Positions 1-64,000 of a stretch of 64,000 bases of DNA are shown in pieces. The stretch spans positions 248,001 through 312,000 of the forward strand of contig NZ_JAIGNR010000001.1 in assembly GCF_019711595.1 (NCBI RefSeq), given 5' to 3'. Source of the DNA: Qipengyuania sphaerica (GTDB lineage: Bacteria > Pseudomonadota > Alphaproteobacteria > Sphingomonadales > Sphingomonadaceae). Numbering within the stretch: position 1 is the stretch's first letter; each line of letters begins with the position of its first letter. Under the pieces are notes generated by a model. The model had not been told where the DNA came from and did no database searches. It saw nothing but the letters and a program-made list of their open reading frames with translations. The position numbers and the translations under genes were made by a program.

Positions 1-593
1 CCCTGCGCGACGCGCTGAAGCGGCTGGACATGGAGGAAGATGAAGACCTCTTCTACGCCATTGGCGCTGCCAAGATTACCGACCGCGCGGTGATGGAAGC
101 GCTCATGCCGGGTTCCACCGAAGGCATGGCCGACGAGGACGATGAATGGCTGCGTAGCGGCAAGTCGCTTTCCATCCGCGGGCTTACTCCCGGCGTGGGC
201 TACGACCTTGCGGAATGCTGCCACCCGGTACCGGGCGACCGGATCGTAGGCCTTCGCAAGCAGGACAAGGGCGTCGAGGTGCACGCCATCGACTGCCACC
301 AGCTTGCCACCGGAATCGACAGCGACTGGCTAGATCTCAGCTGGGGCCGACGGTCACGCGGTGCCGTCGGCCGCCTGCGCGTTACCTTATACGACAGGCC
401 CGGCACTCTGGCCGAGATGGCCGGCATCTTTGCGCAGAACGTGGTCAATGTGAAAAGCCTCGAGCAGACGCAGCTCGACCATCCCTTCACCACCTATGAG
501 GTCGATCTGGAGGTACAGGATCTTGCCCACCTCACGCGCATCCTGAGCGCGCTGCGCGCGAGCGATGCGGTGGCGCAGGCGGAGCGCGCATGA
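1..593 (+). CDS. rsh: Bifunctional (p)ppGpp synthetase/hydrolase, C-terminal fragment
   Basis: This is the 3' end of a RelA/SpoT-homologue gene; the 5' part lies outside the window and the frame is open from base 3. About 197 residues are visible. They contain the end of the linker, the zinc-finger/RIS region with the conserved DLAECCHPVPGD motif, and a C-terminal ACT domain (RVTLYDRPGTLAEMAGIFAQ). In this family the C-terminal half senses ribosome and amino-acid state and controls the N-terminal hydrolase and synthetase domains, which make and break the alarmone (p)ppGpp. The TGA stop at 591-593 lies only a few bases before a MITE-like element. Assignment to the Rsh family is secure; the catalytic domains cannot be checked. 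Confidence 0.93.
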   Translation, partial: LRDALKRLDMEEDEDLFYAIGAAKITDRAVMEALMPGSTEGMADEDDEWLRSGKSLSIRGLTPGVGYDLAECCHPVPGDRIVGLRKQDKGVEVHAIDCHQLATGIDSDWLDLSWGRRSRGAVGRLRVTLYDRPGTLAEMAGIFAQNVVNVKSLEQTQLDHPFTTYEVDLEVQDLAHLTRILSALRASDAVAQAERA

Positions 594-597
594 GCTT

Positions 598-863
598 AGG
601 CTCACAGTGCAGACCTAGCGCTGCCGAGGCGGCGGAATGGCGAAGATATCGTGCGGAAGCTCGCGCAGCGCGTGCACGCCGCACGGGCAAGCGGGGTTCT
701 GTGCGAGATCGAAGCCATTCCGACGTCTCGAGGAGATTTGGCCAAAAAGGCCCAGTGCTTCGGCGCAAAGGCTTGGAAGATGCTCATCTGCCTGCGCCTT
801 CGCTTCTCGCCCTGAGCCTTTTTGACTCAAACCTCGGCAGCGCTAGGCCCGCACTGTGAGCCT
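598..863. mobile_element. MITE-like element with 31-bp terminal inverted repeats
   Basis: The left end 599-629 (GGCTCACAGTGC, two variable bases, then CCTAGCGCTGCCGAGG after one A/G difference) is the reverse complement of the right end 832-862, with only 2 mismatches in 31 bp. One more base pairs outside each end (598/863). The interior of about 200 bp has no convincing gene. Short length, long near-perfect terminal inverted repeats and no coding capacity are the features of a non-autonomous transposable element. I see no clear target-site duplication. The element sits just after the rsh stop codon, and its right arm contains the GTG start of the following VOC gene. A large RNA hairpin with no mobility history is an alternative. 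Confidence 0.7.
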
Positions 864-1221
864 TCTTACAGGGATCGACCATGTCCAGCTCGCCATGCCG
901 CATGGCGGCGAACCGCATGCGCGCAAGTTCTGGACCGGCGTGATGGGCCTCACCGAAGTCGCCAAGCCCGCCCATCTCGCCATCAACGGAGGCTGCTGGT
1001 TCGAGGCGGAGGGTATTACCATCCATTGCGGCGTAGAGGACGGTTTCCTGCCCGCCCGCCGCGCGCATCCGGCGTTACTGGTCAAGAACCTCGGCGCGCT
1101 GGTCGCCAAGCTCGAAGCGCTGGGCGTGCCCTTCAAACCGGGCAAGGATCTCGAAGGCTATCGCCGCGGCGATATCGCCGATCCCTTCGGCAACCGCATC
1201 GAGCTGATGGAAAAGCTCTAG
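856..1221 (+). CDS. VOC (glyoxalase/bleomycin-resistance) family protein
   Basis: A 121-residue protein with a single vicinal-oxygen-chelate fold. It begins GIDHVQLAMP, runs through a FWTGVMGL first beta-alpha unit, and ends with the typical DPFGNRIELME strand. VOC proteins dimerise and bind a metal; members include dioxygenases, glyoxalases and drug-binding proteins. The sequence does not say which substrate this one uses. The GTG start at 856 is the only in-frame start that keeps the first strand, and it lies inside the right inverted repeat of the upstream element. No good ribosome-binding site is visible. The stop overlaps that of the convergent META-domain gene by 4 bp (CTAG). The family call is firm, the function unknown. 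Confidence 0.85.
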   Translation: MSLLTGIDHVQLAMPHGGEPHARKFWTGVMGLTEVAKPAHLAINGGCWFEAEGITIHCGVEDGFLPARRAHPALLVKNLGALVAKLEALGVPFKPGKDLEGYRRGDIADPFGNRIELMEKL

Positions 1222-1661
1222 TCGTGACTGTTGCGGACCAGTTCTGCGCGGTGACCGGGTACGGTCAGAAACAGGCGATCGCCGGCAGGTAGCATTCTCA
1301 CATTACTTGCGAGGAAGAGCCGGAACAGCCTTTCGTTGGGCTGCTCGGCACAGGCCTGCAGCGTGCAGGTGCGCATGTGATATATGCCCTCGCTCTCGCC
1401 CGAAACTCCGCAGGAATTGCAGCCGTCGTGATAGCCGACGATCTCGCTCCATCTAATGCCGATGGAATAGTTCTCATCGGTGACATCGATGCCATCGATC
1501 CGGACGAAATCCCAACCCCCGTCCTCTTCAGGTGCTGCTATCAGGTGCCAGAGCGTTTCGCCAGGAGGCATCGCGATCCCGCCGATCGCCGCAATCACGG
1601 CGACTGCCAACCCTCCCGCAGTAACCCATGCGAGACCCTTGTGATGTTGGCCACCGCTCAC
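1218..1661 (-). CDS. META-domain (HslJ-like) exported or membrane-anchored protein
   Basis: A 147-residue protein starting at GTG 1661, which overlaps the TGA of the upstream DUF1905 gene (TTGTGA). The N-terminus (residues 8-30, GLAWVTAGGLAVAVIAAIGG) is a hydrophobic anchor or uncleaved signal. The remainder resembles the META/HslJ domain, a small beta-rich domain often found in heat-induced or motility-linked exported proteins: GETLWHLIA, a Cys-rich DGCNSCGVSGES turn, an MRTCTLQAC strand, and a final GDRLFLTVPG strand. It is the last gene of a three-gene minus-strand operon with cyclophilin and DUF1905, joined by stop/start overlaps. Longer upstream reading in this frame only shadows the neighbouring genes. 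The META call is by motif style and moderately sure. Confidence 0.65.
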   Translation of the reverse strand: MSGGQHHKGLAWVTAGGLAVAVIAAIGGIAMPPGETLWHLIAAPEEDGGWDFVRIDGIDVTDENYSIGIRWSEIVGYHDGCNSCGVSGESEGIYHMRTCTLQACAEQPNERLFRLFLASNVRMLPAGDRLFLTVPGHRAELVRNSHD

Positions 1662-1975
1662 AAGAGTTCCAGCTCGAGTCCCAGCAAGTTGCCTTCGGCG
1701 AGTTCCTCGGCCCGCATTACCTTCTTCGAGACGAGCAGTACCCATTCGGATTTCTCGCGTTGCGGGAAGACCGATGTTTTCCAATCCGTCTCGCCAATAC
1801 GCGCCAGAACCTTGACCGAGCCGAAGCCGCGCCGCGCGCCGAACTCGAGCCGGTGCAGCCGCTCGTGCATGGCGATGGCTGCGGCCGCTTCGCCGGTGAT
1901 CGTCACAAGGTGATAGGTCCCGCGATCGCCCTGCCAGCGCGACAGCGGCAGGGCGCAGGAGAGCCTCTCGCTCAT
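1658..1975 (-). CDS. DUF1905 domain-containing protein
   Basis: A 105-residue cytosolic protein. The segment from YHLVTITGEAAAAI to GSVKVLARIGETDWKTSVFP matches the compact beta-barrel of the DUF1905 family, whose biochemical role is not known. The ATG at 1975 overlaps the TGA of the upstream cyclophilin gene (ATGA), and its own stop overlaps the next start, so translation of all three genes is probably coupled. A longer in-frame extension upstream is only a shadow of the cyclophilin gene. The family assignment is good; no function is claimed. Confidence 0.75.
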   Translation of the reverse strand: MSERLSCALPLSRWQGDRGTYHLVTITGEAAAAIAMHERLHRLEFGARRGFGSVKVLARIGETDWKTSVFPQREKSEWVLLVSKKVMRAEELAEGNLLGLELELL

Positions 1976-3015
1976 TCGGCCATGCGACGCACGGGCACCT
2001 GAATATTGCAGATATCCGCGCCGCCCGCTGGCACGATGAAGAACGGCGGCTGGCGATTGGCGCGGGCATCGGCGTAGCGCGCGAAGCTGGGACCTTCGGT
2101 GTCGAGATATTCGAACTTCGGTCGCTCGTCCTGGGGCAGGTCGGCGGCGACGCGCACGGTCAGGATCGGCGTGCGCTTGCTTTCGTCCTCGTAGAAGCCG
2201 AGTGTGCCCTTGCCGCGCGGCAGGGCGCTCAAATGCTCCATGCCCTCCACGATGCGCCCGGCGAGCGCGATATTCTGGTCGAGATGCCGCGGCGCATGTC
2301 CGATTACCGTATAGAGGCCCGAACCATCGCCGGCATCGGGTGCCATCCCGCGTCCGACGCCCACCATGCCGTAACAATGGACCGGCCAGACCCGCGCATT
2401 GCCCTCGTTCTCGTCCTTCCCGTAATTGGAAGCGAGCGGCCAGCCCTTGTAGGGCAGCGAGAGCTGGGCATAGGAATCGAGCAGCCCGTTGGCGAGGATC
2501 ATGCCGGTGGTGGCGTCGGCCGCAATCACCGGCTCATCGGTTTCGAGCGAGCGGGCGCGCTGGCTGTCGGCGAGCAGGCGCGGCAGGCCGATCGCATCGG
2601 CAGGTATTGTGTAATTGGCGGAGCTGGTAGGTCGCAGACCTTCGGTCGGCAGAGGCTCGAAATCGTCCGCCATGCTGGCCGGGTCCCCCCACTGCGTGAC
2701 GTAATTGTCCTGCACCCGCAAAACCGCATTTCCGTCGAACTTGCCGGCCCGTGCGAGAGTGCGGATATTGGCGGTCCAGTCCTCGCTGAATGGGGCGGGC
2801 ATCAGCTGGATTACAACCTGGCGCTCATTGCCATCAGCGTCGGGCGCCAGCGTCATGACCAGCAGGTCCTCGGCAGGGATGGCAATCCACTCCTCCGCAG
2901 CTGCCTGCTCGACGATCTCGTAAGGTCCCGGCGGCGGCGCTTCGGCATCGTCCTGCGCAAGGAGCGGAGTGGCAAGGGCGAGCGCTGCAGCCAGCGAAAT
3001 CAGGTGGTTGGTCAT
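1972..3015 (-). CDS. Periplasmic cyclophilin-type peptidyl-prolyl cis-trans isomerase
   Basis: A 347-residue precursor with a clear Sec signal peptide (MTNHLISLAAALALATPLLAQ). The cyclophilin fold is split by an insert: an early PFSEDWTANIRTLARAGKFDGNAVLRVQDNYVTQWGDP part matches the core NFxxLxxxGfYdG region. The later CYGMVGVGRG, DGSGLYTVIGHAPRHLD and GRIVEGMEHLS segments match the G-x-V-x-M-A-R, SQFFI and G-x-V-x-G-M-x-V motifs. The protein probably assists folding of exported proteins. The ATG at 3015 was chosen because it starts the signal peptide; a longer frame upstream has no signal. It is the first gene of a coupled operon with DUF1905 and META genes. A terminator-like hairpin lies 36 nt before the start. 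Confidence 0.85.
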   Translation of the reverse strand: MTNHLISLAAALALATPLLAQDDAEAPPPGPYEIVEQAAAEEWIAIPAEDLLVMTLAPDADGNERQVVIQLMPAPFSEDWTANIRTLARAGKFDGNAVLRVQDNYVTQWGDPASMADDFEPLPTEGLRPTSSANYTIPADAIGLPRLLADSQRARSLETDEPVIAADATTGMILANGLLDSYAQLSLPYKGWPLASNYGKDENEGNARVWPVHCYGMVGVGRGMAPDAGDGSGLYTVIGHAPRHLDQNIALAGRIVEGMEHLSALPRGKGTLGFYEDESKRTPILTVRVAADLPQDERPKFEYLDTEGPSFARYADARANRQPPFFIVPAGGADICNIQVPVRRMAE

Positions 3016-3050
3016 GGCGCGGCAGCTTGCCAGCATTGCCACAAAAGAAA

Positions 3051-3088
3051 AGCCCCTTCGCGCGCGTTTTGATGGGCGGGAAGGGGCT
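3051..3088 (-). terminator. Intrinsic terminator-like hairpin in the cyclophilin leader
   Basis: Arms AGCCCCTT and AAGGGGCT pair perfectly (3051-3058 with 3081-3088) around a 22-nt loop. On the minus strand the hairpin is followed by TTTTCTTTT, the signature of Rho-independent termination. It lies 36 nt upstream of the cyclophilin ATG on the same strand, so it could attenuate that operon or end a small minus-strand RNA made from 3090-3290. No leader peptide was recognised. Confidence 0.55.
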
Positions 3089-3302
3089 CTGATGCGATGT
3101 TCGCAGGGAATGCCATTCCGCGCAGCACCGCAACTTGGGGGGTGTACCCGAAATAATGCCTGCGCGCGTGGGCGGGTTCCCACGGTTCGTCGCATTTTGG
3201 CCCAGCCGCGCTGTTGCGCGTACCATCAACTGTCGCTAGAGGCCCGCGTTCGAGAACCCGGGCCTCAAGTGGCGCAAAGCGCGGCAGGCCCAACGGGAAC
3301 GC

Positions 3303-3393
3303 GGAGCAGTGGCCGAGTGGTCGAAGGCGCACGCCTGGAAAGTGTGTATACGGTAACCCCGTATCGAGGGTTCGAATCCCTCCTGCTCCGCCA
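3303..3393 (+). tRNA. tRNA-Ser (anticodon GGA)
   Basis: The acceptor arms GGAGCAG (3303-3309) and CTGCTCC (3383-3389) pair perfectly, followed by discriminator G and an encoded CCA at 3391-3393. The anticodon loop CTGGAAA gives GGA (3337-3339), which reads UCC and UCU. A long class-II variable arm (GTATACGG...CCCCGTAT) and the T-loop TTCGAAT are present. The long variable arm and GGA anticodon identify a serine tRNA. Confidence 0.97.
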
Positions 3394-3476
3394 TCCTTCC
3401 AGTCGCAATTCACGTCACTTCCGACATTTCACGACGGAGTGTGGCAGGCGTAGTACGACACTGCCAGCCTGCACCA

Positions 3477-3504
3477 TTGCGCGGCCCAACCTTCCCGATA
3501 TGAT
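3477..3504 (+). promoter_or_regulatory. Possible promoter of acs
   Basis: TTGCGC at 3477-3482 and TATGAT at 3499-3504 are separated by 16 bp and lie just before acs. Both boxes are recognisable sigma-70-type matches, but this is sequence resemblance only. A GAAGGAGAG ribosome-binding site follows before the ATG. Confidence 0.3.
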
Positions 3505-3531
3505 CGTCGCCGAGAAGGAGAGACGAGCGCA

Positions 3532-5412
3532 ATGGAAGCCAGCGAACTTGCCACCCGCCACCAGTCAGTCGACAGCGACCCCGAAAGCTACTGGCTGAAG
3601 GAGGCGGGCCGTCTCGACTGGATTACTTTCCCGACCAAGGCCAATCGTAGCTCGTTCGACGAGGCGGATTTCGGCATACGCTGGTTCGAGGACGGGGAGC
3701 TCAACGTCACCGTCAACTGCCTCGACCGCCACCTCGCCGAGCGTGGCGACAAGACCGCCATCATCTTCGAAGGCGACGAGCCGGGAGAGGGCTATTCGCT
3801 CACCTACAGGCAGGTCCACGAAGAGGTCTGCCGCTTTGCCAATGCGTTGAAGGATCGCGGCGTAGGCAAGGGCGACCGGGTGGTTCTCTACATGCCGATG
3901 ATCCCCGAGGCGGCATTCGCCATGCTGGGCTGCGCACGGATCGGGGCGGTCCATTCGGTGGTCTTCGGCGGCTTCTCGCCCGACAGCCTTGCCGACCGGA
4001 TCGCCGATTGCGGTGCAAAGCTGCTCGTGACAGCCGACGAAGGGGTGCGGGGTGGCAAGAAGATCCCGCTAAAGGCCAATGCCGACAAGGCGCTGGAGAA
4101 ATCACCGGTCGATGCGGTCATCATGGTTCGCCGCACAGGAGGCGAGGTGAATTTCGTCGAGGGCCGCGACAGCTGGTGGCACGATCTGCGAAGTCGTGTG
4201 AGCGCCGATTGCCCGCCCGGAAGGATGAACGCGGAAGACCCGCTTTTCATCCTTTATACCTCCGGTTCGACAGGCAAGCCCAAAGGGGTGATGCATACCA
4301 CCGGCGGGTATCTACTCTGGGTCACCTTGACCTTCGACATGCTGTTTGGCGCGAAAAATGAAGATATTTTCTGGTGCACCGCCGATGTCGGCTGGGTCAC
4401 CGGGCATAGCTATGTCGTCTACGGACCGCTCGCCAATGGAGCGACGACGGTGATGTTCGATGGTGTCCCAAACTATCCCGACTTCGGTCGGTTCTGGGAG
4501 ACTTCGAACCGGCTTGGCGTGACCATCTTTTACACCGCTCCCACCGCCATCCGTGCGCTCATGCGCGAAGGTGACGACTGGGTCACCCGCCACGACCGCT
4601 CGCAAATCCGCTTGCTCGGTACGGTCGGCGAACCGATCAATCCCGAGGCTTGGAACTGGTATCATGAGGTCGTGGGCGAGGGGCGCTGCGAAATCGTCGA
4701 CACTTGGTGGCAGACCGAAACCGGGGGTGCGATGATTGCGCCCGTACCCGGCGCGGTCGAGACCAAGCCCGGCAGTGCGACCAAACCGCTTCCGGGTGTC
4801 TATCCGGTGCTGGTCGATAACGATGGCGGATTGCTGGAGGGCGCGACCGAAGGCAACCTGTGCATTACGCAAAGCTGGCCCGGCCAGATGCGCGGGGTGT
4901 GGGGCGATGCGGACCGCTTCTTCCAGACCTATTTCACCACCTATCCCGGCAAATATTTCACCGGTGATGGCTGCAAGCGGGACGAGGATGGCTATTACTG
5001 GATCACCGGACGTGTCGACGATGTGATCAACGTATCGGGCCACCGCATGGGAACGGCAGAGGTCGAAAGTGCTCTCGTGGCGCATCCCAAGGTGGCCGAG
5101 GCAGCCGTGGTCGGCATGCCGCATGATGTGAAAGGGCAGGGCATCTATGCCTATGTCACGCTCAATGCGGGCGAGCCCGAAAGCGAGGAATTGCGACAGG
5201 AGTTGCGCCAGTTCGTTCGCGGGGAGATCGGGCCGATCGCCTCGCCCGACGCGATCCAGTTTGCGCCCGCATTGCCCAAGACCCGTTCCGGCAAGATCAT
5301 GCGGCGTATCCTGCGCAAGATCGCGGAAGGCGAGCCGGACAAGGTTGGCGATGTCTCGACCTTGGCTGATCCGGCGGTGGTCGAAAGCCTGATCCAGGGC
5401 GCGCGGGTCTGA
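3532..5412 (+). CDS. acs: Acetyl-coenzyme A synthetase
   Basis: A 626-residue AMP-forming acyl-CoA synthetase that activates acetate to acetyl-CoA by way of acetyl-AMP. The ACS N-terminal domain is followed by the ATP-binding P-loop [15 protein letters not shown] (about residue 240) and the acetate/AMP site around [10 protein letters not shown]. The hinge region [20 protein letters not shown] follows, and the C-terminal domain ends in the [13 protein letters not shown] motif, whose lysine is the usual reversible acetylation site. The length is slightly short of the usual 650. The ATG at 3532 is preceded by GAAGGAGAG. It stands alone between tRNA-Ser(GGA) and hspQ. The motif set separates it from propionyl-CoA synthetase and other family members, so confidence is high. 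Confidence 0.95.
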
Positions 5413-5652
5413 CCGCGCTGCGAAATAGAACGGAGCGATAAGCGCAAATTTTCTTGCGCGCGCTTGCGGCTCGTTAACCTTCGAAGCTTACCACGCTCCC
5501 TATCGGAAATTCCGCATGCTGCCGGACCCCAAGCTGGCGGCTTTTGCGCAAGAGTACTCCCGGGGCGGACGATCTAGCCCTGAATTCGTCACGGGAGGGG
5601 GCCGGATCGCCTTTGCGCAATCCGGCTCCATTCCGTTCAGCCTATCTGGAAA

Positions 5653-6033
5653 TCAGTGCGTGAGGCGGCGGCGCATGCGGTAGCGCCCGTGCTCGAACTG
5701 TTCGAAATACTGGTGCACATCGGGGTGCGAGACGGGGCCGGCGAGCGAATCCGCGATCAGGTTCTGCTGGCTGACGTAGGCGACATAATCGCTCTCGTCG
5801 CTCTCGGCGAGCAAGTGGTAAAAGGGCTGGTTGCGGTCCGGCCGGATCTCTTCGGGGATCGACTGGTACCATTCCTCGCTATTGGCGAAGACCGGATCGA
5901 TATCGAAGATCACTCCGCGAAAATCGAACGCCTTGTGCCGAACAACGTCGCCGATGGCGAAACGGGTGCGGATACGGCGCGGCGCCTCGAGAGTGCGGCC
6001 GGCCTGTGCGGAGAAAAACGATGCCCTGTCCAT
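5653..6033 (-). CDS. hspQ: Heat shock protein HspQ (YccV-like hemimethylated DNA-binding family)
   Basis: A 126-residue protein with the small YccV/HspQ beta-barrel: FAIGDVVRHKAFDFRGVIFDIDPVF, then SEEWYQSIPEEIRPDRNQPFYHLLAE, then YVAYVSQQNLIAD. In Escherichia coli HspQ binds hemimethylated oriC DNA and serves as a specificity-enhancing factor for Lon protease. The ATG at 6033 was chosen; a TTG at 6063 is the only other in-frame option and is less likely. The gene points away from tRNA-Ser(CGA) and is alone on its strand. About 240 bp with no gene separate it from acs; I see nothing there beyond GC-rich repeats. Confidence 0.85.
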   Translation of the reverse strand: MDRASFFSAQAGRTLEAPRRIRTRFAIGDVVRHKAFDFRGVIFDIDPVFANSEEWYQSIPEEIRPDRNQPFYHLLAESDESDYVAYVSQQNLIADSLAGPVSHPDVHQYFEQFEHGRYRMRRRLTH

Positions 6034-6195
6034 GAATGCAAAGAATATGGTGCGCTGCGGCAATTAGGCAAGGGTGCGGGGCGAACGATCCCCCGATTTC
6101 GCATGCGAAAGGGGTTGGCAAGGGCGATATGGGCGGCTAATGGGCGCGCTCGCTTCGACCCGGGGCCAAGGCCCAATCAAGCGCACCCGACATGC

Positions 6196-6289
<94 letters not shown>

Positions 6290-6426
6290 GCCTTTTCTGG
6301 CTTTTCCTGATAGTTCTCCCAGCCAATACAATCCTTAGGATTTGCGGGCCCTTCTCGTTCCGGCCTGTTGCTTGCTGTTCCTCCCCAGCCGCGCTAGTGT
6401 GTGGTAGAAAGTGTGGGAGCAAATGT

Positions 6427-7608
6427 ATGGGCAGTCTGACAGCGACGGCGGTGAAGGCAGCGAGCGAGCCGGGACGCTATGGCGACGGGGACGGTTTATT
6501 CCTGCTTGTCGGCAAAGGCGGAGCGAAAAGCTGGATGGTGCGAATCCAGAAAGATGGGCGGCGTCGCGACATCGGACTGGGTAGCGCCAGCAAGGTTCCA
6601 TTGAAGCTGGCGCGTGAGCGGGCCATTGCGGTTCGAGAGCAAGTAGAGGCGGGAATCGATCCCGTTGCCGAGCGCCGCAAGGCGGCTGGTATTCCTACGT
6701 TCCGCGAAGCTGCGAAGCTCGTGCATGCCGAGCACAAGGCAAGCTGGAAGAACGCGAAGCACAAAGCGCAGTGGCTCTCCACGCTGGAGAATTATGCCTT
6801 CCCCGCATTTGGCGATCGCTCGGTTGCGCAGATAGACGCGGCTGCGGTTCGCGATGCCTTGGCAGCAATATGGCTCGCCAAGCCGGAGACCGCGCGCCGA
6901 TTGCGGCAGAGGATACGAACAGTGATCGATTGGGCAGTCGCCAAGGGATACCGCGATAGCTCGCTGGCAATGCCTGTGATCGACAAGGCGCTACCAAAGC
7001 AGCGTGCAAAGGTCCGCCACCATGCAGCGATGCCTTATGCCGAGCTTCCCGTATTTATGCGTGTTTTACGGGAAACGGAGAGCATGGGGCGGCTGGCATT
7101 GGAGGCCGTTATCCTAACTGCCGCACGCTCGGGCGAGGTGAGGCTAGCGACTTGGGACGAAGTCGATCTGGATGCCGCCACCTGGACTATTCCAGCCGAG
7201 CGCATGAAGGCGGGGCGCGAACATGTTGTCCCGCTTTCCACTCCAGCGGTTGATCTCTTCAAACGCTTGAAAGCGCACCGGCGCGATGGTGACGGTCCAG
7301 CCCTTGTTTTCCCCGGCATGAAGCGTGGCAAGCCGCTCAGCGACATGACTCTCACGAAAGCGATGCGCGATATGGACAGGAGCGAAACACCGCACGGCTT
7401 CCGGAGCACGTTCCGCGATTGGGTTGCGGAGCAGACGACCTTTCCGGCTGATCTGGCAGAAGCGGCGCTCGCCCATGCGGTAAGCGACAAGACCGTGGCC
7501 GCCTACCAGCGAGGAACTATGTTGGAAAAGCGAAGAGAATTAATGGCTTCCTGGGCTGACTACTGTGACGGGATTGGCGATCAAAAGATCGTTCGCATCG
7601 TTGTCTGA
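6427..7608 (+). CDS. Tyrosine-type site-specific integrase (P4/DUF4102 class)
   Basis: A 393-residue recombinase that should integrate and excise the island at the tRNA-Ser(CGA) 3' end. The N-terminus carries the DUF4102 arm-type DNA-binding domain ([24 protein letters not shown]...[15 protein letters not shown]). A SAM-like core-binding region follows, then the catalytic domain. The catalytic arginine is in [12 protein letters not shown] near residue 233, the box HGFRST near 321, and the nucleophilic tyrosine in VAAYQRG near 359. The full set looks active. The ATG at 6427 follows about 140 bp after the tRNA. A much longer open frame runs back through the tRNA but is non-coding. The class is certain; target specificity is inferred from position. 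Confidence 0.95.
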
Positions 7609-7821
7609 CAGATATTTCAGCTAGAGAAATCGATAATAGATAGCACAGCTTGGCCTTGTGGCGCTCGCTTGCAAGATCGCTGGAATTTGAATCTATCCAC
7701 ATGGCTATCCTCATTCGCTTGGCGCCATCCGGTTCCCTACAGACCGAATCACTCTCATAGTGATGTTGCCTTGATGTTCCGCTGCGTTCCTGCGGCGAAC
7801 GAGGCACAACGAAAGGTCACT

Positions 7822-8022
7822 ATGACTATGACTCAAATACCGGAACTGCTTACCGTGGCGGACTTCTGTTCCCGCTACTCCATCGGTCGCACCTCGCTTT
7901 ATCGCGAGGTCAATGCTGGACGCTTGAAGCTTCGCAAGTTTGGTTCTGCGACACGCATTGCTCGCAAGGATGCAGAACGCTGGGCTGCCAATTTGCCCGG
8001 CTACGGTGGGGAGGCAGCGTGA
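7822..8022 (+). CDS. AlpA-type helix-turn-helix excisionase/regulator
   Basis: A 66-residue DNA-binding protein. The segment LLTVADFCSRYSIGRTSLYREVNAGRLKLRKFGSATRIARKDAERWAANLP is the standard AlpA/MerR-like winged helix found beside integrases. In P4-like elements such proteins activate excision or act as recombination directionality factors. The ATG at 7822 follows GAAAGG at a good distance; a second ATG two codons later is possible. The TGA overlaps the start of the next gene. About 210 bp upstream contain no gene, only a small TCACT...AGTGA dyad near 7751-7765 that could be an operator. Confidence 0.85.
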   Translation: MTMTQIPELLTVADFCSRYSIGRTSLYREVNAGRLKLRKFGSATRIARKDAERWAANLPGYGGEAA

Positions 8023-8426
8023 TGTTGGAAGAAGCTGGAAACGAAATGCCCCCGGTCGCGGCAACGACCGAGGGCGTGTCGACAAGCGTGGAAGCCGCCT
8101 ACCGCCGTGGTATCGGGAAACCGGATGCAAAATGCAACAAGCGATTGCCTGATAAAACAGGCGAGGAACAGGCGAGGAAGCCTGCCGGATCGCTCCCCGG
8201 TTTTACTGGCGAGCCAGTGTGGGAGCTTGCCCGGCATGAAGGCAATCTCATTGCTGGCGAGCGGAGCTTTCATGGCAAGCGATTCTTCGAAGTTCGTCTA
8301 TGGACAGGCGAGAATTGCGACAAGCCGACCAAGAAGGGCGTGACTCTTCCTCCTGAGAATGTGCGCGACCTCGCCATTGCCCTTCTGTCCTATGCTGACC
8401 AGCTGGATGGAAAGGCGCACGGCTAA
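8022..8426 (+). CDS. PC4-like (transcriptional coactivator p15 family) DNA-binding protein
   Basis: A 134-residue protein. The C-terminal half, from GNLIAGERSFHGKRFFEVRLW through KPTKKGVTLPPENVRDLAIALLSYADQ, follows the PC4/YdbC pattern of curved beta-sheet strands, a P-T-K-K-G-V-T-L loop and a terminal helix. Such proteins bind single-stranded nucleic acid. The N-terminal half is charged and probably disordered. The ATG at 8022 overlaps the alpA stop (TGATG) and has GGGAGG upstream, so the two genes are co-translated. A role in island replication or transcription is an inference from position. Family placement rests on motif resemblance. Confidence 0.6.
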   Translation: MLEEAGNEMPPVAATTEGVSTSVEAAYRRGIGKPDAKCNKRLPDKTGEEQARKPAGSLPGFTGEPVWELARHEGNLIAGERSFHGKRFFEVRLWTGENCDKPTKKGVTLPPENVRDLAIALLSYADQLDGKAHG

Positions 8427-8497
8427 ATCCAAACGCGGGGCGCATCGATCCAGCCGGACAGTGTGCCCCGCTAACCTCAACTTGAAACTTGACCGTG

Positions 8498-9223
8498 ATG
8501 GGCAGAACGGACCCGCCGACAAAAGGGCGCGCCGATAAACAAACGGCAGATAACCGCGACCCGCGCCAATCTGGCACGGCGCTTGCAAACTATAGCTATA
8601 CTACGAGTTGCGAACGGCATTGCGGCTGGGGAGGCGCTAGGAATAGGGCAGACAGAGCCAGCGACCATCTCACTGACGAGCAGGTGCGAGCGCTTCTTGA
8701 TGCTGCAGCCTATGCAATCTCGACGGGCCGCACGTTCCAGCGTCACTGGACAATCCACTACGGCAAGGCGGGCATTGAAGCCGAGAACGGGGCAAGGTTT
8801 GTCTCCAAGGTGCTTGCTCTTGCCAGCAAACAGGCAAAGCGGGAGGACGGAGTTCTGACCGCGCTTTGGGTCCGTGAGCGTGCGAGTGACAAAGGCGAGC
8901 ATGTCCACATCCTGATGCACCTGCCAGCCGGTATGCGCCTGCACGGCCGCACAAGGCGCTGGATCGAAGCGGCTGGCGGTAAGTGGCAACATGGAGTGAG
9001 CCGCATTACGATAGTCGGCGGTGTACTCCCTAAAATAGAGGCGGAAAATGGAGACCGCCACACACGAAACGCAAGCCAAGTCGTGCGCTATCTATTGAAA
9101 GCATCTTCCAATGATACCGGGCAGCGACTGGACCTCACCCGCTCGGGGATGGGTGGGCGCATCATCGGCAAGCGCTGCGGCTGGACGCAGAACATCGGCG
9201 CGAAAGCGAGGGGGGAGGGATAA
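8498..9223 (+). CDS. Putative HUH-type replication/mobilisation protein
   Basis: A 241-residue protein beginning at ATG 8498; TTG 8489 and GTG 8495 are in-frame alternatives. It contains EHVHILMHLP, which fits the His-hydrophobic-His metal motif of HUH nucleases. About 65 residues later VVRYLLKAS could supply the Tyr-x-x-Lys active site, and a conserved-looking end RIIGKRCGWTQNIG follows. The arrangement resembles the small Rep-like proteins of integrative elements and filamentous-phage-related plasmids. The first 60 residues are poorly structured. It follows the PC4-like gene in the same orientation. A metal- and tyrosine-dependent nicking role is inferred, not shown. Confidence 0.5.
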   Translation: MGRTDPPTKGRADKQTADNRDPRQSGTALANYSYTTSCERHCGWGGARNRADRASDHLTDEQVRALLDAAAYAISTGRTFQRHWTIHYGKAGIEAENGARFVSKVLALASKQAKREDGVLTALWVRERASDKGEHVHILMHLPAGMRLHGRTRRWIEAAGGKWQHGVSRITIVGGVLPKIEAENGDRHTRNASQVVRYLLKASSNDTGQRLDLTRSGMGGRIIGKRCGWTQNIGAKARGEG

Positions 9224-9347
9224 TCTCCTGATCAAAAGATGTCGGGAGCGGTGCCAGTCCCGAGCGAAATCGCTAATACAGTTTCTCGCCCGCGCGCGAG
9301 GGGAAAAGCGGACGGTCGGCTTTCAACCTTCCAGAAAAGCCGTGAAT

Positions 9348-9372
9348 GTCCGATTTTGGGTGGGAAGCGGAC
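9348..9372. repeat. Island repeat, isolated right end
   Basis: GTCCG, then GGGTGGGAAGCGGAC, matches the right-hand end of the full repeats but lacks the left box and middle. It stands just upstream of the 9395 gene, so that gene is also flanked on both sides by repeat sequence. Confidence 0.55.
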
Positions 9373-9394
9373 AAGTTTGATCTATTGAAGTCGA

Positions 9395-9706
9395 ATGAAA
9401 AGTTCACCTGGAACTAGCGCCTACCAAAGAGGAAAACGCCATTCTCTCCAGACCATTCTGGTTGGTTTAGGCATTGTCTGGGGCATCCCAATTGCGACTT
9501 CCATAGCTGGTTTCGATTTTGACGATATCGAATGGATAATTGCTCCACTCGCGATAATGTGGGTGCTCTATTTTGGATTGAAGTTCTACTTCATTAGCTG
9601 CCCCAAGTGCCGCCGATCGCTGTTTATCAGAGGTTACTTCTGGGTTTATCCGTGGCCCGCAAAAACCTGCGCCAAATGTGGCAACGACCTGACGGAGCGG
9701 GCCTAA
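9395..9706 (+). CDS. Small membrane protein with C-terminal zinc ribbon
   Basis: A 103-residue protein of no recognised family. Two adjacent hydrophobic helices (about residues 20-40 and 46-66, LQTILVGLGIVWGIPIATSI and WIIAPLAIMWVLYFGLKFYF) are followed by a short cytosolic zinc-ribbon-like motif, SCPKCRRSLF with CAKCGNDL. It is bounded on the left by a partial island repeat and on the right by repeat copy 9713. This fits a gene carried as a unit between repeats. No ribosome-binding site is strong. Function unknown; treat as an accessory membrane protein. Confidence 0.65.
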   Translation: MKSSPGTSAYQRGKRHSLQTILVGLGIVWGIPIATSIAGFDFDDIEWIIAPLAIMWVLYFGLKFYFISCPKCRRSLFIRGYFWVYPWPAKTCAKCGNDLTERA

Positions 9707-9712
9707 CTTGAG

Positions 9713-9770
9713 GTCAGCAATCGGGTCGTCAGCCGATCGTCTTCTCCTCGCACCTCGGTAAAAGCGTCGC
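9713..9770. repeat. Island repeat copy 1 (left half)
   Basis: It starts GTCAGCAATCGGGTCGTCAGC and continues through a CTTCTCCTCGCACCTCGGTAA-like middle, but lacks the GGGTGGAAAGCGGAC end. It lies 6 bp after the stop of the 9395 gene. It is a truncated member of the family best seen at 10130-10216. Confidence 0.65.
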
Positions 9771-9786
9771 CTAGAAGGGCAATAAT

Positions 9787-9951
9787 TCATCTATTTTTGC
9801 GGGCCGTCAGAAGATTGGAAACCCGCTCAGAAAAAAGGCCGCTGAAAAAAGCAAAAAGTAATGTTAGGGGCAAATTATCAGAGAAAAAACTGAGAAATGC
9901 CGCAGCAATTAAGCTAGTTGCCAAAAAAAATATATTTGCCTCAAGTTTCAT
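9787..9951 (-). CDS. Small hydrophobic protein, 54 residues
   Basis: ATG at 9951 to TGA at 9787 encodes a 54-residue protein. It has two hydrophobic stretches (NIFFLATSLIAAAFLSFF and LPLTLLFAFFSGLF) and a basic C-terminus (TARKNR). GGAG lies 10 nt upstream of the ATG. The coding strand is very AT-rich for this genome, like a recent import. It sits between repeat copies 1 and 2, the same setting as the other array genes. No family was recognised; a small membrane protein, possibly toxin-like, is only a guess from size and hydrophobicity. Confidence 0.5.
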   Translation of the reverse strand: MKLEANIFFLATSLIAAAFLSFFSDNLPLTLLFAFFSGLFSERVSNLLTARKNR

Positions 9952-10129
9952 CTATTAAATACTCCGCCCCAAAGCTGTCGACACACCCAGCTGGCAACAA
10001 TTGGCCTTGAGTTGTGCTAGCTCGCCACAAACATTGCAACCATTGTGATGCCCAAGATAGCAGCGAACACTGCCAATACCCGCAGCATACGACTGGTCGC
10101 ACCTGGGCGGTTACACGCACTACTCTCAG
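9952..10129. other. Gene-poor stretch in the repeat array
   Basis: No convincing gene is seen here. A fragment GTGCTAGCTCG near 10014-10024 resembles the middle of the island repeat and may be a decayed copy. A 23-codon minus-strand hydrophobic reading frame (10017-10088) lacks support. Confidence 0.4.
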
Positions 10130-10216
10130 GTCCGCAATCGGGTCGTTAGCTGCCCGTCTGCTCCTGGCGCACCGCTAGCTCGGTGAAACCGTCACGAGAT
10201 TGGGTGGAAAGCCGAC
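10130..10216. repeat. Island repeat copy 2 (full length)
   Basis: An 87-bp unit. The left box CCGCAATCGGGTCGTTAGC is followed by a middle with GTCTGCTCCTGGCG and CCGCTAGCTCGGTGAAAC, then the right box TGGGTGGAAAGCCGAC. Left and right ends GTCCGC/GCGGAC are short inverted repeats (one base changed on the right here). Compare copies at 10362, 10887, 11447 and 11848. Confidence 0.85.
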
Positions 10217-10254
10217 ACATCCATCAGAACGAATATGCACCAGCAGATTTTTGA

Positions 10255-10345
10255 GCGGGAGGGACTCACGGGCGGGAGTCGAACCCGCCAAGACGAAGCA
10301 TTGCTGTTTCGCCCACGCCGACCGTGTCAGAGCCAAACTTGGTCT
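10255..10345 (-). other. tRNA-like remnant with a perfect T-arm
   Basis: On the minus strand GGCGGG-TTCGACT-CCCGCC (10271-10289) is a perfect T-stem with a canonical T-loop. It is followed by CCGTG, which can pair with an upstream CACGG to make a short acceptor. Only about 33 nt lie between these elements, too few for a normal D-arm plus anticodon arm, and no normal anticodon stem or CCA is seen. I read it as a degraded or minimal tRNA-like structure, not a working tRNA. Confidence 0.35.
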
Positions 10346-10361
10346 AGCTAATCGTCGCTAA

Positions 10362-10447
10362 GACCGCAATCGGGTCGTTAACGGCCCGTCCGCTCCTGGG
10401 ACTTGGCTAGCTCGACGAAGCTGTCACGAAGTGGGTGGGAAGCGGAC
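10362..10447. repeat. Island repeat copy 3 (full length)
   Basis: An 86-bp unit with left box CCGCAATCGGGTCGTTAAC, middle CCGTCCGCTCCTGG and GGCTAGCTCGACGAAGC, and right box GTGGGTGGGAAGCGGAC. Only about 145 bp separate it from copy 2, with the tRNA-like remnant between. Confidence 0.85.
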
Positions 10448-10487
10448 ATTGCGTTGCTTCCTTCTGCGAATGAAATAAGCTCAGCCG

Positions 10488-10880
10488 ATGGTCGATAAAG
10501 CATTGAGAGATATTCGTGTGCTCTATGACGGAGGAGTATCGCGAACCGGTTGGGGAGGATGCGTTCGTAAAGAGGACGTCCTACTCTGGGCCAAAGAGAG
10601 CGACCTTTCGATTGAAGAAACGTTCGATCAAATCGCAGTCCTACTCTCCCGTGGCTATATGGACCGCGACTTTGACTGGGATTTTTGCGATGCGGCAGCC
10701 AATGACCTCTTCGGGGTGTTGATGGAGTTTTGCACTGATCGCAGTCGAAAGGTTGAAGAGCCGAAACAGTTTTGGAAGTTCTATCTAGCGTTCGACTACA
10801 GTGAGACTGTTGCCGAGGAAAATGCGGAGGAAGCAGCGCGCACCGAAATCAGCGAGTTTCTAGCTGCGCTTCCTCAGTAA
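10488..10880 (+). CDS. Hypothetical protein, 130 residues
   Basis: A soluble, acidic, largely helical protein with several Trp and Asp residues (GWGGCVRKEDVLLWAKES, MDRDFDWDFCDAAANDLFGVL, KQFWKFYLAFDYSETVAEENAEEAARTEI). No transmembrane segment, signal or recognised motif is present. It lies wholly between full repeat copies 3 and 4, the stop 6 bp before copy 4. The coding frame is clean and codon use looks protein-like. It resembles the small immunity or antitoxin proteins often carried in accessory arrays only in size and acidity, so no function is assigned. Confidence 0.6.
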   Translation: MVDKALRDIRVLYDGGVSRTGWGGCVRKEDVLLWAKESDLSIEETFDQIAVLLSRGYMDRDFDWDFCDAAANDLFGVLMEFCTDRSRKVEEPKQFWKFYLAFDYSETVAEENAEEAARTEISEFLAALPQ

Positions 10881-10886
10881 GCTAAT

Positions 10887-10971
10887 GACCGCAATCGGGT
10901 CGTTAGCGGCTGGTCCGCTTCTGGTACACCGCTAGCTCGGGGAAAGCGTCGTCAAAGGGTGGAAAGCGGAC
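10887..10971. repeat. Island repeat copy 4 (full length)
   Basis: An 85-bp unit. It has left box CCGCAATCGGGTCGTTAGC, middle GGTCCGCTTCTGG and CCGCTAGCTCGGGGAAAGC, and right box AGGGTGGAAAGCGGAC. GTTAGCGG and CCGCTAGC inside it can form an 8-bp stem with one G-U pair. It separates a plus-strand gene on the left from a minus-strand gene on the right, 1 bp from the latter's stop. Confidence 0.85.
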
Positions 10972-10972
10972 G

Positions 10973-11425
10973 CTAGTCATCGAGTAGCCACTTCGACACA
11001 TCAGGTTCCATCCAGCCCAAGTCCTCGCGCAGACCAAAAGCATCGCATTGCCGCTTGAGCGTTTTCGTGGCGAAGTCGTAAGCCATTGCGTAGCCACGGT
11101 CGAAGTCAGTCTCACCAGACAGCCCCTCAAGATGCTCCTTCATTTCTATCACGGTGTCGCGGAGCATCAGGGCGTGAGGTGAAGGTTGGGTGACCTGCAG
11201 CGAACTCGCCGCATAGCGAAGGACGTAAGGCTTATCGCTTGGCGTGCGGCTCGGCACCTCAGCACCGAAGAACGCAACGAAGCAGTCATAGGCGTCAATG
11301 TCGTCGTCACCCCAACAGTGGACGACGACACCGTGTTCGTATTCGCCGTCAGTCGGGTTTCGCAACCGAACCATTGTGCCGGGAGCTAAATAACGGTCGA
11401 GCGAATCTTCTTTAGTCATTACCAT
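10973..11425 (-). CDS. Hypothetical protein, 150 residues
   Basis: Start chosen at ATG 11425 (MVMTKEDSLDRYLAPG); an ATG two codons later is equally possible. The open frame continues upstream only by reading through repeat copy 5. The protein has a beta-rich N-terminal part, APGTMVRLRNPTDGEYEHGVVVHCWGDDDIDAYDCFVAFFG, that looks like a small SH3-like or CAP-Gly-like barrel. A helical C-terminus follows (LMLRDTVIEMKEHLEGL...FATKTLKRQCDAFGL). It has no signal or membrane segment. It is carried singly between repeat copies 4 and 5, opposite in strand to its neighbours. Function unknown. Confidence 0.6.
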   Translation of the reverse strand: MVMTKEDSLDRYLAPGTMVRLRNPTDGEYEHGVVVHCWGDDDIDAYDCFVAFFGAEVPSRTPSDKPYVLRYAASSLQVTQPSPHALMLRDTVIEMKEHLEGLSGETDFDRGYAMAYDFATKTLKRQCDAFGLREDLGWMEPDVSKWLLDD

Positions 11426-11446
11426 GTTTTGGACACCAGTGCCGAT

Positions 11447-11532
11447 GTCCGCAATCGGGTCGTTAGCCGACTGTCTGCTGTTGGCTGGCGTTATGCCCCG
11501 CAAATCAGTCGCGAAATGGGTGGAAAACGGAC
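11447..11532. repeat. Island repeat copy 5 (full length)
   Basis: An 86-bp unit with left box CCGCAATCGGGTCGTTAGC and right box ATGGGTGGAAAACGGAC. The middle is more diverged (GTCTGCTGTTGGCTGGCGTT). It lies between a minus-strand and a plus-strand gene, immediately upstream of both starts, so promoters for both may lie in or beside it. Confidence 0.85.
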
Positions 11533-11554
11533 ATCGAGCGTGTACGATTTGCGG

Positions 11555-11845
11555 ATGACTGGTCGCCCCAAGTTCAAGCTTTCTAGACTTCGCGAAATTG
11601 GTTGGGCGAAGTGGGACCCAATCGGGATGAGTGGGACCGAAGGTTGGCCCGAAGATGAATACGACCGTTATCTACTTCAAGCGGCTGGGCGCCTGTGGAA
11701 CGGCGCGAGCCGACAGGAAGTGGCGAGCTACTTGGTCAGTATCGAAACTGATTACATGGGCCTTGGCGAGGCACCGGGCATTCAGCAACGGGCAAATGAA
11801 GTTGCCGACGCTCTGAGTAACTATGTCACTGAGCTACGCGCGTAA
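11555..11845 (+). CDS. Hypothetical protein, 96 residues
   Basis: The true start is probably ATG 11555 (MTGRPKFKLSRLREIGW), because the longer frame upstream is the translated repeat copy 5. The protein is soluble, with an N-terminal basic segment and a helical body: DEYDRYLLQAAGRLWNGASRQEVASYLVSIETDYMGLG. In other proteins a body of this type (a helical YDxYLLxxAxxL...VxxYLxxIExxxMGL) belongs to small uncharacterised accessory proteins often placed near toxin or defence genes. I make no functional claim. It is bounded by repeat copies 5 and 6. Confidence 0.6.
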   Translation: MTGRPKFKLSRLREIGWAKWDPIGMSGTEGWPEDEYDRYLLQAAGRLWNGASRQEVASYLVSIETDYMGLGEAPGIQQRANEVADALSNYVTELRA

Positions 11846-11847
11846 TT

Positions 11848-11932
11848 TCCAAAATCGAGTCGTCACCAGCCCGTCCGCTCCTGACACAGCGCTAGCTCGG
11901 CAAATCAGTCACGAACTGGGTGGGAAGCAGAC
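11848..11932. repeat. Island repeat copy 6 (full length, diverged left box)
   Basis: The left box is altered (AAAATCGAGTCGTCACC), but the middle CCGTCCGCTCCTGACAC and GCGCTAGCTCGGCAAATC and the right box TGGGTGGGAAGCAGAC are kept. It separates a plus-strand gene from a convergent minus-strand gene. Confidence 0.75.
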
Positions 11933-11933
11933 A

Positions 11934-12302
11934 CTACCGTTTCTCTCGGAACGGATGGTCCGGATTGTCGAGAATGAACTTCTCCACCTCGCGGAGATGC
12001 TCGGGATAGGGGGCAATTTTACGCGATCGGGTGTTCGTGTGAAATCGAAAGCCCGCTAACCAAAGCAACTCCACCTTCCTCCATTGTTTCACGTCCGATT
12101 TTTTCGGCGCTTTGAAGGATCGACCCATATAGTGTGCTTCCTCACCGCAATCTGGACAGGTGGCTTCGCTCTCTTCGGAAAGCTTCCACGATTTTCGACA
12201 ATCGAAACATGCGTGAGCGGTGAGATAGGCTGGGCCGCCTTCTCTTGCAGGCGGAGTAAACCCTTGGACCTTGCGGTAACCAAGCTTCTTCCGAATTTCC
12301 AT
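11934..12302 (-). CDS. Zinc-ribbon hypothetical protein, 122 residues
   Basis: A basic protein with a zinc-ribbon-like pair of cysteine knuckles, HACFDCRKSW and ATCPDCGEEAHYMG. A hydrophobic strand/helix follows (VELLWLAGFRFHTN) with a charged end, and it contains the motif SFKAPKKSDVKQWRKVELL. This arrangement is typical of small nucleic-acid-associated zinc-ribbon proteins. ATG 12302 was chosen; a TTG at 12359 inside the repeat copy 7 boundary would add 19 residues. It lies between repeat copies 6 and 7. Function unknown. Confidence 0.6.
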   Translation of the reverse strand: MEIRKKLGYRKVQGFTPPAREGGPAYLTAHACFDCRKSWKLSEESEATCPDCGEEAHYMGRSFKAPKKSDVKQWRKVELLWLAGFRFHTNTRSRKIAPYPEHLREVEKFILDNPDHPFREKR

Positions 12303-12359
12303 CCGCTCGTGTTTGTTAGGAGGTTGCGGCACAGGCTGATAATGGCGCTCAATCGTCAA

Positions 12360-12422
12360 GTCCGCAATCGGGTCGTTAGCAGAAAGTCTGCTCCCAGCCG
12401 TCCCATTTGTCGAAATTGGTTG
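12360..12422. repeat. Island repeat copy 7 (right end degraded)
   Basis: Begins GTCCGCAATCGGGTCGTTAGC like the intact copies, then GTCTGCTCCCAGCCG. The right box is degraded to a weak CGAAATTGGTTG match. It is the last member before the 12476 gene. Confidence 0.65.
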
Positions 12423-12475
12423 ATGATTTAGGAAAATAACTGGGTCAGAGAGTCCGCTGATGCTAGATTTCGAGC

Positions 12476-13090
12476 ATGGGCGGATATGGATCGGGACGGC
12501 AAAGCGGGCGACCCTTAGCGGATAGCTCGTTGAGGATAGATTTGGCATGGATGTTGCGCACGAACCATGCGCGCGAAGGCTCCATAATCCGTGGAGAGCT
12601 GCACTGGACTTGCGGCGACCAGCCGTCCGGTTGGATTGGCTATACGGCATTTATGCACGAGGTTGGAGGCGAGCGCCTGGAATTGTCCTATACGAATACG
12701 CGCCAAGGGGAGCGGCTGGAAAAGCGACAGACGGTCTATCTGACGCACACGGTTCCAAATTACGGCGGTAAGCGATGGTGGATGCTGTGTCCTGTGAGCG
12801 CCCGCCGCGTTGGCAAGCTTTACCTCCCGCAAGGCGGCGACATCTTTGCGTCTCGGCAAGCATGGAGACTAGGCTACCAGTCGCAACGGGATGTGCCGCG
12901 CGACCGACCATTCGAGCGTTTGTTCCGCTTGCAAAAGAAGCTGGGATGCGAACAGGGCTGGGAGCAGCCGATATTCAAACCCAAGGGCATGTGGGAGCGC
13001 ACGTGGCAGCGCCATTTGGCCGAATATTGGAAATTGGATGAGCAATGCGCAATCGAGATGGCTGCCGTGATGGCTCGTTTTAGCAGGTAA
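12476..13090 (+). CDS. Conserved-looking hypothetical protein, 204 residues
   Basis: Begins MGGYGSGRQSGRPLADSSLRIDLAWM. It then has an antiparallel beta-rich middle (GSIIRGELHWTCGDQPSGWIGYTAF, ERLELSYTNTRQGERLEKRQTVYLTHT, KRWWMLCPVSARRVGKLYLPQGGDIFASRQAWRLGYQSQRD) and a helical, basic C-terminus (RLFRLQKKLGC...MWERTWQRHLAEYW). The GGYGSGR start and the CPxxxRRVGKLYLP...FxCRxxxxLxYxSQ pattern recur in uncharacterised proteins of alphaproteobacterial islands and plasmids, as far as I can recall. The last gene of the island, 94 bp before attR. Function unknown. Confidence 0.7.
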   Translation: MGGYGSGRQSGRPLADSSLRIDLAWMLRTNHAREGSIIRGELHWTCGDQPSGWIGYTAFMHEVGGERLELSYTNTRQGERLEKRQTVYLTHTVPNYGGKRWWMLCPVSARRVGKLYLPQGGDIFASRQAWRLGYQSQRDVPRDRPFERLFRLQKKLGCEQGWEQPIFKPKGMWERTWQRHLAEYWKLDEQCAIEMAAVMARFSR

Positions 13091-13495
13091 CGCGCCGGTA
13101 GCGTGGGAAAAAATGTGGGAGAATTTCCTGCACTTGAAAAAATATCAACAAAAATCAAATCCCTCTACACGGTGTTAGGCGGACTCCCTCTCCGCCACCC
13201 ACCCCCAGCACTAGTATCTATTTACAGGGTATTGCGGCTTCACTGCGGAACAGGCGGCTTAGCGCGGACCAATCCCGACATGCCGCGCCTTCTCCAGTTT
13301 CCATTCTCATGCCGGAAGCGGAAAGTCCGCTTCTGGCCCATTCCAGTCATTCAGCGATAGCCCCTCACAACGGCAGCTTTTGGGCTGTTTGCGGACCGTC
13401 CGCTTATGGCGCTTCATGAAAAGAAAGCTGCCACTTTGGTAACGACACGATCCGGTTCTTCCAGTTTGGATGATGGAAAAGCGAACGAGTCCGCT
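13091..13495. other. Intergenic stretch spanning attR, with hairpins
   Basis: No gene is seen. It holds attR (13184-13197) and, outside the island, a perfect hairpin GAAGCGGA-AAG-TCCGCTTC at 13315-13333. A palindrome GCGGACCGTCCGC lies near 13399-13411. The GTCCGC/GCGGAC motifs resemble the ends of the island repeats, so a chromosomal relative of that family may lie here. Confidence 0.5.
13184..13197. repeat. attR core, 14-bp direct repeat
   Basis: This is the second copy of the tRNA-Ser(CGA) 3' end, 6.9 kb downstream. It lies after the last island gene (ends 13090) and before the chromosomal porin operon. It marks the right edge of the island. Confidence 0.8.
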
Positions 13496-14980
13496 CTAAA
13501 AGTTCACCTGTGCTCCTAGCAGAAGAACCTCCGTATTGGCTTCCTGGCTTGACCAGCTTGCACCATTTGGCAGGTTTCCGCCGCTGAGGAAGTTGAGGGG
13601 CACGAAGCCGTCGACATGGATATATTCGGCAAACAGGTTGACGCTTGCCGCGGGATAATATGACACTCCAGCGACCCACTGGTCTTGCTTTTCCCAAGGG
13701 GCCCCGTCGGCTCCGGCCCTGAAGCGGCTGAATTCTGCCGAGAGGGCCAGGCGATATTGGCCGAGAGGTGCGGTCGGTGGGCCAAATCCATACCGGCCAC
13801 CGATTGTGAAGCTTTCGGTCTTGCGCGCGGCATATTGGCTGAGCGGGTTCGTCGGTTCGGGAACCGCCGAGCCAGGCCATTCCTTCGTCGTGCTTGCATA
13901 GTCGCCAAGCAAGGTAATGCGGCCGGAAAGGACCTTGGCATAGGCAGCCCAAGCCGGAACATTGTCCTCGCAGGGCATGAAGTGCACTACCGGGTAAGCC
14001 TGGCAATATGCGCTGCCATGAAGATAGCTTGCGCCGGCCAGCAGCGTATCCCGGTTGCCGAGGGGCAATGTGTAGCTACCGTCCAGCGCGAAATTATTGA
14101 TTTTCGATGGTACCGCGCTGCCTCTTACAGGCGCATTTGCCGCGCGGAACTGGGCACCCCCTTGCACCGCCATGGCGCGCAGATGCAATCCATGATCGAA
14201 ATAGGCGAATTGAGCGCCATAGGCGAGCCCACCAAAGGCGTGATAGCTGGTCGAATTGGTGAACGGACTGACGGTGTCCATCAGCCCGAATGGTACGTCA
14301 AGCTTACCAATGAGGGCGTAGACCGGGCGTTTCTCAAGGTTGCCCCACATCACCCAGCCACGCCTGAGTTGTATCTGGTTGCGCGTGAGCCCCGTGATTG
14401 TACCGCTGCCGAAGCTCTGCTGTGGGTCATAAAGCATTTCGGCATAGCCGTTGAAGTCTCCCGGCAGACGAGCGGTGACGGCGAGCTGAGCGCTGTGGAT
14501 CACCGCTTCCGATACCTGCTTGCCGACCTGATTATTCGATGTTGGATGACGCATCAGATAGCCGAAGGTGTCGGCTCGGTTGCTGGATTGCCAATTGGCA
14601 AGCACCGTCAGTCCACCCGAAACAGTTACAAGCTGTTCGAGTTCTCCTGCCTCAACGGCTTGCAACTGCGTCAGCGGTCGCACAGTTATTCCTTCGGCAT
14701 GATCGAGAATACGCGCTGCATAAGAAGCGTTGGTGCCGACTAGACGATCGGATTGCTGCTCTGCCCCTGACGCTGTCGCCGAATCTTCGGAAAGCGGCTC
14801 ACTTTGCGCCCGTTCTTCCTCGAGCGTATCGATCCGTTCGCGCAAGGAAGCGTTCTCCTCTTCAAGCCGCTCAAGCCGCTCGAGGATTGCGTCTGTGGAT
14901 GGAGCGTCTTGTGCCTGTACCGGTTGAGCCAGCAAGGAAATGGCAGAAGCCAGCACCGGTGCAACGAGGATATCTTTCAT
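13496..14980 (-). CDS. Outer-membrane beta-barrel with N-terminal coiled coil (LbtU/FapF-like porin)
   Basis: A 494-residue exported protein. Residues 1-23 are a signal peptide (MKDILVAPVLASAISLLAQPVQAQ). Residues about 30-60 form a coiled coil (ILERLERLEEENASLRERIDTLEEERA). From about 120 to the end, alternating strands with aromatic girdles end in a C-terminal VLLLGAQVNF strand, typical of a barrel ending in phenylalanine. The core GKLDVPFGLMDTVSPFTNSTSYHAFG resembles LbtU-type siderophore porins; the coiled coil plus barrel layout also resembles FapF of the Fap amyloid pathway. The ATG overlaps the stop of the upstream barrel gene (ATGA). Export of a product or uptake of a solute are both possible. 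Confidence 0.75.
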   Translation of the reverse strand: MKDILVAPVLASAISLLAQPVQAQDAPSTDAILERLERLEEENASLRERIDTLEEERAQSEPLSEDSATASGAEQQSDRLVGTNASYAARILDHAEGITVRPLTQLQAVEAGELEQLVTVSGGLTVLANWQSSNRADTFGYLMRHPTSNNQVGKQVSEAVIHSAQLAVTARLPGDFNGYAEMLYDPQQSFGSGTITGLTRNQIQLRRGWVMWGNLEKRPVYALIGKLDVPFGLMDTVSPFTNSTSYHAFGGLAYGAQFAYFDHGLHLRAMAVQGGAQFRAANAPVRGSAVPSKINNFALDGSYTLPLGNRDTLLAGASYLHGSAYCQAYPVVHFMPCEDNVPAWAAYAKVLSGRITLLGDYASTTKEWPGSAVPEPTNPLSQYAARKTESFTIGGRYGFGPPTAPLGQYRLALSAEFSRFRAGADGAPWEKQDQWVAGVSYYPAASVNLFAEYIHVDGFVPLNFLSGGNLPNGASWSSQEANTEVLLLGAQVNF

Positions 14981-16050
14981 CGCTTGACCTCCAGCGGCGC
15001 GGATAAGGTAACGGCGAGGTCGGGAGCATTCTCGGTGAGCCCAACCGATAGCCCGAGATCCAGCAACATCCGTCGGCTGGCGATCACCGATGCACCGAAG
15101 GAGACCGAGGCGGAGGTTCCGCCTGTGCCTTCGACGCGCTGCCCGGACAGGCGAACATCCTCGAAGAACTGCTGGTCGAAGCGTATCCGCAGCGACGTTT
15201 CGGGCGATGCTGCCAGATAGGTCGCTAGCGAATAACCCCAGCGATCACCCGGATCGATCCCACCCTCCGAAAAACGCGAGTCGTAGGAAACATGTCCGGC
15301 GAGGACGAGCGGATCGAGCCGCTGGCTAACCGAAAGCCCGGCGCCGATGCCGGGGAAACCTCCTCCTAGCAATCCTTCTCCGGCTTCCCTGTCGGCTGTA
15401 CCCAGATTGCCACTGACGCTCCCAATCACGCGCGGAGTGGACCGGTCGCGACCAGAAATGACGTGGCTGAGTCCAAGGGTTACATCACCGATAGCCGATG
15501 CATTGCGCTCGACATTGGCAACCGGGCTACCTGCCAGACTCAGCACGTCCTCGCGAAAGGCAAAGCGATAGGGAATGGAGACATCGAGCTGTGAATTGGC
15601 TGGCAGGCCAATGCGGGCGCCAAGGCGAGCTTGAAGAAAGGAATGGCGCTGTTCGCTCGAAACCACTTCGGGCACACCGCCGACCATGACCAGCAGCGGG
15701 TCGCTTCTTGCGTCGAAGGCGTAGCCGAACGAGGGCGTGATCTCGATCGAGCCAGGGGAGATCAGTGCCGTTCCTCCTTGGATCAGGGTCTTCTCAAGTG
15801 CCCGCTCGACGTCTGCTGGAATGGGTTCGGTCGGGAGCAAGGAGGGGGGGTGTCGCTCGGCCTGCTGCGTTACGAGCAGGAGGCGCTCCAGTCGCTCCAG
15901 CCTCGCGGAAAGTTGGGCGATGACTGCATCGCGCTGTGCAAGCATTTCGGCCAGATCGGCGTTCGCGCCGGGCTCGTCTTGTGCTCTCGCGGGTTGGGCC
16001 AAGCACAGCGCGACAACGAGAAGCGCTGAGAGTTCGCGCATTCTCCTCAT
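14977..16050 (-). CDS. Outer-membrane transporter-like barrel with N-terminal coiled coil
   Basis: A 357-residue protein with a signal peptide (ELSALLVVALCLAQPARAQ) and a leucine-rich coiled coil at about residues 32-66 (LAEMLAQRDAVIAQLSARLERLERLLLVTQQ). The beta-rich remainder is of the phenol-degradation MetA / 'transporter' barrel type (ALISPGSIEITPSFGYAFDARS, LGARIGLPANSQLDVSIPYRF, DLGLSVGLTENAPDLAVTLSAPLE). Such proteins sit in the outer membrane. It overlaps the C39 protease gene upstream and the second barrel downstream by ATGA junctions, so the three are co-translated. Two coiled-coil barrels beside a C39 protease is the notable arrangement. The substrate is unknown. Confidence 0.7.
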   Translation of the reverse strand: MRRMRELSALLVVALCLAQPARAQDEPGANADLAEMLAQRDAVIAQLSARLERLERLLLVTQQAERHPPSLLPTEPIPADVERALEKTLIQGGTALISPGSIEITPSFGYAFDARSDPLLVMVGGVPEVVSSEQRHSFLQARLGARIGLPANSQLDVSIPYRFAFREDVLSLAGSPVANVERNASAIGDVTLGLSHVISGRDRSTPRVIGSVSGNLGTADREAGEGLLGGGFPGIGAGLSVSQRLDPLVLAGHVSYDSRFSEGGIDPGDRWGYSLATYLAASPETSLRIRFDQQFFEDVRLSGQRVEGTGGTSASVSFGASVIASRRMLLDLGLSVGLTENAPDLAVTLSAPLEVKR

Positions 16051-16682
16051 GGCCGCACCATCGTGAAGGCGCGTTCGTCGAGTGCGAGTTCACCCTGGTG
16101 GGGCGCTTCGTTGTCGGCGAGACCATAAGGTCGGACGACAAAGCCAACTCTTCCCAATTGTGCGTTTTCGATCCAGGCTCGCTCAAAGCGGCTTGCCACA
16201 ATCGTCCGGTTGCCGAAGGCCGGATCGGCCAACAGGACTTCCTGTCCGATACGACCGCGATAGATCACGAAGTGGGGAAAGCCGGTGAGATTGACCGGCA
16301 CGATCACCGGTGCGCGTTTGTCGAGTTCAGTTAGCGACAATCCTCCAAGGCCGATGCCCTCATAGCCAAGTCGTCTGGCAACCCTGCGCAGGTCGAGTAA
16401 CGAGAAGCCATGCCGAGCGCGCACGATCCACGGGTGCTCAAGATATTCCGGCCGGTCGACAAGGAGCGCGGCCACTTCTCTTTCGGTAATGGCTTCTCCG
16501 TGCTGGTAGCGCAACAGAGTGGCGAGCGCCGCAGCGCCGCAACTCAGGTCCCATTGCTGTACTACAACGCCGGTTTGACGCAGTTCGACCAGTGAGCGGA
16601 CCGGTCCGGCGTCGGCATTTGCAGGTGAGCTCGCACCCAGGCTCAACAAAAAACCCGCCGCACCGGCAAGGTAACCCTGCAT
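16047..16682 (-). CDS. Periplasmic C39-family cysteine protease (FapD-like)
   Basis: A 211-residue precursor with a signal peptide (to about residue 23, ASSPANADA) and a stand-alone peptidase C39 domain, with no ABC transporter. The catalytic cysteine is in QQWDLSCGAAALATLLRY (C48), the histidine in GFPHFVIYRG, and the aspartate in LLADPAFGN; all three are present. The conserved lead glutamine of the oxyanion hole is Q42 or Q43. C39 enzymes cut after double-glycine-type leaders; the exported relatives, such as FapD, act in the periplasm. AAGGAG lies 8 nt upstream of the ATG. The neighbouring small exported protein carries a leader-like LTDEVLDQITAG motif and is the obvious candidate substrate. 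Confidence 0.85.
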   Translation of the reverse strand: MQGYLAGAAGFLLSLGASSPANADAGPVRSLVELRQTGVVVQQWDLSCGAAALATLLRYQHGEAITEREVAALLVDRPEYLEHPWIVRARHGFSLLDLRRVARRLGYEGIGLGGLSLTELDKRAPVIVPVNLTGFPHFVIYRGRIGQEVLLADPAFGNRTIVASRFERAWIENAQLGRVGFVVRPYGLADNEAPHQGELALDERAFTMVRP

Positions 16683-16705
16683 GGTCTCACTCCTTTTGTG
16701 AAATT

Positions 16706-16740
16706 GGCGCGGCTGGCCCGCAGAGGATTCAAGCCGCGCC
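16706..16740 (-). promoter_or_regulatory. Intercistronic stem-loop between exported peptide and C39 protease genes
   Basis: GGCGCGGCT (16706-16714) and AGCCGCGCC (16732-16740) form a perfect 9-bp stem with a 17-nt loop in the 77-bp gap. On the minus strand it is followed by AATTTCACAAAAGGAG, not a U-run, so it is not a classical terminator. It could protect or partly terminate the upstream transcript so that the small exported protein is made in excess. Confidence 0.5.
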
Positions 16741-16759
16741 CAAAGCGGTTCCGACTACC

Positions 16760-17140
16760 TTAGGGGCAGTCCACGCATTCGATCGGATTGTCGTTGCGAC
16801 CTGCTGCCCAAGGGCCTTCGAGCCCGGGGACTTGGCCACCCGAGCCTGTTTCCTTGCCAAACAGTTCGAATATCGCCGTCAGACTACGCCCAAATGTCGG
16901 GTGACACATACCGAGGTCGGTGCAGATGAACGTGTCTGCATCCTTGCCGGGATTGTCGATTCCTTCGAATTGGAGTTTGCCATTGGGCAGCAGTAGATCG
17001 CCCGCGGTGATCTGATCGAGCACCTCGTCAGTGAGAACCACCGGGGCCAACACGGCTTCGCCGCCCTGCGTCTCGCCGGTGTCTGCAAGAGCCGGACCCG
17101 CCATTGCCAAGGCGCCGGTCAGAATAAGCATCTTCTTCAT
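16760..17140 (-). CDS. Small Sec-exported protein with double-glycine-like motif
   Basis: A 126-residue precursor. MKKMLILTGALAMAGPALA is a Sec signal peptide cut before D20. Residues 36-47, LTDEVLDQITAG, match the L-S/T-x-x-E-L-x-x-I/V-x-G-G pattern of leaders recognised by C39 peptidases, with AG in place of GG. The remainder is glycine- and proline-rich with four cysteines (CTDLGMC and ECVDC). GGAGGA lies 8 nt before the ATG, and the first gene of the operon has the strongest ribosome site. It is the likely substrate of the C39 protease next to it. No known family was recognised, and it lacks the repeats of FapB/FapC. Confidence 0.7.
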   Translation of the reverse strand: MKKMLILTGALAMAGPALADTGETQGGEAVLAPVVLTDEVLDQITAGDLLLPNGKLQFEGIDNPGKDADTFICTDLGMCHPTFGRSLTAIFELFGKETGSGGQVPGLEGPWAAGRNDNPIECVDCP

Positions 17141-17264
17141 AGTTGAATCCTCCAAAAGGGTCTGAGTTTCCCTGCATCTTCTTCAGTCTCCCTCGGCGTT
17201 GAAATGAAACGCCGGGGTGATCGATGAAGAACACTGCAACTGTTGACGGAGGCGTGGTCAGGCG

Positions 17265-17281
17265 CATCATCAATTATGATG
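17265..17281. promoter_or_regulatory. Dyad in the divergent promoter region
   Basis: CATCAT-CAATT-ATGATG is a perfect 6-bp inverted repeat in the 214-bp space between the exported-protein operon (minus) and the LuxR/LAL regulator (plus). The rest of the space is AT-rich. It is a plausible operator for the divergent regulator, by position only. Confidence 0.4.
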
Positions 17282-17354
17282 AGGTGTTGTATTTATTTTG
17301 GTTTATCCTGCCATTCGACCTTCCAGTCGACCCGTCGCAGTATGAGGAGATGAG

Positions 17355-20252
17355 ATGATTTTGGGGCACGGTTTCGTCGGGCGCAGCGCGGAGTTCGACC
17401 AGTTCGAATCCTTGCTCGATGGGCTGAATGAGGGCTCCGGGGAAACGCTCGTTGTTTCCGGAAGCGCGGGAATTGGTAAAACGGCCCTCGTCAATCATTT
17501 CCGCCATCTGGCCGAGGATCGTGGGGCCATGACGTGCTGGGTCGGATTTCCCGAGCAATCCGATTGTCCTCCATTCTGGGGCTGGATCGAGGTTTGCCGT
17601 CAACTTGACGCGACTGGATGTGCACCGGAGGCCATGGCACTGGTGGACGCGATGACCCAAAGCGAGGTTCGTTCGACATCGCGTTCGCAGCCGCTGATAT
17701 TCGATCGCTTGCTGCGTCTCCTCAGGGAGGCGGCAGCATCGCACCCGCTCGCCCTGTTCTTCGACGATATCCAGTATTCCGACATCGCCTCGGCCAAGCT
17801 TCTTGATATCGTGGCCAGCGAGGTACGCCACCACCCGATCCTGATCGTCATCACCTTTCGCGATGGCGAAACGCAACCCTCCATTGGGCGCGGCCGACCA
17901 GCGCGTCAGTCGACGCTGGCCTTGCGGGCACAGCGTATGGTTTTGCGCGGGATGGACCAACTGGAATCCGCTCAATTCTGCCGCGAGCTGGCGTCATGGA
18001 CGCCCGAAGCACAGATAATAAGGCGCCTTCACCGTCAAACTGAAGGCAATCCACTGTTCCTCAGGCAGATCGTTCAATCGCTGCTCGACCAAGGACATAT
18101 TGCGGATGGCGTTGCGGTGTTGCCGGATCGGATAACCGTGCCCGAGGGCATCACCGAGGCGATCGCCATTCGACTCGAGCAAGTCAGCCACCGCTGTCAG
18201 CAGACACTCATGAATGCAGCCATACTAGGTCGGACCTTCGAGCAACTCGTGCTCATGCGGCTCGACACAGAGTTTCATCCCCGGCTTCTGGACGAGGCAG
18301 CAAAGTGCGGCCTTGCGCGCCCCACCGAAGCAGCACTTGGTCGCTGGGAATTCAATCACGCTCTGATCCGCGAGGTGCTGTATGATCGCTTGGCGCCCAT
18401 CCAGCGGCTGCGGGCCCACGCGGATGCCGCTGCGGCGATCGAAGCTGTCTATGGGTCCGAAAACCCGCATTCCCTATCCGCGCTCGCCTATCACGCGTTT
18501 GAAGGACAAATCTTCGTTGGGGCGCAAAGGGTCATTGAGCTTGCGCGCAAGGCCGCCAAACACGCGATGAGCGTTACAGCGTACGACGATGCTGCCGCGC
18601 AATTTCGATTGGCGCTTGAGTGCTTTTCGGTTCCGGGGATCGATAATGTGACAGGCAAGATCGATGTCGCACTCGAACTCGCCGAGGCCGAAAGGTCTGC
18701 CGGGGACAATCTCGCGGCAATCAGGACAGCCCGCGAAGCAGCTGGCTGGGCGCGGTCGTCGGGTGACTGGCCGCGGTTCGCTGCCGCGACTCTGCAGTAT
18801 GAAGCCGCACGATGGCAACCGGGACTGCCAAGCGAAGAATCCATCGAGCATCTTGAGCTGGCATTGAACCACGCCGAAGAGATTCCAGACGAGACCGTGG
18901 TACAGCTGCACTGCAGTCTCGCTCGCGCCATACAGTGGAGCGGTCGGTTAGAGGCTGCACGAGAGCAGGGGCTACGCGCCATCGAAATGGCGCGCGAGCT
19001 GGGTGACCAAGCCTTGCTATGCGATGCGCTCGACCAAGGTACCTGCGCCTTCAACACACTTCCCGGATCGGTCGATTTGCGCTTATCCGTGTGCCGCGAG
19101 GCCGTTGCGATTGCGCGTAAGCTCGAAGACAAATTCCGGCTTGCCACCATGCTGGTCGATTTCGGCTCCTGTTCGGCCCAAGTCGGTAACTTTGAAAGTC
19201 TGCGGGAGACACACCTCGAACTCAGGGGACTCGCACGAGAACTGGCGCAGCCCCACTTTCAGTATGTTTCGCAGCACTGGGAGACTACCTTGGCAATGCT
19301 GGAGGGCGATCTTGCGGAAGCCATTCGCTCCGCCTCGGCAGCTTTGGCAATCGGACGCAAGATCTCGGGCGCAAACGCCCAGGGTGTTTATGGGATGCAG
19401 ATGTTCCTGATTGAAAGAGAGCGCGGTGCGCTACAGCAGGTTGCAGGTCTCGCAAGAAGTCTCGGGAAAGATGCAGAACAGAACATCTGGCGCCCCGGAT
19501 ATATGCTCCTTCTCGCCGAAATCGATGAACTCGACGCGGCTCGTATCCAGCTAGACGATATTCTGAAGGGCGGTTTAAATGCCATTCCCAAGGATGATCT
19601 GTTCATACTCACCCTCGCGTTTATGGCAGAAACGATCTGGCATACTCGGACCTCGGCTCCCTGCGAGCATATCTTTTCCATGATGGAGGCGGAATCCGGC
19701 AACGCGATCATCTCCGGACCCGCTTCGCTCTGCTTTGGACCGGTCGATCGGGCCCTGGGGCAATTGCTCGCGAGCATGGGGAGATTTGCCGACGCGAAAG
19801 AATTGTTCGAACGAGCATTGCAGCAAGCCGAGAGCTGGGACAGCAAGCCAATGATATTGAGGGTTGCATGTGATTATTGCGATGTCTTGCTGGTCGAGGG
19901 GACACCTACAGGCATCAAGCGTGCGAGAGACCTGGAAGCCAAGTTTGCAGGCCTAGCGCACTCGGCCGGCATGGCCTCTCTCGTCAACCGCTTTACCCGA
20001 ATTTCGGCTACGCTGCGAAAATTGGGTTGCTCGCACGGGTTTGACGAATTGACGGCGAGAGAAGTTGAGGTTTTGCGCGAAATCGCTGCCGGTGCCAGCA
20101 ATGCGGAGATCTCTCGAAATCTTGGTATCACCCTGCCGACCGTAGCGACACACGTCCGTAACATCCTGGGTAAGACAGAAAGCAAGAACCGTACTGCCGC
20201 GGCGGCGTATGCGCGACATGTGGGCCTCGCTGGCTTTGACGCCGACCGATAA
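17355..20252 (+). CDS. LAL-type LuxR-family regulator with AAA/NACHT-like ATPase
   Basis: A 965-residue multidomain regulator. The N-terminal ATPase has Walker A GSAGIGKTALV (about residues 36-46) and a Walker B LALFFDDIQYSD (about 138). A winged helix and long helical TPR-like repeats of about 500 residues follow. The C-terminus is a LuxR/GerE helix-turn-helix (FDELTAREVEVLREIAAGASNAEISRNLGITLPTVATHVRNIL, about 895-945). Proteins of this MalT/LAL layout bind a ligand, oligomerise with ATP and activate transcription. GAGGAG precedes the ATG. It is divergent to the C39/barrel operon and 16 bp before a DUF4242 gene, so both are likely targets or partners. The inducer is unknown. Confidence 0.88.
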   Translation: MILGHGFVGRSAEFDQFESLLDGLNEGSGETLVVSGSAGIGKTALVNHFRHLAEDRGAMTCWVGFPEQSDCPPFWGWIEVCRQLDATGCAPEAMALVDAMTQSEVRSTSRSQPLIFDRLLRLLREAAASHPLALFFDDIQYSDIASAKLLDIVASEVRHHPILIVITFRDGETQPSIGRGRPARQSTLALRAQRMVLRGMDQLESAQFCRELASWTPEAQIIRRLHRQTEGNPLFLRQIVQSLLDQGHIADGVAVLPDRITVPEGITEAIAIRLEQVSHRCQQTLMNAAILGRTFEQLVLMRLDTEFHPRLLDEAAKCGLARPTEAALGRWEFNHALIREVLYDRLAPIQRLRAHADAAAAIEAVYGSENPHSLSALAYHAFEGQIFVGAQRVIELARKAAKHAMSVTAYDDAAAQFRLALECFSVPGIDNVTGKIDVALELAEAERSAGDNLAAIRTAREAAGWARSSGDWPRFAAATLQYEAARWQPGLPSEESIEHLELALNHAEEIPDETVVQLHCSLARAIQWSGRLEAAREQGLRAIEMARELGDQALLCDALDQGTCAFNTLPGSVDLRLSVCREAVAIARKLEDKFRLATMLVDFGSCSAQVGNFESLRETHLELRGLARELAQPHFQYVSQHWETTLAMLEGDLAEAIRSASAALAIGRKISGANAQGVYGMQMFLIERERGALQQVAGLARSLGKDAEQNIWRPGYMLLLAEIDELDAARIQLDDILKGGLNAIPKDDLFILTLAFMAETIWHTRTSAPCEHIFSMMEAESGNAIISGPASLCFGPVDRALGQLLASMGRFADAKELFERALQQAESWDSKPMILRVACDYCDVLLVEGTPTGIKRARDLEAKFAGLAHSAGMASLVNRFTRISATLRKLGCSHGFDELTAREVEVLREIAAGASNAEISRNLGITLPTVATHVRNILGKTESKNRTAAAAYARHVGLAGFDADR

Positions 20253-20268
20253 AAGAAAGGACCAAGTA

Positions 20269-20526
20269 ATGCCCTTGTTTCTAATTGAAAGGCAATTCGC
20301 CGAGAAACTGGAAATTACGCCCGAAGGCGTGGAGGCGATCGGCGGGATCAACGAACAGGCGGGAGTTCAATGGTTGTATTCCTTCCTGAATGCTGACCAG
20401 ACAAAGACCTACTGTCTTTACGAGGCAAGAAATCCCGACGACATCCGCAGAGCGGCCGAAATGGCGGGCATTCCGGCAGACAAGATCGTCGAGGTGTCCA
20501 AAATCGATCCCCATTCGGCGAAATAA
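20269..20526 (+). CDS. DUF4242 (nickel-binding-like) protein
   Basis: An 85-residue ferredoxin-like-fold protein of the DUF4242/SCO4226 type. The pattern LIERQFAEKLEITPEGVEAIGGINEQAGVQWLYSFLNADQTKTYCLYEARNPDDIRRAAEMAGIPADKIVEVSKIDP matches the family's strand-helix-strand pair and the conserved KTYCLYEA. One characterised Streptomyces member binds nickel; here the activity is not known. AAGGA lies before the ATG at 20269. It follows the LAL regulator by 16 bp and is almost certainly co-transcribed with it. Confidence 0.8.
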   Translation: MPLFLIERQFAEKLEITPEGVEAIGGINEQAGVQWLYSFLNADQTKTYCLYEARNPDDIRRAAEMAGIPADKIVEVSKIDPHSAK

Positions 20527-20910
20527 CAAATGCGCGTTTGACCCAAGCATTGATCGATCGGCGCAAGCTCCCCGCTCCGTCACAGGCTCCGTGACCGAAA
20601 CGTTTCGGAGGCTTCAGTACCCCAGTTGCGCCTTCCTCGATCCCGAAATTATGGCCTGACCGCTCCATGGGTAGGGGATAGCTACGTCGACCGGAGACAA
20701 GTTGCGATTTGACGGACAGCACCACGACTACGCTTCCTTTACAATCTTTCGCGTATAAGTGACGCGTGCAGACTGTCCTGCAGCGATCCAGGATGTAGCC
20801 TGCCTAGGGAGACTGCCCGGCCGGCTTCGGACGGGCAGCCGCGCAGAGATTCACTGTGGGGCCCATCCGGGCGATGCAGGCTCGCCAAGGGTCGCAGGGA
20901 GGAACGCTGA
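20527..20910. other. Intergenic region upstream of the glycan cluster
   Basis: 384 bp without a convincing gene. It contains a palindromic GAAACGTTTC near 20597-20606 and a GC-rich stem-loop CTGCCCG/CGGGCAG (20813-20819 with 20832-20838) that has no U-run. A GGGAGG ribosome site precedes the GT-C gene. Promoter and leader functions are likely but unproven. Confidence 0.45.
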
Positions 20911-22446
20911 ATGTCTCTCAGAGGCAAGCGGGATGAGCGAGGTGCGGACCGGCTCGGCGGTCTGATCGTTATTCCCTTGATAGTGATACTTGTGGGCGTC
21001 CTGCTGCTTAGCCGGACATTCCTGAACCACGATGTGTCCTGGGTGCTTTACGGTTCGGGCGTATTGCTCGACGGTGGCTGGTTCGGCAGCGATATCGTGG
21101 CGGCCAACCCGCCACTAGTCTGGTGGATATATCATGTGCCGAATGCACTGGCCCGGTTGACCGGCCTCCCTGTCGAACACGCATTTCGTGCCTTCATTGT
21201 CGCTCTTGCCCTGTTTTCTCTCCTTGCCGCGGACCGGCTGCTGCGCGAAGGCGGTCATAACCGTATTTTTCGCTGCGGGATCCTCCTGCTTTGCGCACTT
21301 CTCTTCACACTGGGCGCGTATAGGGATTTCGGACAAAGGGAACATATCACCGCAATGCTTTCGCTGCCTTACCTGCTGGCAGCGGGCAGGCGTTATGACG
21401 GGGCGGTCCTCTCTGGCCGCTTCGCCTTTGCGATCGGAGTAGCCGCGGGGCTCGGGATCGCACTCAAGCCATATTTCGCGCTCGTCCCCCTCGTTGTCGA
21501 AGCAGCCTTGCTGTTGCGCCGACGCCAGCTTGCCTTGCTCTGGCGGCCCGAAGCGATCGGCGCGGTGCTGTCGGGTATTGTCTATGCTGCAGCAATCCTG
21601 CTTTTCGCACGAGAATGGCTGTTCGAAGCAGTACCGGACATTTCGAAGGTCTACTGGGCATTTGAACAAGCTTCCCCGGGCCATTGGCTCAGGATCACTC
21701 TCCAGTACCTATTACCCCTGGGTCTGGGCGGAGCGATGGCGTGGAGTTCGCGGCAAAACATCTCGGGCATGGCTCTCATTTGCCTGCTGGCAAGCGTGCC
21801 ATTCCTTCTGGCAGCCGTGATCCAGGCGAAATACTATTCGTACCACCTCTACCCTGCATTCACACTCGGATTGATTGCCAACGCATTGCTCTTGCGCAAT
21901 CTCGATCCTTCAAGGCAGCGGATACAGCGGGTTGTCGTGGCCTTCGCTCTTGCCATCAATCTTGTCACGCCCGTGCTGTGGCTTAAAGCGAGCCAGCCGG
22001 GAGGGCAGTTGTTCGAGCCCAAAGCCGAACTGACCGATTTCGTGAGGGATCACGTCGATCGCGAGGAAACCTACCTTGCCATTTCGACCCATCCGTACCC
22101 GGGCTTTCCGGTCAGTATCTATGCAGACCGCCGCTGGAGTTCGGCGAGCAACAGCCGGATATTCCTGCCCGCAGTCGTCAGGCTTCGCGAAGGCACGGAA
22201 AAGGATGCCGAGCTCCTTGCCTTTGCCGAGCAGAAAGAGCGCGCGGCCATGGCCCGCGATATCGCGGGAAAACCCGCGCTGGTGCTTGTCGATAAGGCCG
22301 AAATCCGCCACGCAATTGGTTCAAGCACGTTCGATTTCCTCGAATTCTACAATGAAGACGAGGATTTTCGCGAAGCGTGGAAGGACTACCGGCGCATAGA
22401 TTCGCCCAGCCCCGAATTCGAAGCCTATGTGCGACGCAGGAACTGA
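20911..22446 (+). CDS. GT-C-fold membrane glycosyltransferase (PMT/ArnT-like)
   Basis: A 511-residue integral membrane protein with about ten hydrophobic segments, beginning LIVIPLIVILVGVLLLSRTF. The first periplasmic loop holds NHDVSWVLYGSGVLLDGG, the acidic loop-1 motif of GT-C enzymes, and AANPPLVWWIYHVP follows. A soluble C-terminal part of about 120 residues is present. GT-C enzymes transfer sugars from lipid-linked donors outside the membrane. The ATG at 20911 follows GGGAGG. It is 3 bp from the GT2 gene, an operon pair that probably uses the polyprenyl-phosphate sugar made by its neighbour. Acceptor unknown. Confidence 0.75.
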   Translation: MSLRGKRDERGADRLGGLIVIPLIVILVGVLLLSRTFLNHDVSWVLYGSGVLLDGGWFGSDIVAANPPLVWWIYHVPNALARLTGLPVEHAFRAFIVALALFSLLAADRLLREGGHNRIFRCGILLLCALLFTLGAYRDFGQREHITAMLSLPYLLAAGRRYDGAVLSGRFAFAIGVAAGLGIALKPYFALVPLVVEAALLLRRRQLALLWRPEAIGAVLSGIVYAAAILLFAREWLFEAVPDISKVYWAFEQASPGHWLRITLQYLLPLGLGGAMAWSSRQNISGMALICLLASVPFLLAAVIQAKYYSYHLYPAFTLGLIANALLLRNLDPSRQRIQRVVVAFALAINLVTPVLWLKASQPGGQLFEPKAELTDFVRDHVDREETYLAISTHPYPGFPVSIYADRRWSSASNSRIFLPAVVRLREGTEKDAELLAFAEQKERAAMARDIAGKPALVLVDKAEIRHAIGSSTFDFLEFYNEDEDFREAWKDYRRIDSPSPEFEAYVRRRN

Positions 22447-22449
22447 TCG

Positions 22450-23487
22450 ATGATCGCAGCCACCAAGCCGGACCTTTCAGCGCATCACATCGCCGTGGTC
22501 ATCCCGTGTTTTCGCGCCGGCAGGACCATTGCCCGAGTGGTATCCGCCGTGCCGTCCGAAATCGGCACGATCGTCCTCGTCGATGACCGGAGCGATGACG
22601 GGCAGGCAGAGGTTTTTCAGCAGCTGGCGAAAGCCGATCCGCGCATTGCGATCGTTACCAACGAGAAGAACCTCGGCGTAGGCGGTGCGACGGTAGCCGG
22701 TTATCGAAAGGCCCTGGAACTGGGCGCGGAAGCAATGGTGAAGATCGACAGCGACGGGCAGATGGATCCGTTCTTCGCCCCGCGCCTCGCAGAGCCGATA
22801 CTCGCGGGCCATGCGGACTATGTGAAGGGTAACCGCTTCTTCGATATCGAGAGCGTCCGCGCAATGCCGGTCATGCGGCTGGTAGGCAATGCGGGCCTGA
22901 CCTTTTTCTCGCGCCTTTCCTCGGGATATTGGAACCTGTCCGATCCGACCAACGGGTTCACCGCCATCAGCGCCGAAGCGGTACGCATCCTGCCGCTAGG
23001 CAAGCTGCACCAGCGCTACTTCTTTGAATCCGACATGCTGTTCCGTCTCAACACCTTCGGGGCGCTGGTCGTCGACCAGCCGATGGAAGCGATCTACGGC
23101 GAAGAGCAGAGCAATTTGAGCGTCACGCATTCGTTGCTGACATTTCCGCTGCTGCACCTGCGCAATTTCTTCAAGCGGGTGGTCTACAACTACCTCCTGC
23201 GCAATTTCGACGTCGCTTCTCTGAGCCTTTTGGCAGGATTGGTCCTGCTCACATTCGGGCTCGTCTTCGGGATCGCCGAATGGATCGAAAGCTCGCGCAC
23301 CGGAATGCCCGCGACCACCGGCACCGTGATGCTCAGCGTCACCCCGGTTCTGGTCGGCTTCCAGCTGCTGCTGTCATTCCTGCATTACGACATATCGAAG
23401 AGTCCGAACGAGACTATGAACTCGCGCGCGGGCAGCTTGACGGTACTGGCGAAGCGGGACCGGGAGCGGCTCGCCGAGCCGGACTAG
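22450..23487 (+). CDS. Family 2 glycosyltransferase (polyprenyl-phosphate sugar synthase-like)
   Basis: A 345-residue GT-A enzyme resembling dolichol-/undecaprenyl-phosphate sugar transferases. The Rossmann start HHIAVVIPCFRAGRTIARVVSAVP is followed by VLVDDRSDDGQ, NLGVGGATVAGYRKAL, and the metal-binding IDSDGQMDP (D-x-D type). Two C-terminal membrane helices follow (SLLAGLVLLTFGLVFGIAEW and TVMLSVTPVLVGFQLLLSFL). It should load a sugar on a lipid phosphate that the upstream GT-C enzyme then uses. Start 3 bp after the GT-C stop. The stop overlaps that of the convergent flippase-like gene by 4 bp (CTAG). Confidence 0.85.
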   Translation: MIAATKPDLSAHHIAVVIPCFRAGRTIARVVSAVPSEIGTIVLVDDRSDDGQAEVFQQLAKADPRIAIVTNEKNLGVGGATVAGYRKALELGAEAMVKIDSDGQMDPFFAPRLAEPILAGHADYVKGNRFFDIESVRAMPVMRLVGNAGLTFFSRLSSGYWNLSDPTNGFTAISAEAVRILPLGKLHQRYFFESDMLFRLNTFGALVVDQPMEAIYGEEQSNLSVTHSLLTFPLLHLRNFFKRVVYNYLLRNFDVASLSLLAGLVLLTFGLVFGIAEWIESSRTGMPATTGTVMLSVTPVLVGFQLLLSFLHYDISKSPNETMNSRAGSLTVLAKRDRERLAEPD

Positions 23488-24422
23488 ATACGGCTGCCGA
23501 ACCGTTTGTCTATCGTCAGGACGAAGTCGACAAGAAGGCTGGCTGCAAGCATCGATACCAGCAGCATGGGCCGCACCACCAGCGCCAGCGCAGAAGCGCT
23601 TTTTACGCCGCGATTGGCCAGGACCAGTGCGGCAGCTCCTCCCGCCTCGGCAACGCCAAGCCCGCCGATCGATAGCGCGAGCGCACCGAAGAAATTGATT
23701 CCCGCGAGGAAGAGGACCGCGACGCCAACCGAAACCGGTTCGTCTATGGCAGAGAATGCTGCGAGTACCGCACAAGTGGCCAATATCCAGATCAAGAGGC
23801 TGGTGGCAGCAAGACGCAGCCTCTCCGGCGGACCGGCGGGGCCGGGACCCGCTGCGGTTTCGAGGAAGCCGGCGATCCTGCCTTCGGGCAGGGGCTTGCG
23901 CAGTATTTCCAGCGCTATCCGGAACAGCTTGTCGGCAAAGAACAAGGCTGGTGCGGCTGTGAGGGCGACGGCAACGCCCAGCCATTCAAGGCCGGATATC
24001 CATAACCCGCCGGCAAGCGCGAATGCGGGCAGGACGATCAGGTCGCGGGCGCGCATCTGAACGATCACCGCAAAACCGCTGGCTGCCGAATGGCCTACCA
24101 AGCGCCTGGCGAGTGCGGGGAAGAGCAGGTCTCCCAGACCCGTCGGCAAGATGGTGAACAGGAACTGATGGCGCGCAGCGAGGCGTATCCACGCCCTATG
24201 GCTGGCAAGGTGGCCTTCTCCGCAGCGCGCCAGCTGGCTCATCAGTATGCCTCGGGTGACGAGCAATAGGAGGTGGAACGCAAGCACCAGTGCGAAACCG
24301 CCGGGACTGACCTCAGCAAAGTCGCGCCATTCTATGTCCGCCACACGGACCAGCAGCGCCAGCAGCAAGCCGCTAATAAGCAACGCGGCGGCGGTCCTGA
24401 ACGCGATCCGCCTAATATCCAT
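23484..24422 (-). CDS. Flippase-like lysylphosphatidylglycerol synthase TM-region family protein
   Basis: A 312-residue membrane protein of the UPF0104/AglD-type family. It has around eight hydrophobic segments, an RGILMSQLAR and RHQFLFTILPTGLGDLLFPALARRL core, and the late GINFFGALALSIGGLGVAEAGG motif characteristic of the family. Members flip or modify lipid-linked glycans or phospholipids. It starts inside the 3' end of the sulfotransferase gene (11-bp overlap), so it is the last gene of a minus-strand operon with a methyltransferase and sulfotransferase. Its exact substrate is unknown. Confidence 0.75.
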   Translation of the reverse strand: MDIRRIAFRTAAALLISGLLLALLVRVADIEWRDFAEVSPGGFALVLAFHLLLLVTRGILMSQLARCGEGHLASHRAWIRLAARHQFLFTILPTGLGDLLFPALARRLVGHSAASGFAVIVQMRARDLIVLPAFALAGGLWISGLEWLGVAVALTAAPALFFADKLFRIALEILRKPLPEGRIAGFLETAAGPGPAGPPERLRLAATSLLIWILATCAVLAAFSAIDEPVSVGVAVLFLAGINFFGALALSIGGLGVAEAGGAAALVLANRGVKSASALALVVRPMLLVSMLAASLLVDFVLTIDKRFGSRI

Positions 24423-25191
24423 ATCTGGCCGCCTGCGGGCCGCAGATGCGGTCGATCACGTCTTGCGCGGGGCGTGCCTGATCGCCCTGCGATGGGTTCG
24501 CGCGCCGGTCGAGGTCAGCCGGATCGAGCGTGAGCGGCCGGGCCATGCCCAGAGTGCGCGAGACCGTATCGACCGTGTGCCGCACCGTTGCGTGATCGGA
24601 GGAGAACAGATGCTCGTATCGCACCAGCGAGTAGGCTTCGCATCGAGGGGCTATTTTCGCGATATTCGAGTTGCACCACTGCCATCGCCACAAAGCCCGC
24701 TCGATCTCGGGCATGGCCGACCACCCTTCGGGGCGCGGCGAGGGATAGGGCTTGGCGAAGGGTACATGGTCGATGACGTCGCGGAAGCGGGTCGATGCCT
24801 TGAAGTTGGTGATCGAAGTCGCCCAGTCTCCCGGCTCGCGCACCATGTGGACGACATGCAGAGCCTTGCCGTCTTCGGGCAGCAGGTCGGTCATCGGGCA
24901 CAGGAAGGGGTTGATCTCGACATAATTATCCCCCCGCTCTGCCAGCCTGCGATCGCGCGAGCGACGGAACAGCGGAGCCAGGATCGCGCCGCCCACACCC
25001 CAGTCGTTGCGCATATTGGCAAGCATCATCTGGTAACGCGTCTCGCCCGGCTCGTGCTGCGCCGTGCCGGCCCCGAACTGGCGGTTGATCAGTCCTTCGA
25101 GGAAGACTGTGCCGGTACGTCCGGCGGACAGGATATAGCGGAGTTGGATGACGTGTGTCCCGATTGGCTGGCTGCGCTCAGACGTAGCAAT
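24412..25191 (-). CDS. Sulfotransferase-family protein with an unclear start
   Basis: The frame codes for a PAPS-dependent sulfotransferase-like protein. RYILSAGRTGTVFLEGLINRQF is the 5'-phosphosulfate-binding loop, followed by VVHMVREPGDWATSITNFK (3'-phosphate motif) and SLVRYEHLF. The P-loop lies upstream of the first ATG at 25029, and no ATG, GTG or TTG exists between it and the in-frame stop at 25204-25206. I have drawn the gene from an ATT at 25191, so the true start could also be ATC or CTG nearby. It overlaps the methyltransferase 3' end by 14 bp. If the ATG at 25029 is used the enzyme would lack its PAPS loop. The family is clear; the start is not. Confidence 0.65.
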   Translation of the reverse strand: MATSERSQPIGTHVIQLRYILSAGRTGTVFLEGLINRQFGAGTAQHEPGETRYQMMLANMRNDWGVGGAILAPLFRRSRDRRLAERGDNYVEINPFLCPMTDLLPEDGKALHVVHMVREPGDWATSITNFKASTRFRDVIDHVPFAKPYPSPRPEGWSAMPEIERALWRWQWCNSNIAKIAPRCEAYSLVRYEHLFSSDHATVRHTVDTVSRTLGMARPLTLDPADLDRRANPSQGDQARPAQDVIDRICGPQAARYGY

Positions 25192-25864
25192 TGACGCCGT
25201 AGATCAGGTTGAGGTCGGGTGAAGCGATACCCAGCGGCCACCACTTCTCGGTCCGCTTGGGAAAATGAAAGCCGACGATGTGCCGCAAATTGTGGATCGG
25301 GTTCCGGTGCTCGATGGCCATGTAATAATCATAGGGCAGGCCCGCTTCGGTGCCCTGTTTGCGCGGGCCCAGCGAGCGACCCATGCGCCACAGGAAGCCG
25401 GGATCGCACGGCAAGATCAGCGACAGCACACCGCCCGGCTTGATCACGCGCGTCCATTCGCGCAGCGCCTCGACCGGCTCGGACACATGCTCCAGCACAT
25501 GGGTGGCGATGACGCGGTCGACGCTGTCATCCTCGAAGGGAAGTTTTGCGCCTTCGACCTGCAGGATTTCGACCCGGGGATCCCAGTCGCGCTGCTTGAG
25601 CCAATCGACGACCTTGGGATTGCCGTCCGTTGCGATGTAACGGTCGAACCCGTGTTTCACGGTCGGGAAGTGGGCCATAGTGCCGGCGCCGATCTCCAGC
25701 ACCGTGCCGTAATGCGCCTTGAGGCGCTTATCCTTTTCGATCAGCGAATGGGTGCGGCCGAGCACGCCCGCGCTGAGGCTGTTGCCATAATTGGCATCGT
25801 CGTAATTCGACAGCCACATGTCGTCGAAATCCGACCAGTCGGGCTGGGCAACGTAATTCTTCAT
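25178..25864 (-). CDS. Class I SAM-dependent methyltransferase
   Basis: A 228-residue Rossmann-fold methyltransferase. Motif I is VLEIGAGTMAHFP, motif II the acidic YIATDGNPKVVDW, motif IV region FEDDSVDRVIATHVLEHV, and motif VI RVIKPGGVLSLILP. It probably methylates a sugar or lipid intermediate of the glycan made by this cluster. ATG 25864 was chosen; a TTG 3 codons upstream (25873) has GAGGGG near it and could also be used. First gene of the minus-strand operon with the sulfotransferase and flippase-like genes. Confidence 0.8.
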   Translation of the reverse strand: MKNYVAQPDWSDFDDMWLSNYDDANYGNSLSAGVLGRTHSLIEKDKRLKAHYGTVLEIGAGTMAHFPTVKHGFDRYIATDGNPKVVDWLKQRDWDPRVEILQVEGAKLPFEDDSVDRVIATHVLEHVSEPVEALREWTRVIKPGGVLSLILPCDPGFLWRMGRSLGPRKQGTEAGLPYDYYMAIEHRNPIHNLRHIVGFHFPKRTEKWWPLGIASPDLNLIYGVNCYV

Positions 25865-26002
25865 TCCGGTCAAAAGCCCCTCGGCAATGCGCCTCGATCC
25901 GCGCCCTCATCGATCATGCTAGCGCCCGATCCCCCTCTTACCGCGAAAAGGCAAATTCATGGTTAACGCGAGGTGGATTTTTTGCCAACCGCCTGGCTGC
26001 AG

Positions 26003-27187
26003 TCAGAAAGGGAGCGCTTGTACCGAGCCACCTGCCGCGATCGCTGGAGAATTCGCTGGTCGGCGGATCAGCCAATCGGAGGTAGCAAGCGGGGCCTGCG
26101 CGCCGCTTTCCTGATTGTCGGCGGGTTGAAGACCCGATTGGGTGCTCGCTGCCCGCACGAAGGTCTCGCGGGAGCCGACTGCATCGAGCGGTCCGGCCAG
26201 AAGCATGGGAAGGAATCCGAGTTGGTCTGCAATCGCACCGCCCTGCAAGCGGGCCAAAAGCGGGCACAGGAACAGGCGTGCGGTGACCATGGCGGAGGTG
26301 GGATTGCCCGGCAGGCCGAGCACGAGCTTGCCCCCGGCCCTGCCCAGCCAGACAGGTTTGCCCGGCTTGATGGCGATGCGCGAGAACACCAGGTCGAGGC
26401 CGATATCGGCGAACATCGGCCTGGCGAGGTCGTGATCGCCCACCGATGCTCCTCCGGTGACGACGACGAGGTCGGCCGAGGAAATTGCCTCGCTCGCAAG
26501 CCCGGCCAGTTCGTCCAGATCGTCGCGCCCACGCGCGCGCATGATGACTTGAGCGCCCATTCGCCCGCACATTGCAGAAACGCCGAAACTGGCGGACTCG
26601 GGCAAGCCCGCGTCGGTTGCATGCGCGTTCCCTGGCGTGACGAGTTCCTCTCCGGTCGCGATGATCGCTACCTTGGGTTGCCGGTAGACTTCGATGCGGT
26701 CACGGTCAGCGGCAGCGGCTGTCACCATGGCGCGAGGGGTGAGCCAAGAACCCCTCGCTAGTAGCAAATCTCCCTCGCGAAAATCGCCGCCGGCCTTGCG
26801 TATATGGCGGGCTGGCCCGAACCCCTCGGCGAAAGTCACATGCTCGCCATCGCTCGTCGCATATTCCTGCATGATGACGCAGTCGGCACCTTGCGGCACA
26901 GGTGCGCCGGTGAAAATCCGCAGCACTTCGCCTTCCTGCAAGGTGCGAGGGTAAGGCATGCCGGGACGCGCTTCGCCGACAACCTTGTACGGATTACCGG
27001 GAACGGTCGTGCGCTCGATCACCGCATAGCCGTCCATCGCCGAGACATCACTGCGCGGCGCGTCGGTGCGGGCGTGCAAATCTTCGGCGAGATAGCGTTC
27101 TGCCGCATGCTCGATTTTCACGGTTTCGCTCGTCAATGGCGAAACCGCCTCGTCCAGCAGCGCAATAGCCTCGTCGAAAGTGAGCAC
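26003..27187 (-). CDS. moeA: Molybdopterin molybdenumtransferase MoeA
   Basis: A 394-residue protein that inserts molybdate into adenylylated molybdopterin. Motifs are LTFDEAIALLDEAV at the N-terminus, DVSAMDGYAV, RIFTGAPVPQGADCVIMQE, GGDFREGDLLLARG, and the MoCF-binding domain VVVTGGASVGDHD with IKPGKPVWLG and GLPGNPTSAMV. GTG at 27187 is the start, 10 bp after the moaA stop; a longer upstream frame is only the shadow of moaA. Length and motif order are normal. With moaA and mobA in this window it supplies Mo cofactor, most likely for SoeA downstream. Confidence 0.93.
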   Translation of the reverse strand: MLTFDEAIALLDEAVSPLTSETVKIEHAAERYLAEDLHARTDAPRSDVSAMDGYAVIERTTVPGNPYKVVGEARPGMPYPRTLQEGEVLRIFTGAPVPQGADCVIMQEYATSDGEHVTFAEGFGPARHIRKAGGDFREGDLLLARGSWLTPRAMVTAAAADRDRIEVYRQPKVAIIATGEELVTPGNAHATDAGLPESASFGVSAMCGRMGAQVIMRARGRDDLDELAGLASEAISSADLVVVTGGASVGDHDLARPMFADIGLDLVFSRIAIKPGKPVWLGRAGGKLVLGLPGNPTSAMVTARLFLCPLLARLQGGAIADQLGFLPMLLAGPLDAVGSRETFVRAASTQSGLQPADNQESGAQAPLATSDWLIRRPANSPAIAAGGSVQALPF

Positions 27188-27197
27188 GGCCGGTCGG

Positions 27198-28214
27198 TCA
27201 GCCGCCGATCGAGGCGAGATGCGGAGTTGCACCGCTGTCGCCCTCGTGCAGCCTGTGGCCGCGCATCTTGGCAGGCATGGCCGCTTCGATCCGTTCGACC
27301 AGTTCGCCAGCCTGGTCGTCGCGCTGGAGGAGGTCGCGAAGCTCCAGGCCTTCGCTGCCGAACAAGCACAAGTGCAGCTTGCCGCGGCTCGAGAGGCGCA
27401 ACCGGTTGCAACTGTCGCAGAACCCGCTCGAATAAGGCGCGATGAGGCCGATCCGACCGCGGTAATCCGGATGGGCGTATTCGACCGCCGGTCCGGCACC
27501 TTCGCGGCGGGCAAGCGCGTACCATCCCGAGGCATCGAGCCGCTCGCGCACAAGCTCGCCAGGCGTCGCCTGCCTCTGGTGGAAGCCCGCATTGTCGTTC
27601 GTTCGCATCAGTTCGATGAAACGCCATGAGACATCGCGGTGCGCAACGAAGCCAAGCACGTCGTCCCAACCCGAGCCCTCGAGTTCCCGCAACAGCACAC
27701 TGTTGACCTTGACCGAGGCGAAACCTGCGCCAAGCGCCACGTCCACTCCGCGCACGACGCCTTCCAGCTTGTCGTGACCGGTCACTTCGGCAAAGCGCGT
27801 GCGATCGAGCGTGTCGATGCTGACATTGACCGCGTCGACACCCGCCTCGCGCCATTTCGCAGCGCTGCGTTCGAGCCGGTAGCCATTGGTGGTCATGGCG
27901 AGGTGACGGATACCCTCGACCTGCGCCAGTTTGCGCGCGATGTCGGTAAAGTCGGTCCGCACTGTAGGCTCGCCGCCGGTCAGGCGGAGCTTCCACAACC
28001 CCAATTTCGCGAAGGCGGCAACCGCGCGCCGGATTTCGTCGCGCGAGAGCTCGGTCGGGAGGCTCTTCTGCGCCTGGAATCCGTTAGGCAGGCAGTAGGT
28101 GCAGCGGAAATTGCAGCGCTCGGTCAGCGACAGGCGCAAATAGGAAAAGCGTCGCCCGAAACCGTCCTGCAGCTGCCCCGTTGAGGAGGGAGAGGGTGGA
28201 TCGAACAAAGCCAT
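27198..28214 (-). CDS. moaA: GTP 3',8-cyclase MoaA
   Basis: A 338-residue radical-SAM enzyme for the first step of molybdenum-cofactor synthesis. The N-terminal cluster motif is CNFRCTYC, then LRLTGGEPTVRTD. The C-terminal second [4Fe-4S] site is CDSCNRLRLSSRGKLHLCLF, and the conserved C-terminal double glycine (SIGG) is present. All key cysteines are intact. It is transcribed with moeA on the minus strand, away from the sulfur operon whose promoter lies upstream at 28278-28307. Confidence 0.96.
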   Translation of the reverse strand: MALFDPPSPSSTGQLQDGFGRRFSYLRLSLTERCNFRCTYCLPNGFQAQKSLPTELSRDEIRRAVAAFAKLGLWKLRLTGGEPTVRTDFTDIARKLAQVEGIRHLAMTTNGYRLERSAAKWREAGVDAVNVSIDTLDRTRFAEVTGHDKLEGVVRGVDVALGAGFASVKVNSVLLRELEGSGWDDVLGFVAHRDVSWRFIELMRTNDNAGFHQRQATPGELVRERLDASGWYALARREGAGPAVEYAHPDYRGRIGLIAPYSSGFCDSCNRLRLSSRGKLHLCLFGSEGLELRDLLQRDDQAGELVERIEAAMPAKMRGHRLHEGDSGATPHLASIGG

Positions 28215-28277
28215 TCGGATCGATCATATACCCGCCGAGGCGCCAATGTCACCGCCCGTCCGCACGATGCCGGGTCA

Positions 28278-28307
28278 TTGACATACGAAGCACGTATATT
28301 AGATAAT
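28278..28307 (+). promoter_or_regulatory. Sigma-70-type promoter and dyad of the sulfur operon
   Basis: TTGACA at 28278-28283 and GATAAT at 28302-28307 are 18 bp apart. The ATG at 28314 lies where transcription would start, so the mRNA may be leaderless. Between the boxes, ATACG-AAGCA-CGTAT is a perfect dyad placed to block the promoter, a likely site for the ArsR/BigR-type repressor encoded at 30529-30873. Confidence 0.6.
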
Positions 28308-28313
28308 GCTCAT

Positions 28314-29264
28314 ATGACCGATCCTGCTAATTCTTCTGCCCCGGATGGCCCGCTTGAAAGCGCTGCTGCTCAAGTCCGCGCAGCGGCCGGAGACAAGGCG
28401 AAACGCCCTTCGATCGCCGGTTTCTTCGACGAGGCGACCAATACCATCAGCTATGTCGTCCACGACCCGGCGAGCAGGGAGGCGGCAATCATCGACTCTG
28501 TGCTCGATTACGATGCCGCAGCCGGTCGCACCTCGCATGGCTCGGCCAATCTAATCGTCGAATACGCGAAGGCGAACGATCTTACCGTAACCTGGCTGAT
28601 CGAAACGCACGCACATGCCGACCACATCTCGGCCGCGCCCTACCTGCAGGATAAACTCGGCGGCAAACTCGCCATCGGTAGGGAAATAATTCGCGTGCAG
28701 GAGGTCTTCGGCAAGCTGTTCAACGCCGGCACCGATTTCGAACGCGACGGCTCGCAATTCGACCACCTTTTCGACGATGGCGAGAGTTTCAGCCTCGGCG
28801 AGATCGAAGCCATCGCGCTCCACGTACCGGGCCATACGCCAGCCGACTACGCTTATATCATCGGAGACGCGGCTTTCGTAGGCGACACAATGTTCATGCC
28901 CGATTTCGGTACGGCGCGTGCAGACTTTCCCGGTGGGGATGCGCGCCAGCTCTACCAGTCGATCCAGCGGCTGTTGCGGCTTCCGGAAGAAACCCGCCTG
29001 TTCCTGTGCCACGATTACAAGGCCCCGGGCCGCGACGAATATGCGTGGGAGACCACCGTCGGCCAGCAGAAGCGGGAGAACGTCCACGTCAAGGAAGGTA
29101 CGAGCGAGGATGAATTCGTGAAGATGCGCACCGCGCGCGACAAGACACTCGCAATGCCCAAGCTCATTATGCCGAGCGTGCAGGTCAATATCCGTGGCGG
29201 GCGTCTGCCCGAGCCCGAAGACAATGGCGTCAGCTACATCAAGATACCGGTCAACGCTGTATGA
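28314..29264 (+). CDS. MBL-fold persulfide dioxygenase-like hydrolase (Blh type)
   Basis: A 316-residue metallo-beta-lactamase-fold protein. The metal motif ETHAHADH (H-x-H-x-D-H), VPGHTPADY, VGDTMFMPDFGTARADFPGGDA and LCHDYKAPGRDEY are all intact. Together they match the ETHE1/Blh persulfide-dioxygenase branch, not glyoxalase II. Such enzymes oxidise glutathione persulfide to sulfite and glutathione. It heads an operon with two YeeE/YedE membrane proteins and a DUF442 protein, a combination known from bigR operons. ATG 28314 follows a strong promoter closely and may be read from a leaderless mRNA. Confidence in the sulfur role is good but not biochemically proven. Confidence 0.88.
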   Translation: MTDPANSSAPDGPLESAAAQVRAAAGDKAKRPSIAGFFDEATNTISYVVHDPASREAAIIDSVLDYDAAAGRTSHGSANLIVEYAKANDLTVTWLIETHAHADHISAAPYLQDKLGGKLAIGREIIRVQEVFGKLFNAGTDFERDGSQFDHLFDDGESFSLGEIEAIALHVPGHTPADYAYIIGDAAFVGDTMFMPDFGTARADFPGGDARQLYQSIQRLLRLPEETRLFLCHDYKAPGRDEYAWETTVGQQKRENVHVKEGTSEDEFVKMRTARDKTLAMPKLIMPSVQVNIRGGRLPEPEDNGVSYIKIPVNAV

Positions 29265-29695
29265 GCCTGCCAGGATTTCCCCAAGCGGCCCCGATCGAGG
29301 GCCTCGCCGGCGGCGTGCTTATCGGCATTGCTGCTGCCGTGATGTTGCTGGGCGCAGGACGCATAGTCGGCGTCTCCGGCATTGTCGGGCGGGCCTTCAG
29401 GATCAACGCCTCCGACCTTCCCATGCCCAGCGCCTGGCTCTTCCTTGCCGGAATGCCTGCCGGCGCCGCGGCCATTTACTGGATCAAGGGCGGGCTTGAA
29501 GCCGAATTCGCATCGATCCCGATGATGATCGCAGCCGGCCTGCTTGTCGGCTTGGGGGCGCGCATGGGTAGCGGCTGCACAAGCGGCCACGGAGTGTGCG
29601 GTGTGAGCCGCCTGTCGCAGCGTTCGATCGTAGCGACAGCGACCTTCATTGCGGCAGGAATCGCGACCGTGGCGGTATTGGGAATGATCGCATGA
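29261..29695 (+). CDS. YeeE/YedE-type sulfur transport membrane protein, first half
   Basis: A 144-residue membrane protein with four hydrophobic segments, the GARMGSGCTSGHGVCGVSRLS motif with two conserved cysteines, and the family feature VGVSGIVGRAF. YeeE/YedE proteins import thiosulfate or other sulfur species. Here it is split across two short genes, this and the next, as in bigR/sqr-linked operons. The ATG overlaps the MBL gene stop (ATGA). Confidence 0.85.
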   Translation: MSLPGFPQAAPIEGLAGGVLIGIAAAVMLLGAGRIVGVSGIVGRAFRINASDLPMPSAWLFLAGMPAGAAAIYWIKGGLEAEFASIPMMIAAGLLVGLGARMGSGCTSGHGVCGVSRLSQRSIVATATFIAAGIATVAVLGMIA

Positions 29696-30138
29696 TTGCC
29701 CGGCAGGTTCTTCCAGCCGTCTCCGGCGTGCTGTTCGGTGCAGGCCTTGCGCTGGGCGGGATGACCAATCCCGCACGCATCCGCGGCTTTCTCGACGTGT
29801 TCGGGCAATGGGATCCGACGCTCGCCTTCGTGATGGGCGGCGCGCTGGCCGTGATGGCGATCGCCTGGCGGTTTGTCCCGCGTATGGCGAGCCCGCTTTT
29901 CGAAACGAAATTCTCGCTTCCCGACCGGACCGACCTAACTCCCCAGCTCGTTGGTGGTGCTGCCCTTTTCGGCACCGGCTGGGGCCTTGCCGGACTCTGC
30001 CCGGGTCCCGGTGTGGCAATCTTCATCATCGCCCCTGTCGAGGCGCTGGTCTTTACCGCCAGCCTGCTCGCGGGCATGGCGCTCCACCGCGCAATAGCCA
30101 GAACAAGAACAGAGGAACCCGTCCATGCACGCCAGTAA
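29692..30138 (+). CDS. YeeE/YedE-type membrane protein, second half (DUF6691-like)
   Basis: A 148-residue partner with four hydrophobic segments and the repeated signature LAGLCPGPGVAIFI. Its N-terminus is GVLFGAGLALGGMTNPARIRGFLDVFGQWDPTLAFVMGG. Together with the previous protein it makes a complete YeeE/YedE-like unit. ATGA overlap with the upstream gene and a 14-bp overlap with the next gene indicate one transcript. Confidence 0.85.
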   Translation: MIARQVLPAVSGVLFGAGLALGGMTNPARIRGFLDVFGQWDPTLAFVMGGALAVMAIAWRFVPRMASPLFETKFSLPDRTDLTPQLVGGAALFGTGWGLAGLCPGPGVAIFIIAPVEALVFTASLLAGMALHRAIARTRTEEPVHARQ

Positions 30139-30532
30139 GATCACCGATGCCATCAGTGTACGCGGCCAGGTGCATGCCGACGAGGTGCAGGAAATCGCCG
30201 ATGCAGGCTATCGCACGATCCTGTGCAACCGGCCCGACGGCGAGATCGAAGGCCAGCCCGATGCGGCCGAAATCCGCGCTGCGGCCGAGGCAGCGGGGCT
30301 CGCCTTCCATCACAATCCCTTGACCCCCGGCCAGCTTGCCCCCGGCCATGTCGAAGAGCAGGGCAAGATATTGTCGGAAGCGCAGGGGCCGGTCCTGGCC
30401 TATTGCGGGTCCGGGCGTCGTGCCAGCATTCTCTGGGCGCTCAGCAATCCCGAAGGGCTGAGTGCGGAAGAACGGATCGAAAAGGCAGCGGCTGCCGGCC
30501 ACGACCTGTCTGAAATCCGCGGACGCCTTTAG
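30125..30532 (+). CDS. DUF442 (beta-lactamase-hydrolase-like, protein-tyrosine-phosphatase fold) protein
   Basis: A 135-residue protein with the dual-specificity phosphatase-like loop VLAYCGSGRRASILW (C-x4-R), preceded by ISVRGQVHADEVQEIADAGYRTILCNRPDGE. In many genomes this domain is fused to the Blh persulfide dioxygenase; here it is a separate gene in the same operon. It may handle sulfur-carrier or persulfide intermediates instead of phosphate. The stop overlaps the convergent ArsR gene by 4 bp. Confidence 0.85.
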   Translation: MHASKITDAISVRGQVHADEVQEIADAGYRTILCNRPDGEIEGQPDAAEIRAAAEAAGLAFHHNPLTPGQLAPGHVEEQGKILSEAQGPVLAYCGSGRRASILWALSNPEGLSAEERIEKAAAAGHDLSEIRGRL

Positions 30533-30873
30533 GCCCGAGCTGCCTCGCCGCCGGTTTCAGCCTCTGCCTCGCAATTCGCGCAAAACTGGTCGTAGAGCGT
30601 CCCCATCACCGCCTTCACTTCCTCGCTGTCGAGCGAATAGTAGACGTATTGTGAATTGCGCCTCGTCTTTACGAGATGTTCGCGGCGCAGGAGCGAGAGG
30701 TGCTGCGAGAGCGCGGATTGCGAAAGTGCAAGGTGCTCCGACAGTTCGCCGACCGACATTTCCCCCTGCGAGAGATGGCACAGGATCATCAGCCGCGATT
30801 CATTGGCCATGGATTTGAGCAGCGCAGTCGCCCGGGCGGCGTTCGCTCGCATCAAGTCCAGAGGTAGATCCAT
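30529..30873 (-). CDS. ArsR-family repressor of the BigR/SqrR type
   Basis: A 114-residue winged-helix repressor. The recognition region is SVGELSEHLALSQSALSQHLSLLRREHLVKTRR. Cysteines in SRLMILCHLSQGE and YDQFCANCE stand where BigR and SqrR carry the two thiols that form a polysulfide bridge when persulfide rises. A third cysteine is close by. ATG 30873 gives the normal BigR length; longer upstream starts have no support. It is convergent to the operon it probably controls, with a dyad at the 28278 promoter as the likely site. Assignment to BigR/SqrR rests on cysteine spacing and operon context. Confidence 0.82.
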   Translation of the reverse strand: MDLPLDLMRANAARATALLKSMANESRLMILCHLSQGEMSVGELSEHLALSQSALSQHLSLLRREHLVKTRRNSQYVYYSLDSEEVKAVMGTLYDQFCANCEAEAETGGEAARA

Positions 30874-31054
30874 TTTTTCCCGTCCAGTCCTAGCCGAGCG
30901 CAATCCTCGCGCATCAGGATAGGTCAAATTAGGCAGTTGCCACTGTGCTGGCAAGCGAGAGACGGTTTTAGCGTCAATCGCCATTCTTGAGGCCGCATTA
31001 GCGCTTTTTTGGCAGTTTTTCGTTATCTCCGGGCCGGAAACGGAGGGCTAGACT

Positions 31055-31561
31055 ATGGCCGATGACGGCATGATCCCAGGCAATACCAAGAAGATGACCA
31101 TCATTTGCACCAAGGGCACGCTCGACTGGGCCTATCCGCCCTTCATCCTCGGCACGACTGCCGCAGCGATGGATGTCGAAGTGACGATGTTCTTCACCTT
31201 CTACGGGCTCGGCCTGCTCGACAAGGAACTCGACCTCAAGGTTTCGCCGCTCGGCAATCCGGCAATGGAGATGCCGATGATGGGGATGCACATGGGCATG
31301 CCCAACATGGTCGGCATGCTCCCCGGTGTCACCAGCGGGGCGACCGCGATGATGAAGAACATGATCAAGAAGAAGGGTGTCGCCTCGATCGAGGAGCTGC
31401 GCGAAGCTGCGGTTCTGTCCGACGTAAGAATGATAGCGTGCCAGATGACCCTCGATCTGTTCGAAAAGAAGAAAGAGGACATGATCGACGGTATCGAGAT
31501 CGGTGGCGCTGCCACCTGGATGGAATCCGCGCTCCAGTCCGACATCAACCTGTACATGTAA
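31055..31561 (+). CDS. DsrE/DsrF/DrsH-like family protein (DsrE2 type)
   Basis: A 168-residue protein with the DsrE fold: MTIICTKGTLDWAYPPFILGTTAAAMDVEVTMFFTFYGLGLLDK, a Met-rich central stretch GNPAMEMPMMGMHMGMPNM, and VRMIACQMTLDLFEKKKEDMIDGIEIGGAATWM. The cysteine in IACQMT is the conserved persulfide-bearing one. DsrE2 proteins pass sulfur with TusA during sulfur oxidation. ATG 31055 is preceded by CGGAGGG. It heads a cluster with tusA and a FadL porin. Confidence 0.88.
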   Translation: MADDGMIPGNTKKMTIICTKGTLDWAYPPFILGTTAAAMDVEVTMFFTFYGLGLLDKELDLKVSPLGNPAMEMPMMGMHMGMPNMVGMLPGVTSGATAMMKNMIKKKGVASIEELREAAVLSDVRMIACQMTLDLFEKKKEDMIDGIEIGGAATWMESALQSDINLYM

Positions 31562-31579
31562 GCGGGAAGGAAACACGAA

Positions 31580-31807
31580 ATGGCTGATGCAACGCTCGAC
31601 GCGAAGGGGCTGAACTGCCCGCTTCCGATCCTGCAGGCGAAGAAATCACTCAAGGATCTGTCGAACGGACAGACGCTTGAAATCCTTTGCACCGACCCCG
31701 GTTCGGTGAGGGACTTCGAGGCATTCGCAAGGGCGACCGGCAACCGTTTGGTGGATTCGGGCGAGGACAATGGCACTTATCGCTTCGTGCTCGAGCGGGT
31801 TTGCTGA
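31580..31807 (+). CDS. tusA: Sulfur carrier protein TusA
   Basis: A 75-residue sulfur-carrier protein. The active cysteine is in LDAKGLNCPLPILQAKKSL, and the fold is completed by TLEILCTDPGSVRDFEAFARATGN. In sulfur oxidisers TusA accepts sulfane sulfur and passes it with DsrE2 toward oxidation; in other bacteria it serves tRNA thiolation. The DsrE2 neighbour 18 bp upstream points to the oxidative role. Key residues are intact. Confidence 0.93.
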   Translation: MADATLDAKGLNCPLPILQAKKSLKDLSNGQTLEILCTDPGSVRDFEAFARATGNRLVDSGEDNGTYRFVLERVC

Positions 31808-31808
31808 G

Positions 31809-33101
31809 ATGCGCCCGGCTATCTCTCGCCTGTTGACGGGCGCTTCCGCTTTCCTCGCCTTGGCGGCAGTCGCTCCGGCAGCGCATGCGACCGAAGGCTA
31901 TTTCTCCAACGGCGTCGGCGCGCGCGGCAAGGCCCTGGCCGGTGCAGGTGCGGCAGACGGGCGCGATGCCACCGCGATCAACGTCAACCCTGCGAGCATC
32001 GCCACGCTGGAAGACAGCGAAATCGCCATTGCCGTTTCGCTGTTCAATCCCAATCGCGATTTCACGGTCACCGGCGATCCCGGCTTTCTCCCGGCCGGCA
32101 ACACCGAGAGCAACGTCGACATCTTCCCGATCCCCAACCTGGCGCTGGCTTACAAGCTGGGCGGAAACGGCACGCTCGGCTTCTCGCTGAGCGGTAACGG
32201 CGGGCTCAACACGAATTATTCCGCAGTCGCCAATCCTGCTTGCGGCACCATGCCTTTGCCGGCGCCCGACGGGATTTTCTGTGGCGGCGAGGCCGGGGTC
32301 AACATGATGCAGGCCTTTTTCGCGGCGGCCTATGCGCATGATTTCGGCGCAGTGCGCGTCGGCGTTTCGCCGATCTTCGCAGTCCAGCGCTTTCGCGGAC
32401 GCGGGGTTGCAGCCTTCGGCGGCTTTTCTGCCGACCCGGCGAACCTTTCCGACAACGGACATGACATCTCGACTGGTTTCGGCGCGCGCGTCGGGATCGA
32501 GGTCGAACCGGTCGATGGATTTCGTATCGGCGGCGCCTACCAGACCAAGTTCGCGATGAGCGAGTTCGACGATTACGCCGGCCTGTTTGCCGACCAGGGC
32601 GATTTCGACATCCCCTCGACCTGGCAGGTGGGTGTCGCGGCCGACGTTACGCCCCAGTTCACCGTCATGGCCGACTATCGCCGCATCAACTATTCCGAGG
32701 CCGGATCGGTCGGCAACAGCTCGCGCATCATGGCGCCTTTCGGCTCGAGTGGTGGTCCGGGCTTCGGCTGGGACGATGTCGATGCTTACAAGATCGCGGC
32801 CGAATATCGCGCAAGCGACACGCTGGCACTTCGCGCTGGCTATGCCCACAACTCGCAGCCGATCAGCGGCGATGACGTGACGATCAATGTTCTCGCGCCG
32901 GGTGTTATCCAGGATCACTTCACTGCCGGCGCGAGCTTCGGCTTCGGCAGCGGTGCGGCTTTCGAACTGGCGCTGATGTATGCCCCCGACGAAAGCGTTA
33001 GCGGCATCGAAGTCTCGCCGCTGGGCCCCAATCCGGGCCGCACGGTCGAGATCGAGATGAACCAGCTGGAGCTCACGCTGGGCCTCAAGTTCAAGCTTTA
33101 G
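31809..33101 (+). CDS. OmpP1/FadL-family outer-membrane transporter
   Basis: A 430-residue barrel with signal peptide (SRLLTGASAFLALAAVAPAAHA). The FadL N-terminus is TEGYFSNGVGARGKALAGAGAADGRDATAINVNPASIATL, strands run throughout, and the end is LTLGLKFKL. FadL proteins pass hydrophobic compounds across the outer membrane. ATG 31809 lies 1 bp after the tusA stop. Linked FadL-type porins are common in sulfur-oxidation clusters, where a polysulfide or hydrophobic sulfur substrate has been suggested, but the substrate here is unknown. Confidence 0.88.
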   Translation: MRPAISRLLTGASAFLALAAVAPAAHATEGYFSNGVGARGKALAGAGAADGRDATAINVNPASIATLEDSEIAIAVSLFNPNRDFTVTGDPGFLPAGNTESNVDIFPIPNLALAYKLGGNGTLGFSLSGNGGLNTNYSAVANPACGTMPLPAPDGIFCGGEAGVNMMQAFFAAAYAHDFGAVRVGVSPIFAVQRFRGRGVAAFGGFSADPANLSDNGHDISTGFGARVGIEVEPVDGFRIGGAYQTKFAMSEFDDYAGLFADQGDFDIPSTWQVGVAADVTPQFTVMADYRRINYSEAGSVGNSSRIMAPFGSSGGPGFGWDDVDAYKIAAEYRASDTLALRAGYAHNSQPISGDDVTINVLAPGVIQDHFTAGASFGFGSGAAFELALMYAPDESVSGIEVSPLGPNPGRTVEIEMNQLELTLGLKFKL

Positions 33102-33195
33102 GCTCGCACGGCCCTTTTCCCTGTTGCCCTCCTGCGGGCGCGCTGCGATACCCGTATTAGGAGATCGTGATATAGCGCGGCTCTGCAGGAGAGCG

Positions 33196-36171
33196 ATGGG
33201 GTTCAATCCGTTCGAAACGGTGCGCGAGGATGTGGGGCTGTCCCCGCAAGTCGCCGACGAGGTGAAGACCTCCACCTGCTACATGTGCGCCTGCCGCTGC
33301 GGGATAAAGGTCCACCTCAAGAACGGCACGATCCGCTATATCGAGGGCAATCCCGACCATCCGGTCAACAAGGGCGTGCTCTGTGCAAAGGGCAGCGCTG
33401 GCATCATGCACCAGTATGCGCCCGCAAAGCTGACCAAGCCGCTGCTGCGCGTGGGTGAGCGCGGGTCTGGCGAGTTCAAGGAAATCGAGTGGGACGAGGC
33501 GCTGGAGCTTGCCACCCGGTGGCTCGGCGAAGTGCGCCAGCGCGACCCGGGCAAGCTCGCCTTCTTCACCGGGCGCGACCAGTCGCAATCGCTGACCGGC
33601 TGGTGGGCGAGCCAGTTCGGCACCCATAATTTTGCCGCGCACGGCGGCTTCTGCTCGGTCAATATGGCTGCTGGGGGCCTGTACACACTGGGCGGGGCGT
33701 TCTGGGAATTCGGCGAGCCCGATTACGAGCGCACGCTTTATCACATGATGTTCGGCGTGGCCGACGATCATGACAGCAATCCGATCAAGCTCGGCCTCGG
33801 CAATTTGAAGACGCGCGAAGGGACCAAGTTCGTCTCGGTCAATCCGGTGCGCACGGGCTATTCTGCGATCGCCGACGAGTGGATCGGCATCCGCCCCGGC
33901 ACCGACGGGCTGTTCGTCTTCGCCATCATCCACGAATTGCTGCGTGCAGAGAAAATCGACTGGGCGAGCCTTGCGCGCTATTCGAACGCGCCCTGGCTGG
34001 TCATCCGCGAGCCCGGCACCGAGGACGACGGCCTGTTCCTGCGCGACAAGGATGGCGGGCCGCTGGTCTGGTGTCTTGAACAGGGCAAGGCGGTGCTGGC
34101 TAATGCGGTGCATCGCAAGCCCGCTTTTGCCGGAGAGCGCCGAGTCGAAGGGCGCACTGTCGTCCCCTCCTTCCAGATTCTCGCCGAACGCTATTTGAAC
34201 GAGGAATTCTCGCCCGAAGCCGTGGCCGAGACCACCGGCGTTCCTGCCGAAGTCACCCGCCGCATCGCTGCCGAGCTGGCCGAGACCGCCTTCGAGAAGG
34301 AGATCGTGATCGAGGAGCCCTGGGTCGATGCCTGGGGTCGCCATCACGACAAATTCGTCGGTCGTCCCGTCAGCTTCCACGCCATGCGCGGCATCTCGGC
34401 TCATTCGAACGGCTTCCACACCTGCCGAGCGATCCATATCCTGCAGGCGCTGCTGGGGAGCGTCGATTGCCCGGGCGGCTGGCGCTACAAGGCGCCGTTC
34501 CCCAAGCCCATCCCTCCGGGCGTGAAGGCGGCATGGCCCAAGGCCCAGGCGGGATTGCCACTCGACGGTCCGCCGCTCGGCTTCCCGCGTTCTCCTGCCG
34601 ACCTGATCGTCGACCAGCACGGCGACCCGCTGCGGATCGACAAGGCCTTCAGTTGGGAGCATCCGCTCGCGCTCCACGGCATGATGCACATGGTGCTGCA
34701 CAATGTGGCGACCCAGGACCCTTACGGTATCGACGTGCTGTTCATGTTCATGGCGAACATGGCCTGGAACAGCTCGATGAATATCCCCGAGACGCTGGGG
34801 TACTTCACGAAGAAGCGCGAGGACGGCGAATACGTCATCCCGAAAATCATCTACTCCGACGCCTTCTATTCGGAGACGGTCCCATATTGCGACCTCATCC
34901 TGCCCGACACGACCTATCTCGAGCGCTGGGACTGCATCTCGATGCTCGACCGGCCGATTTCCTCGGCGCATGGCGGGGGCGATGCCATTCGCCAGCCGGT
35001 GATCCCGCTCGACCGCGATGTGCGGCCGTTCCAGACGGTTCTGCTCGACCTCGGGGCAAGGCTGGGCCTGCCGGGAATGACGAACGAGGACGGCTCGCCC
35101 AAATTCCCCGGTGGCTACGAGGATTACATCGTCAATCACGAACGTGCGCCGGGTGTCGGCCCACTATCGGGCTGGCGCGGCGAAGACGGGAGCAAGTCGG
35201 GCGTGGGCGCGGTCAATCCGGGACAGCTCGACCGCTACATCGAGAACGGCTGCTTCTGGCACGAGGAACTGCCGCTTTCCGCGCAGTTCATGAAGTTCGC
35301 CAACCGCGAATATCTCGAGCATGCGAAGAAGATGGCGTGGCTTGGGCATGCCGACCCCATCACCTTCCAGCTGTATAACGAGGATTTGCAGAAGTTCCGC
35401 CTCGCCGCGCAGGGGCATGGCGAGATCCAGCCGCCAGAGGCGCATCGCGAGCGGATAGAGACCTATTTCGACCCGCTGCCCATCTGGTACCAGCCTTTCC
35501 TCGAGAGGGACGAGGGCGGCGATGAATTCCCGGTCCACGCGCTCTCGCAGCGGCCGATGCACATGTATCATAGCTGGGGCAGCCAGAACGCCTGGTTGCG
35601 GCAGATTACCAATGCCAACAAGCTCCACATGCACCGCGACCTTGCGGTAAAACACGACCTGAAAGACGACGATTGGGTCTGGATCGAGAACGGCCGCGGG
35701 CGGGTGAAGGCGCAGGTGCGGCTGGTGACGGGCGTGAACCCTTCTGTCGTCTGGACATGGAACGCCATCGGCAAGCGTAAGGGCGCTTGGGGCCTCGACA
35801 AGGATAGCCCCGAATTCGAGAAGGGTTTCCTGCTCAACCACATCATCACCGAGAAGCTGCTGCCAGAGAAGGGCGGGAAGGAATATTCGAATTCCGACCC
35901 CGTTACCGGCCAGGCCGCGTGGTATGATTTGCGCGTGCGCCTCAGGAAATGCACCGAGGAGGAGGCGGGCGAGGCCTATCCGGTGTTCGAAGCGATGGAC
36001 AAGCGCTTCAGCGGCAAGACCGGTCCGATGGAATTCGGCGAGAACCTGCAAGGGCAGGACACGGGCGGCAAGGCGCCGCTCAAGGACTTCATCGGCCAGC
36101 GCAGCGCCAACCACAGCTGGGTCGATGGCATCAGGGACGGACGCGGTAACAGGGTGAGCGAAGACAGATGA
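33196..36171 (+). CDS. soeA: Molybdopterin oxidoreductase, SoeA-type sulfite dehydrogenase catalytic subunit
   Basis: A 991-residue DMSO-reductase-superfamily subunit. The N-terminal [4Fe-4S] motif is CYMCACRCGIKVHLKNG with a later VLCAKGS. Molybdopterin contacts include FFTGRDQSQSLTGWWASQFG and HGGFCSVNMAAGG (a Cys at the Mo-ligand position). A C-terminal MopB domain has ANKLHMHRDLAVKHDLKDDDWVWIENGRGRVKAQV. With SoeB and SoeC it should oxidise sulfite to sulfate and pass electrons to quinone on the cytosolic side (no Tat signal). ATG 33196 follows AGGAG; the frame extends upstream without need. Alternatives are polysulfide or thiosulfate reductase, but the sulfur-oxidation neighbours favour Soe. 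Confidence 0.85.
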   Translation: MGFNPFETVREDVGLSPQVADEVKTSTCYMCACRCGIKVHLKNGTIRYIEGNPDHPVNKGVLCAKGSAGIMHQYAPAKLTKPLLRVGERGSGEFKEIEWDEALELATRWLGEVRQRDPGKLAFFTGRDQSQSLTGWWASQFGTHNFAAHGGFCSVNMAAGGLYTLGGAFWEFGEPDYERTLYHMMFGVADDHDSNPIKLGLGNLKTREGTKFVSVNPVRTGYSAIADEWIGIRPGTDGLFVFAIIHELLRAEKIDWASLARYSNAPWLVIREPGTEDDGLFLRDKDGGPLVWCLEQGKAVLANAVHRKPAFAGERRVEGRTVVPSFQILAERYLNEEFSPEAVAETTGVPAEVTRRIAAELAETAFEKEIVIEEPWVDAWGRHHDKFVGRPVSFHAMRGISAHSNGFHTCRAIHILQALLGSVDCPGGWRYKAPFPKPIPPGVKAAWPKAQAGLPLDGPPLGFPRSPADLIVDQHGDPLRIDKAFSWEHPLALHGMMHMVLHNVATQDPYGIDVLFMFMANMAWNSSMNIPETLGYFTKKREDGEYVIPKIIYSDAFYSETVPYCDLILPDTTYLERWDCISMLDRPISSAHGGGDAIRQPVIPLDRDVRPFQTVLLDLGARLGLPGMTNEDGSPKFPGGYEDYIVNHERAPGVGPLSGWRGEDGSKSGVGAVNPGQLDRYIENGCFWHEELPLSAQFMKFANREYLEHAKKMAWLGHADPITFQLYNEDLQKFRLAAQGHGEIQPPEAHRERIETYFDPLPIWYQPFLERDEGGDEFPVHALSQRPMHMYHSWGSQNAWLRQITNANKLHMHRDLAVKHDLKDDDWVWIENGRGRVKAQVRLVTGVNPSVVWTWNAIGKRKGAWGLDKDSPEFEKGFLLNHIITEKLLPEKGGKEYSNSDPVTGQAAWYDLRVRLRKCTEEEAGEAYPVFEAMDKRFSGKTGPMEFGENLQGQDTGGKAPLKDFIGQRSANHSWVDGIRDGRGNRVSEDR

Positions 36172-36917
36172 CCAGCCTTCCCGAAACCACCGCCAAGAAG
36201 CTCGGTCTCGTCGTCGATCTCGACATCTGCGTCGGCTGCCACGCCTGCGCGGTGAATTGCAAGGAGTGGAACGCGAGCGCCAAGTCCGCGCCGCTCACCG
36301 ACTACGACCCCTACGGCAAGAAGCCCGACGGCGTCTGGTTCAACCGCATCCACACCTATGAAACCCTCGATGAGGCTGGTCACGGCCAGACCGTCCATTT
36401 CCCGCGCTCATGCCTCCATTGCGAGGATGCGCCCTGCGTCACCGTCTGCCCGACGGGCGCAAGCTACAAGCGCGAGGAGGACGGTATCGTTCTCGTCAAC
36501 GAGGATATCTGCATCGGCTGCAAGCTGTGCAGTTGGGCCTGCCCCTATGGCGCACGCGAGTATGACGAAAACGAAGGCGTGATGAAGAAATGCACGCTCT
36601 GCGTCGACAAGATCTACAATAAGAACCTGCCCGAAGAGAGCCGCGTTCCGGCCTGCGTATCGACCTGCCCTGCAGGCGCGCGCAGCTTCGGCGATCTGGG
36701 CGATCCGGAAAGCGAGGTATCGAAACTTGTCGCGGCGCGCGGCGGCTATGATCTTATGCCCGAACAAGAGACGAAGCCGGTCAACAAGTACCTGCCGCCC
36801 CGCCCGAGGCAGGATGGCCGCACAGCTGACAAGGCCCCGCGGATGCTCGCCTCCGCCGATGAAAGCACCGAGGGCGCTGGTGTTATCGCGCGCTGGGTCG
36901 ACAAGATACTTTCCTAA
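36168..36917 (+). CDS. soeB: Ferredoxin-type electron-transfer subunit SoeB
   Basis: A 249-residue iron-sulfur protein with four [4Fe-4S] cluster motifs: CVGCHACAVNC, HCEDAPCVTVCPTGA, CIGCKLCSWACPYGA and CTLC with CVSTCPAGA. It links the molybdenum subunit to the membrane anchor. Its ATG overlaps the soeA TGA (ATGA). The C-terminal 50 residues are proline-rich and variable, as usual. Confidence 0.9.
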   Translation: MTSLPETTAKKLGLVVDLDICVGCHACAVNCKEWNASAKSAPLTDYDPYGKKPDGVWFNRIHTYETLDEAGHGQTVHFPRSCLHCEDAPCVTVCPTGASYKREEDGIVLVNEDICIGCKLCSWACPYGAREYDENEGVMKKCTLCVDKIYNKNLPEESRVPACVSTCPAGARSFGDLGDPESEVSKLVAARGGYDLMPEQETKPVNKYLPPRPRQDGRTADKAPRMLASADESTEGAGVIARWVDKILS

Positions 36918-36931
36918 GGGGCCTTACGCGA

Positions 36932-37888
36932 ATGCATCCGGCGAAATCCGTCATCCTTTTCACCACCGCGAGCGGCGCGGGTTACGGTATGATGATCTGG
37001 CTGGCGGTCCTCGCAGCGCTGGGAATGCTGCCTCAGGAAACCGTTTTCGGGATCCTCGTCTTCGGCCTGGCCTTCGCTCTGATCGTGGGCGGCTTGCTGT
37101 CTTCGACCTTCCACCTCGGCCGGCCCGAGCGGGCATGGCGCGCGATGTCGCAATGGCGCTCCAGCTGGCTCAGCCGCGAGGGACTGGCTGCAATCATCGG
37201 CTTCGTGCCGCTCGGCCTGTTTGCGCTCGTTGCGATCTTCGGAATTGCCGACATGGCGCTGGGCGCGGTCGTCGGTGTCATCGGTGCTGCCATGGCGTTG
37301 CTGACGCTCTACTTCACCTCGATGATTTATGCCTCGCTGAGGACCATTCCCGCATGGCACAATGGCTGGACCGTCGCTGGCTACCTCGTACTCGGTCCGA
37401 TGAACGGCGCGGTCTTCCTCGCCTTCTTGTTCGCTCTGTTCGGCTTTGCCGACGCCGCAGCAGCAATGCGTAGTATCGCGCTGGCCATGCTCCTCGCAGG
37501 TCTCGCGGTGAAGCTGCTCTACTGGCAGAATATCCGCACTTCAGCGCCGGTCAGTACCGCCGGGACGGCTACCGGTCTGGGTCACCTCGGCAAGGTCGAG
37601 ATGACAGGCAGCCCCCATGACAGCGACAATTACCTGCTGCGTGAAATGGGCTTCCGCATCGCGCGCAAGCACGCCGAAAAATTGCGCCGCATTGCAACGC
37701 TGCTCGGTTTTGTGGTGCCGATAATCTGTGTGGCCCTGGGCCTTGTCTTCGCCGAAGGACCGCTGAACCTGCTGGTCACCTTGCTCTCCGTCATCGCCTG
37801 CCAGATCGGCATCACCGCCGAACGCTGGCTGTTTTTTGCAGAGGCCAAGCACGCGGTGACGCTTTACTACGGCGAACAGGCGGTCTGA
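36932..37888 (+). CDS. soeC: Membrane anchor subunit SoeC (DmsC family)
   Basis: A 318-residue membrane protein with about eight helices. It begins MHPAKSVILFTTASGAGYGMMIWLAVLAAL and has the family motif STFHLGRPERAWRAMSQWRSSWLSREG. It anchors the complex and delivers electrons to quinone. It starts 14 bp after soeB. The type of family is shared by DmsC and other anchors; the Soe label rests on the operon. Confidence 0.87.
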   Translation: MHPAKSVILFTTASGAGYGMMIWLAVLAALGMLPQETVFGILVFGLAFALIVGGLLSSTFHLGRPERAWRAMSQWRSSWLSREGLAAIIGFVPLGLFALVAIFGIADMALGAVVGVIGAAMALLTLYFTSMIYASLRTIPAWHNGWTVAGYLVLGPMNGAVFLAFLFALFGFADAAAAMRSIALAMLLAGLAVKLLYWQNIRTSAPVSTAGTATGLGHLGKVEMTGSPHDSDNYLLREMGFRIARKHAEKLRRIATLLGFVVPIICVALGLVFAEGPLNLLVTLLSVIACQIGITAERWLFFAEAKHAVTLYYGEQAV

Positions 37889-37889
37889 C

Positions 37890-38462
37890 ATGCTGGTCGC
37901 CGTACTTGCAGGTGGCGAGGGGCGGCGGATCGGAGGCGGTAAGGCCGAGCGGGTCCTGGGCGGCAGGAGGCTGCTCGACCGCGCAGTAGCGACAGTGCGA
38001 TTTTGGGACCGCACGCCGGTCATAGTGACGCGCGATGAAGTCACCGATGCGACCTGCGAAGTCATTCATGACCGCCCCGAATTGAAAGGTCCGCTTGCAG
38101 GTCTGGCAGCAGCCTTCGACAAGGCCCGGGGGGATGGCGAAACCTGCCTTCTCCTGATCGCATGCGACATGCCCTTCCTCCCCGGCGACGTGCCCGAGCG
38201 ACTGGCGTGGATGGTCGATGGCGGGGCGAATTGCGCCATGGCGCGCTGCGACGAACGGGACGTGCCGGTTTGCTCCATGTGGAATGTCGAGGCGCTGGGC
38301 CGTGCGCTGCCGGACTATCTTGAAGGCGAGGATCGCTCGCTGTTCGGACTTGCCAATTTGCTTGGCTATGTGACGGTGGAATGGGACACCGAAGACGGTG
38401 ACCCCTTCTTCAACGTCAATACGCCCGAAGACTTGACCGAGGCCGAAGCGCGCCTCGCCTGA
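37890..38462 (+). CDS. mobA: Molybdenum cofactor guanylyltransferase MobA
   Basis: A 190-residue nucleotidyltransferase. The signature is LAGGEGRRIGGGKAERVLGG at the N-terminus, followed by LIACDMPFLPGDV and the C-terminal FFNVNTPEDLTEAE. It adds GMP to Mo-molybdopterin, making the bis-MGD form that SoeA-type enzymes need. It starts 1 bp after soeC, so cofactor finishing is co-expressed with the enzyme. Confidence 0.93.
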   Translation: MLVAVLAGGEGRRIGGGKAERVLGGRRLLDRAVATVRFWDRTPVIVTRDEVTDATCEVIHDRPELKGPLAGLAAAFDKARGDGETCLLLIACDMPFLPGDVPERLAWMVDGGANCAMARCDERDVPVCSMWNVEALGRALPDYLEGEDRSLFGLANLLGYVTVEWDTEDGDPFFNVNTPEDLTEAEARLA

Positions 38463-38530
38463 GCACTCAAACCGGTTGCAATTGCGGACCGTTTCGCTTT
38501 CTTGGGGCAAACGCCAATCGGGAGAGAGAA

Positions 38531-39607
38531 ATGAGCAACGGACCGCTGACCGGCCTTCGCGTGGTCGAATTCCAGGGCATCGGGCCGGGGCCGCATGTCG
38601 CCATGCTGCTCGCCGATCTGGGCGCGGAAGTGGTTCGCATCGAGCGGCCGGGACACCAGCCGATGAATGCTGTGGTCGAGCGCGCACGCAACCGCGCCGG
38701 CGTCGATCTCAAGAGCGAGGAGGGACAGGCTTTCGTGAAGAAAGCGCTCGCCAATGCCGATGTGCTCATCGAAGGCTTCCGCCCCGGCGTGATGGAGCGG
38801 CTCGGGCTGGGGCCGGACGAAGTGCTCGGCCTCAATCCACGCCTCGTCTATGCGCGCATGACCGGCTGGGGTCAGGACGGGCCGCTGGCGCAGGCAGCAG
38901 GGCACGACCTCAACTATATCGCCATCACCGGCGCGCTCGACAGCATCGGGGCAAAGGGCGAATTGCCCATCCCGCCGCAGAACCTCGTCGGTGATTTCGG
39001 AGGCGGCTCGATGTATTGCGCCTTCGGCATACTTGCCGCGCTTTACGAGCGCCAGACCAGCGGCAAGGGGCAGGTAGTCGATGCGGCGATCGTCGATGGC
39101 GTGACCAGCCTGATGAGCTTTTTCTACGGCCAGCCGCACAGTGCACTTCGCACGACCGAACGCGGCGCGGGCCTGCTGGGCGGGGCGGCGCATTTCTACC
39201 GCTGCTACACTTGCGCGGATGGCAAGGAAGTCAGCGTCGGGGCGATCGAGCCGCAATTCTATGCCGAGCTGCTTGCCCGTGCCGATGCGCCGAAGGAATT
39301 GGCGCAAGGCCAGCTCGATCCCTCCAACTGGGACGATTACACCGAAAAGCTCGCTGCGTTGTTCAGGACCAAGACCCAAGCCGAATGGACCGCACTGCTC
39401 GAAGGCACTGATGCCTGCTTCGCGCCGGTCGTGCCGCTCGACGAGGCAAAGGACCATCCGCACATGAAAGCGCGCGGGGCTTTCGTCGACTATGGCGGGC
39501 GTTCGCACACCGCGCCCGCACCGCGTTTCGACCGCACGCCGGGTGTCATCCGCGACAGTGCGGAAGACGGCGAAGAGGTAGTGGCGCGCTGGGCACAAGG
39601 GGGCTAG
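38531..39607 (+). CDS. Alpha-methylacyl-CoA racemase (CaiB/BaiF CoA-transferase family)
   Basis: A 358-residue family III CoA-transferase-fold enzyme of the AMACR/Mcr branch. Features are LTGLRVVEFQGIGPGPHVAMLLADLGAEVVRIERPG, GQDGPLAQAAGHDLNYIAITGAL (with the catalytic His-Asp pair), and GDFGGGSMYCAFGILAALYER. It epimerises 2-methylacyl-CoA esters in branched-chain or sterol side-chain breakdown. It precedes an aldehyde dehydrogenase and a MaoC hydratase, consistent with acid or alkane degradation. Confidence 0.9.
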   Translation: MSNGPLTGLRVVEFQGIGPGPHVAMLLADLGAEVVRIERPGHQPMNAVVERARNRAGVDLKSEEGQAFVKKALANADVLIEGFRPGVMERLGLGPDEVLGLNPRLVYARMTGWGQDGPLAQAAGHDLNYIAITGALDSIGAKGELPIPPQNLVGDFGGGSMYCAFGILAALYERQTSGKGQVVDAAIVDGVTSLMSFFYGQPHSALRTTERGAGLLGGAAHFYRCYTCADGKEVSVGAIEPQFYAELLARADAPKELAQGQLDPSNWDDYTEKLAALFRTKTQAEWTALLEGTDACFAPVVPLDEAKDHPHMKARGAFVDYGGRSHTAPAPRFDRTPGVIRDSAEDGEEVVARWAQGG

Positions 39608-39635
39608 AGGGGCGCGCACAAGGAGAGATTTTCCC

Positions 39636-41054
39636 ATGCGCGATTGCACCAAGTTCTACATCGATGGCCAGTGGGTCGACCCGGTCACCGAAAACACGCA
39701 GCCGGTCGAAAACCCTGCCACCGAAGAGACCATCGGTCACATCAGCTTCGGCACGGCTGCTGATGTCGACAAGGCGGTCAAGGCCGCGCGCCGCGCCTTC
39801 GAGACCTTCAGCCAGACCTCCAAGGAAGAGCGCCTCACCCTGCTGCGCGCCATCCAGGCCGAAATCGCCAATCGCAAGGACGACCTCGCACTTGCCGTCT
39901 CGGAGGAAATGGGTGCGCCGATGAGCCTCGCCAATGGCCCCCACACCGGCCTGCTCGCCGGACACTGCCAGACTGCCATCGAAGTGCTCGAGAAGTTCGA
40001 TTTCGAACGCCAGGACGGCCCGACGCTCCACGTGTGGGAGCCGATCGGCGTGGTTGGGATGATCACCCCGTGGAACTGGCCGCTGAACCAGATCGCCTGC
40101 AAGGTCTTCCCCGCGCTGGCGACCGGCTGCACCATGGTTCTCAAGCCCAGCGAAATCGCGCCTTTCGACGCTTATATCTTCGCCGAAATCCTCGATGCGG
40201 CGGGCGTGCCTGCGGGCGTGTTCAACCTCGTCAATGGCGACGGGCCGGGCGTGGGCGAGGCTATTTCGGGCCATCCCGACATCGACATGGTCAGCTTCAC
40301 CGGCTCGACCCGCGCAGGGATCGCTATCGCCAAGAACGCTGCCGACACCGTCAAGCGCGTGGCGCAGGAACTGGGCGGCAAGAGCCCCAACATCATTCTC
40401 GACGACAGCGCCTTTACCAAATCAGTGATGCGCGGCACCACCGCGATGATGGGCAATTCGGGCCAGACATGTACTGCGCCGAGCCGTATGCTCGTGCCGC
40501 ACAAGCGCATGGAAGAGGCCAAGGCCGCGGCCAAGGAAGCTGCCGAGGGCGTGATTCCGGGCGACCCGAAGGGCAATGCCACCATCGGCCCGGTCGTTTC
40601 GAAGGCGCAGTGGGACAAGATCCAGGGCCTCATCGAAAAGGGCATCGAAGAAGGCGCGACGCTGGTCGCAGGCGGCCCCGGCAAGCCCGAAGGTCTGGAG
40701 ACCGGCCACTACGTTAAGCCCACCGTCTTCGCCGATGTCACCAACGACATGACCATCGCGCGCGAGGAAATTTTCGGACCCGTGCTCGCGATGATCGGCT
40801 ACGACGATTACGAGGACGCGATCGCCATCGCCAACGACACCGAATACGGCCTCGCCAGCCATATCATGGGCGAGGATATCGAGACCGCGAAGAAGCTCGC
40901 CAAGCGCATCCGCGCGGGACGTGTCGCCATCAACGGCGGCTACGACATGAATGCAGCCTTCGGCGGCTACAAGAAATCGGGCAACGGCCGCGAATGGGGC
41001 GAGTGGGGCTTCCACGACTTCCTCGAAGTGAAAGCCGTGATGGGCCACAGCTGA
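39636..41054 (+). CDS. Aldehyde dehydrogenase family protein
   Basis: A 472-residue NAD(P)-dependent aldehyde dehydrogenase. The catalytic cysteine is in [16 protein letters not shown], the general base glutamate in [13 protein letters not shown], the nucleotide-binding site [13 protein letters not shown], and [11 protein letters not shown]. It probably converts an aldehyde to an acid or CoA-linked step with its neighbours. Start ATG 39636. The stop overlaps the MaoC gene ATG (TGATG). The exact substrate is unknown. Confidence 0.92.
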
Positions 41055-41503
41055 TGGCGGGCAAGTTCTTCGACGAATGGCAGGTCGGCGACAAGCTGAC
41101 CCATGAAATCCGGCGAACGGTGACCGAGGCGGACAACCTCTTCTTCACCGTGATGACCCATAATCCGCAGCCGCTCCACCTCGATGTGGAAGCGGCCAAG
41201 GAAAGCGAGTTCGGGCAGATCCTCGTCAACGGGACCTATACCTTCTCGCTGATGGTGGGGCTGAGCGTGGGCGACACCACGCTCGGCACGCTGGTGGCGA
41301 ACCTGGGTTACGACAAGCTGGTGATGCCCAAGCCCGTGTTCATCGGCGACACGCTGCATGCCACGAGCGAGGTCATCGGCCTTCGCGAAAGCAAGTCGCG
41401 TCCCGACACCGGCATCGTCACTTTCCTGCACGAGGCGGTGAACCAGCGCGGCGAGGTCGTATGCCGCTGCGAACGCTCGGCATTGCTGAAGAAAAGCGTC
41501 TGA
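41054..41503 (+). CDS. MaoC-family (R)-hydratase
   Basis: A 149-residue hot-dog-fold protein of the MaoC type. [36 protein letters not shown] holds the hydratase motif (the Asn and His pair) and [17 protein letters not shown] follows. It hydrates 2-enoyl-CoA or mesaconyl-CoA-type compounds. ATG 41054 overlaps the aldehyde dehydrogenase stop. The combination with AMACR suggests a methyl-branched acyl-CoA pathway. Confidence 0.88.
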
Positions 41504-41563
41504 TTTTCCGCGCTTTGCACCCCTTTGTCAGCCTCACGCGTTGAGGGACGAAGGGGACAGCGC

Positions 41564-42226
41564 GTGAACGAGCAGAAAAGCGAGAAAGATCCGGAAAGCG
41601 TCGAGGAAGTCCTCGGCGAACTCGACGAGCTCGCGGCAGACCAGCACGAGGTCTGCATTCGCGATGTGCTGGACGATTTCGGCGGGCGAAGTTTCGGTCC
41701 GTTTATCATGCTGCCTGCGCTGCTGGAGATTACACCGGTCGGCGGCATACCCGGCGTTCCGACCTTCCTTGCCTTGATCGTTGCCATCGTGGCGGTGCAA
41801 CTCCTCATGGGTAAAGATCACGTCTGGATGCCGGACTTCATCCAGAACCGCGCGGTAGGCTCCAAGAAATTGCACAAGGCGGTGAAGAAGCTGCGCGGGA
41901 TCGCACATTGGCTGGACGAGCATAGCCAGGGCCACCGGCTCGAGAAGCTGACCGAAGGCGTATGGTTGAAGATTGCCGCGTCGGTCGTCATCCTCCTTTG
42001 TTGCGCTGTTCCCCCACTGGAGGTGCTGCCCTTCGCGAGCAGCGCGCCCATGCTTGCAATTGCCGCGATCGGCCTCGCGCTGACCGTGCGTGACGGCAAA
42101 ATCATGGTGATCGCCCTGCTGCTCGCCGGCGCTGCCCTGGCGGGCGGCGCATATCTCGCCGTGACCTACACCGGCGAGGAAGAGGCCGGACATTACGATG
42201 GCGTTCCCTTCGTGACGGGGCCTTGA
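41564..42226 (+). CDS. Exopolysaccharide synthesis protein ExoD family
   Basis: A 220-residue membrane protein of the ExoD family. The pattern VCIRDVLDDFGGRSFGPFIMLPALLEITPVGGIPGVPTFLALIVAIVAVQLLMGKDHVWMPDFI is the diagnostic block. Two or more membrane helices follow near the C-terminus. In Rhizobium ExoD is linked to exopolysaccharide and alkaline tolerance; the mechanism is unknown. GTG 41564 was chosen because AAGGGG precedes it; TTG 41525 would add 13 residues. Confidence 0.88.
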   Translation: MNEQKSEKDPESVEEVLGELDELAADQHEVCIRDVLDDFGGRSFGPFIMLPALLEITPVGGIPGVPTFLALIVAIVAVQLLMGKDHVWMPDFIQNRAVGSKKLHKAVKKLRGIAHWLDEHSQGHRLEKLTEGVWLKIAASVVILLCCAVPPLEVLPFASSAPMLAIAAIGLALTVRDGKIMVIALLLAGAALAGGAYLAVTYTGEEEAGHYDGVPFVTGP

Positions 42227-42278
42227 CCCGAGGCCTCTAAGAGGCGCACAGTTCTTTCCTGACGGTTGGGGAGAACCG

Positions 42279-44222
42279 ATGCGGAAATTCGCGGGATTTG
42301 CAGCACTGCTGGCACTTGCTGCCTGTGGGCGGATAGGCAGCGACGAGCCGACCGAGGCCCAGCGCGGCGACGGGACCGATGCCGTCGAACTCGCTGAGTT
42401 CCCCGACCGGCCCTATTGGGGGGACACGCATCTCCACACTGATATCTCGGTCGACGCCTTCGGGTTCGGTGTCAGGTTGGGTCCGGAAGAGGCACTGCGT
42501 TTTGCCCGCGGAGAGGAAATCACTGCAACCACTGGCATGAGCGCGCAGCTCGACCGGCCGCTCGATTTTCTCGTCATATCGGACCACTCGGACGGCATGG
42601 GCGCCACCCGCCGCCTTTACGATGCGCCGCGCATGATGGTGCGCGATCCCACGCTGCGCCGCTGGTACGACATGATGCACGAAAGCCCCGAGCAATCGAC
42701 GCGCGCGGTGGCCGAATTGATCACCGCGGCGGCCAATGGCGATATTCCGGAGGCCATGCGCGACACCGAGGCGCAGGCGAAGGCGACCCGCGAGTTGTGG
42801 GACCGCCATCTCGATACGCTCGACCGCTACAACGAGCCGGGCAAGTTTACCGCCTTCGCCGGGTTCGAATGGACGCTCATGCCGAACGGCAATAACCTCC
42901 ACCGGGTGGTGATGTTTCGCGATGGCAGCGCGCGCACGCGGCAGGTGCTGCCTTATCCCGGTATCGATGGCGAAGTCACCGGCCTGTGGGATTACATGGA
43001 CGCCTACGAGGAAACGACCCAAGGCAAGGTGCTGGCCATCCCGCACAATTCGAACCTCTCGAACGGGATGATGTTCGAACTGACCGGCCCAGACGGCGGC
43101 GCGATGAGTGCGCAATATGCCCGCCGCCGCGCCGCAAGGGAGCCGGTGGTCGAAGCGACGCAGATCAAGGGCGACAGCGAAACGCATCCCTTCCTCTCGC
43201 CCAACGACGAGTTCGCCGGATATGGCGTGGCCGGATGGGAACTGGGCAATTTGCCGCTGACCGAGCGGTCAACTCCCGACATGTATGCGGGCAGCTATGC
43301 CCGCTCGGCATTGCTGCGCGGGCTGACGCTGGAGGAGCAGCTGGGGGTAAATCCCTATGCTTTCGGCATGATCGGTTCGACCGATAGCCACACCGCGCTC
43401 GCCACGGGCGACGAGGACAATTTCTTCGGCAAGCACACGGGTGTCGAGCCGCGCGAAGGCCGCGCGATGGAGGGGCAGAACCTCGGCACGCGGCAGGGGC
43501 GCTTCGGCTGGCACTACCTTGCAGGCGGCTATGCGGCTGCCTGGGCACGCGGGAATACGCGCGCGGAAATCTTCGATGCCTTCATGCGGCGCGAAGTCTA
43601 TGCCACGACCGGCCCGCGCATGGTGCTGCGCCTGTTCGCCGGCTTCGATCTTGCCGAGGACGACTGGGACGGCGACTGGGTGCGCGCCGGCTATACGCGC
43701 GGCGTGCCGATGGGCGGCGTGCTCGACGATACAGGGCGCGCGCCCACATTCCTCATTTCCGCACTCAAGGACCCCGAAGGGGCCAATCTCGACCGGGTGC
43801 AGGTGGTCAAGGGATGGGTCGATGCCAATGGCGAGGCGCGGGAGAAGGTCTTCGACGTCGCATGGAGCGCGCGCGAGATGGACGGGGCTTCTGATTCTCC
43901 CGTCCCGCCAGTGGGGGACACGGTGGACCGCGCGAAGGCGACCTACGAAAACTCCATCGGTGCACCGGAACTGCGGGCTACCTGGACCGATCCCGAATAT
44001 CGTGAGGGTCAGCGCGCGTTCTATTACGTTCGCGTACTCGAAATCCCGACACCCAGCTGGGTGCTGTTCGACGCGGTTCGCTTCGGGCTGAAGCTGCCGA
44101 CCAATGTGATCGAGGCCAACGTCATGCAGGAACGCGCCTATTCCTCGCCCGTCTGGCTACGCCCGGCGCACGAGCCGCAGACAACGCCGGGCGACGCACC
44201 GGCGATCATGGAAGGCGCATGA
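42279..44222 (+). CDS. DUF3604 domain-containing lipoprotein
   Basis: A 647-residue predicted lipoprotein (AALLALAACG lipobox). It carries a DUF3604 domain with metal-binding PHP-like motifs: YWGDTHLHTDISVDAFGFG, LDFLVISDHSDGMG, EFTRYNEP-like GKFTAFAGFEWTLMPNGNNLHRVV, and IGSTDSHTALATGDEDNFFG. It probably hydrolyses a phosphate or other ester outside the cell or in the periplasm, by family resemblance. It is the first of a coupled trio with a PpiC isomerase and a HupE protein. Confidence 0.9.
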   Translation: MRKFAGFAALLALAACGRIGSDEPTEAQRGDGTDAVELAEFPDRPYWGDTHLHTDISVDAFGFGVRLGPEEALRFARGEEITATTGMSAQLDRPLDFLVISDHSDGMGATRRLYDAPRMMVRDPTLRRWYDMMHESPEQSTRAVAELITAAANGDIPEAMRDTEAQAKATRELWDRHLDTLDRYNEPGKFTAFAGFEWTLMPNGNNLHRVVMFRDGSARTRQVLPYPGIDGEVTGLWDYMDAYEETTQGKVLAIPHNSNLSNGMMFELTGPDGGAMSAQYARRRAAREPVVEATQIKGDSETHPFLSPNDEFAGYGVAGWELGNLPLTERSTPDMYAGSYARSALLRGLTLEEQLGVNPYAFGMIGSTDSHTALATGDEDNFFGKHTGVEPREGRAMEGQNLGTRQGRFGWHYLAGGYAAAWARGNTRAEIFDAFMRREVYATTGPRMVLRLFAGFDLAEDDWDGDWVRAGYTRGVPMGGVLDDTGRAPTFLISALKDPEGANLDRVQVVKGWVDANGEAREKVFDVAWSAREMDGASDSPVPPVGDTVDRAKATYENSIGAPELRATWTDPEYREGQRAFYYVRVLEIPTPSWVLFDAVRFGLKLPTNVIEANVMQERAYSSPVWLRPAHEPQTTPGDAPAIMEGA

Positions 44223-45004
44223 TCCGAGAGGCCTTGCGCGATCCGCTCGCGCATTTCCTGATTGCCGGGGCCGCGATCTGGGGCGTGCTGGCGCTGGCCG
44301 GAGATCCGGTTGACCCGGCAGGCCGCAGTATCGAACTCAGCCGCGAAAAGCAGGCGGGCCTTGCCTTGCGCTTCGAGCGGATGATGGGCCGCGCGCCGAC
44401 CGATGCCGAGCTCGACGCCCAGATCGCGAACTGGGTTCGTGAGGAGATCCTCTATCGCGAGGCGCTGCGGCTCGGTCTCGACGATGGCGATCCGCTGGTC
44501 CGCCGCAGGCTTGCTGCCAAGATGGACGAACTCGCGGCGGCGCAGGCCGAGATGGTCCGGCCGGACGAGGAAACCTTGCGCGACTGGTACCGCGACAACG
44601 GCGGGCAATTCGAGACGGGCGGAGTGCTGAATTTCGAGCAGGCCTGGTACCCGAGCGAGGAAGCGGCGCTTGCGGCGAAGAGTGAGGAGAGGCCGCGCGG
44701 AGAACCGATCAGCCTGCCGCGCACGGTCGTGCGAAACTCGCCGGATGAAATCGCCAAGCTATTCGGCAGTGACTTCGCCCAAGAGGTTACGGCACTGCGC
44801 TCGGGGCCGGGGTGGCAGGGGCCGGTCCGTTCGGGATACGGATGGCATCTCGTCCATCTCTACCAGCGCGAGGAGGGCAGGATTCCGCCCTTCGAGGAAG
44901 TGCGCGAGGCTGTCGAACGCGACTGGCGCAGCCGCACCATCCAGGCGCGACGAGAGAAAGCCTACCAGCTGCTGCGCGACGCATACGAGATCGACATCGA
45001 ATGA
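44219..45004 (+). CDS. Membrane-anchored PpiC/SurA-type peptidyl-prolyl isomerase
   Basis: A 261-residue protein with an N-terminal membrane anchor (HFLIAGAAIWGVLALAG) and a SurA-like helical domain (RAPTDAELDAQIANWVREEILYREALRLGLDDGD). A parvulin fold follows, with SGPGWQGPVRSGYGWHLVHLYQREEGRIPPFEEVREAVERDW. It probably helps fold its DUF3604 partner. The ATG overlaps the DUF3604 stop (ATGA). Confidence 0.85.
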   Translation: MIREALRDPLAHFLIAGAAIWGVLALAGDPVDPAGRSIELSREKQAGLALRFERMMGRAPTDAELDAQIANWVREEILYREALRLGLDDGDPLVRRRLAAKMDELAAAQAEMVRPDEETLRDWYRDNGGQFETGGVLNFEQAWYPSEEAALAAKSEERPRGEPISLPRTVVRNSPDEIAKLFGSDFAQEVTALRSGPGWQGPVRSGYGWHLVHLYQREEGRIPPFEEVREAVERDWRSRTIQARREKAYQLLRDAYEIDIE

Positions 45005-45969
45005 TCCGCTGGCTTGCCGCACTGGCGTTGCTGTTCGCTGCCGTTCCGGCATGGGCGGACGAGTTGCGTCCCGTCTCGATCCAGTTCGTCGAGGTCGAAA
45101 GTGGCTGGTGGTCGCTCGACTGGAAGCAACCGCTATCCGGCCAGCGGGGGGAGGCTCTGGGCACACCGCAGATCCCTGCCAATTGCGAGTGGCGCGATAC
45201 GCAGCGCAGCCGCGAAGGCGATGCGGTTCACGGCCATGCGGAGATCATCTGCAACGGCCAGCTACGCGAGCCGCAGATCGGCTGGCCCGATTTTCCCGGC
45301 CACGGCGAGGCTATCCTGCGCGTCGCGCCGCTGGAGCGCGCGGTCCAGGTCTATCGCCTCACACCCGACGAGCCGCTCGCCACCATCGCACCGCGTGCAT
45401 CGGCGAGCCAGGTGTGGCGGAGCTATTTCGTCATCGGCGTGGAGCATATCCTCACCGGCTGGGACCATCTGCTGTTCGTCATCGCGCTGGTCCTGCTGGT
45501 TGGGCGCGCTTGGGCGGTGGTGAAGGCGGCGACAGCCTTTACCGTGGCGCATTCCCTCACGCTTGCCGCCGTGACGCTGGGCGCTGCAGGTTTGCCGCAG
45601 CGGCCCGTCGAAGCGCTGATTGCACTCTCGATCGTCTTCCTTGCTGTCGAAATCGCACGCGGCACCCGCGAGACTCTGACGCGCCGCCTGCCGTGGCTGG
45701 TCGCTTTCGTCTTCGGCCTGCTCCACGGCTTCGGTTTCGCAGGGGCCTTGCGCGAGATCGGCCTGCCCGAAGGAGAAGTTCCGGCAGCGCTCATCAGCTT
45801 CAACCTCGGCGTGGAGGCAGGGCAGCTCGCGGTCATCGCCGCGGTGCTGGTGACGCTGTGGGGGCTCCGGAGTGTGAAACCTGCGGCGGAGGCGCGGGCC
45901 ATCCGCCTCGCCTCCTACCCAATCGGAATTATCGGAGCCTACTGGCTGGTCGACCGCGTGGTCGGCTGA
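45001..45969 (+). CDS. HupE/UreJ family membrane protein
   Basis: A 322-residue precursor with a signal peptide (MIRWLAALALLFAAVPAWADE), a periplasmic domain of about 120 residues, and a six-helix HupE/UreJ_2 domain. The motif FVIGVEHILTGWDHLLFVIALVLL carries the His and Asp of the metal-binding motif, with GLLHGFGFAGAL later. Members are thought to transport nickel, cobalt or another metal. The ATG overlaps the PpiC stop (ATGA). Its 3' end overlaps the convergent efflux gene by 31 bp. Confidence 0.88.
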   Translation: MIRWLAALALLFAAVPAWADELRPVSIQFVEVESGWWSLDWKQPLSGQRGEALGTPQIPANCEWRDTQRSREGDAVHGHAEIICNGQLREPQIGWPDFPGHGEAILRVAPLERAVQVYRLTPDEPLATIAPRASASQVWRSYFVIGVEHILTGWDHLLFVIALVLLVGRAWAVVKAATAFTVAHSLTLAAVTLGAAGLPQRPVEALIALSIVFLAVEIARGTRETLTRRLPWLVAFVFGLLHGFGFAGALREIGLPEGEVPAALISFNLGVEAGQLAVIAAVLVTLWGLRSVKPAAEARAIRLASYPIGIIGAYWLVDRVVG

Positions 45970-47363
45970 GCATCTCCGCCGAGCGCTTGCCACAAGAGCA
46001 CGCGTGCTCTTTGCGCCCGACCCAGTGCCGCTGCCGCGCGCTCACCGCTGGCATCGGCAGCACGGCGCGCTTCGAGCACGGTGAGGAAGTCGGCGAGGCC
46101 TGCCTGCTGGCGGGTCTCGGCAAGGCTGGCGGCACGCTGGAGGCTAGCAGCCTCGGCCCGCGCCGCGGCGAGTTCGCGATCGGCGGCAGCCACCAGGCCG
46201 TAGGCGGCCTCGGCATCGCCCAGCGCCGTGTAGACCGCGCCGCGATAGGATTGGAACGCCGCGCGCTTTTCTGCGGCTGCACCGTCGATTTCCGCCTCGA
46301 TCCTACCGAAGTCCAGAAGAGGGGCTGCGACTGCTGCGGCGAGCGAGCCGACGATGCTGTCCTCGTCGAAAAGATCGGCGGGGCCGAAGGCGAGCAGGCC
46401 GATGACCGCAGAGAGGTCGAAGGTCGGGAAACGACGCCGCGCGGTGGCAGCGAGATCGGCATCCTCTGCAGCCAATATCGCGGCGGCAGCCAAGACATCG
46501 GGCCGGTTGGCAAGCAAGGTAGAGGGAAGCGCCACCGGCGGTTCTGGCAATGGAGGCGCGGGCGGGTCGAGCGCCAGTGCGGCGCGCACCTGTGCCCCGC
46601 CTTGCGCAGTCAGCGTGACCAGCCGTCCGGTCAGCCGGGCACGTTCGCTGTCCAAAGCGGCAAGGCGGCTGCGCGAGGCATTGGCAGCGCTTTCCGCCCG
46701 CACGCGGTCGAAACCGGGTGCAATGCCAGCCTCTTCGCGCACACCGGCCAGGCGCGCCAATTCCACGGCGGCGGCGATATCGTCCTCGATTTCCGCCTGC
46801 CGCGCGTCGAGCGTGCGCCAGTCGATGACGCTGGCCGCGATCTCTGCCAGCAGCGCATTGCGCACCGCGCGCGACTGCGCATCGGCTGCGTCGATACGGA
46901 ACAGCGCAGCCTGCTCCTGCGCGCGTAAGCGGCCGAAGATGTCCGGGTCCCAGCGCGCGGTGAGATTGGCGGCGTAGCTAACGCGTTCGGTGTCGAACTC
47001 CACGCCGGGCGGAAGCGAAGCGCCAAACTGGTTCGGATTGGTGCGCTGTCCGGTAACCGCCGCATTGGCGCCGATATTGGGCAATCGCTCGGCCCCGGCA
47101 CGGACCGCACCAGCGCGGGCCTGTTCGATACGGGCTAGCGCTTCGGCGAGCGTGGGCGACCCGGCAAGCGCCTGCGCTGCGAGCGTGTCGTAACCGGGGT
47201 CAGCGCTCGGCAACAATTCGGCAAGTGCCGTCCCGCTCTCACTGTCTGGTGCGTAAAGGAATTCGGGTGGCAGCACCGGTGTCGGCGTGGCGACCTCGGG
47301 CGGCGGGCCTCCCGCACAGGCTGCAAGCGCCAGCGATCCGGCAAGGAGAAGCGCGCGCCTCAT
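45939..47363 (-). CDS. NodT-family outer-membrane efflux lipoprotein
   Basis: A 474-residue TolC-like outer-membrane factor with a lipobox (GSLALAACAGG). It has two OEP repeats, including DTLAAQALAGSPTLAEALARIEQARAG, YAANLTARWDPDIFGRLRAQEQ, ANRPDVLAAAAILAAEDADLA and SYRGAVYTALGDAEAAYGLV. It should form the exit duct for the adaptor/ABC pump encoded upstream. TAATG overlap with the adaptor gene shows co-translation. Confidence 0.92.
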   Translation of the reverse strand: MRRALLLAGSLALAACAGGPPPEVATPTPVLPPEFLYAPDSESGTALAELLPSADPGYDTLAAQALAGSPTLAEALARIEQARAGAVRAGAERLPNIGANAAVTGQRTNPNQFGASLPPGVEFDTERVSYAANLTARWDPDIFGRLRAQEQAALFRIDAADAQSRAVRNALLAEIAASVIDWRTLDARQAEIEDDIAAAVELARLAGVREEAGIAPGFDRVRAESAANASRSRLAALDSERARLTGRLVTLTAQGGAQVRAALALDPPAPPLPEPPVALPSTLLANRPDVLAAAAILAAEDADLAATARRRFPTFDLSAVIGLLAFGPADLFDEDSIVGSLAAAVAAPLLDFGRIEAEIDGAAAEKRAAFQSYRGAVYTALGDAEAAYGLVAAADRELAAARAEAASLQRAASLAETRQQAGLADFLTVLEARRAADASGERAAAALGRAQRARVLLWQALGGDAQPTTRSTSQ

Positions 47364-48355
47364 TATTGGCCCTTCTTTGCCGGAATGAAGGCATCGACCT
47401 GCTGGCCGACGCGGAAGGTGCCGTTTTCGCCCACCGCGCTCGCGGGTAGTTCGTAGATCACTTGCAACACGCGCACGTCCACACGCTCGGCGGCGGAGTT
47501 CGTGAGCGAGCGCTTGGGCACCACCAGCGGCTCGGCGCGCACGAATGCGGCTTCGACCTGCTGTTCGGCGGCGCCGCGAGGGGAAACCGTGGCGGGCTTG
47601 CCAAGCGCGAGGCGCGGGGCCTGTTGCTCGTCGATATCGATGCGGACGTGCATCGGTTGGGTCTGGCCCATTTCTATGAAGGGCTGCGAACCGCCGCCGC
47701 CCATGGTACTGACATATTCGCCCTTGCGGATATTCACCGCGAGAATCTCGCCTGCGATCGGTGCGGTAATGGTGAGGCGCCCGACCTCGGTACGCGCTGA
47801 GGATGCGCGGGCTTGCGCCGCCGACAGTCTTGCCCGCGCGAGTTGCAATCGCTCGCCTGCGGCCCTGGCTTCCCCCTCGGCGCGGATGACTTCACTACGA
47901 CTTACCGCGGCGGGGTCGGAGACATTGCGATAGAGCGCCAATTGGCTCGATGCGGTGGCTTGCGCACTTTGCGCCTCGGCTATCGCCGCGCGTGCTTCTC
48001 CGATAGCGGCTTCGGCCTCGCGCAATTGTGCGCGCGCCTGCCGGTCGTCGACGGTGAACAGCGTCTGCCCTTCGCTTACGCGGTCGCCGGGCTGGACGTA
48101 GAGACCGGTCACCAGCCCCGACAGCGCGGAGCCCACCTGCACCAGCTCGCTCGAAGGCTCGACCACGCCCGAACCTGCCACGCGTGCCTCGTTGGCGAGC
48201 GAACCGGGCACGCTGGGCGGCGAAGTGTCGGGCTCATCTACCTCGCGGTCGGGCTGGCCGGTAAGAATGAAGATCGCTGCCAGCACCAGCCCCACCACGG
48301 CAATCGCGGGAAGGATCTGGCGGGAGAAGCTCAGGTTACGGATATCGATTGCCAT
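47363..48355 (-). CDS. HlyD/MacA-like periplasmic adaptor (DevB type)
   Basis: A 330-residue membrane-fusion protein. A single N-terminal helix (QILPAIAVVGLVLAAIFILTG) is followed by lipoyl half-motifs (GSALSGLVTGLYVQPGDRVSEGQTLFTVDDR), a coiled-coil hairpin, and the matching half ITAPIAGEILAVNIRKGEYV. It links the inner-membrane ABC transporter to the outer-membrane protein. It is located between the NodT and ATPase genes in one operon. Confidence 0.9.
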   Translation of the reverse strand: MAIDIRNLSFSRQILPAIAVVGLVLAAIFILTGQPDREVDEPDTSPPSVPGSLANEARVAGSGVVEPSSELVQVGSALSGLVTGLYVQPGDRVSEGQTLFTVDDRQARAQLREAEAAIGEARAAIAEAQSAQATASSQLALYRNVSDPAAVSRSEVIRAEGEARAAGERLQLARARLSAAQARASSARTEVGRLTITAPIAGEILAVNIRKGEYVSTMGGGGSQPFIEMGQTQPMHVRIDIDEQQAPRLALGKPATVSPRGAAEQQVEAAFVRAEPLVVPKRSLTNSAAERVDVRVLQVIYELPASAVGENGTFRVGQQVDAFIPAKKGQ

Positions 48356-49059
48356 CAGTGGGTCTCCGGCATGGTTTTGCCGTCATGGATGACCTTCCCG
48401 TCCTCGAGCACGAGGATGCGGTCGGCCATGTCGAAAATGCGATTGTCGTGGGTGACGATGATGCAGGCGCGGTCTTCGGCGACGGCAACTTCGCGCAGCA
48501 GGTCCATCACGCGGCGGCCCGAAGCGGCATCGAGCGCGGCGGTCGGTTCGTCGCAGACCACCAGGCGCGGTTCGTGAACGAGTGCGCGGGCAATGGCAAC
48601 GCGCTGTTGCTGGCCGCCCGAAAGCTGGCTCGGCAGCTTGTCGGCTTGGTCGGCGATGTTGAGCTTTTCGAACATCGCCACGGCTTTTTCGCGCGCTTCG
48701 GCGCGGTCCATGCCCTGCGCGATCAGCGGCACGGCAGCATTGCTCGCCGCGTCGATGGCGGGGATAAGGTTGTACTGCTGGAAGATGAAACCGATGTTCT
48801 GGAGGCGGAATTCTACCAGCTCGTCGTCGGGGAGGTCGTAGATGTCGGTGCCGAAGACCTTAACCTCGCCCAGCGTCGGCCAGAGAATGCCGCACATGAT
48901 CGAGATGAGCGTGGTCTTGCCCGATCCGCTCTCGCCGACAAGGAAGGTCATCTCCCCCGCCTTGATGTCGAGATCGATGCCGTGGAGCACGGTAATCGTC
49001 TGCTGCCCCGCCTGGAAATCGCGCGTCACATCGCGCGTGCAGATGGCAGGCGCGCTCAC
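48355..49059 (-). CDS. ABC transporter ATP-binding protein (DevA/MacB-like)
   Basis: A 234-residue ATPase. Walker A is GESGSGKTTLIS, the Q-loop FIFQQYNLIP, the signature LSGGQQQRVAIARAL, Walker B LVVCDEPTAALD, and the H-loop VTHDNRIFDMADRI. GTG 49059 overlaps the permease stop (GTGA); the longer frame upstream is a shadow. It powers the FtsX-type permease. Confidence 0.93.
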   Translation of the reverse strand: MSAPAICTRDVTRDFQAGQQTITVLHGIDLDIKAGEMTFLVGESGSGKTTLISIMCGILWPTLGEVKVFGTDIYDLPDDELVEFRLQNIGFIFQQYNLIPAIDAASNAAVPLIAQGMDRAEAREKAVAMFEKLNIADQADKLPSQLSGGQQQRVAIARALVHEPRLVVCDEPTAALDAASGRRVMDLLREVAVAEDRACIIVTHDNRIFDMADRILVLEDGKVIHDGKTMPETH

Positions 49060-50189
49060 CGGAACACCGCCGCAGGTTCGGTATTGAAGACGGTTCTCAG
49101 CGCGAGGAGGGCGGTAAGGGCAAGGATTACGATCACGGCGGCGAGGCTGATCAACGGGACCTGCCAAGGCACGAAAAAGCCCTTGAAGAAGGGGTTGGAC
49201 GAGAACGCCCACATCGTGCCGACCGTCGCCAATACGCCAAAACCATAGCCGATGAAGCCGACCAGCCCCGCCTGCGCGGCCACCATCTTGCGGATTTGGC
49301 GGTTGGTGACGCCGATGGCCTTCAGAGCGCCGAACTGCTTGATATTGTCGCGGATGAAGAGGCTGAAGGTCAGGCCGACGATCGCCACGCCGACCACGAA
49401 GCCGAGCGCAACGGTGATGCCGAAATTAAACGGGATGCCGGTGTTGGCGATGATGAAATCGATGCCGTCGCGGGTGAATTCCTCGCGCGTGCGGCCCTTG
49501 AGGCCGGTTTCCGCTTCGATCTTGTCGACCAGCTGTGAAGGTGTGATTCCAGCGACCGGCTGCGCAATGACGAGGCTCATGCGGTTGCGCGTGCCCGGGA
49601 TGTAGCGCAGTGCGCGCGAATAGGTGGTGTAGAACACAGCCGTGCTGGCGAAACCGGGGACGGTGTCGGTGATGCCGCCGATGACCACGCGCTGGTCGTT
49701 CAACTCCAGCACCTGTCCCATCGGATCGAGACCGGGGAACATGCGCGTGGCGCCGACATCGTCGACCATCACCGTGTCGGGGGTGCGCAGATCGCTCTTG
49801 TCGCCCTCGACCAGCCGCTTGGGCATGCCCGTCAGCGTCGCATCGTCGACGCCCACGATGACCACCTGTTCGAGATCGCCCTGCGCGGTGCGGACGGCGG
49901 CCGCGCTGCGCAATTGGGGGACCGCCCAGTCGACCCCTTCTACCGAACGCACCGCATCGAGCGCCGTGGAGGGCATTGGATAGGTCACATCGGTGGTGAC
50001 ACTGGCAGGGTCCATCACGAAGACCTCGCCATTGCCGTTGTTATAGACCCCGGCCGCGCCGAGATTGAGCAGGTTGACGAAGATCGTGAGCTGCTGGGTG
50101 ATGAGCAGGGTGGAAAAGGCTATGCCGAACACCAGCCCAAAGAATTTCTGCGGGTCGCCGGTGAGCATGCGGATCGCGATCCAGATCAT
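49056..50189 (-). CDS. FtsX-like ABC permease (DevC type)
   Basis: A 377-residue permease with an N-terminal helix, a large periplasmic MacB-PCD-like domain and three C-terminal helices (NFGITVALGFVVGVAIVGLTFSLFIRDN, AGLVGFIGYGFGVLATVGTMWAF, VPLISLAAVIVILALTALLAL). FGALKAIGVTNRQIRKMVAAQ is the coupling segment. It is the first gene of a four-gene efflux operon and faces the TetR gene across a shared operator. Mechanotransmission-type extrusion of a lipid or drug from the periplasm is inferred. Confidence 0.9.
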   Translation of the reverse strand: MIWIAIRMLTGDPQKFFGLVFGIAFSTLLITQQLTIFVNLLNLGAAGVYNNGNGEVFVMDPASVTTDVTYPMPSTALDAVRSVEGVDWAVPQLRSAAAVRTAQGDLEQVVIVGVDDATLTGMPKRLVEGDKSDLRTPDTVMVDDVGATRMFPGLDPMGQVLELNDQRVVIGGITDTVPGFASTAVFYTTYSRALRYIPGTRNRMSLVIAQPVAGITPSQLVDKIEAETGLKGRTREEFTRDGIDFIIANTGIPFNFGITVALGFVVGVAIVGLTFSLFIRDNIKQFGALKAIGVTNRQIRKMVAAQAGLVGFIGYGFGVLATVGTMWAFSSNPFFKGFFVPWQVPLISLAAVIVILALTALLALRTVFNTEPAAVFR

Positions 50190-50240
50190 CTGCGCCTTCC
50201 GTGCCTCCGCTTGCCTAATTCCACCGACTCGTCCATTAGT

Positions 50241-50273
50241 GAACGATGGCGTTCAACTGAACGGGACCGTTCA
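50241..50273. promoter_or_regulatory. Tandem palindromic operators between efflux operon and tetR
   Basis: GAACG-ATGG-CGTTC lies at 50241-50254 and TGAACGG-GA-CCGTTCA at 50258-50273. The palindromes are perfect and share the GTTCA/TGAAC half-site, the form expected for two TetR dimers. They sit in the 86-bp divergent gap and end just before the tetR start, so binding would block both transcripts. Confidence 0.75.
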
Positions 50274-50275
50274 TT

Positions 50276-50914
50276 TTGTCAAGTGATGCGAAAAAGGCCG
50301 GGCGGCCGGCGGACACCGCTAAGCGCGAGGCGATCCTCGAAGCGGCGACGCGTGCCTTTTTCGGATCGGGTTTTGCTGCCTCCTCGATCGAGCAGATCGC
50401 AGCCGACGCAGGAGTCTCGAAAGTCACCGTTTACAGTCATTTTGGCGACAAGCGCGGATTGTTTGCCGCCGCCGTCGAGGGTGAATGCGAGCGGTTGCGC
50501 GACCAGTTCCAGGTTACACCTGACCTGCGCGGAACCTTGCGCCAGCGCCTTACCGCAATCGGCGAAACCATGGTCGGCTTCCTTTCGCGCCCCGAAATGG
50601 TCCAGTTCGAGCGCCGGATCGCGGCGGAAACCGAACACGAACCCGATATCGGCGCGGCCTTCCTCGAGTCCGGTCCTCACCGCATGAAAGCGGCCTTCAA
50701 GGGGCTGATGCAGGCGATGGTCGATGCCGGCGAAGTCCGCATCGACGACGTCGATCTCGCGGTCGAACAATTCGCGTCCATGTGCAAGGGAATGGGCGAC
50801 CTGGAGCGCCGTTTCGGCCATCCCGGAGACCCCGAACGGGACCGCCAGCGCATAGATGGGGCGGTCGAGGTGTTCTGCCGCGCCTATGCTATCGATGAGT
50901 GTGAGCGGAAATAA
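50276..50914 (+). CDS. TetR/AcrR-family repressor
   Basis: A 212-residue regulator. The N-terminal helix-turn-helix is REAILEAATRAFFGSGFAASSIEQIAADAGVSKVTVYSHFGDKRGLFAAAV, followed by a C-terminal ligand domain of the AcrR C-terminal type. TTG 50276 is the only start that keeps the leading MSSDAKKAGRP segment. It probably represses itself and the divergent efflux operon at the tandem palindromes. Confidence 0.9.
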   Translation: MSSDAKKAGRPADTAKREAILEAATRAFFGSGFAASSIEQIAADAGVSKVTVYSHFGDKRGLFAAAVEGECERLRDQFQVTPDLRGTLRQRLTAIGETMVGFLSRPEMVQFERRIAAETEHEPDIGAAFLESGPHRMKAAFKGLMQAMVDAGEVRIDDVDLAVEQFASMCKGMGDLERRFGHPGDPERDRQRIDGAVEVFCRAYAIDECERK

Positions 50915-50997
50915 GCGCGATTTTCGCTGCCGGCTAAACTTGCCATTCACTGGCGCGCGCCTACATTCCTTAGACAAGGAAAGGATTGCCCCCAGCA

Positions 50998-52968
<1,971 letters not shown>

Positions 52969-52988
52969 AGCCGTCTGCCAATTCATGC

Positions 52989-53023
52989 AAAGGGCGCCAT
53001 GGGGGAAACCCTTGGCGCCCTTT
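52989..53023 (+). terminator. Intrinsic terminator after ftsH
   Basis: AAGGGCGCCA pairs with TGGCGCCCTT around a GGGGGAAACC-containing loop, followed by TTTC. It lies 21 bp after the ftsH stop. Confidence 0.8.
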
Positions 53024-53063
53024 CTGCGTTTGGACGGCAATACAATCACATGAGGTCACTGCC

Positions 53064-53360
53064 ATGAAACGCACCATCACCACCGCCATTGCCCTTGCCA
53101 CCTTGCCGCTTGCCGCCTGTTCCGAGCAGACGCAGGACGATGCTGCACGCACAGCAGATCTTGCGGGCGACGATATCGAGGCCAATGCCCAGGTCGTCGG
53201 CGAAGTTCTCGAGGACGGCACGAAGAAGGCCGCAGGTGCGGTCGCGGAAGGGGCAGCCGACCTCCAGCAGCATATCGAAGAAAACGACAACGAAACGCCC
53301 GGTCCCGCACCGATTACCGGACAGGATCTGAATGAGGATCGCGAAGACCCGGCCTATTAG
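53064..53360 (+). CDS. Small predicted lipoprotein
   Basis: A 98-residue protein with a lipoprotein signal (TAIALATLPLAACS, Cys at the +1 position). The body is acidic and helical: DDAARTADLAGDDIEANAQVVGEVLEDGTKKAAGAVAEGAADLQQHIEEN. It resembles small entericidin/YtxH-like envelope proteins in style, but no family is assigned. GAGGTCACTGCC precedes the ATG. Confidence 0.7.
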   Translation: MKRTITTAIALATLPLAACSEQTQDDAARTADLAGDDIEANAQVVGEVLEDGTKKAAGAVAEGAADLQQHIEENDNETPGPAPITGQDLNEDREDPAY

Positions 53361-53361
53361 G

Positions 53362-54543
53362 TCAGAAAGCTCCTATCACGAGCAGGAGCTGGAGGAACAG
53401 CAGCAGGATGACGAGGATGAAGACCGTCAGCACTGCCAGCCGCCACAGGGCCGAGAAACGCGATAGCGAGTAGGCGCCGCGCAGCTGCTTGTACATGTGC
53501 AGCGGCGGGATGGTCAGCAAGCAAATCGCAACCAGTTCGGTGGATAGCCCTGCCAGTCCTGCGAGCGTGACCCCCAGGATCAGCGGCGTCATGAAGCTGA
53601 GCGAATAGGTCACGAAGATCGCGTGATCGTAGGCCCTGAACCGCCGTTTCCAGAAAAAGAGTAGCCACACGAAGGGTATGGACAGCGGGATCAGCAACCA
53701 GCTGAATTTGTAGAAATTGGTCTGCAATTTATAGAGCATCAGCTCGGGGCTGGCGCGCCATTTCTCGACAGTTTTCTCCAGCCACCCGAACTGCGCTGCA
53801 TCGACCTTAACGGTCGTATCGCCCCCCTCTGATGTCGGGATGCCGGATGCTTGGCCTTCACCGGTGCCGAGCGGCAGTCCGCCTGACGCTTCTTCTGCTG
53901 ATGCGTCATTCTCATCGAAAATCTGTCTCAGGATCGGCAGTTCGTCCTGCGCTGCCTCGAGCCCGGCGAGCTGGTCATCGAGTTCCTTGAGACGCGCCTC
54001 GGCAGCAGTGCGTTCAGCGCCGGAGTATGCACCGGTGTCGATCTCAAGCGCGAGATCGTCGCGGCGTTCCTGCAGGGTGTCGATCTGCTTCGCAGCCTGG
54101 GCGACGACTTCGTCCGTGCGGGCCTCGGTGTCGAAATCGGTCGGCGTGCTGATGCCCGCGATCTGGAACACGGCGAACATGAGGAAGATGACGAAAAGGA
54201 ATAGCGCCATCGGACTCACGAAGCGCGCGCGCTCGCCTTCGATATAGCGGCGGGTGAGTTCGCCCGGCTTGAAGAGCAGCTTGGGAAGGGTCTTCCAGGT
54301 GCGGCCCTCGAAATGGAGCGCGCCGTGGAGCAGGTCGTGAATGAACGCGCCGAGCGTACGATGGAGATGCGCCTTCTGGCCGCAGGCATGGCAATGCGAT
54401 CCGATCAGCTCCGTGCCGCAATTGAGGCAGGCCCCTTCCGCGAAGTGGCCCTTATCGAGCGGAGCGCCCTTGTCGCCGTCCACCGCCCTTGACACCAGCG
54501 CACCTTCTACCGCCGTTCCGATGGCATCGCCGAAATCGCTCAC
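53362..54543 (-). CDS. DUF3667 domain-containing membrane protein
   Basis: A 393-residue protein. The N-terminal zinc knuckle CLNCGTELIGSHCHACGQ and the DUF3667 core HRTLGAFIHDLLHGALHFEGRTWKTLPKLLFKPGELTRRYIEGERARFVSPMALFLFVIFLMF are clear. A helical charged middle (residues about 140-230) follows, then several C-terminal membrane helices. Function is unknown. It is convergent to the small lipoprotein gene, with only 1 bp between their stops. Confidence 0.85.
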   Translation of the reverse strand: MSDFGDAIGTAVEGALVSRAVDGDKGAPLDKGHFAEGACLNCGTELIGSHCHACGQKAHLHRTLGAFIHDLLHGALHFEGRTWKTLPKLLFKPGELTRRYIEGERARFVSPMALFLFVIFLMFAVFQIAGISTPTDFDTEARTDEVVAQAAKQIDTLQERRDDLALEIDTGAYSGAERTAAEARLKELDDQLAGLEAAQDELPILRQIFDENDASAEEASGGLPLGTGEGQASGIPTSEGGDTTVKVDAAQFGWLEKTVEKWRASPELMLYKLQTNFYKFSWLLIPLSIPFVWLLFFWKRRFRAYDHAIFVTYSLSFMTPLILGVTLAGLAGLSTELVAICLLTIPPLHMYKQLRGAYSLSRFSALWRLAVLTVFILVILLLFLQLLLVIGAF

Positions 54544-54648
54544 GCTTTCCCCCTGTGCTCGTCGGCTCTCCTATAGACTTCCAGGGCGGGCGGGCAAACC
54601 GGCGCAATCTCGCTTGCGGTGGATGAAGCGCCTTGCGACAAGAGCAAG

Positions 54649-55431
54649 ATGGACGGCATCTCCGACACTGCAGAAATAGCGGCGTTTTCCGCAATGGCTG
54701 CGGTCTTTGCGCTGTTTGCCGTGATCGAGATCGCCGCGCCTGCGCGCAAGGCCCCGAGGGGGCACCGCTGGCTGACCAATCTCGCGCTGTTCGCCATCGA
54801 CACGCTGGCGGTGCGCCTGCTGATTCCGCTGCTGATGGTGGGGGCCGCTGCCCTGGCGGCCGATCGTGGCTGGGGGCTGTTAAACCTGGTCGGCCTGCCG
54901 CATTGGACGGAGATCCTGCTGGCAATCGTGGCGCTGGACCTGACACTCTATGTCCAGCATTGGGCGACGCACCGCGTCCAGCTGCTCTGGCGGCTGCACA
55001 AGGTCCACCATTCGGACCCGGCCTTCGACGTGACGACCGCGGCGCGTTTTCATCCGGTCGAGATCGCATTGTCGATGCTATACAAGATGGCGGTCGTGGC
55101 CGCGCTGGGACTGCCGGTCTGGGGCGTGTTCCTGTTCGAACTGGTGTTCAACATCGCCACGCTGTTCACCCATGCGAACTTTGCATTGCCGAAATCACTC
55201 GAAAAGCCTGTGCGAGCGCTGATCGTCACGCCCGACATGCACCGAATCCACCATTCGGCCATCCAGCGCGAGACCGACAGCAATTACGGCACGCTGCTTT
55301 CGGGCTGGGATCGCCTGTTCGGGACATATACGCAAGACGCCGAGGGCAATCTCACAATCGGGCTGGAGGAATACCAGGATACGCGTCCGTACAAGCTCGG
55401 CTGGAGCCTGCTTCTCCCGTTCCACAAATGA
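54649..55431 (+). CDS. Fatty-acid hydroxylase/sterol desaturase family protein
   Basis: A 260-residue membrane di-iron enzyme. The histidine clusters HWATH, HKVHH and the late H-x-x-H-H (MHRIHHS) are intact, inside four hydrophobic segments. Relatives hydroxylate lipids or carotenoids. ATG 54649 was chosen; a GTG at 54619 would add ten residues. It ends at a bidirectional terminator shared with rpoZ. Confidence 0.85.
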   Translation: MDGISDTAEIAAFSAMAAVFALFAVIEIAAPARKAPRGHRWLTNLALFAIDTLAVRLLIPLLMVGAAALAADRGWGLLNLVGLPHWTEILLAIVALDLTLYVQHWATHRVQLLWRLHKVHHSDPAFDVTTAARFHPVEIALSMLYKMAVVAALGLPVWGVFLFELVFNIATLFTHANFALPKSLEKPVRALIVTPDMHRIHHSAIQRETDSNYGTLLSGWDRLFGTYTQDAEGNLTIGLEEYQDTRPYKLGWSLLLPFHK

Positions 55432-55459
55432 AAAACCCGCCCGGTGAGGGGCGGGTTTT
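55431..55459. terminator. Bidirectional terminator between the hydroxylase and rpoZ genes
   Basis: AAAACCCGCC and GGCGGGTTTT are an 8-10-bp perfect inverted repeat with A- and T-tracts on both sides, located between convergent genes. Confidence 0.85.
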
Positions 55460-55482
55460 CATGGTTTCGCCGGAGCGAAAGA

Positions 55483-55827
55483 TCAGCCGTCGTAATCGGC
55501 GCCGATCGAGGTCGAGCGCGTCGGGGCCGAGGCAGTGATACGAAGGGCTTCGGCCGACTGGCTGAGCGAGCCGACTTCATCCATCTCGTCATCATCGTCC
55601 GGCAGGATCTTCTGCAGGTTGGTGACGGCTGCTTCCTGCAGGTCCTTCGGCTTGACCGTCTGCTCCGCGATTTCGCGCAGTGCGACAACCGGGTTCTTGT
55701 CGCGGTCACGATCCAGCGTGATCTCCGCGCCGCCCGAAATCTCGCGCGCCCGCTGGGCTGCCAGCAGGACGAGATCGAAACGGTTGGGAACCTTGTCTAC
55801 GCAATCTTCGACGGTAACGCGCGCCAT
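55483..55827 (-). CDS. rpoZ: DNA-directed RNA polymerase omega subunit
   Basis: A 114-residue protein beginning [33 protein letters not shown], the standard omega start. [16 protein letters not shown] and an acidic C-terminal tail follow. It stabilises the beta-prime subunit and is part of the (p)ppGpp site in other Proteobacteria. ATG 55827 was chosen; upstream extension is non-coding. The gene is convergent with the hydroxylase gene. Confidence 0.95.
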
Positions 55828-55943
55828 TGGGCACTCCGGTATAATGAATTCGAGAATCTCGGAAAGAGCGGCGCAGATAAGGTCCGCAGGCGCAATAGTC
55901 AAGGATTTGCGCCATGGGGAAGGACCGCTAAGGGTGGCTGCGC

Positions 55944-57131
55944 ATGGGTGAGGAAACCACACAGGAAATCGCCACCGACTACCGCGATCCCCCGCCTTTC
56001 GAGGCCGAGGCGCAGGGCCAGTCGCTGACATTCTATCCCGCGGGCAAGGACCGGCGCGAGGCGATGCTCGAACTCGTGCGGCAGGCCCAGAAAACGCTCG
56101 ACATCTGCTTCTACATCTTCGCCGAGGATGCGGTCTCTACCGAGCTGCGCGATGCGCTGTGCGAGGCGGCATCGCGCGGGGTCAAGGTGACGCTGATCAT
56201 CGACCGCTTCGGGGCTTCGGCCACCGACGAATTCCTTGCACCCTTGGTCGACAGCGGCGGGCGGTTCCTGTGCTTCAGCCCGCGCTGGACGATGCGCTAT
56301 CTCATCCGCAACCACCAGAAGATGGTCATCGCCGACAACGAGAAGGCGATGTTCGGCGGGTTCAATATCGAGGACAGCTATTTCGATCCCCCGGAGAAGA
56401 ACGGCTGGAACGATATCGGCATCAGGGTCGAAGGCGATGCGGTGCAAGGGCTGACCGACTGGTTTGCCAGATTGCTCGACTGGACCGATGATGACGAAGC
56501 GCATTTCAAGGAAATCAAGCAGACGGTACGCGACTGGAACTGGACCTCGAAGGATGGCCAGGCGCGCTGGCTTGTGGGCGGTCCGACGCGCGGGCTTTCC
56601 ACCTGGGCGCGCTGCGTCACACAGGACCTGAAGGAGGGCGAGAAGCTCGATATCTTCATGGCCTATTTCTCGCCGCCCTACACGCTGCTCAAACGCATCG
56701 CGCGGGTGGCGAAGAAGGGCCAGACGCGGCTGCTGATGGCAGCCAAGAGCGACAATGGCGCCACCATCGGGGCGACCCGCTCGCTCTATAACTATCTCCT
56801 CAAACGCGGCGCGAAGATCTGGGAATTCTCGCCCTGCAAGCTGCACACAAAGCTGCTGATCCTCGACGATGCGGTCTATATGGGCAGCGCCAATTTCGAC
56901 ATGCGCAGTCTCTACCTGAACCTCGAGATCATGCTACGGATCGAGGACAAGGCGCTGGCCGACAGGATGCGCGATTTCGTCAGCCATCACATCGAGGCGT
57001 CAGAACGCATCACGCTGGAGAAACACCGCAAGCGCGCGACCGTGTGGAACCGCATGCGCTGGTGGGCGGGGTGGGTGCTAGTCTCGGTAATCGATTACAC
57101 GGTGGCGCGGCGCACGAACCTGGGGTTCTAG
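55944..57131 (+). CDS. Phospholipase D-family phosphatidyltransferase (cardiolipin-synthase-like)
   Basis: A 395-residue protein with two HKD motifs, [10 protein letters not shown] (about residue 123) and [10 protein letters not shown] (about 305). [42 protein letters not shown] starts the first half, and [19 protein letters not shown] ends the second. It probably makes cardiolipin or another phosphatidyl lipid. The absence of an N-terminal membrane segment differs from ClsA. It is convergent with dnaB, 3 bp apart. Confidence 0.85.
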
Positions 57132-57134
57132 GCG

Positions 57135-58658
57135 CTATTCGTAATCCTCATATCCGCCGCGCAATTCGGGTGAGCTGAACTTGGTAAACTCGCTCTGGAA
57201 CAGCAGCGGGACATTGCCGGTCGAGCCGTGACGCTGCTTGGCTACGATCAGTGTTGCGCGGTTGACCAGTTCGAGATGCCGCGCTTCCCAATCGGCATAC
57301 TTCATCCGCACCTCTTCGCTGCTGGTCTCGTCGGGCGTGTCGGGCTTCAGCGCATTGTGGTAATATTCGCCGCGATAGATGAACCAGACCATGTCGGCGT
57401 CCTGCTCGATCGAGCCCGATTCGCGCAGGTCCGAAAGCTGAGGGCGCTTGTCCTCGCGCTGTTCCACCGCACGGCTGAGCTGCGAGAGTGCGATAACCGG
57501 CACGTGCAGTTCCTTGGCGAGCGTTTTCAGTCCGCGGCTGATTTCCGAGATTTCGTTCACGCGATTGTCGTTGGCGCGGCCCGAGCCCTGCAAGAGCTGG
57601 AGGTAGTCGACGATGACGAGACCGATATCGTGGCGGCGCTTCAACCGGCGTGCGCGCGTGCGCAGCGAGCCGATGGTGAGGCCAGGCGTATCGTCGATAT
57701 AGAGCGGGAGCTCGTTCAATTCCTGGCTGGCGAAGGACAGGCGCTGGAATTCTTCCTTCGAGAGGCGTCCCGAACGCAGTTTTTCGGAGGAAATCTCCGC
57801 CGTTTCGGCAAGGATACGCGTGGCCAGCTGGTCGGCGCTCATTTCGAGGCTGAAGAATGCGGTCGCCGCGCCCGGGCTTTCGCTGCCTTCGATGCCGATC
57901 TTCTTGTCGTCCATCAGCCTGCGCGCGGCGTTGAAGGCGATATTGGTGGCAAGCGAGGTCTTGCCCATGCCCGGACGGCCAGCGAGGATGATGAGGTCCG
58001 AATTATGCAGGCCGCTGGTCTTGTCGTTGATCGTTTCAAGACCGGTGGTCTTGCCTGAAAACTTGCCGCCAGAGTTGATCGCCGCCTCGACCATCTTCAG
58101 CGCGCCGAGGGCCGCAGTGCGGAAATCCTGTGCCTCGCTGCCCGTGGTGGCACCCTCTGCAACCTTGTAGAGATCGGCCTCGGCCTGGCTGATCTTGTCC
58201 ATCGGCGCGACCTCCTCGGAGGTGTCCAGTGCGCCTTCGACGAGGTTGCGGCCGACGGTGACGAGTTCGCGCAGCAGGGCGAGGTCGTAGATCTGCTCGG
58301 CCAGCTTGCCGGTGGCGAGCAGGCCCTGTCCGTCGGCGGTGAGCTGTGCAAGGTAGGTCACGCCGCCCAGCTGCTTCAGGGCCTCGTCGCTCTCGAAATA
58401 GGGCTTCAGCGTCACCGGCGTGGCGACCGAATTGCGGTCGATCATCTTGTGCACGCGCTCGTAGATGCGCTGGTGGACCGGCTCGTAGAAATGATGCGGC
58501 TGAAGCGGGGTGTTGAGCTCCTGCACCACCTGGTTGTCGATCAGCACCGCGCCCAGGAACGCCGCTTCCGCCTCGACATTGCTCGGCAGGGTCTGGCCCT
58601 GCTTTTCGGCTGCGGGGGTCGAATCATTGGCGGGAAAAAGGAGATCGGTGTCGGCCAT
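57135..58658 (-). CDS. dnaB: Replicative DNA helicase DnaB
   Basis: A 507-residue hexameric helicase. The N-terminal DnaB domain (NVEAEAAFLGAVLIDNQVVQELNTPLQPHHFYEPVHQRIYE) is followed by the RecA-like motor with Walker A LAGRPGMGKTSLA, Walker B GLVIVDYLQLLQG, and the DnaB motif RESGSIEQDADMVWFIYR. ATG 58658 (MADTDLLF) was chosen; ATG 58670 is also in frame. Confidence 0.95.
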   Translation of the reverse strand: MADTDLLFPANDSTPAAEKQGQTLPSNVEAEAAFLGAVLIDNQVVQELNTPLQPHHFYEPVHQRIYERVHKMIDRNSVATPVTLKPYFESDEALKQLGGVTYLAQLTADGQGLLATGKLAEQIYDLALLRELVTVGRNLVEGALDTSEEVAPMDKISQAEADLYKVAEGATTGSEAQDFRTAALGALKMVEAAINSGGKFSGKTTGLETINDKTSGLHNSDLIILAGRPGMGKTSLATNIAFNAARRLMDDKKIGIEGSESPGAATAFFSLEMSADQLATRILAETAEISSEKLRSGRLSKEEFQRLSFASQELNELPLYIDDTPGLTIGSLRTRARRLKRRHDIGLVIVDYLQLLQGSGRANDNRVNEISEISRGLKTLAKELHVPVIALSQLSRAVEQREDKRPQLSDLRESGSIEQDADMVWFIYRGEYYHNALKPDTPDETSSEEVRMKYADWEARHLELVNRATLIVAKQRHGSTGNVPLLFQSEFTKFSSPELRGGYEDYE

Positions 58659-58793
58659 GCGCGGCACCATGACGGAAATCGCCACGGGTTTGAACCGGAC
58701 CAAAATTTGGCGATGAGGGTAACCCTGTGGATGGATTGGCCAAAGATCGACCTTGCTCCGCTTGACTGCAGTTGCGAAAGCACACTTCGGACG

Positions 58794-59297
58794 ATGACCG
58801 ATTCAACTACCCTTCCCGGCGACCAGCGCATTGCCAAGATCGACCTCGACGAGGAGACGATCATCTGGCGCAATGCCGATATCGAGCAGGAACGGCGGAT
58901 CGCGATCTTCGACCTGATCGAGGAAAACACCTTCAAGCCGGTGCGCGCTGCGACACGCGGGGCAAGCGGCCCCTATCACCTGCGCCTTGCCGTGCGTGAC
59001 GGGCGGTTGTTGCTGACGATCAACGACAGGAACGACGAACTGGTCGAGGAACTGCTGCTCGGCCTTGCGCGCTTCCGCCGTCCGATCCGCGAATATTTCG
59101 CCATTTGCGACAGCTATTACCAGGCCATCCGCAAGGCGACGCCGGGCGAGATCGAGACGATCGACATGGCCCGCCGCGGCGTCCACAACCGCGCCGCGGA
59201 ACTCCTGCAAGAACGGCTGGAGGGCAAGGTCGAAACCGATTTCGCCACCGCGCGCCGCCTCTTCACGCTCATCTGCGTCCTGCACATCAAGGGCTGA
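58794..59297 (+). CDS. UPF0262 family protein
   Basis: A 167-residue alphaproteobacterial protein. The diagnostic stretch is RIAKIDLDEETIIWRNADIEQERRIAIFDLIEENTFKP, followed by FRRPIREYFAICDSYYQAIRKATPGEIETIDMARRGVHNRAAELLQERL. The family is conserved in alphaproteobacteria with unknown function. It is divergent from dnaB and followed after 3 bp by the GH25-like gene. Confidence 0.92.
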   Translation: MTDSTTLPGDQRIAKIDLDEETIIWRNADIEQERRIAIFDLIEENTFKPVRAATRGASGPYHLRLAVRDGRLLLTINDRNDELVEELLLGLARFRRPIREYFAICDSYYQAIRKATPGEIETIDMARRGVHNRAAELLQERLEGKVETDFATARRLFTLICVLHIKG

Positions 59298-59300
59298 AGC

Positions 59301-60008
59301 GTGGCACATCGCAAGAAGAAGGGCCGGATCGGGCTGCTGGTGAAGCTGGCGTTCTTGCTGGCACTGCTGGGCGCTGGCGGCTGGCTCTACCTCCAGCATG
59401 AAAACGCCGGCTGGCGACCCGACGAGGAGGCCTATCCCGACCAGGGCGCGCTTGTCGGAGAAAATGACGGCGCTGTCGATTTCAAGGTGCTGAAGGGCCT
59501 CGGGGCAAGTTTCGTCTATCTCGAAGCGAGCCGCGGCGCGCGCGGCAAGGACGCCAACTTCAGCCGCAACCTCGAAGCTGCACGCATTGCAGGCCTGCAG
59601 GTCGGCGCCGTCCACCTGTTCGACCCCTGCGAGACTGCGGACGGACAGTCCGCCAATTACGTCACCATCGTCCCGCGCGATGCGGACCTCTTGCCGCCCG
59701 CCATCCGCCTGACGCGCACGACCGACGAATGTTTCGAGCGCGTCTCCGACGCGGCGGTGCAGAGCGAACTGCTGACCCTCGTCAACCAGATCGAGGCGCA
59801 TACCGGCGCGCCCGTCGTGCTCGCGCCCAGCGAGGTTTTCGAAGACCGCTACCGTCCCGCCCGCCGTCTCGAACGCGCACTCTGGCTCGATGGCGACCGG
59901 AGCGAACCCGAATACGCGGGCAGGCCCTGGACCGTCTGGACCGCGAACTCCGGATACCGGAGCGATGCAGCCGAGACCCCCTTGCGCTGGCTGGCCGTGC
60001 GACCCTAG
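59301..60008 (+). CDS. GH25 (lysozyme-fold) protein lacking catalytic acids
   Basis: A 235-residue protein with an N-terminal membrane anchor (LLVKLAFLLALLGAGGWLYLQ) and a glycoside hydrolase 25 fold. Where active members have GVDVSHH it reads GALVGEN. KATEG becomes EASRG, and the D-L-E motif after LPP becomes AIRLTR. The barrel framework is kept (AARIAGLQVGAVHLFDPCETADGQSANYVTIVPRDADLLPP, GRPWTVWTA). It is probably a peptidoglycan-binding pseudoenzyme. GTG 59301 is 3 bp after UPF0262. Confidence 0.7.
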   Translation: MAHRKKKGRIGLLVKLAFLLALLGAGGWLYLQHENAGWRPDEEAYPDQGALVGENDGAVDFKVLKGLGASFVYLEASRGARGKDANFSRNLEAARIAGLQVGAVHLFDPCETADGQSANYVTIVPRDADLLPPAIRLTRTTDECFERVSDAAVQSELLTLVNQIEAHTGAPVVLAPSEVFEDRYRPARRLERALWLDGDRSEPEYAGRPWTVWTANSGYRSDAAETPLRWLAVRP

Positions 60009-60019
60009 GAGCCCCGGAT

Positions 60020-60424
60020 ATGACCGACGAAGACCTCATCGCCGCCGCGCGCGAAGCTGCCGGAAATTCCTATTCACCCTATTCCAACTTCGCTGTCGGC
60101 AGCGCCCTGCTGTTTGCCGACGGCAGCGTGGTGACCGGCACCAATATCGAGAACGCCAGCTACGGCCTCGCGCTTTGCGCCGAAACGGTCGCGGTCTCGA
60201 AAGCCATGGCCGACGGCGTGCGCGGCGGGCTTGAAGCGGTCGCGGTAACCGGTCCCGGCAACGATCCGATCACACCATGCGGCCGCTGCCGGCAGGTGCT
60301 CAACGAGCTGGCGCAACTGGGCGGGACCGATCCGCTGATCCTGTGCGTCGGCCCGAGTGAGGTGCGCCGCGTAAAGCTCAGCGAATTGCTTCCCGACGCG
60401 TTCGGCCCGGCAAGCCTCGACTAA
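60020..60424 (+). CDS. cdd: Cytidine deaminase
   Basis: A 134-residue zinc enzyme of the homotetrameric class. NFAVGSALLFADGSVVTGTNIENASYGLALCAETVAVSKAM carries the C-A-E zinc and catalytic motif, and PCGRCRQVLNEL gives the other two cysteines. It deaminates cytidine and deoxycytidine. ATG 60020 is 11 bp after the previous stop. Confidence 0.95.
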   Translation: MTDEDLIAAAREAAGNSYSPYSNFAVGSALLFADGSVVTGTNIENASYGLALCAETVAVSKAMADGVRGGLEAVAVTGPGNDPITPCGRCRQVLNELAQLGGTDPLILCVGPSEVRRVKLSELLPDAFGPASLD

Positions 60425-60491
60425 ACATTCCTTCACCAATCGCGTTTAGGACGTCTCGGCGGCGCATGGTGCGCTCCGGAGATACCGAGAC

Positions 60492-60677
60492 ATGAAATTC
60501 GTCCACCTCGAATCGCGCGGCGGCAACTACATGGTCGTTGCCAGCAACGTCGCGTACCTGCGCGTTGCCGAGAACGGGCAGACGCAGGTCGGCATGGTCG
60601 GCAGCCAGCCGCTGCTGGTCACCGGTACGCCCGAAAGCGTGGCGCAGAAATTGCTGGCTGGCGGTTCCGAAGGCTGA
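60492..60677 (+). CDS. Small conserved-looking hypothetical protein
   Basis: A 61-residue beta-rich protein: MKFVHLESRGGNYMVVASNVAYLRVAENGQTQVGMVGSQPLLVTGTPESVAQKLLAG. The pattern is like FlbD/LytTR-type small folds but I do not assign a family. It has a clean frame, a terminator right after it, and lies between cdd and that terminator. Confidence 0.65.
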   Translation: MKFVHLESRGGNYMVVASNVAYLRVAENGQTQVGMVGSQPLLVTGTPESVAQKLLAGGSEG

Positions 60678-60696
60678 CGCTTTCCGGCCGGGTATG

Positions 60697-60734
60697 AAAA
60701 AGGGGCGCATCCAGCCAAGGATGCGCCCCTTTTT
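60697..60734. terminator. Strong bidirectional terminator
   Basis: AAAAAGGGGCGCATCC and GGATGCGCCCCTTTTT pair perfectly over 16 bp around a 6-nt loop. It stands between the convergent small gene and the M14 peptidase gene. Confidence 0.9.
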
Positions 60735-60752
60735 GTTTGTCGAGTGGGGCGA

Positions 60753-61892
60753 TCAGACGCCTTGCTCGTCCATCCATTCCACGAGGCTCGCAAGGCAGTC
60801 GCGCGCGAGCATCTTGCAGCGTTCGGGCGACCAGCCCTGCTCGGGCTCGGGATCGGCCTTGTTGTCCTTGTAAGGCATTTCCAGCGTCATCGCGGTCGCG
60901 CCGAAGCGCTCGGCGACCTGGTTGGTGCTCATCGACAGGTTCGCCTTGCCCGGCGCGGCCTTGGTGTAGCCCTGCTCGGTCTGGAAATCGGGCGTGCGGC
61001 GGTCGAGGATGCGCTCGTAGCTGTAATAGCGTTCGCCCTGCTCGTCGGTCCACGAAGGGATGCCCTCGAAACCGGCGAGGAAGCTCACCGGAATGGCTTC
61101 GTCGCCGTGGACGTCCATGGCGAAATCGACGCCGGTCTTGTCCATGTGGTTGCGGATCGCGAGGACTTCGGGGCTACGCTCCGCACTGGGATTTTCCCAT
61201 TCGCGGTTGAGGTTCGCGCCTGCCGCATTGACGCGCAGGTTCCCGCGCTTCGAGCCGTCCGGGTTGCAATTGGGCACGATATGGAGGCGGCAGTTCTGGC
61301 GCAGCTTGCGGCCCACGCTGTCGCTGGGGTCGGTGAGCACTTCGAGCGCGCCTTCCATCCACCATTCGGCTTGCGTTTCGCCGGGGTGCTGACGGGCATA
61401 GAGCCACACGTTGAAGCTGCCTTCGCCCATGGTGAGCAGGTCGATCGGCTGGCCGTCGAGCGTATTGCCAAGCGCGATATGCTCTACGCCTTCCGAAGCG
61501 GCTGCCTCGGCAACGAGATCGTGATGGCGCTCCATCGAATAGGGCGCGAAATAAGCGAAATAGGCGATGTCGCTGGCGGGCGTATAGCGGATCGTCAGCG
61601 TGCCGCCTTCCTCGTCCTTGTCATAGGTCGAGGCAGCGCGGCCCCAATAGTCGCGGTCTTCCGAAACGCAGGCATCGTAATCGGGCCAGCCGCCGGGATA
61701 GGCACTGTCGGCGAGCTGGGTGATCTTGAGCACCAGTTCGCGGCCCTTCGCGCCTGCAACGCGGAAGTGGAACCACTGCTTGAATTCGCTGTTCGTATCC
61801 AGCGGGATGGCCAGGCGCGCAGTCGCGCCGTCGACCGACAGGACTTCGATATTGCCGCTGTCGAAAGCGGAATCGATCCGGATGTCGCTCAC
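60753..61892 (-). CDS. M14-type carboxypeptidase (cytosolic, Nna1-like)
   Basis: A 379-residue zinc peptidase without a signal peptide. [16 protein letters not shown] holds the H-x-x-E zinc ligands, DVHGDEAIP the third histidine, and TLEMPYKDN the catalytic glutamate; [23 protein letters not shown] is the substrate region. An N-terminal beta domain ([18 protein letters not shown]) is typical of the M14D cytosolic carboxypeptidase subfamily. The substrate is unknown. Confidence 0.92.
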
Positions 61893-62048
61893 GTATAAAC
61901 CTCTCTAATTCCTCTAGCCCAAGGCGTGGCGGCCCGAATGGGCGTTTGCCGGTCAATGCGCAAGGGCGGATATCGATGGCCGGAACCGGCCTGGTGCGCG
62001 CGGCTCTAGGCGATTGCCCTTACCAAATCGTGTGCTAGGGGCAGCGCC

Positions 62049-63062
62049 ATGGACAAAGTCACGAAAGTGCCGGTGCTGGTCACCGGGGGCGCAGGCTATA
62101 TCGGCTCGCACGCGGTGCTGGCGCTGAAGGACGCGGGCTGGCCGGTCGCGGTGATCGACAACCTTTCGACCGGGTTCGAGTTTGCCGTGCCGGACGATGT
62201 GCCGCTTTACGAAGGCGACATCGCCGATGCGGTGCTGCTCGCGCGGATTTTCGCCGAACAGGGCACGAAGGCGATCATGCATTTCGCCGGATCGATCATC
62301 GTGCCCGAATCGGTCGAACAGCCGCTCAAATATTACGAGAACAACACGGTGAAGAGCCGCGCGCTGATCGAAGCGGCAGTGAAGGGCGGGGTGGAGCACT
62401 TCATCTTCTCCTCCACCGCGGCGACTTACGGCATTCCCGAAAGCTCGCCGATTTCGGAGGATTCGCCCAAGAGCCCGATCAATCCCTATGGCTGGTCGAA
62501 GCTGATGACAGAGCAGATGCTCGCCGATGCCAGCGCAGCGCATGGCTTCAACTTCTGCGCATTGCGCTATTTCAACGTCGCCGGTGCCGACCCGCAGGCG
62601 CGCAGCGGCCAGTCGACCGCGGGCGCAACGCACCTCATCAAGGTCGCCTGCGAGGCAGCCACCGGCAAGCGCGACAGCGTGGCGGTGTTCGGGACCGACT
62701 ACGAAACGCCCGACGGCACGGGCGTGCGCGACTATATCCATGTCAGCGACCTTGCGAATGCGCATGTCCTCGCGCTCGAAGCGCTGATCGGCCAACCCGA
62801 CCGCTCGCTCACCATGAACTGCGGTTATGGCAAGGGTTTCTCGGTGCTCGAAGTGCTCGACGCGGTCGACCGGGTGACCAATGCGAAGATCGAGCGCGTC
62901 ATGCAGCCGCGCCGCGCGGGCGATCCGGCAGAGCTGGTGTCCGATCCCAGCCGCATCCGCGCCACCGTGCCGTGGCAGCCCAAGCACGACGACCTTGGCG
63001 AGATCATCGGCCATGCGCTGCAATGGGAACGCAAACTCAGCGAAATTCGCGGAATTACTTGA
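62049..63062 (+). CDS. galE: UDP-glucose 4-epimerase GalE
   Basis: A 337-residue short-chain dehydrogenase-fold epimerase. VLVTGGAGYIGSHAVLAL is the NAD site, FSSTAATYG and NPYGWSKLMTEQM carry the Ser and YxxxK catalytic pair, and DGTGVRDYIHVSDLANAH completes the GalE-type signature. It interconverts UDP-glucose and UDP-galactose for surface glycans. ATG 62049. Confidence 0.95.
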   Translation: MDKVTKVPVLVTGGAGYIGSHAVLALKDAGWPVAVIDNLSTGFEFAVPDDVPLYEGDIADAVLLARIFAEQGTKAIMHFAGSIIVPESVEQPLKYYENNTVKSRALIEAAVKGGVEHFIFSSTAATYGIPESSPISEDSPKSPINPYGWSKLMTEQMLADASAAHGFNFCALRYFNVAGADPQARSGQSTAGATHLIKVACEAATGKRDSVAVFGTDYETPDGTGVRDYIHVSDLANAHVLALEALIGQPDRSLTMNCGYGKGFSVLEVLDAVDRVTNAKIERVMQPRRAGDPAELVSDPSRIRATVPWQPKHDDLGEIIGHALQWERKLSEIRGIT

Positions 63063-63153
63063 CCAGAATCACCACCGCCGCTAACGGGCGCGCTTGAAAT
63101 CGGCGCGTCGGGGCACCATCTCCGGCGCGTATTTATTTGACCAGAGAGATACG

Positions 63154-63279
63154 ATGAAGATCCGCAACAGCCTCAAGTCGCTCAAGAGCCGTCACCGCGA
63201 TTGCCGCGTGATCCGTCGTCGCGGCCGCACTTACGTTATCAACAAGACTAACCGCCGTTTCAAGGCCCGCCAGGGCTAA
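63154..63279 (+). CDS. rpmJ: 50S ribosomal protein L36
   Basis: A 41-residue ribosomal protein, [41 protein letters not shown]. It is the cysteine-poor (zinc-free) form usual in alphaproteobacteria. The ATG at 63154 follows ATTTGACCAGAGAGATACG; a longer upstream frame is non-coding. Confidence 0.95.
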
Positions 63280-63317
63280 GCTTCGGCTGCGCGGAAGCAA
63301 TTCCGCGACATGTCTTT

Positions 63318-63360
63318 CAACCGGCCCGGCTCCCGATGGGAGTGCGGGCCGTTGATGTTT
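63318..63360 (+). terminator. Hairpin terminator after rpmJ
   Basis: CGGCCCG and CGGGCCG, with inner CTCCC and GGGAG, form a long stem with a GAT loop. It is followed by TTGATGTTT, a weak U-tract. Confidence 0.6.
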
Positions 63361-63371
63361 GAGGTGACGAG

Positions 63372-63986
63372 ATGAACCACGAACTGGTCGATGCCGTCGT
63401 CTTCGACGTCGGGCGTGTGCTCTACCATTGGGAGCTGCGCCACCTGTTCGGGAAGATGGTGGGCGATCCCGCGCGGCTCGAAAAACTGCTGGGCGAAGTC
63501 GTGACCGAGGAATGGCATTTCCTCCACGATGCGGGCCGGCCGCTGTCGCAGATGGTGCCCGAACGCATCGCGCTATATCCCGAATTCGCCGAGGAAATCC
63601 GCGCCTACGCCACGCGTTTCAACGAGACCATTCCGGGTCCGGTCGAGGGCAGTCACGAGCTGGTCGAGCGGCTGGACGCGCGCGGCGTGCCGCTGTTCGC
63701 GATCACCAATTTCGGCGCGGAGTTCTGGGCCGGTTTCCGCCCGCAGCACCGCATCTTCGACCGCTTTCGCGATATCGTGGTTTCCGGGCAGGAGCGCATT
63801 GCCAAGCCCGATCCGGCGATCTTCGCGCTATCGGCCAGGCGCTTCGGCCACGATCCTGCGCGCATGCTCTTCATCGACGATAATCCAGCCAATGTTGAAT
63901 CGGCGCGGGTGAGCGGGTGGCAAGTCCATCACTTCACCCATGCGGCCTCGCTCGAAAGCGATCTTGCCGCACGCGGGTTGATCTGA
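63372..63986 (+). CDS. HAD-superfamily IA hydrolase
   Basis: A 204-residue phosphatase-like protein. Motif I is VVFDVGRVLY (Asp nucleophile, with Gly in place of the second Asp), motif II FAITNFG, motif III around ERIAKPDP (Lys), and motif IV MLFIDDNPANVESAR (Asp-Asp). All core residues of subfamily IA with a small cap are present. The substrate is unknown. The window ends 14 bp after its stop. Confidence 0.9.
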   Translation: MNHELVDAVVFDVGRVLYHWELRHLFGKMVGDPARLEKLLGEVVTEEWHFLHDAGRPLSQMVPERIALYPEFAEEIRAYATRFNETIPGPVEGSHELVERLDARGVPLFAITNFGAEFWAGFRPQHRIFDRFRDIVVSGQERIAKPDPAIFALSARRFGHDPARMLFIDDNPANVESARVSGWQVHHFTHAASLESDLAARGLI

Positions 63987-64000
63987 GGCACAAAAAAGCC

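Follow-up and report, generated by a model that had tools for sequence, protein, structure and literature searches.

The question raised by this locus is whether a small exported protein, a stand-alone C39 protease and two outer-membrane barrels, encoded side by side, constitute a dedicated export system and, if so, what kind of substrate this system handles. The locus lies in a 64,000-nucleotide stretch of the Qipengyuania sphaerica genome (below, the window), and its features are collected in Table 1. The four genes had been described as coupled, and this holds: the open reading frames occupy the claimed positions, all on the minus strand, and, according to the ORF coordinates, 4-base overlaps join the C39 gene to that of barrel 1 and the latter to that of barrel 2. 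Judging from the sequence data, we consider it rather probable that the operon serves a dedicated two-step export, in which the substrate would pass the inner membrane by Sec, lose a second leader to the C39 protease in the periplasm, and leave the cell via barrel 1.

Table 1. Features of the export locus and its surroundings (positions in the window)
Feature	Position	Strand	Remarks
Barrel 2, accessory barrel of porin fold, coiled coil at its N-terminus	13496..14980	-	LbtU-family-like, below cut-off
Barrel 1, FapF/FilC-type outer-membrane barrel	14977..16050	-	profile, model and structure matches
Stand-alone C39 cysteine protease	16047..16682	-	211 aa, FapD/FilB-like, hydrophobic signal-like N-terminus
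Stem-loop in the gap separating the substrate gene from the protease gene	16683..16759	-	fold z-score
Exported leader-bearing protein	16760..17140	-	126 aa from ATG
Predicted mature product, 79 aa	16763..16999	-	pI 4.2, 4 Cys, C-terminal CVDCP
Second leader, residues 20-47	17000..17083	-	EM motif; ends in LTDEVLDQITAG (residues 36-47); cleavage by C39 predicted to follow G47
Sec signal peptide, residues 1-19 (MKKMLILTGALAMAGPALA)	17084..17140	-	direct reading and heuristic scan
Palindrome CATCATAATTGATGATG	17265..17281	.	between the divergent operon and regulator
Divergent regulator, 965 aa	17355..20252	+	AAA_16 ATPase, TPR, LuxR-type (GerE) HTH
SCO4226-like (PF14026) small protein	20209..20526	+	after the regulator

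All four genes and the divergent regulator are present in identical order in the locus L027, which belongs to another genus of the same family; the succession of exported protein, C39 protease and barrel, which the initial annotation proposed to look for in other Sphingomonadales, is thus found there. This synteny, together with the fact that a leader motif derived without the window picks out the leader of the window protein (see below), places the operon beyond chance. The exported protein itself matched no family in Pfam or NCBIfam, and a scan of the genome contigs with this protein as the query retrieved no relatives. Its L027 homologue is 73% identical to it as a whole, and the most conserved part of the operon in this comparison is the predicted mature product (83.5% identity, vs 69% for the C39 protease, 64% for barrel 2, 53% for barrel 1, and 51.9% for the regulator, found at the same place). 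Around the predicted cut, 10 of the 19 aligned positions before it and 66 of the 79 after it are identical, and this jump in conservation coincides with AG.

The AG motif had been taken for a C39-type leader signature with AG in place of GG. This reading is borne out: as far as sequence can tell, it is a genuine signature of this type, conserved far beyond the window's genome. The EM motif was obtained in an unsupervised way from 73 proteins, the window protein being held out, and it selects the same 14-mer in the latter (p ~0.005 vs shuffles of the window protein). The window score, 7.9 bits, is lower than those of 71 of the 73 training proteins, and the window leader ends in AG, not GG; two of the training proteins (from L028 and L031) lack the motif. 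A signal peptide precedes this leader (signal peptides were called by a heuristic scan, not by SignalP). Export would thus appear to involve two trimming steps, the first due to the general secretion apparatus, the second to the protease encoded in the operon.

How widely such double leaders recur was assessed in 80 named-genome loci (of 102 relatives), mostly from Proteobacteria and picked by C39 similarity alone. The leader test demanded a signal peptide and the pattern L-[ST]-x-x-[QE]-[ML]-D-x-[VI]-[TS]-A-G, and was passed by 138 ORFs in 61 of the 80 loci, vs a mean of 2.1 and a maximum of 17 loci for 40 permuted motifs; removal of the seven loci shared with the derivation set left double-leader ORFs in 56 of 73. 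No ORF passed in the other 19 loci, 10 of which are at least 7 kb long, and near-motifs failing the pattern occur in three of these (L162, L219, L225). Around barrel-2 homologues, where C39 is absent, none of 14 loci contained a double-leader ORF. Considering that 75 of the 80 loci also encode a FapF-like barrel, the proposed conserved unit of exported protein, C39 protease and coiled-coil barrel is supported. The mature parts are far from uniform: the 137 distinct ORFs fall into 62 clusters, none of the ten clusters tested matched a Pfam family, and many relatives carry tandem, diverse leader-protein paralogues. The genome-wide search with the signal peptide plus leader profile scored below 1e-3 at 38 places, which are spread over 22 genomes; 36 of these places lie within ~7 kb of C39, and the 11 congeners that lack a C39 match yielded nothing. 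Two Methylobacter leader proteins lie far from the C39 locus, and G077's own leader protein reached only 0.002. Of the further weak matches, two from the genome of the window (E 0.012 and 0.077) were read; one of them is lipoprotein-like, and the other is an exported ORF that lacks an AG/GG leader.

Within the order, 61 loci were compared (62 places minus the window and the weak G395 and G224, plus two places of G053). An immediately adjacent exported ORF is missing in 6 of 62 loci; the strict motif is found in 36 and the loose one in 51 of the remaining 56 (shuffle means 5.1 and 8.9, maxima 13 and 17). The loose motif was written after the data had been seen, and it was to avoid this after-the-fact bias that the EM motif was built; none of 19 far exported ORFs passed. 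In the C39 tree, the window protease is not a member of the branch in which the enzymes from FapE loci are found. Its group of 13 loci is selected by identity, since the class-level sample consisted of the ten best places after the window out of 45; in 12 of these 13 a leader-type ORF is located beside or near C39. Some of these ORFs deviate: that of L144 ends in VARG, not in AG or GG, that of L142, near a contig edge, shows no signal peptide, and those of L135 and L137 lie up to several kb from C39; the 3.7-kb contig of L138 contains none.

As to the protease, it exceeds the PF03412 cut-off (48.3 vs 22 bits), C39 is its sole domain over cut-off, and it is the sole PF03412 match in the window's genome. 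Q42, C48, H137 and D153, which we take to be the catalytic residues, are invariant in all 12 aligned sequences, including that of the window, and in all eight close ones, so that the description of the enzyme as a C39 protease with a complete catalytic set is upheld. That it is also signal-bearing agrees with direct reading of its signal-like N-terminus (MQGYLAGAAGFLLSLG); however, this segment is devoid of Lys and Arg, unlike the N-termini of close relatives such as L015 and L143.

The barrels turned out to be unequal. In both, the N-terminal helix displays a heptad-like pattern, in agreement with the coiled coils ascribed to them, but the FapF comparison by structure prediction holds for barrel 1 only. 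Its AlphaFold2 model (pLDDT 88) contains a coiled-coil helix (residues 29-64), a plug helix (79-91) and then the barrel, as in a FapF-like fold, and FapF is its best solved structural match (Z 29.6, rmsd 2.0 A, 259 residues aligned). The model of barrel 2 has a general porin fold and fits many porins about equally well; the protein scores 56.8 bits, and its L027 homologue 63.7, with the LbtU model NF033652, whose cut-off is 90. A barrel-1 homologue accompanies C39 in 51 of the 61 order-level loci; in the named-genome set the FapF-like barrel is present in all 56 loci of at least 7 kb, and 72 of the 75 matches are below 1e-20, so that this count is hardly affected by the weak cross-matches of the barrel-1 profile to barrel-2-type porins (5 of 14 loci, 1.5e-5 to 9.6e-4). 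Barrel 2 matches are found in 30 of 296 genomes of the window's order, but near C39 only in L027 (none in 60 other order-level, 10 class-level and 80 named loci), and the 14 loci around its homologues, window and L027 excluded, are without C39. The initial annotation regarded both barrels as exporters and expected C39 to be conserved with them; this stands for barrel 1, whereas barrel 2 is rejected as a second exporter and is an added accessory porin outside the core.

The following order of events appears plausible. The operon would be turned on by the ATPase regulator of LuxR type, probably through the palindrome; the 126-residue precursor would, as its sequence strongly suggests, cross the inner membrane by Sec and shed its signal peptide; the periplasmic C39 protease would then recognise the second leader (L-12, T-11, L-7, I-4, A-2, G-1) and cut after AG, which leader conservation and co-occurrence point to, freeing the acidic, four-cysteine product. 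Fold and the example of FapF suggest that the product exits through barrel 1, which by analogy would be trimeric, with coiled coil and plug serving as the gate. The least certain step is the last: the product is most likely extracellular, either a signal or a disulfide-containing subunit of the cell surface or of a fibre.

The system is to be placed among several described ones. Best NCBIfam matches of the protease and barrel 1 are FilB (94.3 bits) and FilC (31.7 bits) of the putative Acinetobacter pilus, in which FilA is called the subunit (PMC11784438); however, the cut-offs are 475 and 630, and neither the exported protein nor barrel 2 matches a Fil model. Peptidase-containing ABC transporters share the C39 fold and leader logic (match to 6mpz), but, unlike in these and in T1SS, the protease is a separate protein and no ABC transporter part is present. 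Membership in Fap by NCBIfam is rejected, the FapD and FapF equivalogs scoring far below cut-off (NF058616, 62.9 vs 330 bits; NF058560, 27.3 vs 700). With the Pseudomonas Fap system (FapA-F) the locus has in common the periplasmic C39 protease, the barrel with coiled coil and plug, and the design of the leader, which recurs in members of the FapE family. The sister motif, ending in RG[G/K/R], is found in FapE proteins and in Fap-like neighbours in the window's order, and exceeds the 99% null at 21 of 22 FapE places. The FapE ORFs were selected with a motif condition, and the FapE counts of 19/22 and 19/19 therefore lean towards the motif; among the leftover places, L100 (26.8) and L102 (22.1) fit, and L104 (5.2), a partial FapE match, does not.

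The closest described parallel, as drawn from the published description, is the nap island of N. gonorrhoeae, which brings together GG peptides (NapABC), a C39 protease (NapP), a FapF homologue (NapF) and a putative regulator; in the proposal of its authors, NapP and NapF cleave the peptides in the periplasm and export them, with NapH suggested for inner-membrane passage (PMC11798529). A GG/AG peptide, a stand-alone C39 protease and a FapF-like barrel occur together in the window as well, although in the window precursor the leader is clearly preceded by a Sec signal peptide. Co-located FapD/FapF homologues have been reported in five further phyla (PMC6173800). To call the system undescribed, as had been done, is therefore too strong: its machinery represents a variation on that of Fap and Nap. 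What is new, on sequence evidence, is the breadth of double-leader substrates and a leader common to FapE; searches of the open-access PMC literature turned up no description of this leader family.

We lean slightly towards a broader proposal, that of a general double-leader pathway in Proteobacteria, in which a Sec signal peptide and a C39 leader (of the pattern given above, or of the FapE type, D/E-x-x-L/M-x(3)-RG[G/K/R]) would direct proteins to a periplasmic C39 protease and a FapF-type barrel, cargo being swapped behind a fixed leader. Fap amyloid and nap would be its special cases, and the RG[K/R] leader of FapE would be the target of FapD. That target is stated as open in two studies of Fap (PMC5557850; PMC6173800). 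The former reports that FapE peptides over the first ~70 residues are lost in Pseudomonas, with the cut site unmapped, which counts against the two-step reading. As the leader is common to FapE and many C39-adjacent exported proteins, the FapD target becomes testable at named residues, and the motif offers a rule for finding cargo in genomes. If true, the proposal would unite amyloid export and gonococcal nap peptides with many uncharacterised secreted proteins in a single pathway. A portable leader might, moreover, allow chosen small proteins to be secreted from laboratory Gram-negative bacteria.

Other readings differ from the proposed two-step export in the fate of the product or in the role of the leader. 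The product may follow the same route and polymerise into a surface fibre or amyloid, alone replacing FapB, FapC and FapE. We regard this as possible, though tentatively so: barrel 1 is of the FapF type, two FapE-like (73 and 16.7 bits) and one FapC/FapB-like (59, 34 bits) proteins, all below cut-off, are found among ten order-level neighbours scanned, and the product ends in CVDCP, a CxxC terminus being likewise present in FapC from a number of Pseudomonas species (PMC3684753); yet the product is short, acidic and without evident repeats, and the C39 enzyme is outside the FapE-locus branch. FapE (NF058559), matched in 20 of 398 genomes, has no match in that of the window, nor has FapC, whose search gave no match in control genomes either, so that the claimed absence of FapB/FapC is not contradicted. 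Somewhat less likely, in our opinion, is that protease and barrel export the product as a peptide active in signalling or autolysis or as a bacteriocin: the composition of the nap island and the tandem paralogues of relatives, which resemble peptide arsenals, speak for it, but the Naps, cationic and predicted to measure 16-36 residues once mature (PMC11798529), contrast with the 79-residue product of pI 4.2, and the Pfam and NCBIfam scans gave no immunity or holin family for any of the four operon proteins. That the leader is an uncut binding tag, and the C39 protein a periplasmic chaperone passing the substrate to the barrel, is improbable, for while some C39-like domains work without cleavage (PMC5557850, PMC6173800), the four presumed catalytic positions (Q, C, H, D) do not vary among the aligned sequences, the conservation jump falls exactly at AG, and a FapD active-site mutation abolishes FapC secretion (PMC5557850). 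A chance motif among neighbours without joint function is very improbable, as the window motif alone is only moderately significant but leader ORFs greatly outnumber permuted expectation and genome-wide leader matches gather at C39 loci.

Regarding expression, the palindrome CATCATAATTGATGATG is likely the operator: it sits in a ~22-base stretch identical in L027, and the exact site is unique in the window's genome, further matches carrying 2-3 mismatches. The stem-loop between the substrate and protease genes is, at best, a weak candidate for a differential-expression element, with non-significant z-scores in the window (-0.67), L027 (-0.96) and L139 (-0.02), and values of -4.7 and -5.1 in L141 and L015. 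At a place similar to that of the SCO4226-like gene, L027 also carries an ORF, as compared by position.

The window protease is a C39 peptidase by a confident profile match, with FilB and FapD as its best NCBIfam matches (both scores far under the cut-off); PF03412 has a single match in the window's genome. Its N-terminus is hydrophobic and signal-like, with no Lys/Arg; the homologues in two other fetched loci, L015 and L143, have Lys/Arg there. The frames of the protease and both barrels overlap. The gene order on which the initial annotation built (exported protein, C39 protease, barrel) recurs in L027, a locus of a different genus within the family, where all four operon genes and the regulator stand as in the window. 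Between these genomes no other segment is as conserved as the predicted mature product (83.5% identity, versus 69% for C39, 64% for barrel 2, 53% for barrel 1 and 52% for the regulator); the leader segment is 52.6% identical, and the step in conservation is located at the AG. The palindrome lies inside a ~22-base stretch identical in L027 and has no other exact copy anywhere in the window's genome.

Features of the operon region and of unlinked double-leader proteins
Feature	Position	Strand	Basis
Operon: exported 126-aa protein, C39 protease, barrel 1, barrel 2	17140-13496	-	ORF coordinates
Divergent regulator, 965 aa (AAA_16, TPR, LuxR-type HTH)		+	domain matches
SCO4226-like gene, after the regulator		+	family match
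Palindrome CATCATAATTGATGATG, between operon and divergent regulator unit	17265-17281		sequence reading
tRNA-Ser (CGA), then ORF resembling site-specific integrase	6196-7608		tRNA call and reading
Double-leader proteins far from C39 locus, two Methylobacter genomes	L241:854-1105, L242:769-1059		profile match and reading

Sec-type exported ORFs are immediately adjacent to C39 in 56 of 62 loci (61 from Sphingomonadales and the window). The strict leader pattern was found in 36 of these 56 loci (shuffle mean 5.1), and a loose one, composed after inspection of the data, in 51 (shuffle mean 8.9). An unsupervised motif search on 73 exported proteins, from which those of the window, L027 and L015 were held out, yielded the consensus APVSDAELAEQRGG, with 71 of the 73 above 99% of the null; the sites chosen in the held-out proteins were VVLTDEVLDQITAG, VALSDSDLDRVTAG and KLLDDVQLDALTAG (p ~0.005, 0.008 and 0.002, respectively). 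The layout is that of the classical double-glycine leader. Judged by sequence, the motif is real and very unlikely to be a product of chance.

The class-level search gave C39 matches in 40 of 385 genomes. Ten closer places (43-60% identical) cluster with the window, L027 and L015 (support 100/98) in a tree of rows chosen by identity and drawn with a midpoint root; this group is separate from the C39 proteins of FapE loci and of Fap-like loci of the order. Named genomes were scanned with eight queries from this group, and the best 80 of 102 relatives were analyzed. Their titles include Geminicoccaceae, Methylobacter, Nitrosomonas, Nitrosospira, Noviherbaspirillum, Caulobacter and others; other phyla appear in the titles of a few assembled metagenomes (e.g., Bathyarchaeota, Thermoleophilia), perhaps through errors in binning. 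Among these best 80, a FapF-like barrel is present in 75 loci (72 below 1e-20) and in all 56 that span 7 kb or more, while ORFs with a signal peptide plus leader occur in 61 (46 of the 56), which, together with the held-out window protein, upholds the earlier reading of the AG motif as a C39-type leader. The permuted-motif control (n=40) reached a mean of 2.1 loci and a maximum of 17 versus the observed 61, no double-leader ORFs were found in 14 loci without C39, and 56 of 73 loci stay positive once the seven shared with the pattern-derivation set are removed. The double-leader ORFs total 138 (120 on the C39 strand, at most six per locus); the 137 distinct ones have the consensus L-[ST]-x-x-[QE]-[ML]-D-x-[VI]-[TS]-A-G, its conservation being partly imposed by the search pattern. 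Their mature parts, with a median of 71 residues, group into 62 clusters, and ten chosen ones gave no Pfam match at 0.01 and none over an NCBIfam cut-off. Several double-leader proteins in Geminicoccaceae-type loci (L137:4067-5142, L159:2022-3439) lie on the strand opposite to C39.

Leader and C39 protease occur together genome-wide. A signal-peptide-plus-leader profile (33 rows, some drawn from the searched genomes), run on 22 whole genomes, produced 38 matches below 1e-3, 36 of them within ~7 kb of C39; the other two, elsewhere in the Methylobacter genomes, are both double-leader ORFs on reading, so substrates can be unlinked. In the window's genome the operon's own exported protein is the only match below 1e-3; that of L015 scores 0.002 in its own genome. 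The 11 congeners that lack a C39 match had no hit to the profile below 1e-3; their best matches range from 0.001 to 0.7, those at ~0.001-0.01 covering chiefly the signal-peptide part.

The AlphaFold2 model of barrel 1 (mean pLDDT 88) predicts a barrel and two helices, the coiled-coil one at 29-64 and the other at 79-91. Its top solved-structure match is FapF (Z 29.6, rmsd 2.0, 259 residues), followed by the family COG4313 (Z 25.5); the FapF side of the alignment starts at residue 88, adjoining the plug helix, A89-G101 according to PMC5557850. The poorer model of barrel 2 (pLDDT 72) has 16 long strands and resembles general porins in structure comparison. Since among all fetched C39 loci barrel 2 is present only in the window and L027, we regard it as accessory; export through the barrels remains a proposal for the FapF-like barrel 1 and is not supported for barrel 2.

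FapE matches were found at 22 places in 20 of 398 phylum-level genomes (seven genomes exceed the curated cut-off). They carry leader-type motifs, e.g., LKDAEMAELRGR, shortly after the signal peptide; 21 of the 22 places are above 99% of the null for the leader motif, 19 of these ORFs having been pre-chosen with the motif condition. According to PMC5557850, complete N-terminal processing was seen in Pseudomonas for FapE alone, in which the authors pointed out GG and GA motifs, FapC secretion requires FapD activity, and the target of FapD is unclear. Within the order, L024:7317-8207, L029:5239-6102 and similar loci encode FapC/FapB-like and FapE-like proteins with scores under the curated cut-offs, and some Fap-like loci adjoin large Asn/Ser/Gly-rich exported proteins. 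FapD-FapF homologue pairs have already been reported in five further phyla (PMC6173800) and the gonococcal nap island is the closest described analogue in design (PMC11798529); therefore the machine is a variant of a described kind, and the initial annotation's undescribed system narrows to the wide range of Sec-plus-C39 double-leader cargo and the connection of this cargo with FapE. These are the new part, not evident in the open-access literature searched, as far as its available text goes.

Beside the gene order, leader conservation and co-occurrence, which are observed, and the predicted folds, we suppose that the regulator would act at the palindrome, the precursor would cross by Sec export, C39 would cleave it after AG in the periplasm, and the product would pass through barrel 1. 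The role of this product (predicted 79 residues, acidic, four cysteines) is least certain: its C-terminal CxxC recalls that of FapC, present in several Pseudomonas species (PMC3684753), but it has no evident repeats.

As to the surroundings, a gene named by reading as acetyl-CoA synthetase-like (67% identical) lies on the operon's downstream side in both the window and L027, adjoining the operon in L027 and lying beyond the tRNA-Ser and integrase-like ORF in the window; the operon position therefore looks common to both and not recently mobile. The tRNA-Ser/integrase-like stretch, with lower G+C from ~8 kb onward, is a probable genomic-island edge between this gene and the operon. Seven spaced imperfect repeats at 9711-12407, starting near AATCGGGTCGTTAGC, form one 50-nt family, and five also group as an 81-nt family; with spacing of 232-560 bases and short ORFs in the gaps, they may represent a cassette array, integron-like or of another kind.
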